Made by a program: the position numbers and the translations under genes. Positions 1 through 64,000 of a stretch of 64,000 bases of DNA are shown here, piece by piece. Where the stretch lies: the NCBI GenBank assembly GCA_032622095.1, contig CP136069.1, forward strand, positions 108,652,278 to 108,716,277. The letters are read 5' to 3'. The notes under the pieces were generated by a model. The model ran no database searches. It saw only the letters and a list, made by a program, of their open reading frames with translations, and had not been told where the DNA came from. This DNA is from Siphonodentalium dalli. Taxonomy: Eukaryota > Mollusca > Scaphopoda > Gadilida > Siphonodentaliidae. The first letter of the stretch is position 1. Each line of letters opens with the position of its first letter.

Positions 1-1266
1 AACTCGGGAACTTTTTTTAAGTTTTGACAGGGAACCTTATAAAGTAAAAAAAAATAACATGGGGAATGTACTTCTTTGTTCATATACATGTATGTAGGCT
101 TAATGATTTATTCATCGGTACGTGAAGTTCCCAGCTCGATATTACAGAATTGCTTTCGCGTTATGTCGCTTAGGCCAAAGAAAAAAGATTGTATGTTTCC
201 GGTAACGGAGCGAACAAATTAGGGTAGGTAGGTAGGGAAATTTTTGTTTTTAATTTTATTTCGATATTTTTTATCCAGCTGCAGACATATTGAACTACAT
301 CGACCGAAGTGACATAATATGCCAACCCGTGTTGTGGGGAAAGTGTTACTTGATCAACACAGTGGAAACTGGAAATATACATTAAGGTTGATAAAAAAAA
401 TCAAATTTCATGCTTAGGTATGTTTTTTATTATTCACATACATGACATGTAGCACATTTTCATAAATTTGGCTATAAACTTGGTAGGAAATTGATGTCAC
501 TTAACTTTTTATCAGAATTTTACCAATAATATCACCATTATATATACTGTACTGTACTGTACTTGTATTGTGACGACTACATCTCATTGTATGGGGGTAG
601 CCAGTACGTCCACCGAGCATGAATGGTTTTTGGAGACAGTAGCTATACCCCTAACATATGTGGTGATAACCTCTATACATGTATATATACACCCACCATG
701 GCATGTCTGTTGATAGTGTTCCATAACACATAAAGCACTGTAAAAGCAGGCAGGAGATAGTCTGAGATACACTCTCAGGAAATTAAAATTGCAAAATGTA
801 TGCTCATCAATCCACAACCCATCACACACCTGTGGCCTTTGAGACAGCCGTCAATTCATGGTCACTTTTCACAGGGATATGTTAGAAACCATGTGTTTTG
901 CACACTAAAGGTCATCAATATTTATGAGCATTAGTGGTAAAAAAAAACAGTAAATATTTGAAAATTTTGACTTTTTCTCAAAATATCAATAAAAAGTTTA
1001 GGGTCGGCGGGTTATTTTTAGGGTCGGTCGATGTACGGAAACATAGTTTCTTTTTACTTTGGCCTTACGACAATAATTTTCGTGACACGGAATAAAATAA
1101 ATATTTATCGCGGAATCGGGTCTCAAAAGTCATGTAAATAATATAATCTCGAGCTGGGAACTTCACTTACCGATGAATAAATCATTAAGCAACAGGTATG
1201 AACAAAGAAGTACATAACCCGCGTTACTTTATAAGGTTCCCTGTCAAAACTTAAAAAAACTTCCTG
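1..1266. mobile_element. Inverted-repeat (foldback-type) element, left end at or beyond the window edge
   Basis: Positions 1-165 reappear in reverse complement at about 1070-1266: the blocks around aagttttgacagggaacc, tacttctttgttcata, atgatttattcatcggta and gaagttcccagctcga all recur in mirrored order. Inside these outer arms a second inverted pair sits at about 166-240 and 985-1070, with ends of the type taaggccaaag...atgtttccg. The inner pair matches the ends of the element at 32797-34093. No transposase is visible, so this is a non-autonomous element. The left arm is shorter than the right by a deletion of roughly 60 bp. Confidence 0.75.
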
Positions 1267-2435
1267 GGAATTGTAAAGGTGGAATATGATCTCTATGGCA
1301 TTCTAGCTTTAGTAGAGATTCATGAATCATGGCATGATCTAGACATAAACAATCAGCATCCATCTTACTTCTTCTTGTGTTGATATGTCGTTCCGTGTAT
1401 TTATGTAACCTATTTATGTTACTTTCACAAAACTAGCACTAGTAGTATTCACATTCAAATTAAACAAAGCGGAATGTATATACAAATAGTACAATCCTTG
1501 AATTCACGTTGGGACAAGTGAGTAGTGTAAACTGGTAAATGTGATCACGATTCACGGTATTCACCGGAAATCTGGCCATTAATTAGAATCAGATAATTTT
1601 GAACTAACGCCTGCTAAATCCACGTTGAAAAGACGAAGTCAGAATAATTCCTCACGTCCAAGATGAAGCCTAATTTCATTTCAATTTCAAGGATTTTAAT
1701 TTTTGTTTTGAGAATTGTCCCGACCTTGTCCTTCACCTTGTTGGAATAACCGGAAATGTGTTTTGATTATTTTTTCCGGTCTTCGCTAATGACAACTGTT
1801 GTTAAGCTTTGGAGTTGGAACATAGACTGCTGAGAATTGATAAATTAGACGCATTTTTGCGATTAAATTCATTCAGTTGATGGCACCTATGATCTAGTTA
1901 TCTTGCCAAGTTAACTTTCAGTTAATCATTCATTGAAACATGAACGGCAATAACAAAGACTCAGAGTTTGAAACTGTCAGTTTCAAACACAAACTTGACC
2001 AAGTCAGACTCAAACAACGGAAGTCTCAAATCACAGTAAAAGAAGTGTTTTGGTGACATTTTTCAGTCCGAAACAATATATGAAATACAATTTTTTATTT
2101 AGACCACTCACCTTCTATGTATATAGTTTTCATCTCATCCTTTTGTTGTGTGATAATAGGTAATTTGTGGAAATACTAACGCCGAGGTGGTGAGTTCTGT
2201 ATTTGAACTACAAGGCTTAGCAACTGTAATGTCTATGCAACGTCAAATCTGATTGGTTAAGATAGACAATCTGACCAATAGGAAAATCGTATTTATTGCG
2301 CATTTCATTTAAGAGAGCGCCACTTTACGTTACGTTAAGCGCGTGCTCTGATACTATTCTCAGGTAACGTGAACTATATATAGAACACAATAATACAGCT
2401 TCATAGGTATACGGATCTCATGCGCGTTACCGTCA
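1267..2435. other. AT-rich intergenic stretch, no gene recognised
   Basis: No convincing open frame, RNA gene or array is seen. A short block at about 1308-1342 (tagtagagattcatg through catgatctag) resembles one arm of the hairpin at 45680-45755, so it is probably half of a small dispersed inverted-repeat element. Confidence 0.5.
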
Positions 2436-2481
2436 TGAAAACTTTCAGATTTCGCTTCGCGAAATCTGATTAAGTTTTCTA
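2436..2481. repeat. Hairpin-forming inverted repeat
   Basis: A perfect 10-bp stem (cagatttcgc / gcgaaatctg, 2446-2468) with a 3-nt loop extends imperfectly through gaaaactt / aagttttc, giving arms of about 20 bp. It could form a stable hairpin or be the centre of a small palindromic element. Confidence 0.6.
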
Positions 2482-4099
2482 TTAATATATTGTGATAGTC
2501 TTGAATGTGCAGTCCTCCTTAACATGTCCTTTTGAATTTCCACCTACATTTTCAGAGAGCCTTGCAATGGTTTTGGCCAAATGAAACATTAAATAACAGA
2601 ATCACTAACTGTTGTTATATGCAGTAACGCAAAAGACAAAAATGGCATACATTTTGAAATACAGCAAATAAGATATCTAATCGATCTCTGGTTTTGGGAA
2701 AGTGGGATATGAGTCCACGAGCAATCAAAGTTCACACATCATAGTAACTACCTATTAACGTAACACGGAAGTCATCAACGCACACACACAATGCTCTTTA
2801 ATGGCATAACACAATGTCCATATAATGCAATCAGCGTAAAAATAGGTTATAAATATGCGTTATAGTGATCTAGAGGTTGCTGGTTTGTATAATCGTCCGA
2901 GTTTCGGCTCAGCGTGAAATAAGAGAATAACACTGCATACATATGCATATAAGTTGTTCTCGCCATATGTTGCTTGATGTGCATGTTTTTCTGTTCATTG
3001 ATATTTTAGTCTCGACTAATATGTTAGTTAAATTGTTGTGAATGTCAATCGGATTCATATATGTTACAAACAGAAGATATTGAGTTCCCTGGCTAGACTA
3101 ATGAAATTGAATCTTCTATATCTCCGGTGGATATCATATCTGTATTAGTTCTTAGGGACGTGGGTCCGGACTACATGTGTAGTAATATCTCTCATGCTAA
3201 TACATTTTATTGATACATAGGTGATAGTGCGATAATCTCACTGAACATGCACGTTAGTGTTCCATTTATGATTGCCGTTAGATTATATTCACAATCACGC
3301 AACTCACTAGCAAACCAGAATGTCACTAAAAAAGTTGTTTTGTCCTCGGTTCTTTTGAGTCAGGTGGCATTTGAAATGGATAAAATGGTAAGTAATGAAA
3401 AACTGTAGGCTAGTAGCAAATATAAACACAATTGAAATGGTGACAGGCATAAGGCAATTCACAATAAACACTAGTCATTAGTCTTGATATATAGATATTC
3501 AAATTGTGTTTATGGTTTGGTCTATGGCGACTAGGCCATATCACGACATACATTGTATTCTTATGGGTGGCGGAAAGACAGCGCCGATCGTACCGCGGAA
3601 TCAATATACTCAGTCCACACATAAACCATCTACCCCCAAACTGGCACAGATATTCGAAAGTTATTTTCACTTAACATGGACCTCATATCAGTGTTGCTGA
3701 TCGGGATTCATAACACCTTCGTCGTTGATCTAGTGTTTTAGGGGGATACAAGTAAATGAGTGTAAGTCAGAGTGATGTAATCAACTCAAAATCACTGGCA
3801 TATAGTTGTGTTCTTGTTCACCCAGTAGGGTCCTTTGCGTTTCTCAAGAAAAACTGGACATGCCATGCTCAAGTGTCCATTGCTGTAAATGCATAGGTTC
3901 ACATTGTATGACTCATATTCAATGAAAATGTGGGAATTATAAATATATTTCACATATCCATCTGTCTCTATGTTTCTATGAACATGTCGTCACTGGAGTC
4001 ATGTTTGACCTTTAGTCACTGAACGTTAATTGAATGGTTGGCTATCAGAGCCATGTAGTTTTTATGATCGATAAAAGCAACTGTTGCTCATATTTATGA
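2482..4099. other. Intergenic AT-rich DNA, nothing recognised
   Basis: Open frames here are short, overlap on both strands and have no recognisable motif. No tandem array or terminal inverted repeat was found by eye. Confidence 0.4.
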
Positions 4100-5165
4100 A
4101 GATAACATATATGTTGATTGCCATTTAATAATGGAAACACACATTCTAGCTAATACATCGCATAAGTAATACCATATGAGACGTTCTTTGCCCGCATATC
4201 GTATTAGTTGTTCACAAAGTGTTGACATTAAACTTAACTGCCATGTTGGCCGCCATTATGGCGCAATAGTGGGCGTGACTTCAAACTTTTGTTTCTTTAT
4301 CGTATTCAGCACAAATGAAATCCAAAATGTATGCTCATTTCTTTTTGGCCTGTACTACAATCCCCAGCGGCCCATTTGTGTGGAAGTTTGTGACTGTAGG
4401 GGTGGTTAAGTTTTTTGTCTAATTATTTAATCAAGTGATAATATGGATTAATGCTGAATCTAATGTTTGATATGAAATATTCTATGTAGTCAGTAAAATG
4501 ATATATAATATACCACTGGGGACGTTCCTTTTCTGTATTTGTCGTATGCCGTTCACTGTGTTTTAAAATTAAAATTGGCTGCCACATTGAACGCCATCTT
4601 GGATTATGATACTCTTCTAATAACAAATATGGATGGCAATTTTCTCTGGTCAATTTGCATGTGTATTCTACATTAAATAAAATAAAATACTGCACATTAT
4701 GCGATCATTCGTGGTTCCAATCCCAGGCGACAACTTTAGTTCGAATTTTATGACATTGACTGGCGGAATAAATTTTTGACTATTATTTTACAAATTGACA
4801 AGATGTATTATTGGTAAAACTAATGTTTCATATGAAATGCTATTCTATATAGTCATTAAAATAATATACATTTTACCAATGGGGACGTTCCTTTTCTGGA
4901 TTTTTCGTATGTCGCTTCACTAAGTCTTAAAATAAAAACTGAATGCCATATTGGACGCCATCTTGGATTTAGATACTCTTCTAATAGTGCATACGGTTGG
5001 AAATTCGCATTTTATACTTGTTATGTGTGTTCTACACTAACTAAAAGTAAATACTACGTGCTATTCTATCATTCTGGGATTTAACCCCCGGCGATGGCTA
5101 TACTTAGCATTTTATGACATTGGGGGGAGGGTTAAGTTTTTGCCTATTATTGCAATATTTGTAGG
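4100..5165. repeat. Tandem repeat, three degenerate units of about 364 bp
   Basis: Three successive units share the same order of blocks: a gggacgttcctttt-like block, a cgtatg..ttcact block, a (t)taaaattaaaa(t)(t)gg block, then gccatcttggat followed by gatactcttctaata. The gccatcttggat anchor falls near 4243 (weakest unit), 4593 and 4957. A further copy lies at about 26150-26350, so the family is also dispersed. Confidence 0.7.
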
Positions 5166-5680
5166 ATCAGGAAAATAAATTTAATACCTCCCGGTAGAAC
5201 ATATTCCAGTCTTTCCAAACATATATGACAAGATAAGCTCAATCCAGCGTGCTAGTTTTGTACAGAGTTGACGGACGACAGTTTATCTGAATAGTCATGA
5301 TTTTTTGACGCAGAACGTTACATTCTCCACCATGACGTCGTGAAATCTCAAACAAACCAGAATCAAATAAGAACGTTCCAATCTAGTATCACCATGTACC
5401 CCATAATAACAAATAGAACGTTCTGTTTTTGGTGATGTGATTAACTTTTAACCAATGGTGTATAGCTGGTCAACCGCTGAAAACAGGCTAATTTTTCGGT
5501 AGGGTACCTTCACAAATAGTCTTACCATACATAGCTGCCACCAATTCCGGTAAGGCCAAGAATCATTTTCATAAATTATATATGTTTACCTTCCAGAAAA
5601 AGTTGGTTTCAACTTGTTCTACCGAGGGTAGGGGTATCTCGAAAACTAAGGCCCTTTTTGGATTTGGCCGCTCCTCTAAA
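5166..5680. repeat. Dispersed repeat continuing downstream of the 364-bp array
   Basis: Blocks such as gacagtttatctgaatagtc (near 5278), aatagtcttaccatacatag (near 5515) and tatctcgaaaactaaggccc (near 5635) recur in the same order at about 26570-26765. The repeated segment is therefore longer than the tandem unit. No coding content was recognised. Confidence 0.65.
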
Positions 5681-5858
5681 GGCTTTATTCAATATCTACG
5701 TATATTGAGACATTTGTCAATCACTGATTTACTCAGAAAAAATAGATAATAACAACAAGCACTCACTCATGACAAGAGCATGTACAATTCTAGTTCTTAC
5801 TGTGGTGTTACAAACAGGTTGAAACACTAAAATAGACAATGGAGCTACATGTAGTGCT

Positions 5859-6036
5859 ACAGTAATCCCCTAAATAATCGACTCCTTAACCACGGCAGAA
5901 TTATGGGTAACTTTTCAGGATTTAGTCGGAAATATGGCTTGTTGCCATTCATCGGAAAGCTCTCAGTACTAAATCATGAAAAGTTACCCATAATTCTGCT
6001 GTGGTTAAGGAGTCGATTATTTAGGGCATTAGTGTA
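5859..6036. mobile_element. TA-type palindromic MITE, copy 1
   Basis: The element starts acagtaatcccctaaataatc and ends in the mirrored form gattatttagggcattagtgt. Almost the whole element is palindromic around tttccgacta/tagtcggaaa blocks. Ends of the form TA-CAGTAAT...ATTACTG-TA fit a Tc1/mariner-mobilised MITE by general knowledge of that superfamily. Apparent small ORFs in it are by-products of the repeat. Confidence 0.8.
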
Positions 6037-6150
6037 CATTGAGCTTCCCATTCCAGTGACAGATGCTGTGTTGGTATTTATTTATCCTTACAATAAAAAT
6101 GATGAGGCTTTCACTCCTTTTGACTTGCATTATAATTAGAGACTAATTTA

Positions 6151-6676
6151 GTTAAAGGCCCACTTAATTTTCGAACCCCCCCCCCCCAGATTACATTATA
6201 TAAGATACAGTAATGCTCTAATTAATCGACTCCTTAACCACAGCAGAATTATGGGTAACTTTTCAGGATTTAGTCGGAAATATAAGTTACCAATAATTCT
6301 GCTGTGGTTAAGAAGTCGATTAATTAGAGCATTACTGTATATGCCGTATTATATACCATTTGAAAGAGGAAGCTCCAAAACATTGTATTATCAACTTATC
6401 CGTGTGCAATAAACTGTGGACATATTGTTTTTGTTGAGTTGCCAGCGCATTTTGTCATCTAGATTGCAGTGTAAAAAGCAGTATTAGTTTCAATGCAGGG
6501 GGAATAACTCTATATATTACAAATAAAGTTCTCCCCCTTCCATTGAAAAAGTTTGAATTCTGTTGCATTCTGGGAGCCAAGGGGGGGGGGGGGGGAGTCA
6601 TTCTCTGAGTTTTATATTTCTCTGTGGGCAGATATAAAAAATAATCAGCGACTTGAAACTTAAGTGGGCCTTTAAC
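6151..6676. mobile_element. TTAA-type TIR element containing a nested MITE
   Basis: Termini are gttaaaggcccacttaa at 6151 and ttaagtgggcctttaac ending at 6676, so the element reads TTAA-AGGCCCAC...GTGGGCCT-TTAA. A TTAA target is typical of piggyBac- and Kolobok-type transposons. It has no transposase and carries poly-C and poly-G tracts plus the TA-type MITE at 6206-6339. Confidence 0.7.
6206..6339. mobile_element. TA-type palindromic MITE, copy 2 (shortest)
   Basis: Starts tacagtaatgctctaattaa and ends in the mirror ttaattagagcattactgta. The central atggcttgttgccattcatc block present in other copies is absent. It is nested inside the TTAA element at 6151-6676 and is therefore the younger insertion. 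Confidence 0.85.
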
Positions 6677-7304
6677 ACAGAATGCTCTGAAATATATTAG
6701 TGGGGTAGGTTCCGAAAATATATGATTTCATGCTTCTAGTGGGTGTATAAAAAAAATGGATGGAAAAAAACTTGCTGAAATGAAAAAAAAATTGCCAATG
6801 GTAAAAAAGTATCATACTTCTCTGAACAAATTTTTCCGATCCACCCCCTCCCCCTTGGCTATATGGAGCTCTTAGCATCAATATAGTTGCTGATCCATTT
6901 TCTATATGAAGCCTGATCAGGAAAACGATACTTGAACCCGCTACAATCAGTCAATGCCTCCACATAATTCTATTGATTTGTACTTCAACTGCTACAACCT
7001 ATTGGATATTGATGTCCAGATTTTAGCTGCCAGATTGTATTGTCTTCATGCTCATAATTCTCAAGGGTCTGTGCTTTAAATATGTCCAATGAAAGCCTTT
7101 TACTGTTCCATTGTTTCTGAAATCTCAATGATGAACCTTGTAGGAGTCATATTATGAGTAGTGTATATGAGAGAGTGTATAGCTTCGTTTCTATGGTGTT
7201 ATTCCTATGAAGAATTTGGGAACTGATACAAACAAAACTATGGCTTCGGTGTCCTATCCATGTGGACTATATGTGAGGTGAGTTTGATGAACAATTTACA
7301 AATC
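6677..7304. other. Intergenic sequence, no gene recognised
   Basis: AT-rich DNA between two MITEs, with no recognisable coding or structural content. Confidence 0.4.
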
Positions 7305-7521
7305 TACAGTAATGCCCTAAATAATCGATCCCTTAATCACAGCATAATTATGGGTAACTTTTCAGGATTTAGTCGGAAATATGGCTAGTTGCCATTCATC
7401 GGAAAGCTCTCCCTGAGAGCTTTCCGATGAATGGCAACAAGCCATATTTCCGACTAAATCCCGAAAAGTTACCCATAATTCTGCTGTGGTTAAGGAGTTG
7501 ATTACTTAGAGCATTACTGTA
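7305..7521. mobile_element. TA-type palindromic MITE, copy 3
   Basis: Starts tacagtaatgccctaaataa and ends gagcattactgta. The two arms meet at gaaagctctccctgagagctttc, giving a nearly uninterrupted inverted repeat of about 100 bp per arm. Confidence 0.88.
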
Positions 7522-7631
7522 CCAGCAGGGAGATCAACTCGACCAAATTTAACCCTGTCTATACTAAATGGATTCTCCTAGTCAGTTAATAAGTGTACAT
7601 CGTCTGTTATATGAGGGTTAACACTTTTAAC

Positions 7632-8107
7632 TTAAAGGTACTCAATCCGATCAGAGGGTCCTATATTACTATTTCTTTGGCTTTGGGGGTAAAAAATATT
7701 TGATTCCAGTCGAGGAACCCACCCATCAAAGCTCAAGAGTGATTAGATATCAATTTTTTAAATCTATTAATTTTCGGATATGTAGCCCACAAGTTGGCAG
7801 AACACGTGATCAAAACGGAAAAATTGTGGGTGTAAGATGGATAACTCTAAAATCAAGTGCTTACTGTTAACAATAATAACCACTTGATTTTAGAGTTATC
7901 CATCTTACACCCGCAATTTGTCCGTTTTGATCACGTGTTCTGCCAACTTGTGGGCTACATATCCGATAATTAATAGATTTCAAAAATCGATATCTAATCA
8001 CTCTGAGCTTTGATGGGTGGGTTCCTCGACTCGAATCAAATATTTTTTACCCCAAAAGACAAATAAATAGTAATTTCGGACCCTCTGATCGGATTGAGTA
8101 CCTTTAA
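7632..8107. mobile_element. TTAA-type full-length palindrome MITE, copy 1
   Basis: A 476-bp element from TTAAAGGTACTCAATCCGAT to ATCGGATTGAGTACCTTTAA. It is an almost perfect palindrome with its centre near 7870, and both arms carry tgatcacgtgttctgccaac-type and gataactctaaaatcaagtg-type blocks. A TTAA target fits piggyBac/Kolobok-type mobilisation. A diverged copy is at 43270-43746. Confidence 0.88.
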
Positions 8108-8151
8108 CTCTTCCATGACTGGAGATTCCTGAAATTTTGCAAAGACTGTGT

Positions 8152-8446
8152 GCCAATTAATGCATTCTCTTAGATATGCGAGACTCCCATATAAAGTCTC
8201 GCATATATATATGAGAATACATTGGCCTTGTAAGCCAGTACATTCCATGTGGGAGATTGTGTATTTTAGAGAATGCACTGGCACATTTTCTTTAATGCTG
8301 AACCAGCGCAGCTCCCGTCATGGAAGGGTTCCACTATTGGTGGCCTAACAATATTTACCTTGACATTGAATAAAGCCAGTGCATTCTCTTATATATGTGA
8401 GGCCCTCTACAGGAGACTACTCGCATATATAAGAGAATGCACTGGC
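8152..8446. repeat. Cluster of small hairpin repeats (about 75 bp each)
   Basis: Two complete hairpins occur, 8152-8226 and 8375-8446. Each opens with a gccarttaatgcattctctta / gccagtgcattctctta arm and closes with its mirror taagagaatgcactggc. A lone arm (gagaatgcactggcac) lies at about 8269-8284. The family behaves like a very short foldback repeat. Confidence 0.75.
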
Positions 8447-8856
8447 ACTGGATCTTTAATTTTGCACAAGCAATTCTGTCAACTGCACTTTTGAAATAAA
8501 TTGATTGATACTGGAACATGTAGCATAATTGGAGTTTATATAAAACATTTGTCAAAAATTCAGCTAGCAACCAATGTAAGATGATCATTAAAGGGAACCC
8601 ATCATCTTCAAAGTGGGTTCATGAGAAATAACATAATTTTATAAAAGATCAACTTTTCATATTTTCAATGAGATTTCATATATCGAAACATTTATTATGT
8701 AAATATTGCTGTTAAAGTGACATTATAAATCTAATAAGATATAACAATTTAATCATAACTTGATGTAAACATTAGAACATGTCAAAACATTAAAAAAAAT
8801 TCTGAATATATTATTTAGTCTATAGTATTTGAACTTGTTATTCGATTATCCCGAAG
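8447..8856. other. AT-rich spacer; possible TTAA element start at 8588
   Basis: TTAAAGGGAACCCATC at 8588 looks like another TTAA-AGG element terminus, but no mirrored partner was found nearby. No coding content was recognised. Confidence 0.3.
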
Positions 8857-9800
8857 AACAATATGAAGTTTAGTGATGATCGGACAAGGGATGTCGTCTA
8901 TAGGGTGTGCCAAAGGATTTAGTCAGAGTAAAATCCAAGATGGCCACTGGCAGCCATGTTCTCCAACGAAATTTGGCATGCTTGTGGCCATCTAGTGGGC
9001 ACCCAAAAGATCCATATGAAGTTTAGTGACGATCGGATAATGGTGGTGGCCTATATGGTGTGCCGAAGGATTTAGTCATGCAAAGAATAAAATCCAAGAT
9101 GGCCACTGACGGCCATTTTTGCCAACGAAATTTGTTCAAATTTGATAGCTCCCATCTAGAGGTGATTCAAAACATGCCTGTAAAATTTTCAAAACAAAAC
9201 AATCTCCAATAAATGTGGGCTGTAAGGGGTGCCGACAGATTCAAATTTGAAATCCAAGATGGCTGCTGCCAGCCATGTATTTAATGAATTTGAGATAACA
9301 AATAATGTCACCCATTTAGAGGTCACTCCGAAGATCCATTTGAAGTATGGTGATGATCGGCTGAGGGGTGGCATATATAGCTAGCTGTGACAAAGGATTA
9401 ATTCAGTCATTCAAAGAGTAATAATGGCCATTTTTGTCAACGAAATTTTGAACATTTTGATGGTTCCATCTAGAGGTCACACCAATGATCCGTATAAAGT
9501 TTGGAGATGATCGGATGAGTGATGTGGTCTGTAGGGTGTGCCAAAGACTTATCTCCAAGATGGCTGCCGGTGGCCATGCTTTTGTGGCCGAATGACCCCA
9601 AAATTACTCGTTCCCATCGACATGTCAATTTTAAAATCCATGAAAAATTTCATGATGATCAGACGAACAGTGCGACCTATAGTCCGTATTATTGGATTGA
9701 ATTTTGAAAACCAAGATGGCTGCTGGCGGCCATGTTTTTGCCGATTTTTTGCCCATCTACATGATAATGTCAACAGCCATGACAATTTTGCTCCGACCAA
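8857..9800. repeat. Degenerate tandem repeat, six units of about 150-160 bp
   Basis: Each unit contains an atgaagtt(t)agtgatgatcgg-like block, then ggtgtgccaaaggatttagt, then ccaagatggc(c/t)gc(t)g..ggccat and ccaacgaaattt. The first block falls near 8863, 9016, 9178, 9340, 9493 and 9640. A reverse-complement fragment of the last unit type (gggtcattcgg) is found at about 27805-27960. Small ORFs here follow the repeat and are not credible genes. Confidence 0.75.
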
Positions 9801-10330
9801 AGGTTCAACATGTAGCCCGTGCTAATATACATTGTTGACTAACACACGGACTACGATTGATACCAACCAATTGCGATAGCTCAAACTTGACAAGTCAAGT
9901 TGAGCTAAAATGGACTCCACTATGATTTCCAATTGATTTGTTGGACTGTATAAATACAAAAGAGATTGGGGTTCAAGATTTTTGCAACTCCTAGAGCCCC
10001 TTTTCAAAGTTTCGGTAAAACATGAAACACATGTTATGTTGGTTGACATTTTCTGACAGTTGTAACATCTGAGGTATGGGGTGCCACCAACTTGTCTGGT
10101 ACGCGGGATTCGAGTCGGAGTGATTTTGAAGTGGTCCGCAAGATTCACACCCACAGTGACTGTTAACTGGTACTCGGGATTCATATGCCCATTTTAACCG
10201 GTATTCAGGAATCGACAGCAAGGCTGGTATACATACGCGGCTAGTTTGGCATCACATTGTTCAAATTTTGATTATAATTCAGTAAAATAATGTGTGGAAA
10301 TTATAATATTCATGATTCATGGGGGTGGCC
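9801..10330. other. Unassigned region with a 120-codon minus-strand frame
   Basis: A minus-strand frame at 9822-10184 has two Cys pairs (CYNC and CVSC) but no family I recognise. A competing frame overlaps it at 9991-10221. The DNA also contains three imperfect copies of a tggtactcgggattc-like block near 10092, 10150 and 10197, so it may be repeat-derived. Confidence 0.25.
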
Positions 10331-10427
10331 CCCGGGTAGGCGGTGACACTATTAGTCTAGTCTAGATGATGTGTAGATCATGACATGAGTCTCTACTCTG
10401 GCTAACGCCCGTACAGTACGGAATCGG

Positions 10428-10620
10428 TCCTACTAAACAACGAACACAAACGAACATAAACGAACACAGGTCTAAAAAGCGGAATAGAAGGGTGAAATTT
10501 GGTGTGTGGGTCCATTATATGTGTATGTGGTGTTATTTCCAACTTTGATGACTTATTTTTCGAGTTATAAGCATTATTTGAATGCAAAGCTACTAAACAA
10601 CGAACACAAACGAACATGAG
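10428..10620. repeat. Direct repeat pair of a ctaaacaacgaacacaaacg block
   Basis: The block ctactaaacaacgaacacaa followed by acgaacat occurs at 10428-10460 and again at 10588-10618, separated by about 160 bp. Just upstream, ctaacgcccgta matches the loop of the hairpin at 45680-45755. Confidence 0.6.
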
Positions 10621-10894
10621 ATTAGCAAAGGTGTTAATAAAGGTGTTAATTAACTACCGCATTCTCTATGGCTTATACTCTGTCTCTTTGTCACTGAGTT
10701 GTTTTGACTTAGTTAGTTTGTCTTATTATTACTTCGTTTAACTTCCCTGACATCACACTGCTCTTTCAGTAGAGCTTCGATCAGGTACTAGAATCAAAGT
10801 TTGTTTTATATACAATCGAATATTTATATATTATTTTACACTGAATCGGCCCCGGCGGAACGATGGGCAGAGTTTGTTCTCCTTGAAGTCAGTG

Positions 10895-10985
10895 CACTCG
10901 GTAAACCTCGACTCAAATCGAATTTAGTGAACTCGGTTGATAAATTCCGCATAAAATAGAAACTCATGTGAGATCCTCTATGTAT
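10895..10985. repeat. Fragment of the 40.7-41.3 kb hairpin repeat
   Basis: The stretch from gtaaacctcgactcaaatcg to catgtgagatcctctat is nearly identical to 40892-40976 and 41223-41305. Only one arm of the hairpin is present here. Confidence 0.75.
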
Positions 10986-11105
10986 ATTTCCATACTATAT
11001 GCTAACTTTCTGTCGTTTATTGGTGATCGTCTTGGTTTTTGATGCCTTCACTCTTTCCTTTTTTTTGTCCAGTTTTTTTTGCGAGAGCGGTAGTTTTGGG
11101 TATAG

Positions 11106-11291
11106 TTAATTGTCGTCAATTGAAGTTTGGAATTTGGAATTGTCACTCACAAAATTAAGAAGTCTTCGCATTAGTCTGTCTCGTTGTTCGGCCGTCATAT
11201 ATTTGTTTAAATTTCGTGTCTCACTTCCAAATATGATGCAATGCCTGGTAATGTGAAATCCCCTCCACTCGAATGTCACGCAGTTGGTCAG
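11106..11291 (-). pseudogene. C-terminal remnant of an unidentified protein-coding element
   Basis: A minus-strand frame stays open for 61 codons and ends at the stop 11106-11108. It has ordinary protein composition (for example MTAEQRDRLMRRLLNF, then an acidic tail). There is no suitable start, and an in-frame stop precedes it near 11292. It may belong with the coding-like remnant at 12940-13330, the two being separated by the plus-strand LINE insertion at about 11424-12702. The family is not recognised. Confidence 0.3.
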
Positions 11292-11348
11292 TCACTGTTT
11301 CATTTAAATTGTCTGTAAACTCAGTCAATTTTTTTGTTAATTATATTA

Positions 11349-11423
11349 TTAAAGACACGGGTTGTCGAAAATATTCATATTTGTTCCAATCACCGTAAAC
11401 AGAAAAACACTAAAACGCATACA
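11349..11423. repeat. Dispersed repeat adjoining the LINE 5' truncation point
   Basis: The segment from attaaagacacgg to aaaacgcataca is repeated with a few differences at about 14602-14687. Divergence begins immediately after acgcataca, so this segment appears unrelated to the LINE ORF that follows. Confidence 0.65.
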
Positions 11424-12531
11424 GTTTCGTTCGTCGTGTAAACAGCATGCTATCATAAATAAGTTTTATATAAATGGTGAGTCGTTAGAAGTAGTTGAAG
11501 AATATAAATACTTGGGTCTCATTTTCAGTTTTGACGGTAAAATGGAGAGAGCTTGTGAAAACTTGAGCGGGCGAGCTTCAAAGGCTATGTATTTCATGAC
11601 GAATTCATTGAATTCACAGACAGAATTGTCTCTCAGTACTAAATGTAAATTGTTTGACAAATTAATAATGCCTATTCTGTTGTATGGTTGCGAAATATGG
11701 GCTGCTGAATTGAAATTTCCGTTTGTTGATAACTACCCTCTTGAGCAGACACATTTAAAGTTCTGTAAAAATATACTACAACTCAATAGAAAAGCGTCAA
11801 ATCATGCTTCGAGGGCTGAACTAGGTCGATACCCCATAGCAGTTAATGCCATCGGGAATATGTTCAAATATCTAAATAAACTTCGTTTTGCACAACCGGG
11901 AAATATAATACATGATTCGTTCACAGAATCTCTATTATGTAATCTTCCAACGTGGGACATACATCTTGCAAAAAGAGGTATCAATATATCACAGTCTAAT
12001 AAAACGATAGGATTCACCGACAAACTTATAATTGAGAGACTAAAATCAGAACATGTAAAAAATTTCAAAAAAGATATATTCGAGGACGACAAAAAGAATG
12101 GTGCTAATAAAATACGAACATATAGAACGTTCAAAGACAAATATGAAATAGAACCATACCTCAAACACGTCCGATCACCAACGGCAAGAGAAATGTTCAC
12201 CCGACTGCGTGTTAGCAATCATATATTAGCTATAGAAAAAGGCCGACACACACAACCAAAGACGTTATTAAAAGACAGAATTTGTCTCATGTGTGATGGG
12301 AAAAAAGTTGAAACTGAAAAACATTTCATAATGGAATGCAGTGCGTACACTGACCTCAGGAAAGAATTATTTGATGTTGCTAACACTAATAACATACACT
12401 TTACAAACATGAACGATGATGATAAATTCATTTTTATAATGAAAAATGAAGACGAAGTAATTATGAATTCCGTGTGCAACATTATCCGGTTATTCTTCCA
12501 AAGGAGAACAAATATAAATATGGGGAAATGA
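11362..12531 (+). pseudogene. 5'-truncated non-LTR retrotransposon ORF2, C-terminal part
   Basis: An open frame of 389 codons represents the C-terminal end of a LINE ORF2. Near residues 40-60 it has the post-catalytic EYKYLGLIFSFDGK block and near 105 LLYGCEIWA, both typical of the region after the reverse-transcriptase active site. It ends with a zinc-binding C-x2-C-x9-H-x4-C motif (CLMC...H...C). The endonuclease and the RT catalytic motifs are missing, so it cannot act by itself. Roughly the first 20 codons (to about 11423) lie in a separate dispersed repeat also found near 14602, so the apparent ATG is probably not the element's own. The frame is otherwise uninterrupted, suggesting modest age. 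The clade is unresolved (CR1/Jockey-like group). Confidence 0.85.
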
Positions 12532-12702
12532 AAATTATGGGAAATTTATATTTCATTAAGAATCGTATGTATGACGTAGTTATAGGTTTGTTTACTGTTA
12601 TATGCACATATATTATGTATTATGTTTAATTTACTTGTACTTTATGTTATTTGCAACTGCCTGCACTGGTGTATTGTAATAAACTATCTTATCTTATCTT
12701 AA
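12532..12702 (+). mobile_element. 3' UTR and tail of the truncated LINE
   Basis: AT-rich 3' UTR with AATAAA at 12678-12683, followed by a short tandem tail (TATCT repeats) ending near 12702. A simple-repeat tail instead of long poly-A is common in several non-LTR clades. The hexamer aaagac flanks at 11351 and 12701, but this may be chance. Confidence 0.7.
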
Positions 12703-12939
12703 AGACCTACTATATATTACCTAAGCAAGAGTCTGATTGTGTTACAGAAGACAGCACCGTACGTGTTACTGGCTAATCACACACAAATGATATAAACGCT
12801 CTTTATTAGTTCCATATCAGGAATTCAGCAACAAAGAACGCTCTTTATGTTTACCATCATAATATAAACAAACACCAGGAAAGTAACTTTTTATGCTTTT
12901 GTTTACACAATGGTCAAACATATGACAATAACATACTGT

Positions 12940-13330
12940 TTATGCGATATATAATAAGTTCTTATTTGTATACGGACAAAGTCTGTCTACATTGTCCTTT
13001 TTGTGTCGGTTTTTGACCGTTGGAAAATTTTCACAGCATATACCCACTGCCAAGGACTCCCGCACCTTTAATGCTTTCATAATTGTTATTTGTCCAACAT
13101 TTCGGAATTGTTGAATTTTGTTTTCTAGCATTGAAAACTTTCGTCTTTAGTCTTTCCATAAATGTAAGGTATCGTCTGTTGTCACATATATTTGTCAATT
13201 ATGTCTGTCTGTAATTCGTCATAAATGATTTTGTTTTCTATTGTTACCAAGCCGCTCTCGCTATTGAATACTTTTCCATCGTATTGACAGTTTGATCACT
13301 GTCTGTTTTACTTAAATTACGATTGAGATT
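12940..13330 (-). pseudogene. Decayed coding-like remnant, family unknown
   Basis: On the minus strand, pieces in different frames look like protein: a segment beginning YDGKVFNSESGL near 13285, a piece containing TFMERLKTKVFNARKQN near 13155, and a 63-codon frame at 12940-13131 rich in Lys and Asn. Stops and frame changes separate them. The stretch may be the upstream part of whatever ends at 11106, with the LINE inserted between. I do not recognise the family. Confidence 0.3.
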
Positions 13331-13334
13331 TTCC

Positions 13335-14020
13335 TTAAAGGGATAGTACTCAGATGACCGGTGGTACGTCGATCTCAAGTTGCAAAACAGAGTTCAGTCC
13401 CCTCGCCACGCGATGTCCTCCGACTGCGTGACGTTAAGCACTGTCTGATTTGTTTACCTCCGGGTTGGGAAAAACCCATAAATTGTAACTTCCGCATCAT
13501 GTTACTTCCCAAGTTAACGACGTTTGTTGTGAGAAATTCGCACCACAAAGACAGCATATATTGCAGAAATTATACTAGCAACGCTTATGTGATATGGAAA
13601 TGCGACATTCCACGGTCAATGTCCGTTTAATCGTACCGGTACTCAAGTAATCCTAGACAGTTGACAGCAGCCAGCAGGTTGAACTTGGAATGATCTGGAA
13701 TGGAAGACGAGTCACAAACAAGTTTCCATTATTGGCATGAACTGATCGATGAATACGTTGCAGTATATCGGCTGATGTCAACCCCATGCAGACTTGGAAG
13801 GTTGCGTAAGTTTGTGTCTTACTAAATTGTATGGGAAAGGGAGCCCAAATTCACATTTAAATATCAGGTCTGGGTGAACACCAATTGATCGAAATCCAAT
13901 AAAACATGGCTGACACTGACATGCCGAGTCAGTCACTGTCAGTAGCCGAGCGGTGCTCACTCCAATTCTTGAATATTTAAATGGTGTTTGTTTGAAGATT
14001 TTTAAACGTTTATTTATAAT
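13335..14020. other. Repeat-like region, possible TTAA element start
   Basis: TTAAAGGGATAGTACTCAG at 13335 resembles a TTAA-AGG transposon terminus, but no clear mirrored end was found downstream. The open frame at 13361-13630 has no recognisable motif, and a 60-codon frame opposes it. Confidence 0.3.
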
Positions 14021-14021
14021 C

Positions 14022-14545
14022 TCATTCTCTCAAAAGAAATCCAAATGTTTTTAAGTAGTTACCAAGTTGAACGATATCATGGAACAGTTTAGTGTGACTC
14101 CCCTTATCCAGCGATGTATATATACGTCCATGCCTTATCTCAGATGCATCTAGGTGGTGTAAGACCAGTCTATATTAGATCGATTAGTCTATATAAAGAT
14201 CTATTGGTGGTTCACCCAGATCTGCATGTTTATTAATAATCGCATTGAATGTACCGAAGCTCAACAATCATCTGCAGGTCTCGGTGAACCACTGGTTGAT
14301 CTGTATAAAACTGATCAGTCTATCTTTATATTGAATATATTCAGTAAATAATTATTCCGTGTCTTTCAACAGAAATTAGAATTATCTCTTTTTAAGTATT
14401 GGATGTAATATAATTACCACTATAGAACAGTTCAGAGTGACTCGACTTATCCCCAATGCCTGCATATGATGAATGACCAATCGGTCTATTCTATAGCGAT
14501 TAGTCTAATAAAGGTCGATCATTGGTTCACCATGACCTGTTCATT
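14022..14545. repeat. Two related repeat units with palindromic cores
   Basis: Unit 1 (about 14022-14340) and unit 2 (about 14355-14545) share ttttaagta, gaacagttyagwgtgactc and cttatcc blocks, then a gtctat...gatcgatta block and gttcacc. Within unit 1 the blocks tggtggttcaccc (near 14206) and ggtgaaccactgg (near 14284) are in inverted order. A third, weaker start lies near 15380 (ggaacaattcag). Confidence 0.55.
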
Positions 14546-14601
14546 TGCACTTAAGTGCAAATTATGTAAACAGTGTAAATCATTTGAACATTCAAAGTGC
14601 T

Positions 14602-14687
14602 ATTAAAGGCATGTGAGGCCTTAGTTGTCGAAAATATTGATATTTGTTCTAATCACCGTAAATAGAAAAACATTAAAACGCATACAA
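14602..14687. repeat. Second copy of the 11349-11423 repeat
   Basis: From tattaaaggcatgtgagg to aaaacgcataca it matches the segment preceding the truncated LINE with a few substitutions and small indels. Here it continues into unrelated sequence (aactgagcgtg). Confidence 0.65.
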
Positions 14688-14904
14688 ACTGAGCGTGTAG
14701 ATATGTGTAGCCTACATGCATGTTATCGGATTAACCAGGATTAACTAGAACAATAATTGGCAACGCTGTTACGCTGGGCTATAATGGCGGGAACATTTAA
14801 GTTTTAATAAGGCAAATGTATGTTAATAATAACTCTATTTAATAAAATAATGCATATAATAAAAATACATATAATACATAAACATTAAATAATAAACAAA
14901 AAGG

Positions 14905-15992
14905 TATAGGGGAGACCGGGGCATGTTGGAACGTGGGGTATATTGAAACACCTCTCTTGTTAAAAAATAAAACAGCATCTACAATTTCCACTTATTTTGT
15001 GGAAAACACTCTTGCATATATGCACATATAACGCAAAAACATTCTGACTATTCTCGGAATGGTGTAAGAGATATGCACAAAAATATCTTTGGGGGGGGGG
15101 GGGGGGGGTATCAATTAATTTTTTCGATTTTCAGGTTTTATCATTGTTCAAGATAAAATTTCGGGACGTAAAGGTTGTAAATTATGTCAGTTGATCCAGT
15201 TTCATTTTATTTCAGTCATAAATAAAACAAAATACTGATTAATTAGTGTCTTTCCAAGATCGTGTACCATCAGACCCTTTTTCCACGTCGGGGGCATGTT
15301 GGAACATCCCATTGTGTCCCCATAGTGCGACTTACGGGAAAACCCCATAAAATTTGGCATTGAGCTAGTATAATTAACCATTATGGAACAATTCAGAAGG
15401 AATTATGGATGAATTCATCTCAGTTGCTTGCAACCATGTCCTAAATATGATTTCAATATGTTTTCGTTGATGAATAATTATTTGTGTGGCAAATGGGGAG
15501 GTTTGTATAGATAGCATGCACTAAAAACCCCTCCAAATTTTGCCCTGCTACGCCCCTCCCGTGTGTGAAACGACGTTTTCATTGGATGTGTTGCGTTTTC
15601 CAATGATGACGATTTCTCGTACATACTTTATGCCTCGGACTCAGCTATTATGTTTTATACTAGCAATTTAATATAGTTCTTGGAATATATTAGTAGTTTT
15701 ACCTTGAACTTTGCATTGATTTCATATGTGTTCCTTACATGATCAGTGTTCTGACTTACCCCAGTCGATGTTCCAATTTGCCCCTGGTTTCAAACAATTT
15801 AACCCGGGGCATGCTGGAACGAATTTATTTTTTCTATGTAAAAGCGAAATGGATCATATATAATGAAATGCCATATTTAAAGTCTTTGATATACTTTATA
15901 ATAATAGTTGAAAAAAGGAAGGGGCCCATGCTCACATTTTCCTGTATGTGTGATTGAATATAAAACGTTCCAACATGCCCCGCTCTCCCATA
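14905..15992. mobile_element. TIR element with GGGGCATGTTGGAAC termini, non-autonomous
   Basis: Left end tataggggagaccggggcat (14905) mirrors right end (ends 15992) tatgggagagcggggcat, giving TIRs of about 28 bp. The core ggggcatgttggaac also recurs internally at 15291 and, with one change, at 15806. A variant gttccaatttgcccc lies at 15770. Repeated sub-terminal motifs of this kind are often transposase-binding sites (inference). An 18-nt G run is at 15091-15108. No transposase is present, and the small ORF at 15739-15957 has no motif. Confidence 0.75.
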
Positions 15993-16396
15993 CATTTGCG
16001 ACTGCTCATGTTTTGTGTTGTATGGTACGTCGTATAATTAATGAACTCCTCTTGTAACGGACGATTCCGCCGGATATCCAGGAAATCAACGGCCACAAAC
16101 TTCGAGATTCATATCGCGAAAATATAATAAACGATAATTAAGGGTGCCCTGGACATTGGGTGATTTCTCCATGTGTCATAGGTAATAATCAATGATGGAC
16201 ACCTTTTAGACAGTCTTTTCGATGACAAATTGTCTGCATCATTCGAAATACAACTTGGACAATTATATTATAACAACACAATGCATATGCCGCAAGTATA
16301 ACAGATACCAATTCCCTTTATTCCGGCTTATCCATTTGCTATAGCTTTCTTATAGTGTACTTTTGCATCAACGTGTAGTACAAGACAAGTTTTAGA
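15990..16396. repeat. 407-bp direct repeat, upstream copy (candidate target-site duplication)
   Basis: By direct reading this copy is identical in length and sequence to 22581-22987; the flanking bases differ on both sides (c/t before, t/c after). It begins atacatttgcgactgctcat and ends caagacaagttttaga. It lies immediately upstream of the LINE body and starts within 3 bp of the right terminus of the preceding TIR element. Confidence 0.9.
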
Positions 16397-17124
16397 TGGG
16401 TGGATCACGTGACCTAACTGATAGACACACTAAATTAGTGCTCCAAATTAATGTAAAATATCTTCGAAAATGTTATTCAGCCGATAGTATGACTTCTCAT
16501 ATGGATGGTGTTTTCTATCGCGATGGTGAATCATTGGACTTTATTATGAGTTATATTCGAGATATGTGAGTTTTCGAAGCTACAAATGACTCCATTGTAT
16601 TGAATATTTGCTCCATTGTTTACGTCGCCATTTATTAGGCCAACGTATTGAACTTCGCTAATGTGCCTTCACACCGACGACCAAGATGGTTCCTATCAAT
16701 CAGATACTCCAAAGGTGTGATAAACAGTACCCAAGCCAGACTGATTAGTGTATTATGCAGCTTGGTGTTCCCAATTGAATCGGCCATCTTCAAAGTCGGC
16801 GTCGGACTCTGATCTGTTTCATGAGGAGGTGTGACAAACGTTGTACGTTACAATCCGGACATGCACCTTTTCTCTGTGTTGGCGACCAATTCTGACGTTC
16901 GTGGAAAGAGGTCCCACAATAGTTCGTTTGACTATGAACTCAGCTGATCACAGAGAACTTCGACTGTGTGACGACTGTCCGCTCAAATAGCGGTTTCGCA
17001 CCTTCGACCAATTTTGTATAAGCGACATTATAATCATACCTGGTCTTCACTAGCGGAATCAGGTCCTCCCCACCAGTGACATATCATGAACGTTCGACTT
17101 TAGTCAGACTATTTATAATAAACT
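16397..17124 (+). other. LINE 5' UTR
   Basis: A 728-bp untranslated leader starts tgggtggatcacgtgacct. It should contain the internal promoter, as is usual for LINEs, but no defined promoter element can be named from the sequence. No long ORF is present. Confidence 0.6.
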
Positions 17125-19008
17125 GTGAGAATGGACGAGTACGATATAGTTAACATCGGTGATAAAGACTACACCGTCATGTCAAACTCTAAGTCACCGC
17201 AAATGGATACACATTCAGACTATAACGGCTCAACCCAACCTCCCTCAGGCCATAAAGGTCTGCCTGAACCACACCGACGAGATCATAATATAAGTCTTCT
17301 AGACTACTTCTCGGACGCCAGCTTGCCGGACCTCAGTCTTATATTCAGCCAACCCAAAGGCAAGTTCATTGGAGGATTGCTTTTAGCTATCCCTGACGAA
17401 AATGACTTGAGAAATCTCCGAAATAAGATGTTCGCAGAAGCCCAAAGCTACAACAGTGATCTTCAACACTACAGCTTGAAAAGTCGAATCCAGCGCGACC
17501 CAGAATTGGGTGGTCTTCCCGTGAGTAGCCGCCTGGCTAAAGATATTTACAACCTTGTTCAGTTCACCAAAGGAGGTTCGTTTGATGATATCAGAGAATG
17601 TGTTTCTAAAAACAAACCGCTTCCTGCTCAACCGGATCAACGCATAAATGGGTCTCCGCCCAGCTGCCCGTGTGATTCTGTTTGCATCCAGGATAAATTA
17701 TCAGAAGTTCTTGCTGAAATCACTCTTCTCAAGGCTAACACTTCTAGTACAACTGACAGTATTCACATGGAACTTAAAGCCATATTGAACAAACAGTCCG
17801 AAATCACAGAACGCATGAACAATCTTGATAAGCGTTCAAGCGAATTAGAACTGAAATGTGTTTCAAACGCTAAGTCAATAGGTTCAGTCATGGGTACCTG
17901 TGCCGCCCTCGACCAAGCAGTGACTAGATTAAACGACGAAAAGTGTAATGGCGTGGTCAGCTTGAAAAATAGAATCAAATTTGTTGAAAATGATGTCACT
18001 GACCACTCTAAAAAGTATGAGGAACTCACAAAACAGATAGACAATCAGCAGAATGAGTTTTCAAAGACTTTCGCTAAAGCCGAAACTGTTTTCAGTAAAA
18101 TTAATGCTATGAAACAGAATATGAAGGATTCATCAAAATCATCAGAAGACATGGTAGAGAACATTGAGCGTAAATTCGGTACAATGTTTGAATTTTTCGC
18201 ACGTGATCTGACACAGAAATTTAACAATATGTGTTCTGTTGTGCAAACTCATCTTCCTCCAAACGACACACAGTCGTTTCGGCTCGATCCGCTCTCACCT
18301 GACAATCGCCTGTCTTTTGCTAGTTCATTAGACGAATCTAAGAAGTTGCCATCATCGACTCCCAGGAAATTGTCACACAGTAGACAAGCAGCAATGCAGA
18401 AACCTCCTTCTACGTCGCATAATTCACCAGAAATCGCAGTAGTTGATATTCAAACTGCTATGAATCAACGACAACCGCCAAATGACACACGAAGAAATGA
18501 AACGCCAGTCACCGAATCGAGATCTTCTGCCAATCATTCATCCGAACTACACGTTAACAGTGTATCCGTCATTTCATCTGACTCTCAAAACTCTCCACCG
18601 AGCGTTAAGCCACCCGATACACGCACAAGGCAAATGTATCACGATAACGACAACAAGACAACTGTTGCCGGCAGCAACAGTAGAGTTTATACTAACTTGG
18701 GCGAGGAATCAGTGGGATTCTCTGGTGTTCCCCGTATGGCTACAAAGCGCACTAAGAAGATATTCGTGCGCGGAATATCATTACAAACGACTAATAGTGC
18801 AATTTGGGATTATTTCGAACAGAAAGGTGTAACACCCACATTCGTGCGACTAATGTGGAGTTCCCGCAGAGGGACACAATCAGCGCGCATCCACATTAAA
18901 GAAACAGACATGGAGACAGTCTCCAGTGACACTTTCTGGCCTCCAGGAATAGACTTCAGAATGTGGACACATGAGCCACCGCAACGTTCTCAAAACAGTT
19001 ATGACTAA
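17125..19008 (+). CDS. LINE ORF1 protein (coiled coil, C-terminal RRM-like domain)
   Basis: 627 codons, ATG 17125 to TAA 19006-19008. ORF1 proteins bind the element RNA and form the ribonucleoprotein needed for retrotransposition. The N-terminal 180 residues have no motif I recognise. Residues about 190-370 are rich in heptad-like Leu/Ile/Val spacing with many Lys, Glu and Gln, consistent with a coiled coil for multimerisation. Residues about 380-540 are Ser/Pro/Asn-rich and probably disordered. Residues about 542-620 (KKIFVRGISLQTTNSAIWDYF, then FWPPGIDFRMW) resemble the RRM-like module with a terminal WP-G-I-x-x-R block found in several LINE ORF1s. No CCHC knuckle is present in ORF1. The start is the first ATG of the frame, and the frame overlaps ORF2 by 38 nt. 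Confidence 0.85.
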   Translation: MRMDEYDIVNIGDKDYTVMSNSKSPQMDTHSDYNGSTQPPSGHKGLPEPHRRDHNISLLDYFSDASLPDLSLIFSQPKGKFIGGLLLAIPDENDLRNLRNKMFAEAQSYNSDLQHYSLKSRIQRDPELGGLPVSSRLAKDIYNLVQFTKGGSFDDIRECVSKNKPLPAQPDQRINGSPPSCPCDSVCIQDKLSEVLAEITLLKANTSSTTDSIHMELKAILNKQSEITERMNNLDKRSSELELKCVSNAKSIGSVMGTCAALDQAVTRLNDEKCNGVVSLKNRIKFVENDVTDHSKKYEELTKQIDNQQNEFSKTFAKAETVFSKINAMKQNMKDSSKSSEDMVENIERKFGTMFEFFARDLTQKFNNMCSVVQTHLPPNDTQSFRLDPLSPDNRLSFASSLDESKKLPSSTPRKLSHSRQAAMQKPPSTSHNSPEIAVVDIQTAMNQRQPPNDTRRNETPVTESRSSANHSSELHVNSVSVISSDSQNSPPSVKPPDTRTRQMYHDNDNKTTVAGSNSRVYTNLGEESVGFSGVPRMATKRTKKIFVRGISLQTTNSAIWDYFEQKGVTPTFVRLMWSSRRGTQSARIHIKETDMETVSSDTFWPPGIDFRMWTHEPPQRSQNSYD

Positions 19009-22000
19009 TCATATCAATATTGCTACGTGGAATGCATCAGGAGTTAAATCTACGGTGTTATATTTGCAATTTCTAATGAAAAGTCAAATATACGATATCA
19101 TCGGAGTGTCCGAGCATTGGCTTAACACAGAGAACTTGTCTTTTATGAACTTCTTAAATGACTCATATATTGCTCTTGCAAAACCCGGAAGAACTATTAC
19201 TACAAGTTCTGGTGGTTCATTTACTCGTGATGGTATTGCTCTCCTAATCAACGTACGTATCGCAGATCAGTGTGTAGCTGTGGATACTGGAATCGATCGT
19301 TGTGTTGGCATCCAACTGAGACTCAGTCAGTCAGCTGTTATGACTATTCTTCAAGTATATCTTCCATGTACAAACCATGGCGATGATTTCTTCAAAGAAT
19401 GCGTAGAATCTGTCTTCGATCTTATAGCGCTCTTTTCTTCACACGGGCCAGTTATTACTATGGGTGACTTCAATGTACATTTATGTCGTTCATCAGAACA
19501 ACATATCCCAACAGGCCATGGCGTCAGATCAGCTTTGGTAACTTCACTTCTGCAGCGTGAAGAACTTTTCTCGGTCACGACCAAATGGTCGTGTGCCGGT
19601 CCTGCATTTACCTTTTATCCACCAGCAGCCGTGGCTTCCCCAAGCCGTATCGACCATATCGTATTCCCAATGGACCAAGAAGATCTCATATTTAACTGTG
19701 CTATTCTCAGTGACCATGAACTGAATACGTCCAACCACTTGCCTGTGACATGTTGTATTGAACTTCCATCCGACCACTTGCATGTGACACCGACTCGAAA
19801 CAAACTTTCCTTCAACTGGGACGCGATTGATATAACATCGTACCAAAATTTCCTTGACAACTATCTATCTGATGTGATTAACCGTGAAATCGTGACAACT
19901 GGTGATCTTGATACCATATGTTCCGAGATAATTGATGCATTATTATATGCATCGGTTTCCTGCACACAGACCAAATCAAGACATAAAGCCGCAAAATCAT
20001 TCTGGAACGACGAACTACGAACACTGCATCAGTTACTGAAAGAGAGACGCAGAGATTGGATTTGTGACGGCAGGCCACATGCTTGTGATGCGGTATCCCA
20101 GACTGAGTACAAACATGCCAAGCGAAAATTCCGACAAACGTTACGCTCGTGTATGCGGAAGACAGAACGTGACTCGCTTGATCAACTTGAACTTTGTGCT
20201 AGGACAAATAGTTCACAGTTTTGGCGAACTCTGAAGTCAGCAGACCAGGGATCACGCCCGAATGGTCTATGTTCGGTTATGAAGTTCGACGACATCACAC
20301 TTCGTGATCCAGTTAAAATTCTGTCAGCATGGGGATCCTACTTCAAGAACCTGTACACTCCGAATGCGCATAGTGATCCTGAATTCGACGTCGTCGTACG
20401 AACGCGCCTCGAACAGCTCCTCGACGTATCACATACAAACTATACTGACACTATATTCTGTGAACGGATAACTATCCCAGAACTCAACTTAGTTTTAAAG
20501 AACCTTAAACGCCATAAATCAAGCGGAATAGATAATGTGGTGAATGAGCATATTATTAATGGGAGCGAACGTCTTAAAGCGGCTCTTTGTCATCTCTACA
20601 ACGGCATGATTGACTTGGAGTGGATACCTCCTTGCTTAAAAACTGGTATCATCGTACCCCTCTACAAGGGATCTCCAAAACCACACGCCATTCCTGACAG
20701 CTATCGAGCTATCACTCTGCTTCCAGTTATGTACAAAGTATTCGAAGGCATCCTGCTTAACAGGTTCCTCACGGACGGTCACTTTCCAAATTTCCCTAAT
20801 AAATTACAACATGGTTTTCAAAAAGGTGTGAACTGCCTCATGACTTCATTCGTTCTCCAAGAGTCTATCTCGTATCTCCATGACCTTGATGCCCGAGCAT
20901 ATGTGTGCTTCTTGGATTCGCAGAAGGCCTTTGATCGTGTATGGCACGAGGGCCTTCTGATAAAACTTCATGACATGGGTTTCAATGGAAAAATTCTGCG
21001 ACTTGTGACAAATATGCACCAATATTGTAAAAGCCATGTGCTATATAACGGATCTCTTTCTGAACCATTCGACGTTCTACAAGGAACAAGACAAGGGGCA
21101 GTGACTTCTCCCTTTTTTTATCTTGTGTATATAAATGATTTGCTGGAAACTTTGACCAAATCCAGAAATGGCCTACACATCTCTGAAATTCCGTGTACTT
21201 CGCCGTCTGCGGCCGACGATATTGCTCTGATATCACTCACGAAATCGGGTCTTGATAGCCTCATCGACATCTGTTACAGATACAGTCGACAGTGGAGATT
21301 TAATTTCTCAACGACGAAAAGCACAATTGTTGTATTTAACGAGACAAAACGTCAAGATAAACTCAACGATAGACAATGGTTTCTTGGTGATCAACCGCTT
21401 CCAGAATCCAACAACTGTGTTCATCTTGGAATCAAACAGTGCAAATTTCAAGCTGATACAACACGGAGCTCAATTCTTTCGGAAAAGTTACGAAAATCGT
21501 ACTTTAGTATCGCTGGAAGAGGTTTGCTCAAATCGTGCACACCACTGACAATGGCAAATCTGTTAGGATCAATCGTGCTGCCAAAAGCTCTATATGGTTG
21601 TCAGTTGCTGAATATCACAAACAACACTGTCATGTATTCAATGGAAAAGGCATACCGTTTATGTGTCAAACACATCCAAACGCTCCCGACTCGGACCCCG
21701 ACTAACGTTGCGATGAGTCTCCTTGGGTTAATACCGCTTGAGACGGAGATACACATCAACAAACTAAATTTTCTCTCCGAACTGATCCATCTGCCTCAAG
21801 GACACCAGGTACCTCTTACGATCTTTCTCCAGAAATTTTTCCAGCTCACCCTTTTCGCTCGTCAAACAACTGGATTCGTCCCGGATATCATTGAAATATT
21901 AAATCTCTATGACCTGTATCATGTCCTAACAACATACGTGAAAACTGGAATATTCCCAACGAAATCTTCTTGGAAAAATCTTGTGCAGACAGCAGTCAGA

Positions 22001-22483
22001 CAGAACTATCATCGAGAATGGTGCCGATCTGTGTCCGTCGATAGAAACCTCGATGTGTTTAAAATTGTGCACGGAGACCCAGCATCATGTTGGAACATTT
22101 GGAGAATCCTGCGAGATTACCCACGATATAATAAACAACTGCGAAATCTTGCCTTATTGCTAAACAAGACAACATACAGTAACAATTTGACATGTTGTGC
22201 ATGTATAAATACATATAACTGTGAGTTAATACACGCAATCCGCCACTGTAATTCACCCTGTTCTGTCGTCCTGAGGAACGACTATCTGGATTGCATAACT
22301 GACCAATACGGCGTTGCCGCCTTTTTGTATATAGACTCGTTAAGCGATATAGAACTTTGTGCATTTCTACTCGGCACCGACGTCATGCAGTACCCGGTGG
22401 AAATAGAACAACACATGGACAAAATAATTATCGACACTGCTACATTTCTGTTCATCTTGTGCCAAGTGATTCGAGGACAATAA
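18971..22483 (+). CDS. LINE ORF2 polyprotein (AP endonuclease, reverse transcriptase, CCHC)
   Basis: 1170 codons. It nicks target DNA and reverse-transcribes the element RNA from the nick (target-primed reverse transcription). Residues about 13-262 form the endonuclease: INIATWN at 15-21, GVSEHWL near 45, MGDFN at 164-168, RIDHIVF, then TSNHLPV at 253-259. The reverse transcriptase spans about 510-800, with IIVPLYKGSP, motif A FLDSQKAFD (D649), motif B QGTRQGA and motif C AADD (D749, D750). The C-terminus carries C1075-x2-C1078-x9-H1088-x4-C1093. The first ATG at 18971 overlaps ORF1. A second in-frame ATG at 19001 lies in ATGACTAA, where the TAA is the ORF1 stop, so termination-reinitiation is plausible. 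The last endonuclease motif reads SNH rather than the usual SDH. Confidence 0.92.
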   Translation: MSHRNVLKTVMTNHINIATWNASGVKSTVLYLQFLMKSQIYDIIGVSEHWLNTENLSFMNFLNDSYIALAKPGRTITTSSGGSFTRDGIALLINVRIADQCVAVDTGIDRCVGIQLRLSQSAVMTILQVYLPCTNHGDDFFKECVESVFDLIALFSSHGPVITMGDFNVHLCRSSEQHIPTGHGVRSALVTSLLQREELFSVTTKWSCAGPAFTFYPPAAVASPSRIDHIVFPMDQEDLIFNCAILSDHELNTSNHLPVTCCIELPSDHLHVTPTRNKLSFNWDAIDITSYQNFLDNYLSDVINREIVTTGDLDTICSEIIDALLYASVSCTQTKSRHKAAKSFWNDELRTLHQLLKERRRDWICDGRPHACDAVSQTEYKHAKRKFRQTLRSCMRKTERDSLDQLELCARTNSSQFWRTLKSADQGSRPNGLCSVMKFDDITLRDPVKILSAWGSYFKNLYTPNAHSDPEFDVVVRTRLEQLLDVSHTNYTDTIFCERITIPELNLVLKNLKRHKSSGIDNVVNEHIINGSERLKAALCHLYNGMIDLEWIPPCLKTGIIVPLYKGSPKPHAIPDSYRAITLLPVMYKVFEGILLNRFLTDGHFPNFPNKLQHGFQKGVNCLMTSFVLQESISYLHDLDARAYVCFLDSQKAFDRVWHEGLLIKLHDMGFNGKILRLVTNMHQYCKSHVLYNGSLSEPFDVLQGTRQGAVTSPFFYLVYINDLLETLTKSRNGLHISEIPCTSPSAADDIALISLTKSGLDSLIDICYRYSRQWRFNFSTTKSTIVVFNETKRQDKLNDRQWFLGDQPLPESNNCVHLGIKQCKFQADTTRSSILSEKLRKSYFSIAGRGLLKSCTPLTMANLLGSIVLPKALYGCQLLNITNNTVMYSMEKAYRLCVKHIQTLPTRTPTNVAMSLLGLIPLETEIHINKLNFLSELIHLPQGHQVPLTIFLQKFFQLTLFARQTTGFVPDIIEILNLYDLYHVLTTYVKTGIFPTKSSWKNLVQTAVRQNYHREWCRSVSVDRNLDVFKIVHGDPASCWNIWRILRDYPRYNKQLRNLALLLNKTTYSNNLTCCACINTYNCELIHAIRHCNSPCSVVLRNDYLDCITDQYGVAAFLYIDSLSDIELCAFLLGTDVMQYPVEIEQHMDKIIIDTATFLFILCQVIRGQ

Positions 22484-22580
22484 TCACATTATCAACCCAC
22501 GACTTTGTATATTGTTGTTATATTTACATGAACTATACATATTCTTCTCCAAACTGGAGGTCCACAATAAATATATATAT
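22484..22580 (+). other. LINE 3' UTR, AATAAA and TA-repeat tail
   Basis: The short 3' UTR has AATAAA at 22567-22572, running directly into a TATATATATA tail that joins the downstream 407-bp repeat. The tail location supports this point, not the end of the repeat, as the true 3' end of the element. Confidence 0.75.
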
Positions 22581-22987
22581 ATACATTTGCGACTGCTCAT
22601 GTTTTGTGTTGTATGGTACGTCGTATAATTAATGAACTCCTCTTGTAACGGACGATTCCGCCGGATATCCAGGAAATCAACGGCCACAAACTTCGAGATT
22701 CATATCGCGAAAATATAATAAACGATAATTAAGGGTGCCCTGGACATTGGGTGATTTCTCCATGTGTCATAGGTAATAATCAATGATGGACACCTTTTAG
22801 ACAGTCTTTTCGATGACAAATTGTCTGCATCATTCGAAATACAACTTGGACAATTATATTATAACAACACAATGCATATGCCGCAAGTATAACAGATACC
22901 AATTCCCTTTATTCCGGCTTATCCATTTGCTATAGCTTTCTTATAGTGTACTTTTGCATCAACGTGTAGTACAAGACAAGTTTTAGA
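22581..22987. repeat. 407-bp direct repeat, downstream copy
   Basis: Same length and sequence as 15990-16396 on line-by-line comparison. It follows the LINE (TA)n tail, and non-repeated sequence resumes at caacgaataagaa. It is interpreted as the second half of an unusually long target-site duplication. Confidence 0.9.
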
Positions 22988-23435
22988 CAACGAATAAGAA
23001 TTATGATCAGCAAATGGGCCATTCTCCGGAAAAGTGCGAAACAGGACCGGCCTACCATACTCGTCCAAAACAAACTCTTACAGATCACGCTAAATTTAAT
23101 TTCCCCATAAATTAGAAGTGTATCAAAATCTAAGAAAGCATCCTCTATGGCGGCCACCATTTTATGAATTAGTAAACGGACATACGAACAATTCAATAAG
23201 AGTCCCCAGTATAGTATATTGTATTGTTTTGTAATGACTATATAGAAGAACATTTCCGATCAGACAGGAGTTTCACCATTCAGAAATCTTATCAATTGGT
23301 GCCATAATAGATGATGACTTAAGTGTCAGATGCATGTTTTGCCTAAATTTCCTGGTATATGTCTAAATGTATTTGCTAAAAATCTGTCAGGAATTTCTTT
23401 CGGAAATTTGGTATAAGCGATTATTGTGACACAAT

Positions 23436-24145
23436 GGCTGCGGACACACGTATCACAGTAGCGATGGCATAGTAGGTGTGACAATTTATTATGGTGGAGT
23501 TTGGTGACAATTGGTCGTCACAATTAATATGCCATATAGCTGGCCATGTCGCCCGCTGCATATTCGCACAATGAGTCTTCCAAAGTTCGTTATGATCAGC
23601 CTTTTTCTTGTTTTGGTCCTTGTATATATTGTTCGCTTTGTTTATTCCAGATACTTTCTCTCAGCTACATTTCTCCCAACAATTCCGACACAGCTTCATC
23701 GGCCCACATGATAATGTTAGCGGAATTATGCGTAGAACTAAACGTCGCAAAATTAAAAATGCAATTGGGGAACTGTCTTAATACGCATGAAATTAATATA
23801 AGTAGATAAACATGCAGTGAGATCATGTCAATAAAATACTACGTGCATGATATGTAAGTGAATGAGGGATTGCCATGGTCAAACACAATTCTGGACGATC
23901 GATCGTGCAATTATATTATATCGTAGATAATACAATGTAGCAAAACGTAATGAGTAGAGATCAACCTTGGTGAAACGCAATGGGTTAATTGGTCGAGTCG
24001 ACTCATTGTGCGGAAACTCAGCGGGCAACACGGCGAGCTATAATATGGCACATAATTATGACGATCAATTGTCACCAAACTCCACCATAATAAATTGTCA
24101 CACCTACTATATGGCATCGCTACTGTAATACGGGTGTCCGCAGCC
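23436..24145. mobile_element. TIR element with long (about 145 bp) inverted arms
   Basis: The left arm starts ggctgcggacacacgtatca and runs to about 23577. The right arm starts near 24000 (gactcattgtgcgg) and ends ccgcagcc at 24145. The arms share aggtgtgacaatttattatg and gtggagtttggtgacaattg in mirrored order. AAT flanks both ends and could be the target duplication. The interior includes a 66-codon frame with a hydrophobic segment (see findings). Confidence 0.82.
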
Positions 24146-24384
24146 AATATGTAAGAACTATCGACCCATTGGATAGTATAACATCATTTACTTCACTTTT
24201 ATGACAAATATTTAAAATTTCACTGTTTTCCGGTTCCAAGAACCTCTGTAAAATAGATTGTTTTCAAACGTACAGTTCATATATCCATGATATCCAGTCT
24301 GATATATATCCAGACTCCGTCTCATTACTTTCATCTATATATTGATTGAAATGAAACACGGTCTGAGTTTTGTTAGACAGCATG
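24146..24384. other. AT-rich spacer
   Basis: No recognisable coding or repeat content. Confidence 0.35.
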
Positions 24385-24747
24385 ATATCATAACATAACA
24401 CAAATATGTCGGCAACAAGTCGCAATAAATTTTAGCCCAAGTTACGTAATATGAAATATAATTTGAAGTTTTCACGCGTTGCAAGCTGTCTGTTCACAGT
24501 TTATGTATGTACGCGGTATTAGGTTGTTACTCGTCGAAATGATATCTGATGTTCCAAAGTTCCGAATCAAGTCTTTCTTTGAAGGTTTTCAGGTCTTCCG
24601 AATCTACCACGAACTGTGATAAATCGCTCCAATGAAGCACCACTCAGTCTGCAAAGAAGTGCAAATGGGTGTCTTTGTTGCATCTATTGGGGTGTAATTT
24701 GTGAGTGTGGTCCCTCATTCCCGAATCGTATACCATCTGGAACATAG
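24385..24747 (-). pseudogene. LINE fragment, C-terminal tip of ORF2 plus 3' UTR
   Basis: On the minus strand a frame from about 24747 to the stop 24527-24529 reads FQMVYDSGMRDHTHKLH, then HFFAD, a TGA stop, and then WSDLSQFVVDSEDLKTFKER. This matches the pattern at the end of many LINE ORF2s (R-x-H-x-x-K-L, FF-x-x-R-V-V, W-N-x-L-P, F-K-x-x-L-D). The internal TGA sits where an Arg codon is usual. A 3' UTR follows, ending near 24385 in a gttatgttatg tail. The right boundary abuts the TTAA-type element copy. Confidence 0.7.
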
Positions 24748-25434
24748 ACATATCTGAAGATCGTGAGAATGATGAGAGGAGACTTAATTTTTCTTGATTC
24801 GTGACATTTAATAATTATTTACAATTAGAAAGGCAACTACCCATAAATAATTTTCTATATTCGAGAATGTTCATGTCACGAATGTTGATAAATGAAACAT
24901 TGTTCAGAGATAAGGGCTGGTTCGTGTGTTGATAACTAAATTAAAGCTGACCACCATATCTCTTAACACTGCGGCCTAATTCCAGTTGACCGCTCCCTGC
25001 TTGATGGGACCACAGTTGTTCCCATTGGGCTGTAGTACGTGTGACTGCTTTATTCTTCATTATAATATATGGGTGTATGATTCTATATTATGTTATTAAA
25101 ATCTAACTCAACATTATGATACAAATGAAGACTCCTTGCATAGAGCCAATGCAATATTAAGCTATGTTGTGTGAAATAATTTCACTGAAATTACTATTAT
25201 TCGAGCAGTTCTTGGTACCCAAATGGACAAAAACAAAAATTATATTTCCAACCTCTCAAATGTATTAAAATCCATTGTTTTTATCGTCTCTTAATAATTT
25301 CTCAGATTATATATACAATGAAGATGATGATAAGTGAAATTCAAGATTTTCGCCAGATAGATCCAGAGAAATTCTTTGTTGAAAATATCTTACCATTTTG
25401 GGCTAGATTTATGCAACCGTGCGTTTCCCCTTAA
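24748..25434. mobile_element. Partial copy of the 55.7-56.7 kb TTAA element (inverted)
   Basis: Reverse complement of about 55703-56370: the blocks aattattt..agaaaggcaactaccc, accaccatatctcttaacac, tcattataatatatgg and agaaattctttgttgaaaat all match in order. The terminal TTAA is at 25431-25434. The other terminus is missing, replaced by the LINE fragment at 24385-24747. Confidence 0.75.
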
Positions 25435-26089
25435 CCACCACACGGTCACAAACTTCCGCACAGATGCGCCACTAAGGATTGTAGTTGATGGTAAAAAGAA
25501 TCAATCTCACAATTTAGAAGTCTTCAGTAACTGTTCCAATGGTTTCACCTTGTTTGCTCTGATAGTTGATTGTATATATCACATATTAATTTGGCTTTTT
25601 AATTCTAATATTTGGAATGGAGTAGCATAGCGTCATACATTAATCTAAAATTGGTGAGCAGCATTTGCCTCTCTTCGCGGGCAGGTATTCATTCACAAGT
25701 ATTACATGGCTCTGATACAATCGCAACTTCTCGGATTATCGTTCTTGCAGAAATAGTATATTTGCGTATATACGGAAATCACCGAGGTTTGCCGATTGCA
25801 TGGGCTCTGATGTTGAATCAATCAATTAGCGCTCAGTGACTAAATGTCATCAATGGCTCCGATGACGACATGTTGACCATACACTATACAGAGACAAGGG
25901 CATATCTTAAATTCATTTCTAATTAACCCATTTTCATTGATTAAGATTCATACTATGTGGAACTATGCAATTTCAGCAATGTGACACTTAAATATGACAC
26001 TTCCATGTTTTCTGGACAAACACAAATTACTCTACAAATTACTCACAATATCATGGCATTTATAAAAGTGTTTAGTTGCACCACGCTGA
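25435..26089. other. Intergenic sequence, no gene recognised
   Basis: Short overlapping frames at 25376-25839 have no recognisable motif, and the first of them starts inside the TTAA element. Confidence 0.35.
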
Positions 26090-26790
26090 CTTACTCTGAG
26101 TTACTCTGAAACTACAGTTTGATGAAATGTTATTTATGTAGTCATAACAATAATATAAAATATACCACTGCGATATACCGTTTTCTTGATTTTCGTATGG
26201 CAGTTCAGTAAGTGTTAAAATTAAAATCGGCCACCATGTTGGATGCCATCTTGTATTTTGATACTCTTAATTATAACAGTGCATATGGATGGAAATTCGC
26301 ATCTGACACTTCTTATGTGTGATTGATATTAAATAAAACCAAATACGTCGCATTATTCACCATTATTGGTTCCTATTGCCAGTGATGGCTTTATTTTGAA
26401 TTGTATGGCACTGGGGAGGCCGGTTATATTTTTGCCTATTATCTCAACATTTGTGGGTATATTTATTGTAATAAGGTTTACATTTTTAGGTAGGAAATGC
26501 TCCACCCCCAAACGATAACATATGGGTGCTATACGTCCAACGATCTATTTTTTGTGCCGAGTTGACGAGTGACAGTTTGTCTGAATAGTCATGATTCTGT
26601 TATTTGCGAAAACTCACAAATAGTCTTACCACACATAGCTTCCGCCAATTCAGATAAGGCCACGAATCATTTTCGTAAATGATATATAGATTTACCTTCC
26701 ATAAAACGTTGGTTACACATTTTTCTACCAATGTACATGCTGGGGTATCTCGAAAACTAAGGCCCAATTTGGATTTGACCGCTCACAATA
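26090..26790. repeat. Dispersed copy of the 4.4-5.7 kb repeat
   Basis: In the same order as the upstream copy: a taccactg..ata(c)cgtt block, ttaaaattaaaat, gccatctt, gatactctt, gacagtttgtctgaatagtc, aatagtcttaccacacatag and tatctcgaaaactaaggccc. It contains one tandem unit instead of three. Confidence 0.7.
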
Positions 26791-27038
26791 TACACAGCGC
26801 ATTTGCAAAATTGGCTGCAAAAAGCGCCGCGAGTCAAACACCGACAAGGCCCTCTTTTCCCCACTCCTCCTTGCACATATTCTTGCACTTCGTGAACTTG
26901 CAACGATAGGATCATGCTGGAATGACGAGCCAAACACTTTTTTGCCCATCGCTTTCTTCTTCCATTTAGAGATATAGTAGATGAATCAACAGGTTCTATA
27001 TCTGCAGTGCTATAGGATCTATAGGCTTCTCCAGCCAT
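26757..27038 (-). pseudogene. Cys-rich motif remnant (CxC-GxFCSxxCKC)
   Basis: A 93-codon minus-strand frame has RRKRWAKKC near residues 27-35 and CRCLTRGAFCSQFCKC near 66-81. The spacing C-x-C-x4-G-x-F-C-S-x2-C-K-C closely resembles the motif in the 35.2-35.55 kb locus. Such motifs occur in Cys-rich, DNA-binding-like modules, but I cannot name the family. The frame ends 14 residues after the motif, overlapping the dispersed repeat at 26090-26790. A truncated coding exon is more likely than a complete gene. Confidence 0.4.
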
Positions 27039-27800
27039 GCAATAATACTGTCGCAGGAATTAATGCGAGGTAATGTTTCTATTTATAGATATAAGCCGAC
27101 TGCCGTTATAGAATTCGGCGGATAGTTATAACATAGCCAAATTATGACATATCCACTTTAAGTTGGGGATTGGGGGAGATACCAAGTCCTGATTATCACT
27201 TATTTTGCTTTATATAGTCCAAAAATTCTCAAATGTAGCTCAGGGAAGAATCCAGAGATAATTTGGGGACACCTGTTTCCAGCAGAGGATATGTAGCGGT
27301 ATCCCAATATAACTTTAAAATACGGCTTCTACACCGAACCAACACAGATACAGACGCATATATTATAAATAGGACATAATATTTCTGATTAAAAAATTCA
27401 ACATGCAAATGAAGGCTGTATTGCAACTGCAGATTTTTTAATACAGCGCTTATTGTTGAATTGCCTTGAAAATTCAGGTTGATTCAATACTGTCCACTGG
27501 GAATTTGGGCTTCTCAAGTTTGGGCACCCATACCTGTAACAGCTATCAAAACAGCCCTGGAAATTTCCCTGATGTAGCTTCTGCGTGAGTGGGGGGGGGG
27601 GGATTATAATCAGCCTGCTCATACTTGGGTAGCACCCATCCATCCAAACACCAACACAATCAACTCAATAAAGTTAATTTCTCACCATTTCATGACTATA
27701 TAAAGCAATAATAAGCAATAAAATCATAAGTTTATTTTTTCTCATATGTAGCTACTAGGTGGTAATTGGATACTCAGGTCCTTCCCCCCCCCCCCCCCCA
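27039..27800. other. Intergenic sequence with G/C homopolymer tracts
   Basis: A G run lies at about 27592-27601 and a 16-nt C run at 27784-27799. No coding content was recognised. Confidence 0.4.
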
Positions 27801-27804
27801 TGAC

Positions 27805-27960
27805 ATGGAGATGGGGAATGAGTAATTTTGGGGTCATTCGGCTACATTAGTTGGGTCGTTCGGCCGTTTTTGTCAGATCATTGTGAAATTTGTCATGGAT
27901 GAGATCGAGTCATTTTTTGGTTATTCGGCCAAAATCATGGCTGATGGTCAAAAACTCAAA
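27805..27960. repeat. Inverted fragment of the 8.86-9.8 kb tandem repeat
   Basis: gaatgagtaattttggggtc followed by attcgg is the reverse complement of about 9586-9612. The following ttcggcc and atcattgtgaaatt..catggat blocks also mirror that unit. Confidence 0.6.
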
Positions 27961-28468
27961 ATGGACAAAATGAATTTTTATTCCAAACCAATTGCAGCAC
28001 ATCTCACACCATATCATATGTCATCTTATATGATGCACATTCTTTATTCAATATTCCAATGATGTTATAGATATTCTTTTCTGACAGAAAAGTATTTAAA
28101 AATGTATGCCGTTTCATGTTAAACCAAAAATTAAATCAACTTTTCTTATATTTCAGATCAGTTGTTCATGCACTTGTAGCCCAGTCCATGCACAGAATAT
28201 AAATAGAAGGAATGAAAGAATGATTGAGACCGATGGGTGTCAGCATGGTTTGAGGATTGCACCACTAGAATATTGACAGGTACATACATGTACATTAGAA
28301 TTCTGAGAGCGGACATTTGAAACATTTTTTTGTTATAACTGATGTAGTTTATATCTACAGCTCAGCTTGTCAAAGGTTCTTTACTAAATACTCAGTGACA
28401 AGTAGTTCCCTTAGGATATTTTCTATCTGTTGGTGTATCCTGAATTCCCTCCAAATGAATAATAGACA
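27961..28468. other. AT-rich spacer
   Basis: Nothing recognised. Confidence 0.35.
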
Positions 28469-28640
28469 TACAGTAATGCCCTCAGTAATCGACCTCTTAA
28501 CCAAAGCAGAATTATGGGTAACTTTTCAGGATTTAGTCGGAAATATGGCTCTCGGGAGAGCTTTCCGATGAATGGCAACAAGCCATATTTCCGACTAAAT
28601 CCTGAAAAGTTACCCATAATTCTGCTTTGGTTAAGAAGTT
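28469..28640. mobile_element. TA-type palindromic MITE, copy 4, right end lost
   Basis: Starts tacagtaatgccctcagtaa and has both arms meeting at ctctcgggagag. After gctttggttaagaagtt the expected terminal block (gattacttagggcattactg) is absent. Confidence 0.85.
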
Positions 28641-30519
28641 AAAAGGCACCACTCAACAGACATTTCCGTCACTAGAAATATATATTGTGGGACAAAAATA
28701 TTACGATGTTTAGAACACAATTTATTTGGCAGTGGCACATGTATTTTATGTGATTCAATATCTAGGGATGAATATATGAGACAGCATATATGTTTCTTTC
28801 ATGTTTTGATGATAACTGCACTTATATAATCATGTTATCAAAACAAGTTTCATAAAATGTCTGTTGTTGTAACAAATTTTGTCTGAGGGAGAGTGACCTC
28901 ATATTCAATTCTTCACTAATATATAACATTGCTGGTGGATTGATATTACAAGAATTGTTATTTTATAATTTTAATGAGAATAACAATTAAACTAAACTGA
29001 AAGTTATTGTCTTTTGCACTGTTTGTTGGCCTCGACTGAAACTATTCACTTTTTCTGGTTACTAACATTCAAGATCTGCTATCCAAAACTTGACGCCAAT
29101 TCCAGTGAGTCACACACTCCATGAGTTAGGCAGCACCAGTCTCCTTTATATAGTGATGTTGGTTTCTATAACATAAAATATTGTTATCGTTCTATTATAG
29201 GTTCTAATGGAGAGAGAGATGTAGATATGGCTGGAAGGACAAGACTCCAAGTAATTGCACAACTGCAGTTCATTAAACACACTTGAATTTAGCGAATTGC
29301 CACATGTACAATCATTACATTCTTACAATGTTACCAGCAGTTTTGTGAAGTAACACAATAATGACAATGATATTGAAAAAGATATATTGCTATGTTCGAT
29401 GCACTTTCTCAGCAATGCCATGAAGAAAATCTCATTCCTGATTAACATGCAGATCAAGCAATGGTTGTTAGTTCAAATGATGTCATACTGTGCTTTTCAA
29501 TTTAAACTGTGTCCATCTTGGTTATCGGAATGATTCTGGAAGAGAAAGCTCTATGGCTGAGATGATATAATTGTCTACAACAAATTAAATATGCTATATA
29601 TTTTTGGAATAAATATACATGTACCATATACATGTACGATATTTAAATACTAGTACACATCTTTTCATTTAGGAATTCTGATTCCTTATTCATGCCCAAT
29701 ACTGACTGAACTACTAGGATCCCCTGTATATCAATTGTATACATGTACCTTACTCATATTTGAATTTGTGCAGTACTATGTTTCGCTCTATTTTAAATTC
29801 TGAGCGACTTCTAAACTTACAAATATTTTTGTATATGATGACAATTTCAGTTCTTCATTATCGCTGAAAATACTTGTGCATATTAAAGATCATCTTGACA
29901 AAAATTCCTTCAGTCTGGAATATATATGTTTATATTTTAGAAGAAATTCAACTTAAAATATCTAACCATGATTTAGCTATACACATGTGAATAATAAATG
30001 CACACTAACGAAAAATAGTACAATGTACTGCACAAATTTAAATATGACTGAAGAATATATTCTATAATCAGGATACTTTGACCCTGAGAATGTGACAAAA
30101 GTAAAAACAGTCTATATACCACATCATATATTTTTACTTCAGCAGATAATTGTAGTCTCTGGGATTAATATAAAAAAGTCAAATTTTTTCACCAAAAAAA
30201 GTCATTATCACTAATATTGGTATTAGTTAGTAGTTTAATCTCTTTAATATATCAACAAAAGTAGATTATATAGAAATATGTTTTTATCCCAAAAGTCATT
30301 GATTTATGGCTACATATACAGCTACATGTACATTGTACCAGTCAGTGCTGATTGTTGATGTTACTAAAGATCTGCATGCAAAATACAATAATAATTTATG
30401 CTTATCATTATGGTACTCACATTATTACATTCTAATGATTTGTCCTGATGAGTTAACCACATCTCTCGTTCTCCATCATTAATATAGTCTGAAAATAGAA
30501 ATGTATAAAGGTAGTGAAT
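28641..30519. other. Long AT-rich intergenic stretch
   Basis: No ORF, array or inverted repeat of note. Short acatgtac palindromes occur near 28270, 29620 and 29740, as elsewhere in the window. Confidence 0.4.
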
Positions 30520-30632
30520 CTCGGGGAGAGCTTTCTGATGAATGGCAACAAGCCACATTTCTGACTAAATCCTGAAATGTTACCCATACTTCTGCTTTGG
30601 TTAAGAGGTCGATTACTTAGGGCATTACTGTA
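30520..30632. mobile_element. TA-type palindromic MITE, right half only
   Basis: Begins ctcggggagagctttctgat and continues to the proper terminus ttagggcattactgta. The left arm is missing, so no hairpin can form. Confidence 0.85.
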
Positions 30633-31657
30633 TAACTTGGCTAATTTAACCCAACATCTGCCTCACAAGTTCACAACTTATTATACTGATACTGTGACTT
30701 GTTAAATCCATCAAATTATCACTCTCTGTGAGTCCAATAGCTATTCACCTAATTAAACATTATATTTACCAGTCATGGTCCTTGCTGGTTTAAAGCATGG
30801 ACACAAAACATATGTTTCAAGCATTTGTGACCAGGAAGTAATATTTAAAACAACTATCAGTTGTGTTAATCTAACATATTCATGATTTAGGTCCAGTGCA
30901 CCTTCTATGACCATACATGATGGGACAGGTCACAGGACCTCATTTTTAAAGATTTTTCAAACTCTACCCACAAGACGAGAACATTAGGGAGCCATAGCAA
31001 CCATTTATTCACACAAATTATGGTTCAATCAATGCCTAGGACATCCCCCATGCCAGAAATACAGATACAAAAATATCTGCCACAAGGGCTTCCAGTGCAT
31101 CCATGCACAGTTGCATATAAATCAGAATAATAGAGTTCACATGAATTTTGAAAGGGAAAAAACACATAGAAATCCATATACATTGATATATGGACTATAT
31201 TTTGAAAGGGAAATTCATTATATGTTGAAAAATGTAAAACTTTTGTTTATACTCGCACAATGATCAGATAAATTATGTGCACTTTAGAGGTAACCTTGCA
31301 CTATTATCAAGGCTAATTAACATAACCCTAGATATTTTCATGTATTTAAGATTCATCAGCCATGTTTGGGTTTCAGCCATTTCAAAATTTCAGATCTACT
31401 AGACTTATGCTTATTTTCAAACTGATTTAAGATCTTTTTAGTTCATAAATTTATTTCGGCATGTGTTGCAACAATAATAATTGGTACATGTAGCAACCTG
31501 AACATTTGTCACATGACTGATATTTAGAGAAATGTCTGTTTTCAACCTTATTTGAGCTGATTTTTGTCAAAATTGTCTATATTTGACCCACAGTGTGCAG
31601 CGGTGTGTGTATTCCTAGAGTATGTGGGACCCGAATTCACATTTACCAGTATTAGCT
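30633..31657. other. AT-rich intergenic stretch
   Basis: No gene or repeat recognised. Confidence 0.4.
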
Positions 31658-31928
31658 GATAAAATGGTATGACATAAATGGTATCAGTGTGGGCAATGCC
31701 GTCACTTATTATACCCTTGGCTGTCTTAAGCGAAATAATGGTTCGCTTAATAAGAGTAATCCATTCTCATGAATTAGACTGAAGCACAATTCACTCACAC
31801 ATAGTTCAGACATGCTCTTTCAGAATTCCGCTCAAGTTGAAACCTTTGACATAGTAATCTCAGTCTTTGAGTCAACTAATAGGGGAAGGCTCCACACACT
31901 GATACCATTTATGTCATACCATTTTATC
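31658..31928. mobile_element. Small element with perfect 34-bp inverted termini
   Basis: gataaaatggtatgacataa (31658-31691 in full) and its exact reverse complement at 31895-31928 enclose about 200 bp, including a short internal hairpin (cttaagcgaa / ttcgcttaa) near 31725. It looks like a short MITE, but no clear target duplication was seen. Confidence 0.65.
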
Positions 31929-32796
31929 CAATGTGAGAGAGGTAAAACAAACAATGGTGGTTAAGGGTAACTGAATTATGATTTACCATAATACAATGAT
32001 ACTTCAGAGCAATATATTTATGCTTAAAGCTTAATTGAATTGTTTTATCATAATTAGCTTATATCAGTAAATGTGCATTAACTTTGCATATACTCTGGAA
32101 TTTTTTTTCAACTGGTACCTATATCTTTCCAATTGTTGGAAAATTAAAAACTGAAACCCCTTTATTGGAGGATGTGTTAACATTTATTAACTGACTATGC
32201 TTAGCATATATGATTTATGCAGCACAATAAATTAGCTTATCCTGAAGCATGATTGGGTTCTTCGGCTATCTTACCTCGGGTATAATGGTATAAGCTGATG
32301 CAAAGATTGTAGGCGGAGCAGGGGGATGGGGGTAGTCAAAAATTTGCAGGAAGGAATGAATTTGTTTTTGCATCTGGCATTTTCGGGGACCCATCACCAC
32401 CAAACCTGCAAAACCAATATGTTTTTTACTCCCAATTTGTTTACATCCACCTCCCAAATTTCACTAAATTTGGTTCAAAACTGAATAAAGCTGTACTGAT
32501 ATTACTCATATGACTGGGAATGATCTATTTCATTTAGTTCAAATAACAGTTTAACCTGTTTCAGAAGCTGTTTTGATGGAAATAAACATAGTCACATCAC
32601 TCTATCAGACTTGGGTACTTTAGGTCTTGCCAGAGATCATCTTAGTTGATAGACAAGCAAATAATTCACTGATTGGCTTGATGCACTGATGACAGATATT
32701 TTTTACCCATTGATAGTCAGATACTTTCTATCCGTTGATAGTGACATTTAATGTCAGTTGCTCGCTCATTTTCCATTCACACAATGATCTATGCAT
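31929..32796. other. AT-rich intergenic stretch
   Basis: No convincing gene. The 63-codon minus frame at 32266-32457 is Pro-rich at its end and has no motif. Confidence 0.35.
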
Positions 32797-34093
32797 TAGG
32801 CCTAAAAAAAAATATGTCTGTTTCCGCTAACCCGACCGACCCTATTTTAAACCCCCGACCCTAAACTTTTTATTGCCATTGCACACAAAAATAATTTGAC
32901 CAAAAAAAAAAAAATTTAATTAAATTTTTTTTTTTTTTTAAATTTAGGTCCCAATTCATATCATAACAAGATGCAAAACATTTATATATTTATATATATT
33001 GACATAAGAAATTTAAGTTTACAAAAAGTTTTAAGTTTAACAGTTGGAATCATACTGTAAAGTATGTTTGGCTTTATCTAGCTTTCATCTGTGAAAACTT
33101 CAAATAATTTGAGTTCAGGTACCGGTATGTTATCATTCAGCGTTCAGACTTCAGTATTTCAATCAATTACAGCACAGGAACATTAACAATTTGATCAAAT
33201 CAACCTGGTTATCAAGTGGGATCTCATAATACCAAATGAAAAATTAACATAGAGATTAGTACCATATATAGTCATTACTACCTTAATACATGTACATTGT
33301 TTCTGTACTACATGTACATGTAGTATTTCTGTACTACATGTCCTACATGTACATGTAGTATATTATGTACGGTATGTGTCTCACTTGAATTTTATAAAAT
33401 AGCCTATTTATGAATTAGAGTGATAATAGCAAGTCTCATTTCAAGCAGGATAAGCATAATCCATTGAACCAAAAGATATCTGACAATAACTTATAAGCAT
33501 TTCCAATCCATACATATATAAAAAAGTTCCAAAGTTATACTTGAGAAACTTGATCAAATTGGCCTCTCAGTAAAATTCAAAATACTAACTCAAAGAGCCT
33601 TAGATTAGCTCTAAATGCAATGGATTTTCAAAACATTTCCAGGGGGAAAACCCCCACCATCATTCATCAGGGGGTCACCTTTCTCAAGCATTCCTTCGCT
33701 CAGGCCTTCAGGTTATGCCTTCGGCATATCATTGCCCAAAAATACCTAGATCCTTCACTGAATGTGGAGGAGAAGGTGGTGTTGTGAAGCCATCCTTAAG
33801 AGATCGGTACAAGACAGTCACTCCAATATGTGAACAGTGCAGTGGTGCTGGACTGACTCCAGTTGTCGCCAGACCATATGGGAAATATTAGGATTATCAA
33901 AGACTATATTAGTATATAGACTAGTATATCTGTAAATAAGCATATGTAAGATTGAATATTATTCAGTTATTTATAAAGATACTGGAAAAAAAAAAGTTAA
34001 CAACAAAAAAAGTTAAGCCTACCTACCTACCCTAATTTTTTTTAGCTCGTTAGCGGAAACAAAGGTATTTTTTTTTTTAGGCCTTAGCGACAT
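32797..34093. mobile_element. TIR element, same family as the core of 1-1266
   Basis: The left end ttaggcctaaaaaaaaatat plus gtttccgctaac mirrors the right end gttagcggaaac plus ttttaggccttagcgacat. Sub-terminal gaccgaccct and cctacctaccctaat blocks also match positions 210-240 and 1000-1030 of the first element. Palindromic tacatgtacatgta motifs occur at 33285-33362. The interior carries a short Cys-containing ORF. Confidence 0.75.
33715..33891 (+). CDS. 58-codon Cys-containing ORF inside a TIR element
   Basis: ATG 33715 to TAG 33889-33891. The protein is basic, with C7, C17 in an ECGGEGG block near 16-22, then PICEQCSGAGLTP near 38-50, so a C-x2-C knuckle is present. It is shorter than most zinc-binding proteins. 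The frame also stays open upstream through about 33667, just after a tcatcag stretch that could be a splice acceptor. It may therefore be an exon captured by the element, or a remnant of its transposase. The family is not recognised. Confidence 0.3.
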   Translation: MPSAYHCPKIPRSFTECGGEGGVVKPSLRDRYKTVTPICEQCSGAGLTPVVARPYGKY

Positions 34094-34100
34094 CAAGACA

Positions 34101-34685
34101 AGTTTATTTATTTAAGTTTTACGTTTCTGGAAGGTTCTTTTGTAATAGTGTGGTGAAGGAATTTTTTCACCCCACCGTCCCATATGCAAAAAGACATAGA
34201 TTAATGTCATCTCCACTGCACTAAGGTCCATATGAGGTCCCAGTACCATACATATGGTGTTTTTGTTGTTATAAATACTCAAAATGTGTTTTAAACTGTT
34301 ACAAATGTCAAATAAGTGCTCAAAGTAAAACATTTGCATGGGTCACCCACCCCGAAATACCTTCCTGTAAATTTCGTATTACACCCCTCCCCACCCCCCC
34401 CCCCCCCCCCCCCCATTTATCATTTATTTACGCTTAAGCCCTAATTGCCTATTTACGGCCATGGAAATGGTATATATCTGTGCAGGAGATGTCCCTTTAA
34501 TAAAATATACTACAGCTCTGGGAGTGAGGCACTTATTAGGACACCAGGGACAGAAATTTTCTTCAACTATTGAGTCTGTATGGGGCTACTACTTTGGGCC
34601 CATGATAATATACTATGAGATTGACTCAAATCAGCCACAATCAGAGGGAAGTAAGGGAGAGCAAGTTTGGTATTTAATTGTTAGA
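34101..34685. other. Spacer with a 21-nt C tract and an unassigned ORF
   Basis: C21 lies at 34394-34414. An 83-codon plus-strand frame at 34461-34712 runs into the following array and has no recognisable motif. Confidence 0.3.
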
Positions 34686-34689
34686 CGCA

Positions 34690-34905
34690 TATTTGTACTT
34701 GAGTGCAAATGATTTATGCTTAAGTGCAAATATTTGCAAATAAATAATAAATATGATTTGCGCTTTAAGAGCAAATAAATTGATAGACACATATTTGCGC
34801 TTTAGTGCAAATGATTTGTGCTTAAGGGCAAATTGTTTTGTGCTTAAGGCCAAATTGTTTTATGCTTAATCGCAAATGATTTGCGCTTAAGCGCAAATAA
34901 ATAAT
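34690..34905. repeat. Array of atttgcgcttaagcgcaaat palindromes
   Basis: About eight variants of the palindrome (g)cttaag(c)gcaaat / atttgcgcttaa follow one another, spaced about 20-30 bp. A single related copy is at about 14548 (catttgcacttaagtgcaaa). Confidence 0.75.
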
Positions 34906-35178
34906 AAATGTGAAAAGGGCCTCCCATAGTTGCCCACTTGCGATCAACTTCGCCTCAAAATTATGGACTTACATGTATTGTGCAGATAAAATACTGTTAA
35001 TCAATTAGAGAACTTATATATTTGATTTTCCGTTGATAGTAACTAGCCCATCTGAGAATAACTTTTGGAAACTCAGTCAATGTGGGAAAAAAAAAATCCA
35101 CCCCTACTATTATTTGGGCCTGCATGTAACGAGACCTTCAACTTCAAGACGACAAGAGTAAGGCCTAAATTTTTTTTT

Positions 35179-35551
35179 TTAATATTGCCTGTTGGAATTT
35201 GTGTGGATATCAATTTCAATTTTATAGCGAAGAGTGGTACAATTTTTTACCTCTTTTTTTTTCACGACGACATCTTCACCATCGGCATCGTCTTCGCTAC
35301 TTGACAACACAAGTTCTGCCGACAAAATCGACACTTTCTTCTTGCCAATCTTGGGCTGGTTCTGACAGCTCATTTTGCTTGTTCCACATTTGCAGCCTCT
35401 GCTGCAAAATGTCCCCGCATCCAAACAGGGACACGATGTCCGCAACGAACGAGACGTGCATGGCCGACTTCCTCCACGCGCATACATTCCCGCATGAACA
35501 ATTAACAGCCACCGGATCGCTTCCAAATCTATTTTTTAAACGTTCCGCCAT
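35179..35551 (-). pseudogene. Cys-rich motif locus with candidate splice donor
   Basis: On the minus strand a frame from 35526 carries CPCLDAGTFCSRGCKCGTS (about residues 32-50) followed by a Lys-rich and then an acidic Ser/Asp/Glu stretch (LSSSEDDADGEDVV). Shortly after, aagag|gtaaaaaa gives a plausible donor site near 35250, so the protein probably continues in another exon. A second minus frame starts at an ATG at 35551 (MAERLKNRFGSD) in good context, suggesting a frameshift between start and motif. The motif is shared with 26757-27038. It is either a decayed gene or a first exon whose frame I cannot settle. Confidence 0.4.
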
Positions 35552-35559
35552 TTTTATAT

Positions 35560-35800
35560 TATTAATGCCTGTCCGTCAGCATTATTTTTAGATCGATGAT
35601 ACATTCTGGTCTTTCTGACCCTTGACCCTTCGACCAATGCTTGCAATATCTAAACACCGATTTACGATGAAGGCCTGGGTTTGCTGGTGCGCGCGCCACC
35701 ATGGCAATCCGATTATTCTGGGCAAGAATAATTTCATATATAAATAACAGTTCTATCACTTTAACAGATAAATATTATTATTTTGTTTTTGTTTTTTTGG
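35560..35800. other. Intergenic sequence upstream of the Cys-rich locus
   Basis: Possible promoter side of the minus-strand Cys-rich locus. No TATA-like or other named element can be assigned. Confidence 0.25.
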
Positions 35801-35801
35801 T

Positions 35802-35854
35802 AGCTATGGGTGAACACAAGCTGTATCGCAAATATGCTATGCTCACCCATAGCT
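35802..35854. repeat. Hairpin with 12-bp perfect arms
   Basis: agctatgggtga (35802) and its reverse complement tcacccatagct (ends 35854) enclose 29 nt. No T tract or other terminator feature follows. Confidence 0.6.
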
Positions 35855-36385
35855 GGCAACAACCTACACACATGCCCAGCTGGTGGCTATTCCTGGTCTC
35901 CCATTTTCGACTTTCGCGACACGGGCAAAAAAAACAAAACAATTTATAACATTTAGTGCATACAAAAAGACATAGACTGATAGCGGGACTCAGAGCACAA
36001 ATATAAATTAAATCTAGTGATGGGCGGTTTTGAAATTTTGACTCGGTTACGGTTTCGGTTTGGACTAAAAGAGTTGACTCTCGGTTTTCGTTTCGGTTTT
36101 TTAAAGTACTAGTAGATTGCGTATATGTGTTGAGAAGAGAGCTCAGTGTGCCAAGATTCGGTAGGTATTAATTAAGTATGAAGTCAATTGTACCGATATC
36201 AAGGGGATCGTGCTATGTTGCAGCTTGGGTCCTCTGCTGCATCTGCCTTTGGCCTCTCCACTCAGTCCCTATCAATACTCTCTGGGTAATAACTGGTTCT
36301 GCCAATACATATATTCAGTTAAGTGCAGAGAACCACTGCAGGTGGGAATGAAGCATATAAAAACACTTAAAACACAGAGTGATTA
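35855..36385. other. Intergenic sequence, short ggttttcg/ggtttcgg-rich stretch
   Basis: A low-complexity ggtttcggttt-like run lies at about 36025-36105. No coding content was recognised. Confidence 0.35.
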
Positions 36386-36387
36386 CT

Positions 36388-36588
36388 GTTACCAACATGA
36401 CATATTTAAATTAATCCCGCCGTACCCCAACGCGATGTAATTTTGGTACCATGTGTTGCGTTCTAAAAATAGGTCGTTTGCAGTGGATTCATAGAGATGA
36501 CGAAATATGAGTGCGACAGAGTAGATTGTTTGATCGAAAGCATTTGAATTACGTCACAAGACTCGACTTGATGCTGGCTAATATATAT
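36388..36588. repeat. Dispersed repeat flanking the composite element, left
   Basis: The stretch from ttaccaacatgacatattta to gatgctggctaata matches 49398-49605 with small indels (shared blocks gcgttctaaaaataggtcg, cagtggattc and tttgatcgaaagcatttgaa). It lies immediately outside the TIR at 36591. Confidence 0.75.
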
Positions 36589-36595
36589 ACATCCC

Positions 36596-37065
36596 AGTGG
36601 GCACATGACGTCATATTTACGTTAGACCCAAACGTTGGATTTACATCGGATTACGGTTGGATATGAAAGTTAGATAGACGTCATATTCTGACGTTGGATT
36701 TACGTTAGATCCAAACGTTGGATTTATGTCGGATTACGGTTGGATATGAAAGTTAGATAGACGTCATATTCTGACGTTGGATTTACGTTAGATCCAAACG
36801 TTGGGTTTATGTCGGATTACGGTTGGATATGAAAGTTAGATAGACGTCATATTCTGACGTTGGATTTACGTTAGACCAAAACGTTGGATTTACGTTGGAT
36901 TATGGTTGGATATGAAAGTTAGATAGACGTCATATTCTGACGTTGAATTTACGTTAGACCCAGACGTTGGATTTACGTTGGATTATGGTTGGATATGAAA
37001 GTTAGATAGACGTCATATTCTGACGTTGGATTTATGTCAGATTATGATGTTGAAACTAACGTTGG
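36596..37065. repeat. GACGT-rich tandem array, 83-bp period, about 5.6 units
   Basis: The anchor gacgtcatattctgacgttg occurs at 36678, 36760, 36843, 36926 and 37009 (spacing 82-83 bp). Each unit also holds gttagaycca(a)acgttggat and ggttggatatgaaagttaga. TGACGTCA occurs in the first, partial unit. Confidence 0.9.
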
Positions 37066-38522
37066 TTGTAACAAAAATAACACATATATGTACAATTGAT
37101 ATTTATTCATGGCAGAAACTGCACGGGGTATATCCGGATAAGACAGCCATTGATGGATAAGACCACCATCGAAATTTTATTGCCTCCATGTCGTGATAAT
37201 AACCACATTTTGTTGTATTTACAGGTCCTTAAATAATTACTACTAAAGTGATTTCTGGTTATTGTACATTCAATAATATATATATTCTCCATGATTTGAT
37301 TACGCTGTTGTACGCTATGTGATTTATTTCGGACAAAACATTAACACATTTCAACTTATTTGATGATATTTCCATTTGGAATTGCATAATCGGTTTATAA
37401 TAATATAACCAAATGTCTCTATGTCACATGTTGGGTATAATCTTCAATAATATTAGCATTAATCTCCGAAAACGTGTTGTTAATACTACAAATTGGCATT
37501 AATATAATGGTCGTGTTTATTTTTATGGATAATACGGCCATCGGGGGAAAAAATCATGCTGGATAATACGGCCATCGATAATGATCGTGCATAAACAAGT
37601 CGGTGTTGTCGTTTTAAAGACACAAACATGTTATAATATGGCATTTAGTACACAATGTTTAATCTGACGTTTAGTACAGCAATAAGGCGACAGGCACAAT
37701 ACGTTATAATAATTGGTTAATTAATCATCGATGACGTATTAGCCTTCCTGCTAAGTTATTGCGATGGTCGTATTATCCGCTTCGATAAACAAGTCGGTTC
37801 TGTCGTTTAGAAAACACAGCATGTTATAATATGGCATTTAGTGCACACACAATGTGTACTTTGACATTTAATACAACAATAAAGTGACAGGCAAGCGCTA
37901 CGTTATAATAACTGATAATAATCGTCTTTTAATCGATGGCCGTATTATCCGTCTGCAAAATTAAAGCGATGGCCGTATTATCCAAAAAAATAACACAACA
38001 ATTACAATAATGGCAATTTGTCATATACAACTCGGGGATCAATGCTAATTGTTATTCAAGATATAGAGGCATTTGGTTATATTATTTCATTGGAAAGGAC
38101 CGATTCTGCAGCTCCAAATGAAAATATCAAATAAGTTGAAATGTGTTAATGTTTTGTCCGAAATAAATCACATAGCATGTACCAGCGTAACCAAATCGTG
38201 GAGAATATGTATATCATTGAATGTACAATAACCAGAAATCACATTAGTAGTATATTATTATTAATTAATTAAGGACCTGTAAATACAACAAAATGTGGTT
38301 ATTATCACGACATGGAGGCAATAAAATTTCGATGGTCGTCTTATCCACCGATGGCTGTCTTATCCGGATATACCCGTGCAGTTTCTGTCATGAATAAATA
38401 TCAATTGTACATATATGTGTTATTTTTGTTACAACCAACGTTTGTTTCAACATCATAATCTGACGCAAATCCAACGTCAGAATATGACGTCTATCTAGTT
38501 TCATATCCAACAATAATCCAGT
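37018..38522. repeat. Long imperfect palindrome with arms of about 450 bp
   Basis: Left-arm blocks (aacgttggttgtaacaaaaa, tcatggcagaaactgcacgg, gacaaaacattaacacattt, accaaatgtctctat) recur in mirrored order at about 38027-38460. The outermost part mirrors one unit of the 83-bp array (tgacgtctatctag...ccaac at 38483-38510). A third partial copy of one arm is at 38527-38630. The spacer at 37525-37985 contains two direct units of about 193 bp starting ataaacaagtcggt (37592, 37785) and several gataatacggccatcg / cgatggccgtattatc motifs. Confidence 0.75.
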
Positions 38523-38980
38523 AATAAAGGACCGGTAAATACAACAAAATGTGGTTATTATCACGACATGAAGGCCATAAAATTTCAATGGCCGTCTTAA
38601 TATCCACCGATGGCCGTCTTATTCGGATACACCCTGTGAACTATATCACTGTTAAAACAGAACCGTCAATTTTCACGGCAATTTGGGGACCGGTTGGACT
38701 GTGAATTTTTCAGGTCTTACCGTTAATTTTTTTTACAGCCAATCCGTGAATTTTTCACGGTGTGTCCATTCTTGACTTTACAATTGAACTGTAGAATTAA
38801 ACGGTTATGCCGTTAAAAATTTACAGCAAAACAGTGAATTTTCACGGTCTGCCCATTTATCAGTTACAGCAACACCGTCAAATTCTTAGTATTAGTCTGT
38901 TCATGTATTGACTTTTGTGGTCATTAATAGGCCTGATGATTGAAAATTGAAAATCTGTTCCTTATAATTTCAAATATATT

Positions 38981-39224
38981 TACAGTAATGCCCAAATTGA
39001 CCACTTAACCTCAGCAGAATTATGGGTAATTTTTCAGGATTTAGTCGGAAATATGGCTTGTTGCCATTTATTGGAAAGCTCTGTGAGCTTGTTGCCATTT
39101 ATTGGCAAGCTCTCAGCGAGAGCTTTCCGACAAATGGCAACATGCCATATTTCCAACTAAATCCTGAAAAATTACCCATAATTCTGCTGTGGTTAAGTGG
39201 TCAATTACTTTGGGCATTACTGTA
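38981..39224. mobile_element. TA-type palindromic MITE, copy 6 (longest)
   Basis: Starts tacagtaatgcccaaattga and ends actttgggcattactgta. It carries an extra direct duplication of gcttgttgccatttattgg in the centre. Its TIRs are somewhat diverged from the other copies. Confidence 0.87.
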
Positions 39225-40689
39225 GCAATATTGTAAATTCAACTCCGGACAGACACATGTATTATGTGAAATGCATACGCAGCTGGGGGTGGTTTCATAC
39301 AACCTCAGTAAAGCTGAAAATGTCTTTGTATGTATTTCATGAGTTATCTAACCTGAAATGCATTAACTTATGAGATAACTTTCTGACTGCACAGTTAGCT
39401 CAACTGCAACTATGCTAATTTCTGCAGTCCAATTTCACTGCTAATATACATGTACCAGTACCGGTATGTATAGTTTGAGTAAGTATAGAGTTTCAATGCA
39501 AATTGCAATCTATTAAATAAAATGCACAGACGGTTATCACATATACTAGTAGGTTAGCACGTTTCCAGGATAGAAAACTCTTTGAAAAAAACATACAAAG
39601 ACAACATCTTTCGCTTAATAGTAAAATGTAAATATTATGTAGACAAATAACATTTAATGAACAGGTCTGATAAACTGATGAAACAGTGACACAACAGTCA
39701 ACATATTCCTCTATCCATTTCTCCATAACAGTATACATATCCTGAAATTCCCATGTCCGGTTGATCAGCCAATGTATTGGCAACAGTATTTGTTCACGAA
39801 AATACAGTTCATTTGAAAGAACATCCGAAATAGCATTGAACAACTAAATTAAACACCACCGTCCTGCAACTGTCAACTTTATATATCAGACAGTACATCA
39901 GTTGCCATCGCATGCTTATGGGAAAGCTGGTTGTCGTCGCTGAGTCTTATATTCAAGGCTTTGAACTGTCTCGTGTATCAGAATATCTCAGTCACTTAAC
40001 TTTCCACAAATCTTGTAACATTATATTCAGTGCATTTCTGTGCCAGTTCCTATTGAACATTCTCGATTTATTGGAACCAGCTGACACCTGCAAGACCGGA
40101 ACAGTCCATAATTCACTAGAATATGTTTGAGATGGTGCTACATGTACACATGTAATAGACCATAATTGTAGATACCAGATTTCATTGAACCATTCAAGGA
40201 ATCTGTTCTTCAGTCACACTCGCGCAAACACACCCTGGGCAAAGACTCCATAGTACCGGCACTGGTACTTCGGTTATTACACATCAACTGGAGAAGATTG
40301 TACCATCCGTATGTTGCGTCCGATGTTTTTTCGCAGATACCGGTACTCGGTTGATGCTAACCCGTGCAAGCTCAGTGTAGCTCCTGAAAGAAAGAATAAT
40401 TTAAAATATTAGTGACTCACTGAATTGCATCATATTATTATAATTCCTAATTATGATTGTTATTAGGGTGACATCTTACCTGTTTGCACTTTTTTCTAAG
40501 ATTCTAAGAATCATATTATGGTATTGTACCAGAGTATATGTAAAAGTTAATTGTAAGAATAATATGACATGACCACTGCCCCACAGACCAAAACATTCAC
40601 ATAATGAGAGAACGTAGCCAATGTAATATTAAATGCACAAACACAGCAGAGTGATTCCAGAATGATTTTTATCACCTGAATAGCACTAT
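39225..40689. other. Mostly unassigned sequence inside the composite interval
   Basis: Apart from the minus-strand candidate exon at 39640-39843, nothing was recognised. The plus-strand frame at 39912-40130 has no motif. Confidence 0.3.
39640..39843 (-). other. Possible coding exon, family unknown
   Basis: A minus-strand frame of 116 codons (39493-39843) has a protein-like first half (SNELYFREQILLPIHWL, then WEFQDMYTVMEKWIEEYVD) and a Cys/Leu-rich second half that looks less coding-like. The DNA just upstream reads gtgtttaatttag, a possible splice acceptor. No domain is recognised and no partner exon was found, so this is weak. Confidence 0.2.
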
Positions 40690-41310
40690 GTAATATTCGA
40701 GTGTAATAGACGCGTGTAATATCGTCGCGTGCAATGACGTCACGCTGCTCTTTGGGACAAAGTTATCTGTGTTAATTATTGTTGTTTTCGATAAAATTTA
40801 AGCGATTATATGACCATGTGATAAAAAGTATCTCAAACTCGTTCTATTTTATACGGAATTTATCAACCTCGTCCACTAAATTCTATTTGAGCCTCGGTAA
40901 ACCTCGGCTCAAATCGAATTTAGTGAACTCGGTTGATAAATTCCATATAAAATAGAAACTCATGTGAGATCCTCTATCACATAATTTGGCCATAAAAGCA
41001 GTTTCATAATTATCGGTAATAGACACGTTTAATATCAGCGCGTGCGATGACGTCACGGCGTTCTTCAAATAACTTGCGATCGCTGTATTTTATGATTGTT
41101 GTTTTCGATGAATATTTCGCGTTGCTTCGGGTTTATTTGATCATGTGATAAAAGGTATCTCACACTCGTCCTATTTTATACGTAATTTATCAACCTCGTC
41201 CTCTAAATTCTATTTGAGCCTCGGTAAACCTCGGCTCAAATCGAATTTAGTGAACTCGGTTGATAAATTCCGTATAAAATAGAAAACTCATGTGAGATCC
41301 TCTATATTGG
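40690..41310. repeat. Tandem duplication of a hairpin-bearing repeat, two units
   Basis: Unit 1 (about 40690-40985) and unit 2 (about 41022-41310) share cgtgcratgacgtcac, ttgttgttttcgat and gtgataaaa(a/g)gtatctca. Each then carries a hairpin whose arms meet at tttgagcctcggtaaacctcggctcaaat-type sequence, with arms reaching about 80 bp (gaatttatcaacctcg / cggttgataaattcc). One arm also lies at 10895-10985. Confidence 0.8.
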
Positions 41311-42013
41311 TGGCTCATACCAGAACAAATTACTAATACCATGTATAAACGCCACTGAATCAACATCCGGTATGGTCCAGTGACCGAAGATTATAAGCGG
41401 TATGTAGAAAATTGAAAATCGAGACAATATTTATTCATTTTAAATTAGCAATGGGCACCGCCATTAAATTTAAATTATAAATGAAAAAGTCTGAACCGGA
41501 AACAGAACATATATCTGCACACCTATATAATATAACGCACATAGCTATAGAGACGTTTGTTCCGTTTCCCTGGCATTCCTATATTTCAAAATACCATGCG
41601 TATATTCCCCTGGTATTCTATGATGTAGAGAGTATATTGTCCCCTGACTGGCACTTAGATTTTGAAAATACACATGTACATGTATTACAATAGAAGAAAT
41701 CAGAAAACATTGCATATATATTAAAATGCGGCCGATGCGGGTATCGATTTATTGGATGCTATTTTGCAAGAGGAACATAGGGTAACAATGGTATTTGTCA
41801 ATCGATTTCTTGAACGTAATTTAACTAATTTTGATGCACCCGGTGCAAACATACTTTTGAATAAACAACTATTTTGAACGTAGTACTCGTAGCTGGAGAG
41901 CGAATACGGTCAAATTGACCTACCTGCGACCGAATCGACCTGGGATCGAATCGACTCAGCCGAAATGAAATAAAGAGGGCCGAATCGATGCGGGACCGAA
42001 TCGACACATTCCC
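41311..42013. other. Unassigned, with short cgaatcgac repeats
   Basis: Several copies of a (c)cgaatcga(c) block occur at about 41931-42005. No gene was recognised; the 70-codon frame at 41481-41693 has no motif. Confidence 0.35.
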
Positions 42014-42702
42014 GCTGATGTGGTCTATGTCGTACCTTTTTATACAGATCGGCACTCGGAGTGCCTTTCTATATGTATACAGATCGGCACTCCAGTCCCG
42101 CATACCGCGAGAGTTCATCTGCCGAAAATATGTTCATCTGCTTGCGCCTGCTATAATTTTATATCAATGGCGACAGCAAACTTGTCCTTTCCCTTCGAGA
42201 ACATGAGTGAGAAACGCTTCTCGTGAACCACCAACTACCACCAACACGTACTATTCATCTACATGTATCTAAATTATTTTTAGTTTAAATACAATCAAAT
42301 CAGTTTAAATTGGCACCGAAAACAAACACTTTCCGATCTATGGGAACCATGATTTCACCACAGTTGTTGGAAACTTGTCAAAAACCCCGAAAAGAGATGT
42401 CACCACCACTACTTATTAATATAATTGACAAGTAGGGAAAGCTACTGGGCCCACCCATCTCCCATCAAACCTAGACACTACGCCGCCCTAATGATCAGCT
42501 CAAACTGCCCATTAGGGCGGCTAACGGCTCCCTATACCCTGTGTAAAACTATCTATTTCACAACATTTTTCATCTAAACAATGAATGCTAGCCTTATTAC
42601 CTCACCATATATTTTCTGTCGGTACTCCCCGCCACAAGTTGACGCCAAAAGTTCCCACAATCGGCGCACCTAAATGCTTCTATCAGACATTTGTCATTTG
42701 TC

Positions 42703-43269
42703 AACATCACAAAACACGACTTCCATCTGCCATGTTGTTGATTTGATGACCTTCACACGATCATGTGACGATGCGGGGAAGTCTGAACAAAACAAGGTCA
42801 AACTACTGGATAACCTGATACAATCATTACTCATTTATAGCCGAAGTGTGATATCGCTGAACAGATGATAGGTTGAGAATAGAATAATCCCGACCGCTTA
42901 TACTGTATACCCAATGTTACATTTACATTGAATCTTGATTCCATCGGTGAATATATCCTGTTATTAAGTCTTTAAACTTATATTTTGCATACGTTGTAAG
43001 ATATTACGAAATAGTCTAGATCGTAACCACGATCGGAATAGCCTACTCTGTGAAAAAATGTCATCATGATTACTGCTGATTTCAATGTCGAACAATGGCT
43101 ATTTCTATACACAGGGTTTGAACATGTGGTGACACGACTACTGTTCCAAAAACTGTATTTTTTGAAAATGTTATGCCCAGTAGGCCTATAGCTGTTTGTT
43201 TTCTGTTCTTAGTGTTCATTGGAATGCTAACAGTCATTGTCTAACAAAAATTCATGGCATATACGAATA
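42703..43269. other. Spacer of the large inverted repeat
   Basis: Its last 100 bp (gtttgttttctgtt..., agtgttcattggaatg) are related to 53838-53915. No gene was recognised. Confidence 0.4.
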
Positions 43270-43746
43270 TTAAAGGTACTCAACCCGATAAAACTCCTCT
43301 CAATTACTATTTCAATGGCTTCGGGGGTCAAAAATATTTGATTCGAGTCGAGGAAGTCACCCATCAAAGCTCAGATTTGTTAGATATCGATTTTAGAAAT
43401 CTATTATTTTTCATTATCGGGAATTCTTTCTGGCCCAGTACGTAGTCAATTATTACCATTTGATTATAGAGTTATCCATCCTTGTCTGTTTGAATAGAAT
43501 TTTGGCGTAAAATCTCGAGCATGTTACCAAATTGACGGCAGTTATAAGTACTCATCTCGAGAACATAAGAATTTTCAAAAATCAATATCTAATAACTCTG
43601 AGCTTTGTTTGATGGGTTCCTCGACTCGAATCAAATATTTTTTACCCCCAAAGCCAAAGAAATAGTAATATAGGACCCTCTGATCGGATTGTTGTTGTTG
43701 GAATCTGTTGAGATGGGGACCCTCTTTACGGGTTGAGTACCTTTAA
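43270..43746. mobile_element. TTAA-type palindrome MITE, copy 2
   Basis: From TTAAAGGTACTCAACCCGAT to ACGGGTTGAGTACCTTTAA. It is the same family as 7632-8107, but its interior arms are diverged and the right arm has an insertion (gttgttgttggaatctgttg). A related unoccupied site is seen at about 53917. Confidence 0.85.
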
Positions 43747-44934
43747 ACGTCATTTAAAATGAAATTTAAAAACCTGTGCTCCCTTCAGCACATTTTTTTG
43801 GTATGGCAGGAAGGGCAAGGTTACTACCTTTTCAATTATTCGGTGAACAAAAACAAGGACCAGTGTACATTAATTGGAAACAAATGCGACTACAACTGAC
43901 AAAATAAGTGTAGTTGATGCAAGTGAACGTTCTTTACAAGTAGTCGGTAACAGTAACACAATGCAAGTTTTTCGTCTCGAAGTTGAAATCAATGCTGAGT
44001 GAATGCAAATGAGTTTCTAAACATTGTATGTCATGGTTAATGGGTCATTCATATGTATTGGTTTATTTGCGCGCTCAATGACTCTTGTTGGAATTACTGG
44101 TTCCTTGTCGCAGGGTGCAAAAATATGAAAACGTACTCAGCTGACCCCTCTAGCACAAATAGCCTACGGTAAACGTTAACATGTACATTATAAGACGAAA
44201 CGTTTCCGGAGATGAATTGGGGTAGGCCTATCTAATTATAAGGCGCGTTATAATTAATATAAAGATGTGATAGCCTGATATCATAGTGCTCGGGCCCAGA
44301 TTGCCATATAATTACATTAATATCCCAGTCACAGTGTATCGGCCTATAGACCTGTATACCCATAAGGTATGCCTAATGCATATTTTCGATCAGTGGTCAT
44401 AACAGATGTCAATTTATCTCCTATTATGATGAAACCACTCAAATATTTCCGTTAAACATATGACAACTGGAAGAAGACATGAATGTGCAAAACAACCTGA
44501 CTCAAGGACTGCCAACGATTGTTTGATCTAAGTAGCAGCCAACCAATAAGTGTCAGCTACAACTAAACAACAACAGAAACATTCAACAAATAATATTATT
44601 GTTCACACAAAATACCCGTGTATACATACCAATAGCGTACGCCTACCGACATAATTACAAGTATCAGACAATATTATGCAGTTAGTTACAAATGGTGAGA
44701 ACAACTGAGCAACACCGCTGAGCTGTGGTGGAAGACGGAGAACAATAGCTGAGATATTGCGAGATATGCTTTAATTGCAGAAATGAAATAGAATGTCTCT
44801 TTAATAAACACCTCTGCGTACGAAAATCGTAACCCGAAAATATTGATTATCCAGTACTTTAGTCTGAAATGTATTTACTGCGGTACTGCCGACCTCGATG
44901 ACAACAAGATGGAGGTCCATGCTTATTTGTATTG
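43747..44934. other. Spacer of the large inverted repeat, right part
   Basis: The first 60 bp correspond to the right end of a 53720-54016-type element (cccttcagcacattttt). Otherwise nothing was recognised. Confidence 0.35.
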
Positions 44935-45160
44935 TGACAAATGACAAATGTCTGATAGAAGCATTTAGGTGCGCCGATTGTGGGAACTTTTGGCGTCAAC
45001 TTGTGGCGGGGAGTACCGACAGAAAATATATGGTGAGGTAATAAGGCTAGCATTCATTGTTTAGATGAAAAATGTTGTGAAATAGATAGTTCTACACAGG
45101 GTATAGGGAGCCGTGCGGCACTAGAAATGATGAAATACATTTCTAGTGCCATCGGGTCTA

Positions 45161-45566
45161 CATCAAACCATGTCACTGCTCGTTTCGTGTTCAATTGCAA
45201 CAATAAAAACATTAATTTCAGAAAAGTACCACTTTATAATTACTTTTATCGTATACAACATCCGAAAACAACTGTGCAACTGTGGGCTGCCGATTCCACG
45301 AGTCGCCATCCGAGAGTCAAGGGCAGATAATTTCAAATGCTATTATCTGCGCTTGACTCTCGGATGGCGACTCGTGGAATCAGCGAGCCGCTGTTGTTTG
45401 GGAAGTTGTATACGATAAAAGTAATTATAAAGTGATAATTTTCTACTGCACTTACAGTAAACATGAAAAGAAATATATATTTTATTACTAGGATGTGGTA
45501 CTTTTCTGAAATTAATGTTTTTATTGTTGCAATTGAACACGAAACGAGCGGTGACATGGTTTGATG
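45161..45566. mobile_element. 406-bp palindrome inserted in the right arm
   Basis: Starts catcaaaccatgtcac and ends gtgacatggtttgatg. Arms include tcgtttcgtgttcaattgca and ccatccgagagtcaag with their mirrors. The centre is near 45338 (gggcagataatttcaaatgctattatctgc). A short 11-bp hairpin (cactagaaatg) precedes it at 45119-45150. Confidence 0.8.
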
Positions 45567-45679
45567 GGAGATGGGTGGGCTCAGTAGCTTTCCCTACTTG
45601 TCAATTATATTAATAAGTAGGGGTGGTGACATCTCTTTTCGGTTTTTTTGACAAGTTTCCAACAACTGTGGATTTCACT

Positions 45680-45755
45680 TAGGTCATGCCATGAACCTCT
45701 ACTAAGGCTAACGCCCGTAGAAGCCTTAGTAGAGGATCATGGCATGACCTAGATT
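45680..45755. repeat. Hairpin with loop ctaacgcccgta
   Basis: taggtcatgccatga...cctctactaaggc mirrors gccttagtagagg...tcatggcatgaccta. Partial relatives lie at 1308-1342 and 10335-10420, so it is a dispersed small foldback. Confidence 0.7.
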
Positions 45756-45885
45756 TCACTGTATTTTCCTTTTACGTCATTAAAGTGTCACGTGATATTA
45801 CGCGAGACTGGAGTGCCGATCTGTATACATAAAGGCACTCCGAGTGCCGATCTGTATAAAACGGTACGGCATTGACCACATCAGC

Positions 45886-46435
45886 CACATTCCCCGAATA
45901 TCGACCACATTCACAACTGAATTTTCCCAAAATCTGAATTTCAATTCTGAGTCACTGACATCAATTTAAAATGTATATAATCATGAAATCATCGATTCAT
46001 GATTATGATAGAGTTGATAACGATACTGATAGAAACATCAGGTTACGGTTTAGATTACCAATAAATATATTATATCTTTCATTGTTCAGAGGTAATTTTC
46101 CCCAAAATCATTGATTTGCTAGGCCTAAATTTTTCCGACAAATTCTAGCCAAGAGAAAAAAATTCAATCAATGAATAAAAAATTGTGTAGACCTACAACT
46201 TACCTTCTTGTTTTTTAGCGTCGTCGGTGAAGTTTGCGAGATCAATTTATTAAGCGATTGCATCGGATTAAGTTAAAGTCAAGCAAACGATATTGAAGCC
46301 ACGATGTGCGATCGGTAACCGGAAGTATTAAAACAAAAACGTACTCAGTAAAATTCGTACATCCGTTCCTCTCTCAGTGTCGTCGCCATGGTGGCACTGT
46401 GTTGACCAGCGCACCGTCGGATCGGGAGCCGACGT
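45886..46435. other. Unassigned sequence before the 121-bp array
   Basis: No gene or repeat was recognised. Confidence 0.35.
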
Positions 46436-46439
46436 TAAA

Positions 46440-47475
46440 TGCCTTCAGGTCGTAAATACAACGTTTTGATTCTGACCTCTCGCATGGACGTTGGATTCAG
46501 GTCGAAAACTTTAATTCTAGAATATGTTGGAATAAAATCTGCTACACGACGTTGCTACGACGTCAACGACTGACGTAAATACAACGTTTTGATTCTGACG
46601 TCGCATGGACGTTGGATTCAGGTCGAAAACTTTCAGTCTAGAATATGTTGGAATAAAATCTGCTACACGACGTTGCTACGACGTCAACGACTGACGTAAG
46701 TACAACGTTTTGATTCTGACGTCGCATGGACGTTGGATTCAGGTCGAAAACTTTCAGTCTAGAATATGTTGGAATAAAATCTGCCACACGACGTTGCTAC
46801 GGCGTCAATGACTGACGTAAATACAACGTTTTAATTCTGACGTCGCATGGCCGTTGGATTTTCAGGTCGAAAACTTTCATTCTAGAATATGTTGGAATAA
46901 AATCTGCTATACGACGTTGCTATGACGTCAACGACTGACGTAAATACAACGTTTTGATTCTGACGTCGCATGGACGTTGGATTCAGGTCGAAAACTTTCA
47001 TTCTAGAATATGTTGGAATAAATATGCTACACGACGTTGCTACGACGTCAACGACTGACGTAAATACAACGTTTTGATTCTGACGTCGCATGGACGTTGG
47101 ATTCAGGTCGAAAACTTTCATTCTAGAATATGTTGGAATAAAATCTGCTACACGACGTTGCTACGATGTCAACGACTGACGTAGATACAACGTTTTGATT
47201 CTGACGTCGCATGGACGTTGGATTCAGGTAGAAAACTTTCATTCTAGAATATGTTGGAATAAAATCTGCTACACGACGTTGCTACGACGTCAATGACTGA
47301 CGTACATACAACGTTTTGATTCTGACGTCGCATGGACGTTGGATTCAGGTCGAAAACTTTCATTCTAGAATATGTTGGAATAAAATCTGCTACACGACGT
47401 TGCTACGACGTCAACGACTGACTTAAATACAACGTTTTGATTCTGACGTCGCATGGACATTGGATTCAGGTCGCG
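46440..47475. repeat. GACGT-rich tandem array, 121-bp period, nine units
   Basis: The anchor cgcatggacgttggattcag (one unit has cgcatggccg, another cgcatggacatt) occurs at 46481, 46602, 46723, 46844, 46967, 47087, 47208, 47329 and 47450. Units differ by only a few bases, pointing to recent amplification or homogenisation. Each unit includes tctagaatatgttggaataa and cgacgtcaacgactgacgta. Confidence 0.95.
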
Positions 47476-47533
47476 ACCTAAATCCAACCAATATCCGACG
47501 TCAGTTCGACGTCGTGTGCCTACTGGGATGTAT

Positions 47534-49110
47534 GAGGGTATCACCCCCCTCCCCCCTGAATCCCGAATACGAGTTAATTTTGGGGGGTGAATCCTGAATA
47601 CGAGTTAATTTTGGGGGGTGAATCCTGAATACATGTTAAGAAATAATATGCGATAAATGACATACAAATTGACTGTTTTAATATCAGACAGATACAAGCA
47701 GAAGTTACATAGACACATTATGATGCCGGTCGCGTTATGAGGCCGTTATGATACCATTAATGGTACTTTATGATCAGGGATGTGGCTAGAGGGTTTCCGT
47801 TGGGGGTGTCCACCTTTGGAATTTCCAACTGCACCCCCCCCCCCCCCCTCTTGAGTCAGAATCAGACCGAACACAAGTTTTGCATAATTCCATTTGCACA
47901 CCCCCTTCCACCTCAGTGTTTAGGCCTAATATCCTATATCTTCATAAACCATGGTTCTATATTCCCGGTATGAGAACATTCAGATATTTTAACCTGAAAC
48001 ATTGCATAAATCCTAACATCTAGTGGTCTAACTCCATACAAATGCACACGGCTACGTGCAAGAGACCACGACACACCGAGCTGACCATCGTTGTTCGGCC
48101 GGTGTGAGAAAATTTTGAAATTTGAACAAGAAAATCACAAATCCTAGCATCCAGACTGGCCTCAACTAAAGCTTTCCTATAGTGTTGGAAATTTCAAACC
48201 TCATACTCCGCCTCAGGTTGGAAAATTCTCCAACTGATGACCACAAGTTTGATCAAATGTAGTAAAATATTGTTAAAATTATTAGCATTTTTGTATTGGC
48301 CACAGGGGAGAGACAATGACACACCGGGCCGACCATGGTTCGGCCCGGTGTGGGAATTTTTTTTAATCTGAACAAGAAAATCGCAAAATCCTAGCATCTA
48401 TACTAGCGTCAAGCATTCTTAGAGTTGGAAATTTCAAACCTGACACACCACTTAGGTTGGCAAATTTACAACTGATGACAATTCCAATGCCAATGTTGAC
48501 CAAATGTATGAGAATATTGTTTTCTTAAATTAACTAGCATTTTTTGACTGGCCACGGGGGAGGGATCAGGACACAAGATTTCCAAGTGTTGGAAATTTCC
48601 AACCTGTCACCCTCCTGAGGTTGGAAATTTCCAACTGATGACCATTTCAGTCCAAAATTTTGACAAAAAATAGGAAAATATGCAAATATTGGCCCAAGGT
48701 CCAAAAACAATTAATCCCCCCCCCCCCCCCATAAGAACATTTCAACCTATTATAGGTGTGAAATTTCCAACTAATGTTTTGGCAGGTATGAAATTTCCAA
48801 CTGTTTTTGACCAAAGTTGAAATTTCCAAAAGTTTTTGACCAAAGTTGGAGGGGGGGTGAGACCCCCCCCCCCCCTGTCTCCACGTCTCTGTTTATGATG
48901 GCATGGTGGTCGAATATGCCCAAGAAGCTATTCTACCCACTCATTCATACATATAACTAGCACAAAATATTATTTTGCGCCATCAAAACCTGCGTCCAAG
49001 ATGTTTTGCTTGAACCCGAATACCAGTTAATTCGGGGGTATGAATCCCGCGTACGGCTTCAAAACACCCTGAATCCCGCGTACCGAAAAGGGGGGGGGGG
49101 TGATACCCTC
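47534..49110. mobile_element. TIR element with GAGGGTATCACCCCCC ends
   Basis: Left gagggtatcaccccc (47534) mirrors right ggggtgataccctc (ends 49110), with sub-terminal gaatcccgaatacgagttaa / cgaataccagttaattcg blocks near each end. It abuts the composite interval's right terminus. No transposase is present. The interior contains a tandem repeat and several G/C homopolymers. Confidence 0.65.
48020..48670. repeat. Tandem repeat of about 246 bp, two to three degenerate units
   Basis: Repeated order: acacaccg(a/g)gc(t/c)gacca, gaacaagaaaatc(a/g)caaa, tcctagcatc, gttggaaatttcaaacct, aggttgg(a/c)aaatt and caactgatgac. The motifs recur at about 48069/48318, 48123/48369 and 48184/48423/48588. Confidence 0.65.
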
Positions 49111-49397
49111 CTGCGGTCAGTCAAAAAACGCTATAACTCCATATCACTAACGTACGCGGCATTGGAAGGGTCATGTTAACTTCCGCCTGGACCCACGTGG
49201 CGTGACGTAATTCACAACCACGCGTATTTACCTCGAAAGTGTTAAAATTGCGGGACCGCGACACACACAATGGCCCGATAATGGGCACACGTTCCCTGGC
49301 ATTTCCCAGAAGATATTCATGGGGAGGTCAAGTGACCAATTTTGAAATTTGCTGGTCGCATTCGTCTGTATGTCTGAGGAATTCTCGGCTAGATATT
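49111..49397. other. Short spacer
   Basis: No recognised content. Confidence 0.35.
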
Positions 49398-49605
49398 GTT
49401 ACCAACATGACATATTTAAATTAATCCCGCCGTGGACCCCATCACCAACGGCAACGCGACATGTGCTGCGTTCTAAAAATAGGTCGATTGCAGTGGATTC
49501 GTACAGATGACGAAATATGAGTGCCACAAATAATATTGTTTGATCGAAAGCATTTGAATTAATACGTCGCAAAACTCGCCTTGATGTTGGCTAATAGATA
49601 TTTGT
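49398..49605. repeat. Dispersed repeat, second copy of 36388-36588
   Basis: Matches the sequence left of the composite element up to ggctaata, then diverges (gatatttgtccctgc). It has an extra ggaccccatcaccaacgg insertion relative to the first copy. Confidence 0.75.
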
Positions 49606-49679
49606 CCCTGCTAGGTGTTGGGAATGTCGTCACAGAACACGCTCATGTCTGCATACAGTCTTACACGCACACGCCGAGA

Positions 49680-52376
49680 CCCAGACGTAAGAATGACATC
49701 AGGCATATACGCTCTTTATCAACTACAATGCGATAGGAACGCTCTTTAACTATCAACGCGATTAACCCCCGCTGTGCCTTTGCGGTGATTTTGGGAGTGG
49801 AGAACGCGTGCTCTGAGCTTCTCCAAAACGCCGCGACGACGATTCCCGTGGATTTTTACATTTAGATGGGAAGTTTGAACTCAATCGAGCGAACCGTTTT
49901 CGATTCTATGAAGTACATATATATATATATATATATACGAAGTCTCAAAATATATAGTATAGACTAGCAGGTTAGCCCGCCACCGGCGGCGTTTGTTCGA
50001 AACATGACATTTTTTTTAATTATTTTGTTTTTATTTATATTTTTTAAAATATATTTTAATATTAATTTAATGTTTTTTAAATTTAATTTATGTTTTTAAT
50101 ATTAATTTAATGTTTTTTAAATTTAATTTATGTTTTTTTGAATTTTTTAATATTTATTTAATTATTAATTTAATTTAATTCTTTTTTATAATTTAATTGT
50201 TTTTTTTATGAAAAATCCCCCCTTCCTAGGAACGACAGACAACGCATTCTTTGTTTTTCAATGAGTTAATTCATGGTATCCGTCCTAAACTTCCCCGTTA
50301 TTTAACTCCCCGTGGCCATTGAGCAGCCCCTGACAGAGGTTGTCCACCCTTACGAGATGGTCAATAGAACTCGATGAAATCCCCCCCCCCTTCCTAGGAA
50401 CGACAGACAACGCATTCTTTGTTTTCCTTTTTTTTTAACACTGATTCCAGGAAACGACTCACATAAGCATTCACGCTTGATGTCGAATCCGGTATTGCAT
50501 TGAAAACAAACGCGATAACATTGCATTGAATTGCCCGTCATACAGATAAGTAGATAGCGAAAACGACGCTCTTTATATAGACACTTCGGAAAACTGACGC
50601 TCTTTAACTATCAACGCTATTAACCCCCGCCGTGCCTTTGCGGTGAGTTTGAGAGTGGAGAACGCGTGCTCTGAGCTTCTCCAAAACGCCGCGACGACGA
50701 TTCTCGTGGTTTTTACATTTAGATGGGAAGTTTGAACTCAATCGAGCGAACCGTTTTCGATTCTATGAAGTACACATATATATATATATATACGAAGTCT
50801 CAAAATATATAGTATAGACTAGCAGGTTAGCCCGCCACTGGCGGCATTCGTCCCATGGCTTTGTTCGAAAAAGCAATTGCAACAGGTTCCGAGACACTTG
50901 TGCTGCATTTGTACCAAATTTCGTCAGAAACATGACATTTTTTTTAATTATTTTGTTTTTATTTATTTTTGTTTTTTATTTTTTAATATGAATTTAATGT
51001 TTTTTAAATTTAATATATATTTTTTCTGAATTTTTTTTTAATTTTTAAAAAATTTTAATTTTAAATTGTTTTAATTAAATTTTTTGTTTCTGGCGGAAAA
51101 ATTTACCCGTAGAAATCCCCCCTTCATAGGAACGACAGACAACGCATTCTTTGTTTTCTTTTTTTTTTAACCTGCCCGTACCCGTCCTAATGTCGTGAAA
51201 TCTCTCTGCATAATATTTCGAGCGATAACATTGCATTGAATTGAAAACAAACACTTCCCGTCGTGAAACATTGCATTGAATTGAAAACAAACGCGTCCCG
51301 ACGGGAAATCTGTCTGCATAATATTTCGAGTCTGCCGTACCCGTCCTAATGTCGTGAAATCTCTCTGCATAATATTCTCTGCATAATATTTCGAGCGACA
51401 GGCTACAGACTCCCGTCATACAGATAAGTAGATAGCGAAAACGACGCTCTTTATATGACACTGTGGAAAACGAACGCTCTTTATATATCAACGCTATTAA
51501 CCCCGAAGTGCCGATTGCGGTGATTTTGATGATTGGGAAGGGAGAAACGGTGCTCTGAGCTTCTCCGAAACGCGATCACGGTGGTGTCCGTGGGATTTTA
51601 CACTTATATACGAATTATATATGAGCTCAATCTGTACACGCGTTTTCGATTCTATGAAATACCCACACATATACACACATACATATATATATACGGAAGT
51701 CTCAAATTATATAGTAGATAGATAGACTAGCAGGTTAGCCCGCCACTGGCGGCGTTCGTCAGAAACATGACACTTTTTTTATTTTTTTTATTTTTCAATG
51801 AGTTAATTGTATTAATTTTTGTAATTTAATTTTTTGTTTATATTTTTTAATTAATTTTTGGTTTTTCAATATTTTACCCGATTTGACCTTGAATTGATCA
51901 TTTTCAAGGTCAGGTCGGGGTCACAATTTAACCCGTCCATGACACGTCCCGTTGGTAGCAAGTTTGAGCTCAATCGGTTCCAGTCTATAAAGGACACAAA
52001 CATATATATCATTTGAAGATCACCTAGGGCGGAAAAACTGACCCGATCCGCGTTCCTACGAAGCCCTAAGTACGTAAGAATAACACAACACGCTTGTGTG
52101 TATAATGACGCACATGCCCAGACCCAGACGTAAGAATCACATTTACGCACATACGCTCTTTATCAACTACATTGCGGATAGGAACGCTCTTTAACTATCA
52201 ACGCGATTAACCCCGAAGTGCCGATTGCGGTGATTTTGATGATTGGGAGTGGATAATGAGTGCTCAGAGCTTGTCCAAAACGCGACGACGACGATTCCCG
52301 TGGGTTTTGACCCTTAGATAGGAAGTTTGAGCCCACATACCCACATATATATATATACGGAGTTCTCAAATCTCAT
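49680..52376. repeat. Tandem array of four units, about 0.87 kb period
   Basis: The anchor attaacccc lies at 49761, 50629, 51496 and 52206 (spacings 868, 867, 710). Each unit has a paired acgctcttta motif, tgcgg.gattttg, gcgtgctctgagcttctcc, gacgacgattc, ttagatgggaagtttga and an (at)n tract. The first three then have atagactagcaggttagccc and a T-rich run, and the fourth is cut off by the LINE fragment. Short sub-repeats (aacgacagacaacgcattct at 50231, 50399 and 51131; cgtcctaatgtcgtgaaatc at 51182 and 51342) lie between units. Confidence 0.8.
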
Positions 52377-52671
52377 TGTGCATGACTGGTTTCATGACCA
52401 GTTACCAAATTCATTTGAAAATTTCTTCACAAGTTCCCAAAATGACACGCGACAAGATGGTATGCTCAAATCTGGGACACCGAAAAGTGTCTTCTCGGAA
52501 AACTTACCAGAACACTATCTTCCGAAGATGTGGAATTCCCTGGACGACAAACTAAAACGTCTTCCAACACGAACAATGTTCAAAAATGATTACTCTCGAA
52601 ATAGGCTATCTTCATATCAACTGAATCCCAAATGTACATACAAAAATTGTCCTGACTGCAACGATGTGTAA
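52370..52671 (+). pseudogene. LINE ORF2 C-terminal fragment
   Basis: The open frame extends from about 52327 to the stop at 52669-52671, but its first codons come from the preceding tandem unit (an ATATAC tract), so the LINE part starts near 52370. It contains LPEHYLPKMWNSLDDKLKRL and then MFKNDYSRNRLSSY, the usual LINE ending pattern L-P-x-x-W-N-x-L followed by F-K, and ends with C-x4-C-x2-C (CTYKNCPDC). All catalytic domains are missing. Confidence 0.8.
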
Positions 52672-53166
52672 TAAGTAGTATAATATTCGTATAGCGATAA
52701 CTGACATTGTATAACAAGAGAGAATGATAGATAATACAAGTGCATCATCACCCTATCGCAGGAAATACATGAATGTATTATTCGAATGCCTTGTCCGACC
52801 CATTGGTTAAACAATTATCATTCTCCGCTGGCCTCATCCACATATCCATACTCCACATGCTTGTACTTTACATACCATATCACAAACTGAGCGATGAACG
52901 GTGAACGACAAACGAATTATACTATTATTTATTAAAAAACAGACATTTATATACCAATTTTTAAAGTTAACAAGACAAAACCTAGATAAATTAAAATTAT
53001 TATTACATGTATAGTTATATTACTTTTCAACGGGGACGGCAGGTAGACAACCTTCTTGGTTATGCTGTCCCCGATAGCTCATTGAATGTTATACTATTAC
53101 ACTGTGTATATAATTGTAAATATCATATGAATGAGTTATGAATAAATAATCATAGTCATAGTCATA
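52672..53166 (+). mobile_element. 3' UTR and tail of the LINE fragment
   Basis: AATAAA at 53141-53146 is followed by a catagtcatagtcat tail (53151-53165). The sequence after the tail (atagtagatg) matches the tandem-unit sequence interrupted at 52370 (compare tatatagtagata near 51708), so the element inserted inside the fourth tandem unit. Confidence 0.7.
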
Positions 53167-53719
53167 TAGTAGATGTCTATTTAATTGTAGCTATGGCATC
53201 AGTTTTTAAGAAGAATGCCATGTAACATTCGACTAGAGCTTCAGTTGATTCACCAAACATACATCATGGAACATTACCAATTTGGGACTAAAATATCTTA
53301 GTGCGGAGTTTTAATTTACATTAAGATCACACATCCTTGTGGTCTGTGGTGTTTGGAGTGGTTTGTTATGCATATCTAATCGAGCGTCACCGGTCATTTT
53401 TCATGAAATATATCTACATATTGCAAAACGCATTCCCCTGTATATTATCTCAATGTCGGGGTCAAATATGACTTTTTACGAGGCAATCATATAATTTTGT
53501 TTTCTGCTTGTTTCACTATTTCAATTTCGAACCTATTCCAATACTAAGGTACCAGTAGTCAAACAAATATTATGGGTTTTGTGGCATTTCGGAAACATGA
53601 TACACTGCAGGGTATCCACCCCAATGAACAAATTTCTCTATGAATTTATTTACCAGAATATGAAAGAAAAGGGATTTTTCGTGTTCTCCAAATTAATGGT
53701 CATGATTAGGCAAATGACT
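53167..53719. other. Intergenic AT-rich stretch
   Basis: Nothing recognised. Confidence 0.35.
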
Positions 53720-54016
53720 CTGAAGGGGTCACTCTCACCAAAAAAAAGTGCTGAAGGGTACACAGGGTTTGTGATCGATCGCCACAAACACCGTTACTTA
53801 AACTGTGTTTCTGAAAGTCCGGCGCCCATTAGCAGTTTGTTTTCAGTTCATTTTAATGTTCATTGGAACATAAACAATTATTCTTTAACATAAATCATGG
53901 TAGATACGAAAACTAAACGTCATTTAGAACGACATTTCAAACACTGTGTACCCTTCAGCACATTTTAAAATCCTGTGTACCCTTCAGCACTTTTTTGGTG
54001 AGAGTGAGCCCTTCAG
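53720..54016. mobile_element. Small TIR element (about 52-bp termini)
   Basis: The left terminus ctgaaggggtcactctcacc through agtgctgaagggtacacagg (53720-53770) mirrors the right terminus ending gagagtgagcccttcag (54016). The right side carries an extra copy of the inner block (ctgtgtacccttcagcac at about 53944 and 53973). The ORF across it (53579-53893) is an artefact of the arms. A related fragment surrounds the MITE at 43270. Confidence 0.75.
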
Positions 54017-54720
54017 TGCAAGTGACATCACGTCATTGCATGAGACAGGCGGGAATAGCTACTGGTGTGTAGAACTATGATAATATGACATCCATGTACA
54101 TACATTAGCCGGATCGCAGATACATCTAGCACATCTGCTATGTCTTGAGAACTGGATGAAGATGACATCATTCGATTATGGCCATTACAAATTTTGTATT
54201 AGTATATCACGATTTTTCTCAACACCACCATGTCTAGATATCATCTACACCACCATCGTGTATTTCATCTACACCATCATTACTTATTGCTATTCGCGGT
54301 AACCAGGCAACATTCTACACCGTCATAAACATTGATCTGCACCGCCAAAAATGGTTGTTTGTATTGAGGTAAATTCAACCGATTTTGAAGGTGACCATGC
54401 GAATTAATTTACTCCTGTGAATCTAGAATCATCAAATATACACTCCGGTGACGTTTCAACATCCTGCAGTTGCCATTAACAACATCCTGATCCGAATAAT
54501 ATGGTAAAATAACAATTTAATTCCACCTCAAATGATAGCAATTTCATGAACGTGGGATTCGAACCTGTTTCTAACATTAATAGTGAAGAAAAACGTCAAT
54601 TATTTTGCATCGCGGCAACAGCCAATTTATAACCAGTAAAGTTGCGTAAATGTGCGGTTACTACTGTCCGAAATATACCACTAATACCACGATTTACAAC
54701 GACATACTCATCAAAACATA
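54017..54720. other. Spacer with catctacacc(a/g)cca repeats
   Basis: Short catctacaccaccatcgtg-like repeats occur at 54222-54345, and their reverse complement (gatggtgtagag) at 56714-56795. No gene was recognised. Confidence 0.4.
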
Positions 54721-55390
54721 CATCCTCCGCCATATTGGATCATCTACACCGTTTTCTCCACCGATCTTGCACCACTGTGATATCGCAAGTTCGTGTACAT
54801 GTGTTGGTGTAATCAGTAAATAATCACGATGGCAACTGTTCTAAGTCGAGTCCCCTTTTTCCTTTACAATGACTCAATAAAGAGCGTTCACTGTTAAGCC
54901 TATTCACGATATGGTGATAATAAAGAGGGTTTGTATATGTGATGACATATTAAACCGGATTATTATCCCTCCTTCAAAAAGTTTTTATTTATAATTCAAA
55001 CGAACCACGGCGAACGTTTATATGTTTTATAATATTTTATAATATTTATATAATAATAATATTTTATATTTGTTTTTGCGTAATTGACACAAAGAGGTCG
55101 ATAATAAATGCCCAATGCCATATATACATAGATAAATTGGCAAACAGCATAAGGTGATAAATTGGTCTAAATTCAAATATGTATAAGAAGTCGAAAATTG
55201 TAGAAGCTTGAAGACGTTTTTTTTTTCCAGTTTACCGACAACCTTGAAATCAACAGGATCGAACGACACAGCGACATGACGAATGCTGACCATTCATATA
55301 CTTAACCTCATCCAGTTTTGAGTTAATGCCTTTCACAGTGGTGCAAGATCGGTGGAGAAAACGGTTGAGAGTTTCAAGATGGCGACGGAC
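54721..55390. repeat. Inverted repeat with about 60-bp arms
   Basis: catcctccgccatattggat...ccaccgatcttgcaccactg (54721-54785) mirrors cagtggtgcaagatcggtgg...tcaagatggcgacgg (55336-55390). The spacer of about 550 bp is AT-rich and has no gene recognised. Confidence 0.65.
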
Positions 55391-55404
55391 AAAAGTAGCG
55401 TAAG
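55378..55404 (+). other. Possible start codon and splice donor (mini first exon)
   Basis: caagATGGCGACGGACAAAA gives a strong initiation context, followed after 26 nt by aag|gtacgtg, a near-consensus donor. The short coding stretch would be MATDKSSV plus a split codon. Its reading phase does not join the frame of the zinc-finger exon at 57314, so linkage is unproven. It sits inside one arm of the 54721-55390 inverted repeat, which weakens the case. Confidence 0.2.
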
Positions 55405-55702
55405 GTACGTGGTTCAACTCAATTAACGTTTTCTCTCATTTAAGTAATTAATTTCACTAAGACAAAGTTGCACGAGCAGTCGAATTGTGTGTGGACTATA
55501 TTCGGCATGTTGTTCAATTGATATTAAGTATTTTAAGTGTGCTAGAAAGGTCAACATGTGGTGAAATTTGTTGTTTACCTTTTGATGTGGCGAGATTCGT
55601 GCATTTTTTTGTATAAATAGTGAATCCTACGAGATTCAGACGGAATCCTAACGGTTGTGTTTGCTAGAGGATATGAAGTTACACGAGTAATGGAATTTAT
55701 AC
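55405..55702. other. AT-rich spacer
   Basis: Nothing recognised. Confidence 0.35.
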
Positions 55703-56666
55703 TTAAGGGGGAGACGCACGTTTTGCAAAAATCACAGTAAATCCAGCCAGAAATGGCAAGTGATTTTCAACAAAGAATTTCTCTGTATCTATCTGGTGAA
55801 AAATCTTGAATTTTACATATGATAATTTTCATTATATATAGAATCAGAGCAATTATAGAGAGACAATAACAATAATGGATTTTAATACATTTGAGAGGTT
55901 GAAAATATTTGTTTCGTTTCTGTCCCTTTAGGTACCTAGAACTGCCAGACAAATTTATAATTTCAAACAACATGTCAACCATCAAATAGCTTATTGTCTT
56001 GACTCCATGCGAGGAGGCTTCATTTGTATCATAATGTTGAGTTAGCTTTTTAATTGCATATTATAGCATCATACTCCATGTATTATAATGAAGAATAAAG
56101 CAGTCACAAATATGCCAGCCCAATGAAAACAAATGTTCCAATGGGGTGCTGTCCACTCAAGCAGGGAGCAATCAACATAAATTAGGCCACAGTGTTAAGA
56201 GATATGGTGGTCAGATTTAACTTGGTTATGAACCCATGACCCAGAACTCAACTGAGCCCAATTTTTCAATGACCAACAAGCATGGCATGAAAATTCTCAA
56301 TTATAAAAAATTATTTATGGTAGTTGTCTTTCTGAATGAAAATAATCATTTAATTTCATGAATCAAGAAAATTAAGTCTCCTCTCATGATCTTCAGATAT
56401 GATATCATGTATATATGAAATGCACTTTCGACAAAAATATGTTTTACAGTAGTTCTCGGTACCTGAACACAGTGAAATTTAAAAAAAAATTCATGCCATA
56501 AAAGTAAAGTAAATGAGATTATAATAACCAAATGTCCAATGGTTCTTATGTATGGTACCACAATAATCTCTTGTACAAAATTTCACAAAGATATTCCTGA
56601 TAGATTTAGAGAAAATACATTTTGAAATACCAGGAAATTTTGGCAAAACGTGCGTCTGACCCTTAA
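55703..56666. mobile_element. TTAA-type TIR element, full length
   Basis: TTAAGGGGGAGACGCACGTT (55703) mirrors the right end reading AACGTGCGTCTGACCCTTAA (to 56666), so both ends have TTAA. It is 964 bp with no transposase. An inverted, truncated copy lies at 24748-25434. Confidence 0.82.
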
Positions 56667-57313
56667 CATCACACTTGGGACTAATTAAATTGGTAAAAAT
56701 GAAATTATTTTCCAAATTGTCAAAATGGCGGTGTAGATGAAGACAATTTACACAATAATGATGGTGTAGAGTACAATATTTATGATGGTGTAGAGTATTT
56801 TCTAAATTCAAATACATGGATGTAATTATAAGCAATCAACGTCGTTTGTTATGTCATTTCGGGCGTATACCTAATTATCAATGTCAGGTATTCTGGGCAG
56901 GCGGTATAGCCTATTTTTGGCTCTGACACCTACATTGGCCAATTCATAAATGACATCGCAATCGACGTTGATTCCACAATTATATTGCCTACGCATCACC
57001 AATTTGCATTTATGCTAGGAAAAGTCTTTTTGTTTAAACCTAATGAATTTTAAAATATTAAAGGGTCCAGATATGATCAGTTGGATTGTATTGGTCTCCG
57101 GTGATCATGGATGGACCATGCTTCTATAGTGGAATTTATCGATAGGACTATAATAGCCATATGCCTACTTTATAGAGATGACAAACATAAGAAATTATTT
57201 TTATTAAGAGTAATTTGGGACCTTATTTGGACTCTTTCGCCACGTCCCTGTATACATGTATTGAACTTTGCTCTCCGTAACCTTACTTGTTTTTTTGTTT
57301 GTTTTTTTTTCAG
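56667..57313. other. Spacer, candidate intron upstream of the zinc-finger exon
   Basis: TTAAAGGGTCCAG at 57058 looks like another TTAA-AGG terminus with no partner seen. The final stretch is a strong polypyrimidine tract ending ttttttttcag at 57313. Confidence 0.4.
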
Positions 57314-57810
57314 AATTGAAGCAATGGAAGAATCCTTCAACGAGTGGTCAATCGGACTCGGACAAGCGATTCAGACATGTGTGTGCAAAGGCATTTCCAA
57401 ATTCCTTCAACATGAAAAAGCACGAGAATACACACACAAATTCACAACCACCCCCGTGTGGTGATGGTGGCCAAAAGTTTAATGAGAAACATTTGTTGCT
57501 TGCACATCGTCACCAAATTGGAAAGTGGCACACATGTCATACATGCCGTTCTGTCTTTCTGTATTTACCAGGAAGGATACCTTAATAAATCACACGAAAG
57601 ATGTACACGACAAGGACGTCCTTCATCGATGCCGCAACTGACATGCGTCACTAACTGACAACGGACCTATAGATACAGTATTATGCGTGGAAAATCTACA
57701 AAAATTTATGTTGTTATTATGTTTTGAAGATTGGAATTTATCTTTTTAAGAGTAAATATATATGTTATGTATATATGTTATGCGTTACTGAATAAAGAGA
57801 CAGGGTCTAC
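57314..57810 (+). pseudogene. C2H2 zinc-finger terminal exon, degenerate
   Basis: It follows a polypyrimidine tract and cag acceptor at 57313. The frame beginning ELKQWKNPSTSGQ then reads KRFRHVCAKAFPNSFNMKKH followed by ENTHT, a C2H2 finger in which the first Cys and its spacing are lost. A second finger (CGDGGQKFNEKHLLLAHRH) lacks its second Cys. A third starts CHTCRSVF, but its HTKDVH continuation is in a different frame, a shift equivalent to 5 nt near 57563. C2H2 fingers normally bind DNA; this copy could not fold normally. AATAAA at 57791-57796 marks a likely 3' end. Most likely a decayed last exon; a sequencing indel is a smaller possibility. Confidence 0.55.
57791..57796 (+). terminator. 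Polyadenylation signal AATAAA
   Basis: It lies about 140 bp after the last finger-like codons in tactgAATAAAgagac, a fitting position for the 3' end of the zinc-finger exon. The surrounding DNA is AT-rich, so a chance match cannot be excluded. Confidence 0.4.
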
Positions 57811-57844
57811 GTTGTTTATACTTTGAATGGTCTTTATTAGTAGA

Positions 57845-58880
57845 GCGGTTAAGGCAGATAAAATCTGGAATCATGCACTTTTGAGTAGAAGCATGAAACT
57901 TCTCACATATCATTATGGACATATATGGATCAATTTCTGATATGGACCTATTTTCAAAAAATCAAAATGGCCGCCAAATCCAAGATGGCGCCCAAGGGGG
58001 TCACTAAATTTCCGGTTATGACCCTATCTCTAGTTATACGGCGATAACAGAAAAAATATTTGACATATGATGGTGTAGTTAATTGTTAGGTATTCGCCAT
58101 ACATATGCGCATTTAATTAAACTCATTTTGTTAGCCACCCCCCAAGATGGCCCCCAAAATATCCCAAAATGGCCGCCAAAATTTAAAAAAAATGCCGATT
58201 TTTCTTAAATTCTACACTTCTTTCTAAATTATCCCAGAAATTTTATGGGCTATATGGGAATTTCTTCTCGGAATATTGAGAGTAGTCATTTACTATCAAT
58301 TTCGAGTCATGTTGAGTATTCTGGGTTACCGCCGGACCATGTATACGTTTAAAAAAACGACTATCAAATCACCCACATAGTACATTAGTATTATTCCAAC
58401 CACGCTATGTCCGTTAAGAGCTCTGTAATGTACACAATAATAATTGTCTGGACATGCAAAAACAGTATCACATTGTTTATCCAAAATTGCTATACTTATA
58501 CAACAATTACTGCCAAAATAGCCGTCAAAATGGAAAAAATCTTGAAATTTCGTTCAAATTTACTTTTTTGGGGTTAATTCTGGGATGTTAAAGTTGTAAG
58601 ACTCACAGGCATATCTCTGAGACATACTAATTCAAGGAATTTCAGGGGTGGTCCATAAGATGTCTATAAAAATCCAAGATGTCTGCCAAAATGAGAGCGT
58701 AAATTTTACACCATTGTCATTTTTGCATACAAACGTTAAATTTTTCAACTCTGTAAGACTCCGTCATAATTATTGTGGTACACTCTAGTGACATAGGCAA
58801 TATTAAACTATGTGCTGGTAGTTAAAATAAAGATAACTGCCAAAATGACCGCCATAATAGGAATGTTTTAGTACAACCGT
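57845..58880. repeat. Long dispersed repeat, inverted relative to 62.9-64.0 kb
   Basis: Reverse complement of the units on the right: cacttttgagtagaa, tgatatggacctattttcaa, cccaagatggccccc, tttctaaattatcccagaa, atcaaatcacccacatagta and agagctctgtaatgtacac all reappear mirrored at 62900-64000. Confidence 0.8.
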
Positions 58881-59996
58881 GGAACCTCTCTGCTAAGTAA
58901 GATTGTTATATGATAACATGTCCGATTTGACTAAATCAGGTCCATGATTATGCTGTTCTGTACCTGCTATATGATATTGTGATTCTTGTACATGATAACA
59001 TATTGGCATATGCTACACCAGGCTAATGTTACATGCCACAATGTTCCTGCTTGATAATCTCAGGATGCTTATATAAGAAATATATGAAAAATATACTATC
59101 ATATGTACTGGAAGTAGTTTCACCATAAGCGGTTCATTGCATTGCTGTGACTACCTTCATAATAGTTTAACGTTATAATATGGACAGAAACAAATTATGA
59201 GGGTGTGTCTAATGTATAATAGATCAATAGAATGTGTATAATTCGAATGTACCAAGGATTACATGCCCTTGTTCAGCCAGTTTTCAGTCGGATGTGATTA
59301 AAATAGCTCTGTTGTCATTGAAAGTGAAAACCAATTATTTAAGCAATGAGTACTTCATAACACAACATCCGTGTTATTCTGTTACAAGACTAACTACATT
59401 TTTGCAGAACCATTCAAATTGTAGATGGTTGATCAGTCGAATAGCTCTATTTCATTAAATTCGAACAATGTGTCATGTCAGATGGCACATTTTCTCCACA
59501 TCATCGTACTTGAGTTGAAAATGTAACAAGGCATTTTCTTCCAAATTCGACAATATGACCATGAGTTGCTAACATACCTCTGATGATTACCACTTTGTTA
59601 GTGAGGTGCACTTAGGGCCACGTTTAGAAATACATAAGAAACGATCATGAAATTTAACAAATCCAGCTTAAAACTGACTTTTGGGGCATTATATCGATTC
59701 ATATTAGCCAACATGTTTGGTATGCATTTGTTGCATCAAATTATGGTCACTATATGACAATATTTCCACATATGTGCACTACACAGGCTCATCATACATG
59801 CCATTATGTACCTGCTACATTTGATGGTGTTTCTTATATATAATACAGGTCGGATTATACCAGACCGGGGAACATGGCTCATCGCACTTGCCACAATGAA
59901 TCTGTTGTGCTCGACCAGGACTATTATAAACCTGTTCGATATAGACTACACCAGACTGATTGTGTATGCCAGAAAATGAGAAAGCATCTGGTATAA
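58881..59996. repeat. Region with diffuse ctacaccaggctcat repeats
   Basis: Degenerate units of the type actacaccaggctcatcatacatgccacaatg.acctgc occur at about 58905-59065 and 59765-59965. They belong to the same family as the 62250-62695 array. The remainder is unassigned AT-rich DNA. Confidence 0.5.
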
Positions 59997-60620
59997 ACGA
60001 TTAGATCCATTCCCCAACCAGAGATTGGTCCAACTCTTGCAGAGATGTCTGTTGAACGTGTCGAGTTGTCACACAGTCTACAACCTCACCCAGTCATGTT
60101 CTATGAGTTTGAGATTGTATGATACCGCTGGTAAATCAATGCATTTGATTCCTTCCTCTTTGAGATAACGTTTCCCAAGCCTGGTTCAGTGTGGTCTGGT
60201 GGTATCTTCTACCAGAAAGGAATATGCACCTATAGTACCTGCAAACGGTCGCACAAACAGGTCTAGAATTCCACCCCTATAACTTTAAGCATCAATGGTG
60301 CCGTTCTGGATGATAAACATCTCTGTGCGACCGTCAAAAGCCGTCCCTTCCCACACCATAACCGAACCACCATCTTAGCGGTTATCTTCCACCACTGTGG
60401 CATCAGTGAAACTCTCATATCGCCTCCTCCAGACCAAAACACGTCTGTCAAGGAAATCTAGGCTAACTCTGTTCACAGCACGATTGACCATTGTTGCACT
60501 CTACAGTTGACACATTCCGCGCACCGCTGTACATGGTGTCATATGTGACGTGGCAGCACGATTACGACCTCCTTGAGCGTAACGAACATCGTGTTGTCTG
60601 TTTCTGTTGGCCTGTGTTGA
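59997..60620 (-). pseudogene. Tc1-like transposase pseudogene
   Basis: The minus strand carries the DDE-transposase pattern of Tc1-type elements in broken frames: a WRRRYERFTDATVVED-like block, GGGSVMVWEG near 60350, IIQNGTIDA, FVRPFAGTIGAYSF near 60220, EDTTRPH near 60195 (where the second catalytic Asp region lies; normally DNARPH), and TLQELDQSLVGEW-like at the end. Several frameshifts, stops (for example after GTIDA) and missense changes such as DNARPH to DTTRPH make it inactive. The N-terminal DNA-binding part is barely recognisable near 60500-60620. Flanking Tc1 TIRs were not identified. Confidence 0.75.
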
Positions 60621-60978
60621 AATTATGACCCCAGCCTCATTCTGGAGGGGAGCGCTGCAGTGATATGACATTCATGGTATGTGCCAGATTCACAGTTTCT
60701 TTGAGATAAAGCCATCATAAAGGTTATATGTTTGTCTTATCATTTCGTACCCGCAGATTACTGTCGTGACTTCTTTCCACAGTAATATGGGTATTGATGC
60801 GATTCCACACCTGGATGCAATGTTATTGCTGTCACCTGGCCATGCAGAAACCTACCTATGTGACATTCCAGATTGGACCATCACCACCCCTCTGGACAAA
60901 TTGTGGGTGCTTAATTCGGAAACCTTTTTAAATCAATGCCGAAGAGTTGTTGGTAATAGCCACTCATGTGACACTATA
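60621..60978. other. Unassigned spacer
   Basis: A plus-strand frame from 60766 continues into the hairpin below. Its first half has no motif I recognise. Confidence 0.3.
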
Positions 60979-61127
60979 CAGTTATCGCCTGGTGTTGAGG
61001 GAGACACGGATATTTGTCGCCCGTTTGGGGATGAATGTCTCCCGAGGGGCTTTGCCCCGAGGGAGACATTCATATCCCAAGCGGGCGACAAATATCCGTG
61101 TCTCCCGAAAAATAAAGGCGATAACTG
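60979..61127. mobile_element. Palindromic MITE-like hairpin, 149 bp
   Basis: cagttatcgcc (60979) mirrors ggcgataactg (ends 61127). The central arms gagacacggatatttgtcgc plus ccg and gggatgaatgtctccc have close reverse complements around the loop gaggggctttgccccg. A related gtcgcccg / cgggcgac hairpin lies at 61913-61932. Confidence 0.75.
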
Positions 61128-62249
61128 TTTTGTTATCCGCACTGAATAACATTGTTATTCCACCAGCTTAATCAAGTCATAAATTAACACAAGATGACAA
61201 AACATGAAGCAAGATTTGTAGCTTTGGTGACAACGGAAAAGTATTCGTAATATCTGCAATGCACATGTCGACATATTATTAACACAATATGGGCTCTAAA
61301 ATTATCATATAAAGTTCATCAGCGCATGATATACGGACATACATGTATAGGACAACGAGTCTGTGAATTTGGAGATGCATGATGCAATAAAAAGTATTGT
61401 CCCGACAACGGGTTTTAACATGACAAGATTCATCGGACATTTTTTTAACCAAAGTATAGCAATGTTAAAAAGCATAATTCTGAGCTACCCATTTGTAACA
61501 ATAGTTACATGTAAATACGCTAGATCACAAACAATAAGTGGATGTGTATCAGCTAGTGCAGGTGCCGAAAGTTACAAGCTTTCACTCTACAAGCCAAACG
61601 AAAGCAGCGACATCTCAACACAGCGTGTCAAACACGAAAACGACAACACACTGATCACAGGCAAAGGGGATTAACCTACTACCTCGCACGGAAAGTTAAA
61701 TATCGTATTTCCACGATTTATATGCAAACAATGTGGTCACACCACGGTTGGTAAAATTGTGTAAACATGTAGGTATATATGCGGAGTGTTATTTATAGTA
61801 TGTTGTAGAGGAGGTGGTGTGGTATAGCTACATGTGTATGTAGTATTCGTTGGTCAATATCCACAGTAAACTTATGACTGACGTTACGGCCAGGGCAACA
61901 AGTTAGTAGTTGTCGCCCGGCTCAGCGGGCGACAGTGTGATTTGCCCCCCGCCACGTGACAGGTTCTCGGCCTATCAAATGATAGAGAAAAGGAGAAGTG
62001 ATAACAATCTGATTTGAACACAGAAACATTGTAGACAAAATCACGAAAAACGTGGAGACCCACTTGTTCACTGGACAGATCACACCACGGTGTATTTCAA
62101 ATTGTAGCATCCTAAGACAGAACAAATGATCACGCATCTACACCATAGTCAGATACGAAAGGGCAAAATTGCATATTACTGTCTAAATATGACCAATTTA
62201 TGGGTAATCCTTAGCAAAATTTGACTAGTGTATATGATAACAGAAGTCC
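61128..62249. other. Unassigned sequence
   Basis: The 103-codon frame at 61363-61674 has no recognised domain. A small hairpin gtcgcccggctcagcgggcgac is at 61912-61933. Confidence 0.3.
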
Positions 62250-62695
62250 AATGTAGACTACACCAGGCTCATCATACATGTCATAATTCATATGTTACAC
62301 ACGATGCACGTCATTGTGATAACATGTTCGGCATAGACTACACCAATAGCATAATAACTGCCACACTTTGTCTGTTACACACGATCATTATCATTACATT
62401 TTATAACAGCTTCAGTATGAACCACACCAGGCTCACCATACATCATACAATGCACATGATACACACGGTCAGCCCCAGGGTAATTATATATCATAACAGT
62501 TCCAGCATAAACTATACCAGGGTCATCATACATGCTACACTAGTCACTACATCTGTTTACACACTATCAGATTCAGGGTCATTATATATGACAACAGGAT
62601 CGGTATTGACTACAACAGTCTCATCACACATGTCACAATTCATCTGTTACACACGATTGGGGTCATTATATATAATACGTTCGGTATAGACTATA
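62250..62695. repeat. Degenerate tandem repeat, five units of about 90 bp
   Basis: The block (t)tcggcatagactacaccag..tcatcatacatg, then cta(c)a(a/c)t.cat.tgttacacacgat, then tcattatatata(t), recurs with the gactacac anchor at about 62254, 62336, 62420, 62507, 62608 and 62686. The 153-codon frame across it (62228-62689) is a by-product of the repeat. Confidence 0.65.
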
Positions 62696-62899
62696 CTAGA
62701 TATATAAGGCCAAAATAAATAATATGTGGGTTTCCCCTTTCCCGCCCGCCCCATGTCAAACCGCATACCCACTTTCATTTTATTGGTTTTGAGAAGAAAA
62801 AAAAGTGTTCCATTTTATCCGACCGTCCAAAATCATAAAATATATCGTACTGTTCCAATTCTATCTCAAAATGAACCCAATAAATTGTAAGGAATATTC

Positions 62900-64000
62900 T
62901 CTTGTGTGCATTACAGTTTTATGAATGCACATAGTGTGTATGGAATATTAAACACTAATGCACTACTTGGGTGATTTGATGGTCGTTATTTTAAAACTAT
63001 TGTTTCACGACCAGGCTGTAACCAATAATAACGGAAATGGCTCAAAAGGTATGGGAAATGACTAATATCAATATTACGAGAGAAAATTACCATATACTCC
63101 TTAACATTTCTGGGGTAATTTAGAAAGAAGTGAAAAAAAATCTACGTTTGGTTGCCATTTTGGGATATTTTGGTGGCCATCTTGTGGGGATGGCTGACAA
63201 AATTGGTCTCATTATATGTACTTATGTATGGCGAACACCAAACAATTAACGACAACACCATATGTCAAATATTTTTTCTGTAATCGGTGTATAACTAGAG
63301 ATATGGCCATTCGGTCACCCCTTTGGCCGCCATCTTGGATTTGACGGCCATTTTGGATTTTTGAAAATAGGTCCATATCAGAAATTGATCAGCTATGGTC
63401 CTACTATATATATATGCAAAGTCTGATAGTTCTACTCAAAAGTGCATGCATATGGGCCTTACAATGTATGTCGCACAATTAGCCCAAAAATAGTAAATTT
63501 TAACGAAAATCTAGATTGGTTCCATTATGGCGGCCATTTTGGCAGCAATTTTTGTAAAAGTAGATAAATTTATGAACAACAATGCGATACCGATTTTTCA
63601 TGTCCAGAAGATAATTATTGTATACATTACAGAGCTCTTAGTGCACACAGTGTAGTTGGAATAATACTAACGTACTATGTGGGTGATTTGATGGTCATTT
63701 TAAAAAACTGTGTATAGATGGCCCGGTGGTAACCCAGAATACCCATATGATGGCTCCAAATTGATAGGAAATGACTACTGTCAATATTATGAGAAGAAAT
63801 TACCACATTACCCGTAAAATGTCTGGGATAATTTAGAAAGAAGTGAAGAATTTAAGAAAAATATAATTTTTTATTTAATTTTGGCGGCCATTTTGGGATA
63901 TTTTGGTGGCCATTTTGGGTGATGGCTAACAAAATTGGTCTCATTATATACGCATATGTACGGCGAAAACCAAACAATTAACTACACCATCATATGTCAA
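62900..64000. repeat. Two direct units (about 0.72 kb) of the 57.8-58.9 kb repeat family
   Basis: The anchors gggtgatttgatgg (62969, 63681) and caccaaacaattaac / aaccaaacaattaac (63235, 63967) show direct repetition, and the second unit runs off the window. Both are rich in ggccattttgg / ccaagatggc blocks and are inverted relative to 57845-58880. Confidence 0.75.

Follow-up and report, generated by a model that had tools for sequence, protein, structure and literature searches.

Long target-site duplications of host DNA flank many copies of an APE-type LINE family in the scaphopod Siphonodentalium dalli

Background

Two natural LINEs are described with long target-site duplications (TSDs). 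Rotifer R9 is reportedly an rDNA-specific LINE with a fixed site and an exceptionally long TSD of about 126 bp. The Rte-1 element of C. elegans reportedly has, according to a single account, direct repeats of about 200 bp at its two ends. These two elements are the nearest natural precedents for the family described here.

In the standard model, the outcome of a LINE insertion is decided by where the second strand breaks with respect to the first nick. A downstream break gives a duplication and an upstream break a truncation, while blunt joining is the third outcome (PMC2666801, PMC2881922). The placement of this break is a recognised open question according to one of these accounts (PMC2881922). 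In wild-type chicken DT40 cells, 24 of 25 events of the zebrafish element ZfL2-2 are reported to have altered the target by 20 bp or less and one to have a 1,228-bp TSD, and in Ku70-/- cells truncations of 343-50,187 bp are given (PMC2666801). L1 is mentioned as having TSDs that can reach several hundred nucleotides, and those of the RTE element SR3 are given as 10-12 bp (PMC1291365). In human cells deficient in nucleotide excision repair (NER), the TSDs of L1 are reported to range from a few bp to kilobases with a median of 1,495 bp, compared with a median of 14 bp where NER is present, and the authors proposed a remote second nick (PMC5223499).

A description of a natural LINE family that often makes long TSDs was not found in our literature search, which covered few subscription journals. 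Here we describe such a family from the genome of S. dalli (assembly GCA_032622095.1). The window that we analysed is a stretch of 64,000 nucleotides on contig CP136069.1, and all coordinates are counted from its first base.

Results

Structure of the LINE and its flanking repeats

A preliminary description, made from the letters of the window, had proposed two identical 407-bp direct repeats directly bordering a 6184-bp LINE. It had placed the 3' end of the LINE at an AATAAA signal and a (TA)n tail, with the repeat outside the element. The two repeats have 0 mismatches in 407 bases and the identity stops there, with 0 bp more on either side (Table 1). Their adjacency to the LINE and the 3' end stand as described. 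The length is refined, the element proper having 6,175 bp and being preceded by nine extra bases at its 5' junction.

Table 1. Features of the LINE insertion and its surroundings in the window
Feature	Position	Strand	Remarks
Left flank as tested, dispersed host repeat holding the LINE	15000..15989	.	98.6-99.8% in L001-L012
Upstream 407-bp TSD copy (host DNA)	15990..16396	+	Identical to 22581-22987; left flank runs into the 407 bp in 12 LINE-free paralogs
Nine extra bases at 5' junction	16397..16405	+	Two other full-length LINE copies begin at 16406
APE-type LINE of 6,175 bp, full-length, with two ORFs and a (TA)n tail	16406..22580	+	
LINE ORF1	17131..19008 (ATG 17131 to stop)	+	Nothing above cut-off in Pfam, where the only hits are weak and coiled-coil-like
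LINE ORF2, 1170 aa, APE-like endonuclease and reverse transcriptase	18971..22483	+	Pfam scan
AATAAA signal and (TA)n tail, LINE 3' end	22566..22580	+	AATAAA at 22566-22571, then (TA)n as far as 22580; recurs in at least 35 genomic matches at 95% or more
Downstream 407-bp TSD copy (host DNA)	22581..22987	+	Continues into right flank in 12 LINE-free paralogs
Right flank as tested, same host repeat continuing	22988..24000	.	L001-L012 each match about 1 kb of it at 98.3-99.8%

The two ORFs overlap. ORF2 matches the Pfam families PF00078 (reverse transcriptase, E 7.6e-24) and PF03372 (APE-like endonuclease, E 4.6e-07). Its best PDB matches are L1 ORF2p chains, and R2 proteins are also among its PDB relatives, all of them distant. 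The presence of both domains in one ORF, along with a constant 3' end and variable 5' truncation among many copies, identifies an APE-type non-LTR retrotransposon, and the LINE itself is ordinary. The short TSD of a few to tens of bp, which is typical of this class but not strictly defining, is departed from in 12 of 32 events, whose duplications span 56 bp to about 2.75 kb. LTR retrotransposons own the terminal repeats that their copies share, whereas the 407 bp is host DNA and each copy of this LINE has its own repeat. Neither ORF has an integrase, protease or gag match in Pfam at E up to 1. The GIY-YIG domain of Penelope-like elements was absent from the Pfam scan, which found the APE-like endonuclease instead.

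LINE-free paralogs of the window locus

The 407 bp was searched for in the species' own assembly (2.2 Gb, 9 contigs), where the best 40 of 89 candidates were scored. Besides the two window copies, at least 12 of these genomic matches span all 407 bp at 98-100% identity. Fifteen copies (L001-L015) were compared with 1 kb on each side, and in this range none of the 15 loci has a match to the LINE. In L001-L012 the sequence passes uninterrupted from the left flank through the 407 bp into the right flank. The match to the 990-bp left-flank query always reaches the junction; the query is whole in nine of these loci, and is matched over 870 bp in L012 and over 555 bp in L004 and L006. L013 and L014 (92%) are LINE-free as well, and L015 matches only bases 1-252 of the 407 bp and is without the right flank.

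The junctions in the paralogs read CTCTCCC followed by ATACATTT and TTTTAGA followed by CAACGAATAAG. This is the arrangement that the preliminary description had predicted for a LINE-free site, in which ctctccc is joined through a single 407-bp copy to caacgaataag, and it is found in the 12 paralogous copies of the host repeat. The same description had allowed that the 407 bp might turn up beside other copies of the LINE, and the 15 loci gave no sign of this. L001-L012 are paralogous empty sites, and the target thus had one 407-bp copy, which was doubled by the insertion. Because the empty sites hold the target once, the proposed reading of the repeat as a TSD is borne out. Tandem copies that existed before the insertion are rejected at the window locus on the same grounds, as its LINE-free paralogs hold one copy. 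The window locus is the one event for which empty sites were verified.

Long duplications recur across the family

A search with the 3' end of the LINE, in which the best 40 of 162 candidates were scored, returned at least 35 matches at 95% identity or more. Both flanks were compared for 33 of the 35 listed matches, namely the window and 32 others. Left out of the count were C6:149035947, which has the same range and identity as C6_149, and C8:66869777. The 33 copies amount to 32 independent events, two C2 copies having a common truncation point, flanks and duplication.

Direct repeats abut both ends of the LINE in 12 of the 32 events. Each of them begins at the 3' tail and either reaches the 5' end or stops no more than 10 bp from it. 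The repeats are 56 to about 2,750 bp long (median 489), and differ in sequence and length in each event, while the 5' end of the LINE is often truncated. Apart from the 407 bp of the window, the duplications measure about 2,751 bp (C8_111.7), 1,137 bp (C9_103), about 840 bp (C7_111.4), about 757 bp (C8_131), about 745 bp (C6_149), 571 bp (C7_40), 281 bp (C7_112), 224 bp (C6_24), 222 bp (C8_58), 154 bp (the C2 pair) and 56 bp (C4_93). Eleven were found by an automatic criterion and C8_111.7 by inspection; in its downstream copy, expansion of the first unit (about 34 bp) adds some 750 bp. The Spearman correlation between insert length and duplication length is 0.50 (p = 0.10, n = 12).

As a control, each downstream flank was compared with the upstream flanks of the other copies. 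Abutting repeats were found in 0 of 1,056 such mismatched pairs, except for the C2 pair, a single duplicated locus that matches in this control and is counted both ways. This control and the 12 empty sites exclude chance as the source of the repeats. Four copies of an older sister subfamily were also compared: C8_93 carries an interrupted repeat near both junctions, with 163 bp downstream and about 226 bp upstream, and the other three have no repeat within 1.2 kb.

Events without an abutting long duplication

The expectation that other copies of the LINE have different long direct repeats holds for 11 further independent events but not throughout the family, as 18 of the 32 show no duplication (12 checked against 5.5-6.1 kb of upstream flank and six against 1.5-3.4 kb). 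One event, C5_27.9, has an 11-bp TSD. In C3_133 a 137-bp repeat is parted from the 5' end of the LINE by 1,009 bp of unrelated filler. Three partial cases were not counted: C1_151 has an 87% match from the first base of its downstream flank that lies far upstream and out of line with its other matches, and in C8_39.4 and C3_42 the repeats present in both flanks do not start at the 3' junction. Among the best 40 scored genomic matches, there was no near-identical second copy of the C9_156 downstream flank or of the first 44 bp of the C3_176 downstream flank.

The flank of C7_202 sits in a repeat with many near-identical copies. Two of these copies have 496-497 further bases in common upstream of the insertion point, and no part of that stretch turned up on the upstream side of the LINE. 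This comparison makes it probable that the target lost about 0.5 kb or more, and a copy of the host repeat already broken at that point is a possible alternative.

Divergence between the duplication copies

The duplication copies of the window differ at 0 of 407 bases. In other events whose LINE is 99-100% like that of the window, the copies differ by 0-0.7% substitutions, and where the LINE is 95-98% like it they differ by about 1-3.6%, the upper value being 2 of 56 bases. The divergence fits the age of the LINE, or has too few sites to tell, in 10 of the 11 non-window duplications. At C8_111.7, the copies differ by 2.5% substitutions, found in most tenths of the repeat, though the LINE is about 100% like that of the window. 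This mismatch may come from later recombination with another haplotype or from two haplotypes joined at insertion. In nine of the 12 events substitutions or indels between the duplication copies were present in every copy examined.

Two other LINE families of the same genome

Two control families, K1 and K2, were picked from a reverse transcriptase search in which the best 150 of 38,730 candidates were scored. Both encode an APE-like endonuclease and a reverse transcriptase, and both look CR1/L2-like. The tails are (CCAAT)n in K1 and (ATCCT)n in K2. Over part of ORF2 the proteins of K1 and K2 are 50% identical, and either is 24-27% identical to this LINE. Both ends were covered for 11 control copies, ten of K1 and one of K2. 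Four of the 14 K1 copies retrieved (L080, C8_167, C3_124 and a K1 copy also designated C7_40) and the K2 copies L082 and L083 were left out, their 5' ends lying beyond the retrieved DNA.

Ten clear controls have no repeat at both ends, either long or of at least 7 bp, within 0.5-1.9 kb upstream and 1.0-1.5 kb downstream, flanks that are mostly about 1 kb and too short for kilobase TSDs. An apparent 872-bp repeat at K1_C4_145 was left uncounted as ambiguous, since the copy lies in an array of units of about 886 bp and a deletion of about 12 bp explains it equally well. At K1_C4_53, one of the ten clear controls, which lies where local units measure about 170 bp, an 87% repeat runs from the 3' junction and stops 42 bp before the 5' junction, and the weak repeats (70-88%) at K1_C2_7 and K1_C6_167 do not reach both junctions. 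In a LINE-free paralog of K1_C6_76 the flanks meet with a one-base overlap, and judged by this paralog the insertion was blunt.

The comparison of 12 of 32 family events with 0 of 10 controls gives a two-sided p of 0.04. Restricted to repeats of 1 kb or less it becomes 10 of 32 against 0 of 10 (p = 0.08), and with the ambiguous control counted, 12 of 32 against 1 of 11 (p = 0.13). Because p lies between 0.04 and 0.13 and the difference is weaker at equal flank lengths, this contrast in long TSDs, which is confounded with clade, is only suggestive.

Discussion

We consider it likely that this LINE inserts by target-primed reverse transcription in which the second-strand break is often remote, with the looseness more probably a property of the element than of the host. 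The simplest mechanism for the long TSDs would have the first- and second-strand nicks hundreds of bases apart. As in ordinary target-primed reverse transcription, the LINE endonuclease would nick the bottom strand and synthesis would be primed near the (TA)n tail. The opposite strand, however, would not be broken at a set distance of a few bases, and its break would often lie hundreds to thousands of bases away. Fill-in after a downstream break would leave a long TSD, a break upstream would produce a deletion, and one close by would yield a short TSD or none.

This reading is supported by the 12 LINE-free paralogs, the abutting repeats in 12 of 32 events and the mismatched control, which is empty but for the C2 pair. 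The interrupted repeat of C8_93 (about 160-230 bp) extends the support to the older sister subfamily, and the probable deletion at C7_202 fits breaks that fall on either side. The XPA_C domain in the assembly and the blunt K1_C6_76 insertion in the same genome support it as well. Against it stand the 18 of 32 events without a duplication in 1.5-6.1 kb of upstream flank, the weak contrast with the controls, the restriction of verified empty sites to one event, and C8_111.7.

A more specific version of this mechanism, which we put forward tentatively and think rather unlikely, is that ORF2 makes the first nick only. There would then be no local second-strand cut, and the cDNA would have its far end captured at an unrelated break, fork or chromatid of the host, as much as kilobases away.

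The weakest step in the argument is the assignment of the loose second break to the element rather than to a host-wide repair defect. The element is favoured because long TSDs were not clearly seen in K1 and K2; on this view its ORF2 would neither make nor place the second cut, which would be left to nicks, gaps or forks of the host. It is improbable, though worth weighing, that LINE intermediates are badly processed throughout the species, weak NER being one example of a cause, so that the second nick would be remote for any LINE. The range and median of the TSDs do resemble those reported for L1 in NER-deficient human cells (PMC5223499). Canonical TSDs are also scarce generally, with 0 of 10 clear controls having one of at least 7 bp, and most control flanks could not have revealed kilobase TSDs. 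However, there were 0 clear long repeats in the ten K1 and K2 copies, K1_C6_76 is blunt by its paralog, and one XPA_C domain was found in the assembly, in a search that covered this NER item alone.

Less probable still is capture coupled to replication or recombination. Here the cDNA would be joined at its far end to a fork, a gap, a sister chromatid or a homologue in another place, and the duplication would be an offset between two molecules and not a stagger on one. Duplications of kilobase size and the occurrence of duplication in 12 events with a probable deletion in one agree with it, as do the C8_111.7 copies, which have diverged while their LINE is nearly unchanged. Against it, 10 of the 11 non-window duplications fit the age of the LINE or have too few sites to tell, and a remote nick explains the rest in fewer steps.

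False duplication of the junctions during assembly is very unlikely, as the repeats stop at the LINE junctions in 12 events, nine of these have substitutions or indels between the copies, and the control families do not clearly show duplication. It is next to impossible, for all the outward likeness to an LTR element, that the 407 bp belongs to the LINE, whether as a terminal repeat of LTR type or as a tandem copy that was truncated, since the longer host repeat contains it without the LINE at 12 sites, which rules it out as element sequence, other LINE copies have other repeats, and the ORFs match APE and reverse transcriptase families only.

A natural family with duplications from 11 bp to about 2.75 kb, present beside K1 and K2, offers a direct comparison of enzymes. 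The family would also duplicate host DNA locally and leave long direct repeats through which the LINE could be lost by recombination. If ORF2 makes only the first nick, the family would routinely generate local kilobase-scale duplications and deletions as well as LTR-like ends composed of host DNA.

R9 resembles this LINE in its long TSD, and differs in being rDNA-specific with a fixed site. K1 and K2 are like it in their APE-type endonuclease, reverse transcriptase, 5' truncation, young copies and host, and unlike it in their pentanucleotide tails and in the lack of a clear long TSD in 10 copies. As far as the cited accounts describe them, ZfL2-2 is similar in that the place of the second break sets duplication or truncation and a long TSD is seen, although this is rare in wild-type cells, and L1 in NER-deficient cells is similar in TSD range, although there an engineered L1 was followed in repair-deficient cultured cells. 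The LINE of S. dalli is by comparison a natural family, and its genome has two further LINE families without clear long TSDs. From L1 and ZfL2-2, long TSDs were known before as rare events or as results of defective repair, and what is new is a natural family that makes them often.

Structural variation among copies of the LINE

Three genomic copies of the window LINE are described here (see table). In C8_111.7, a copy associated with a duplication, the two duplication copies differ by 2.5% substitutions, despite which the LINE itself is almost identical to that of the window. The downstream duplication copy also holds approximately 750 bp of an expanded 34-bp tandem repeat. The 5' part of the copy C1_151 looks tandemly repeated because the first 595 bp of the LINE are present three times at a spacing of exactly 3,620 bp. 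At the copy C3_133, a filler separates the 5' end of the LINE from a 137-bp duplication copy and is perhaps a co-inserted or chimeric piece.

Coordinates of the features described
Feature	Location	Strand	Remarks
LINE copy C1_151	G000 C1:151053420-151061254	-	
Inverted repeat, 58 nt	window 23469-23526 and 24053-24110		arms 97% complementary, 526 nt between
Open reading frame, 389 aa	window 11362-12531	+	by-eye reading
C8_111.7 duplication	loci L022, L023, L069, L102		2.75 kb
Filler, 1,009 bp	L043 101-1109		upstream of LINE copy C3_133

Other features of the window

The inverted repeat lies within the host repeat and may be a small inverted-repeat element. It is adjoined by window 23436-23471, the reverse complement of which directly adjoins the 3' junction of another LINE copy, C9_28. 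By eye, the open reading frame looks like the C-terminal part of ORF2 of another LINE; it has no Pfam matches at E values up to 0.1.

Insertions of the control family K1

The K1 copies (L081, L103-L116 and others) are young LINEs with a (CCAAT)n tail, among which TSDs of at least 7 bp were looked for and none found. One K1 insertion, compared with its LINE-free paralog (L119), is blunt.
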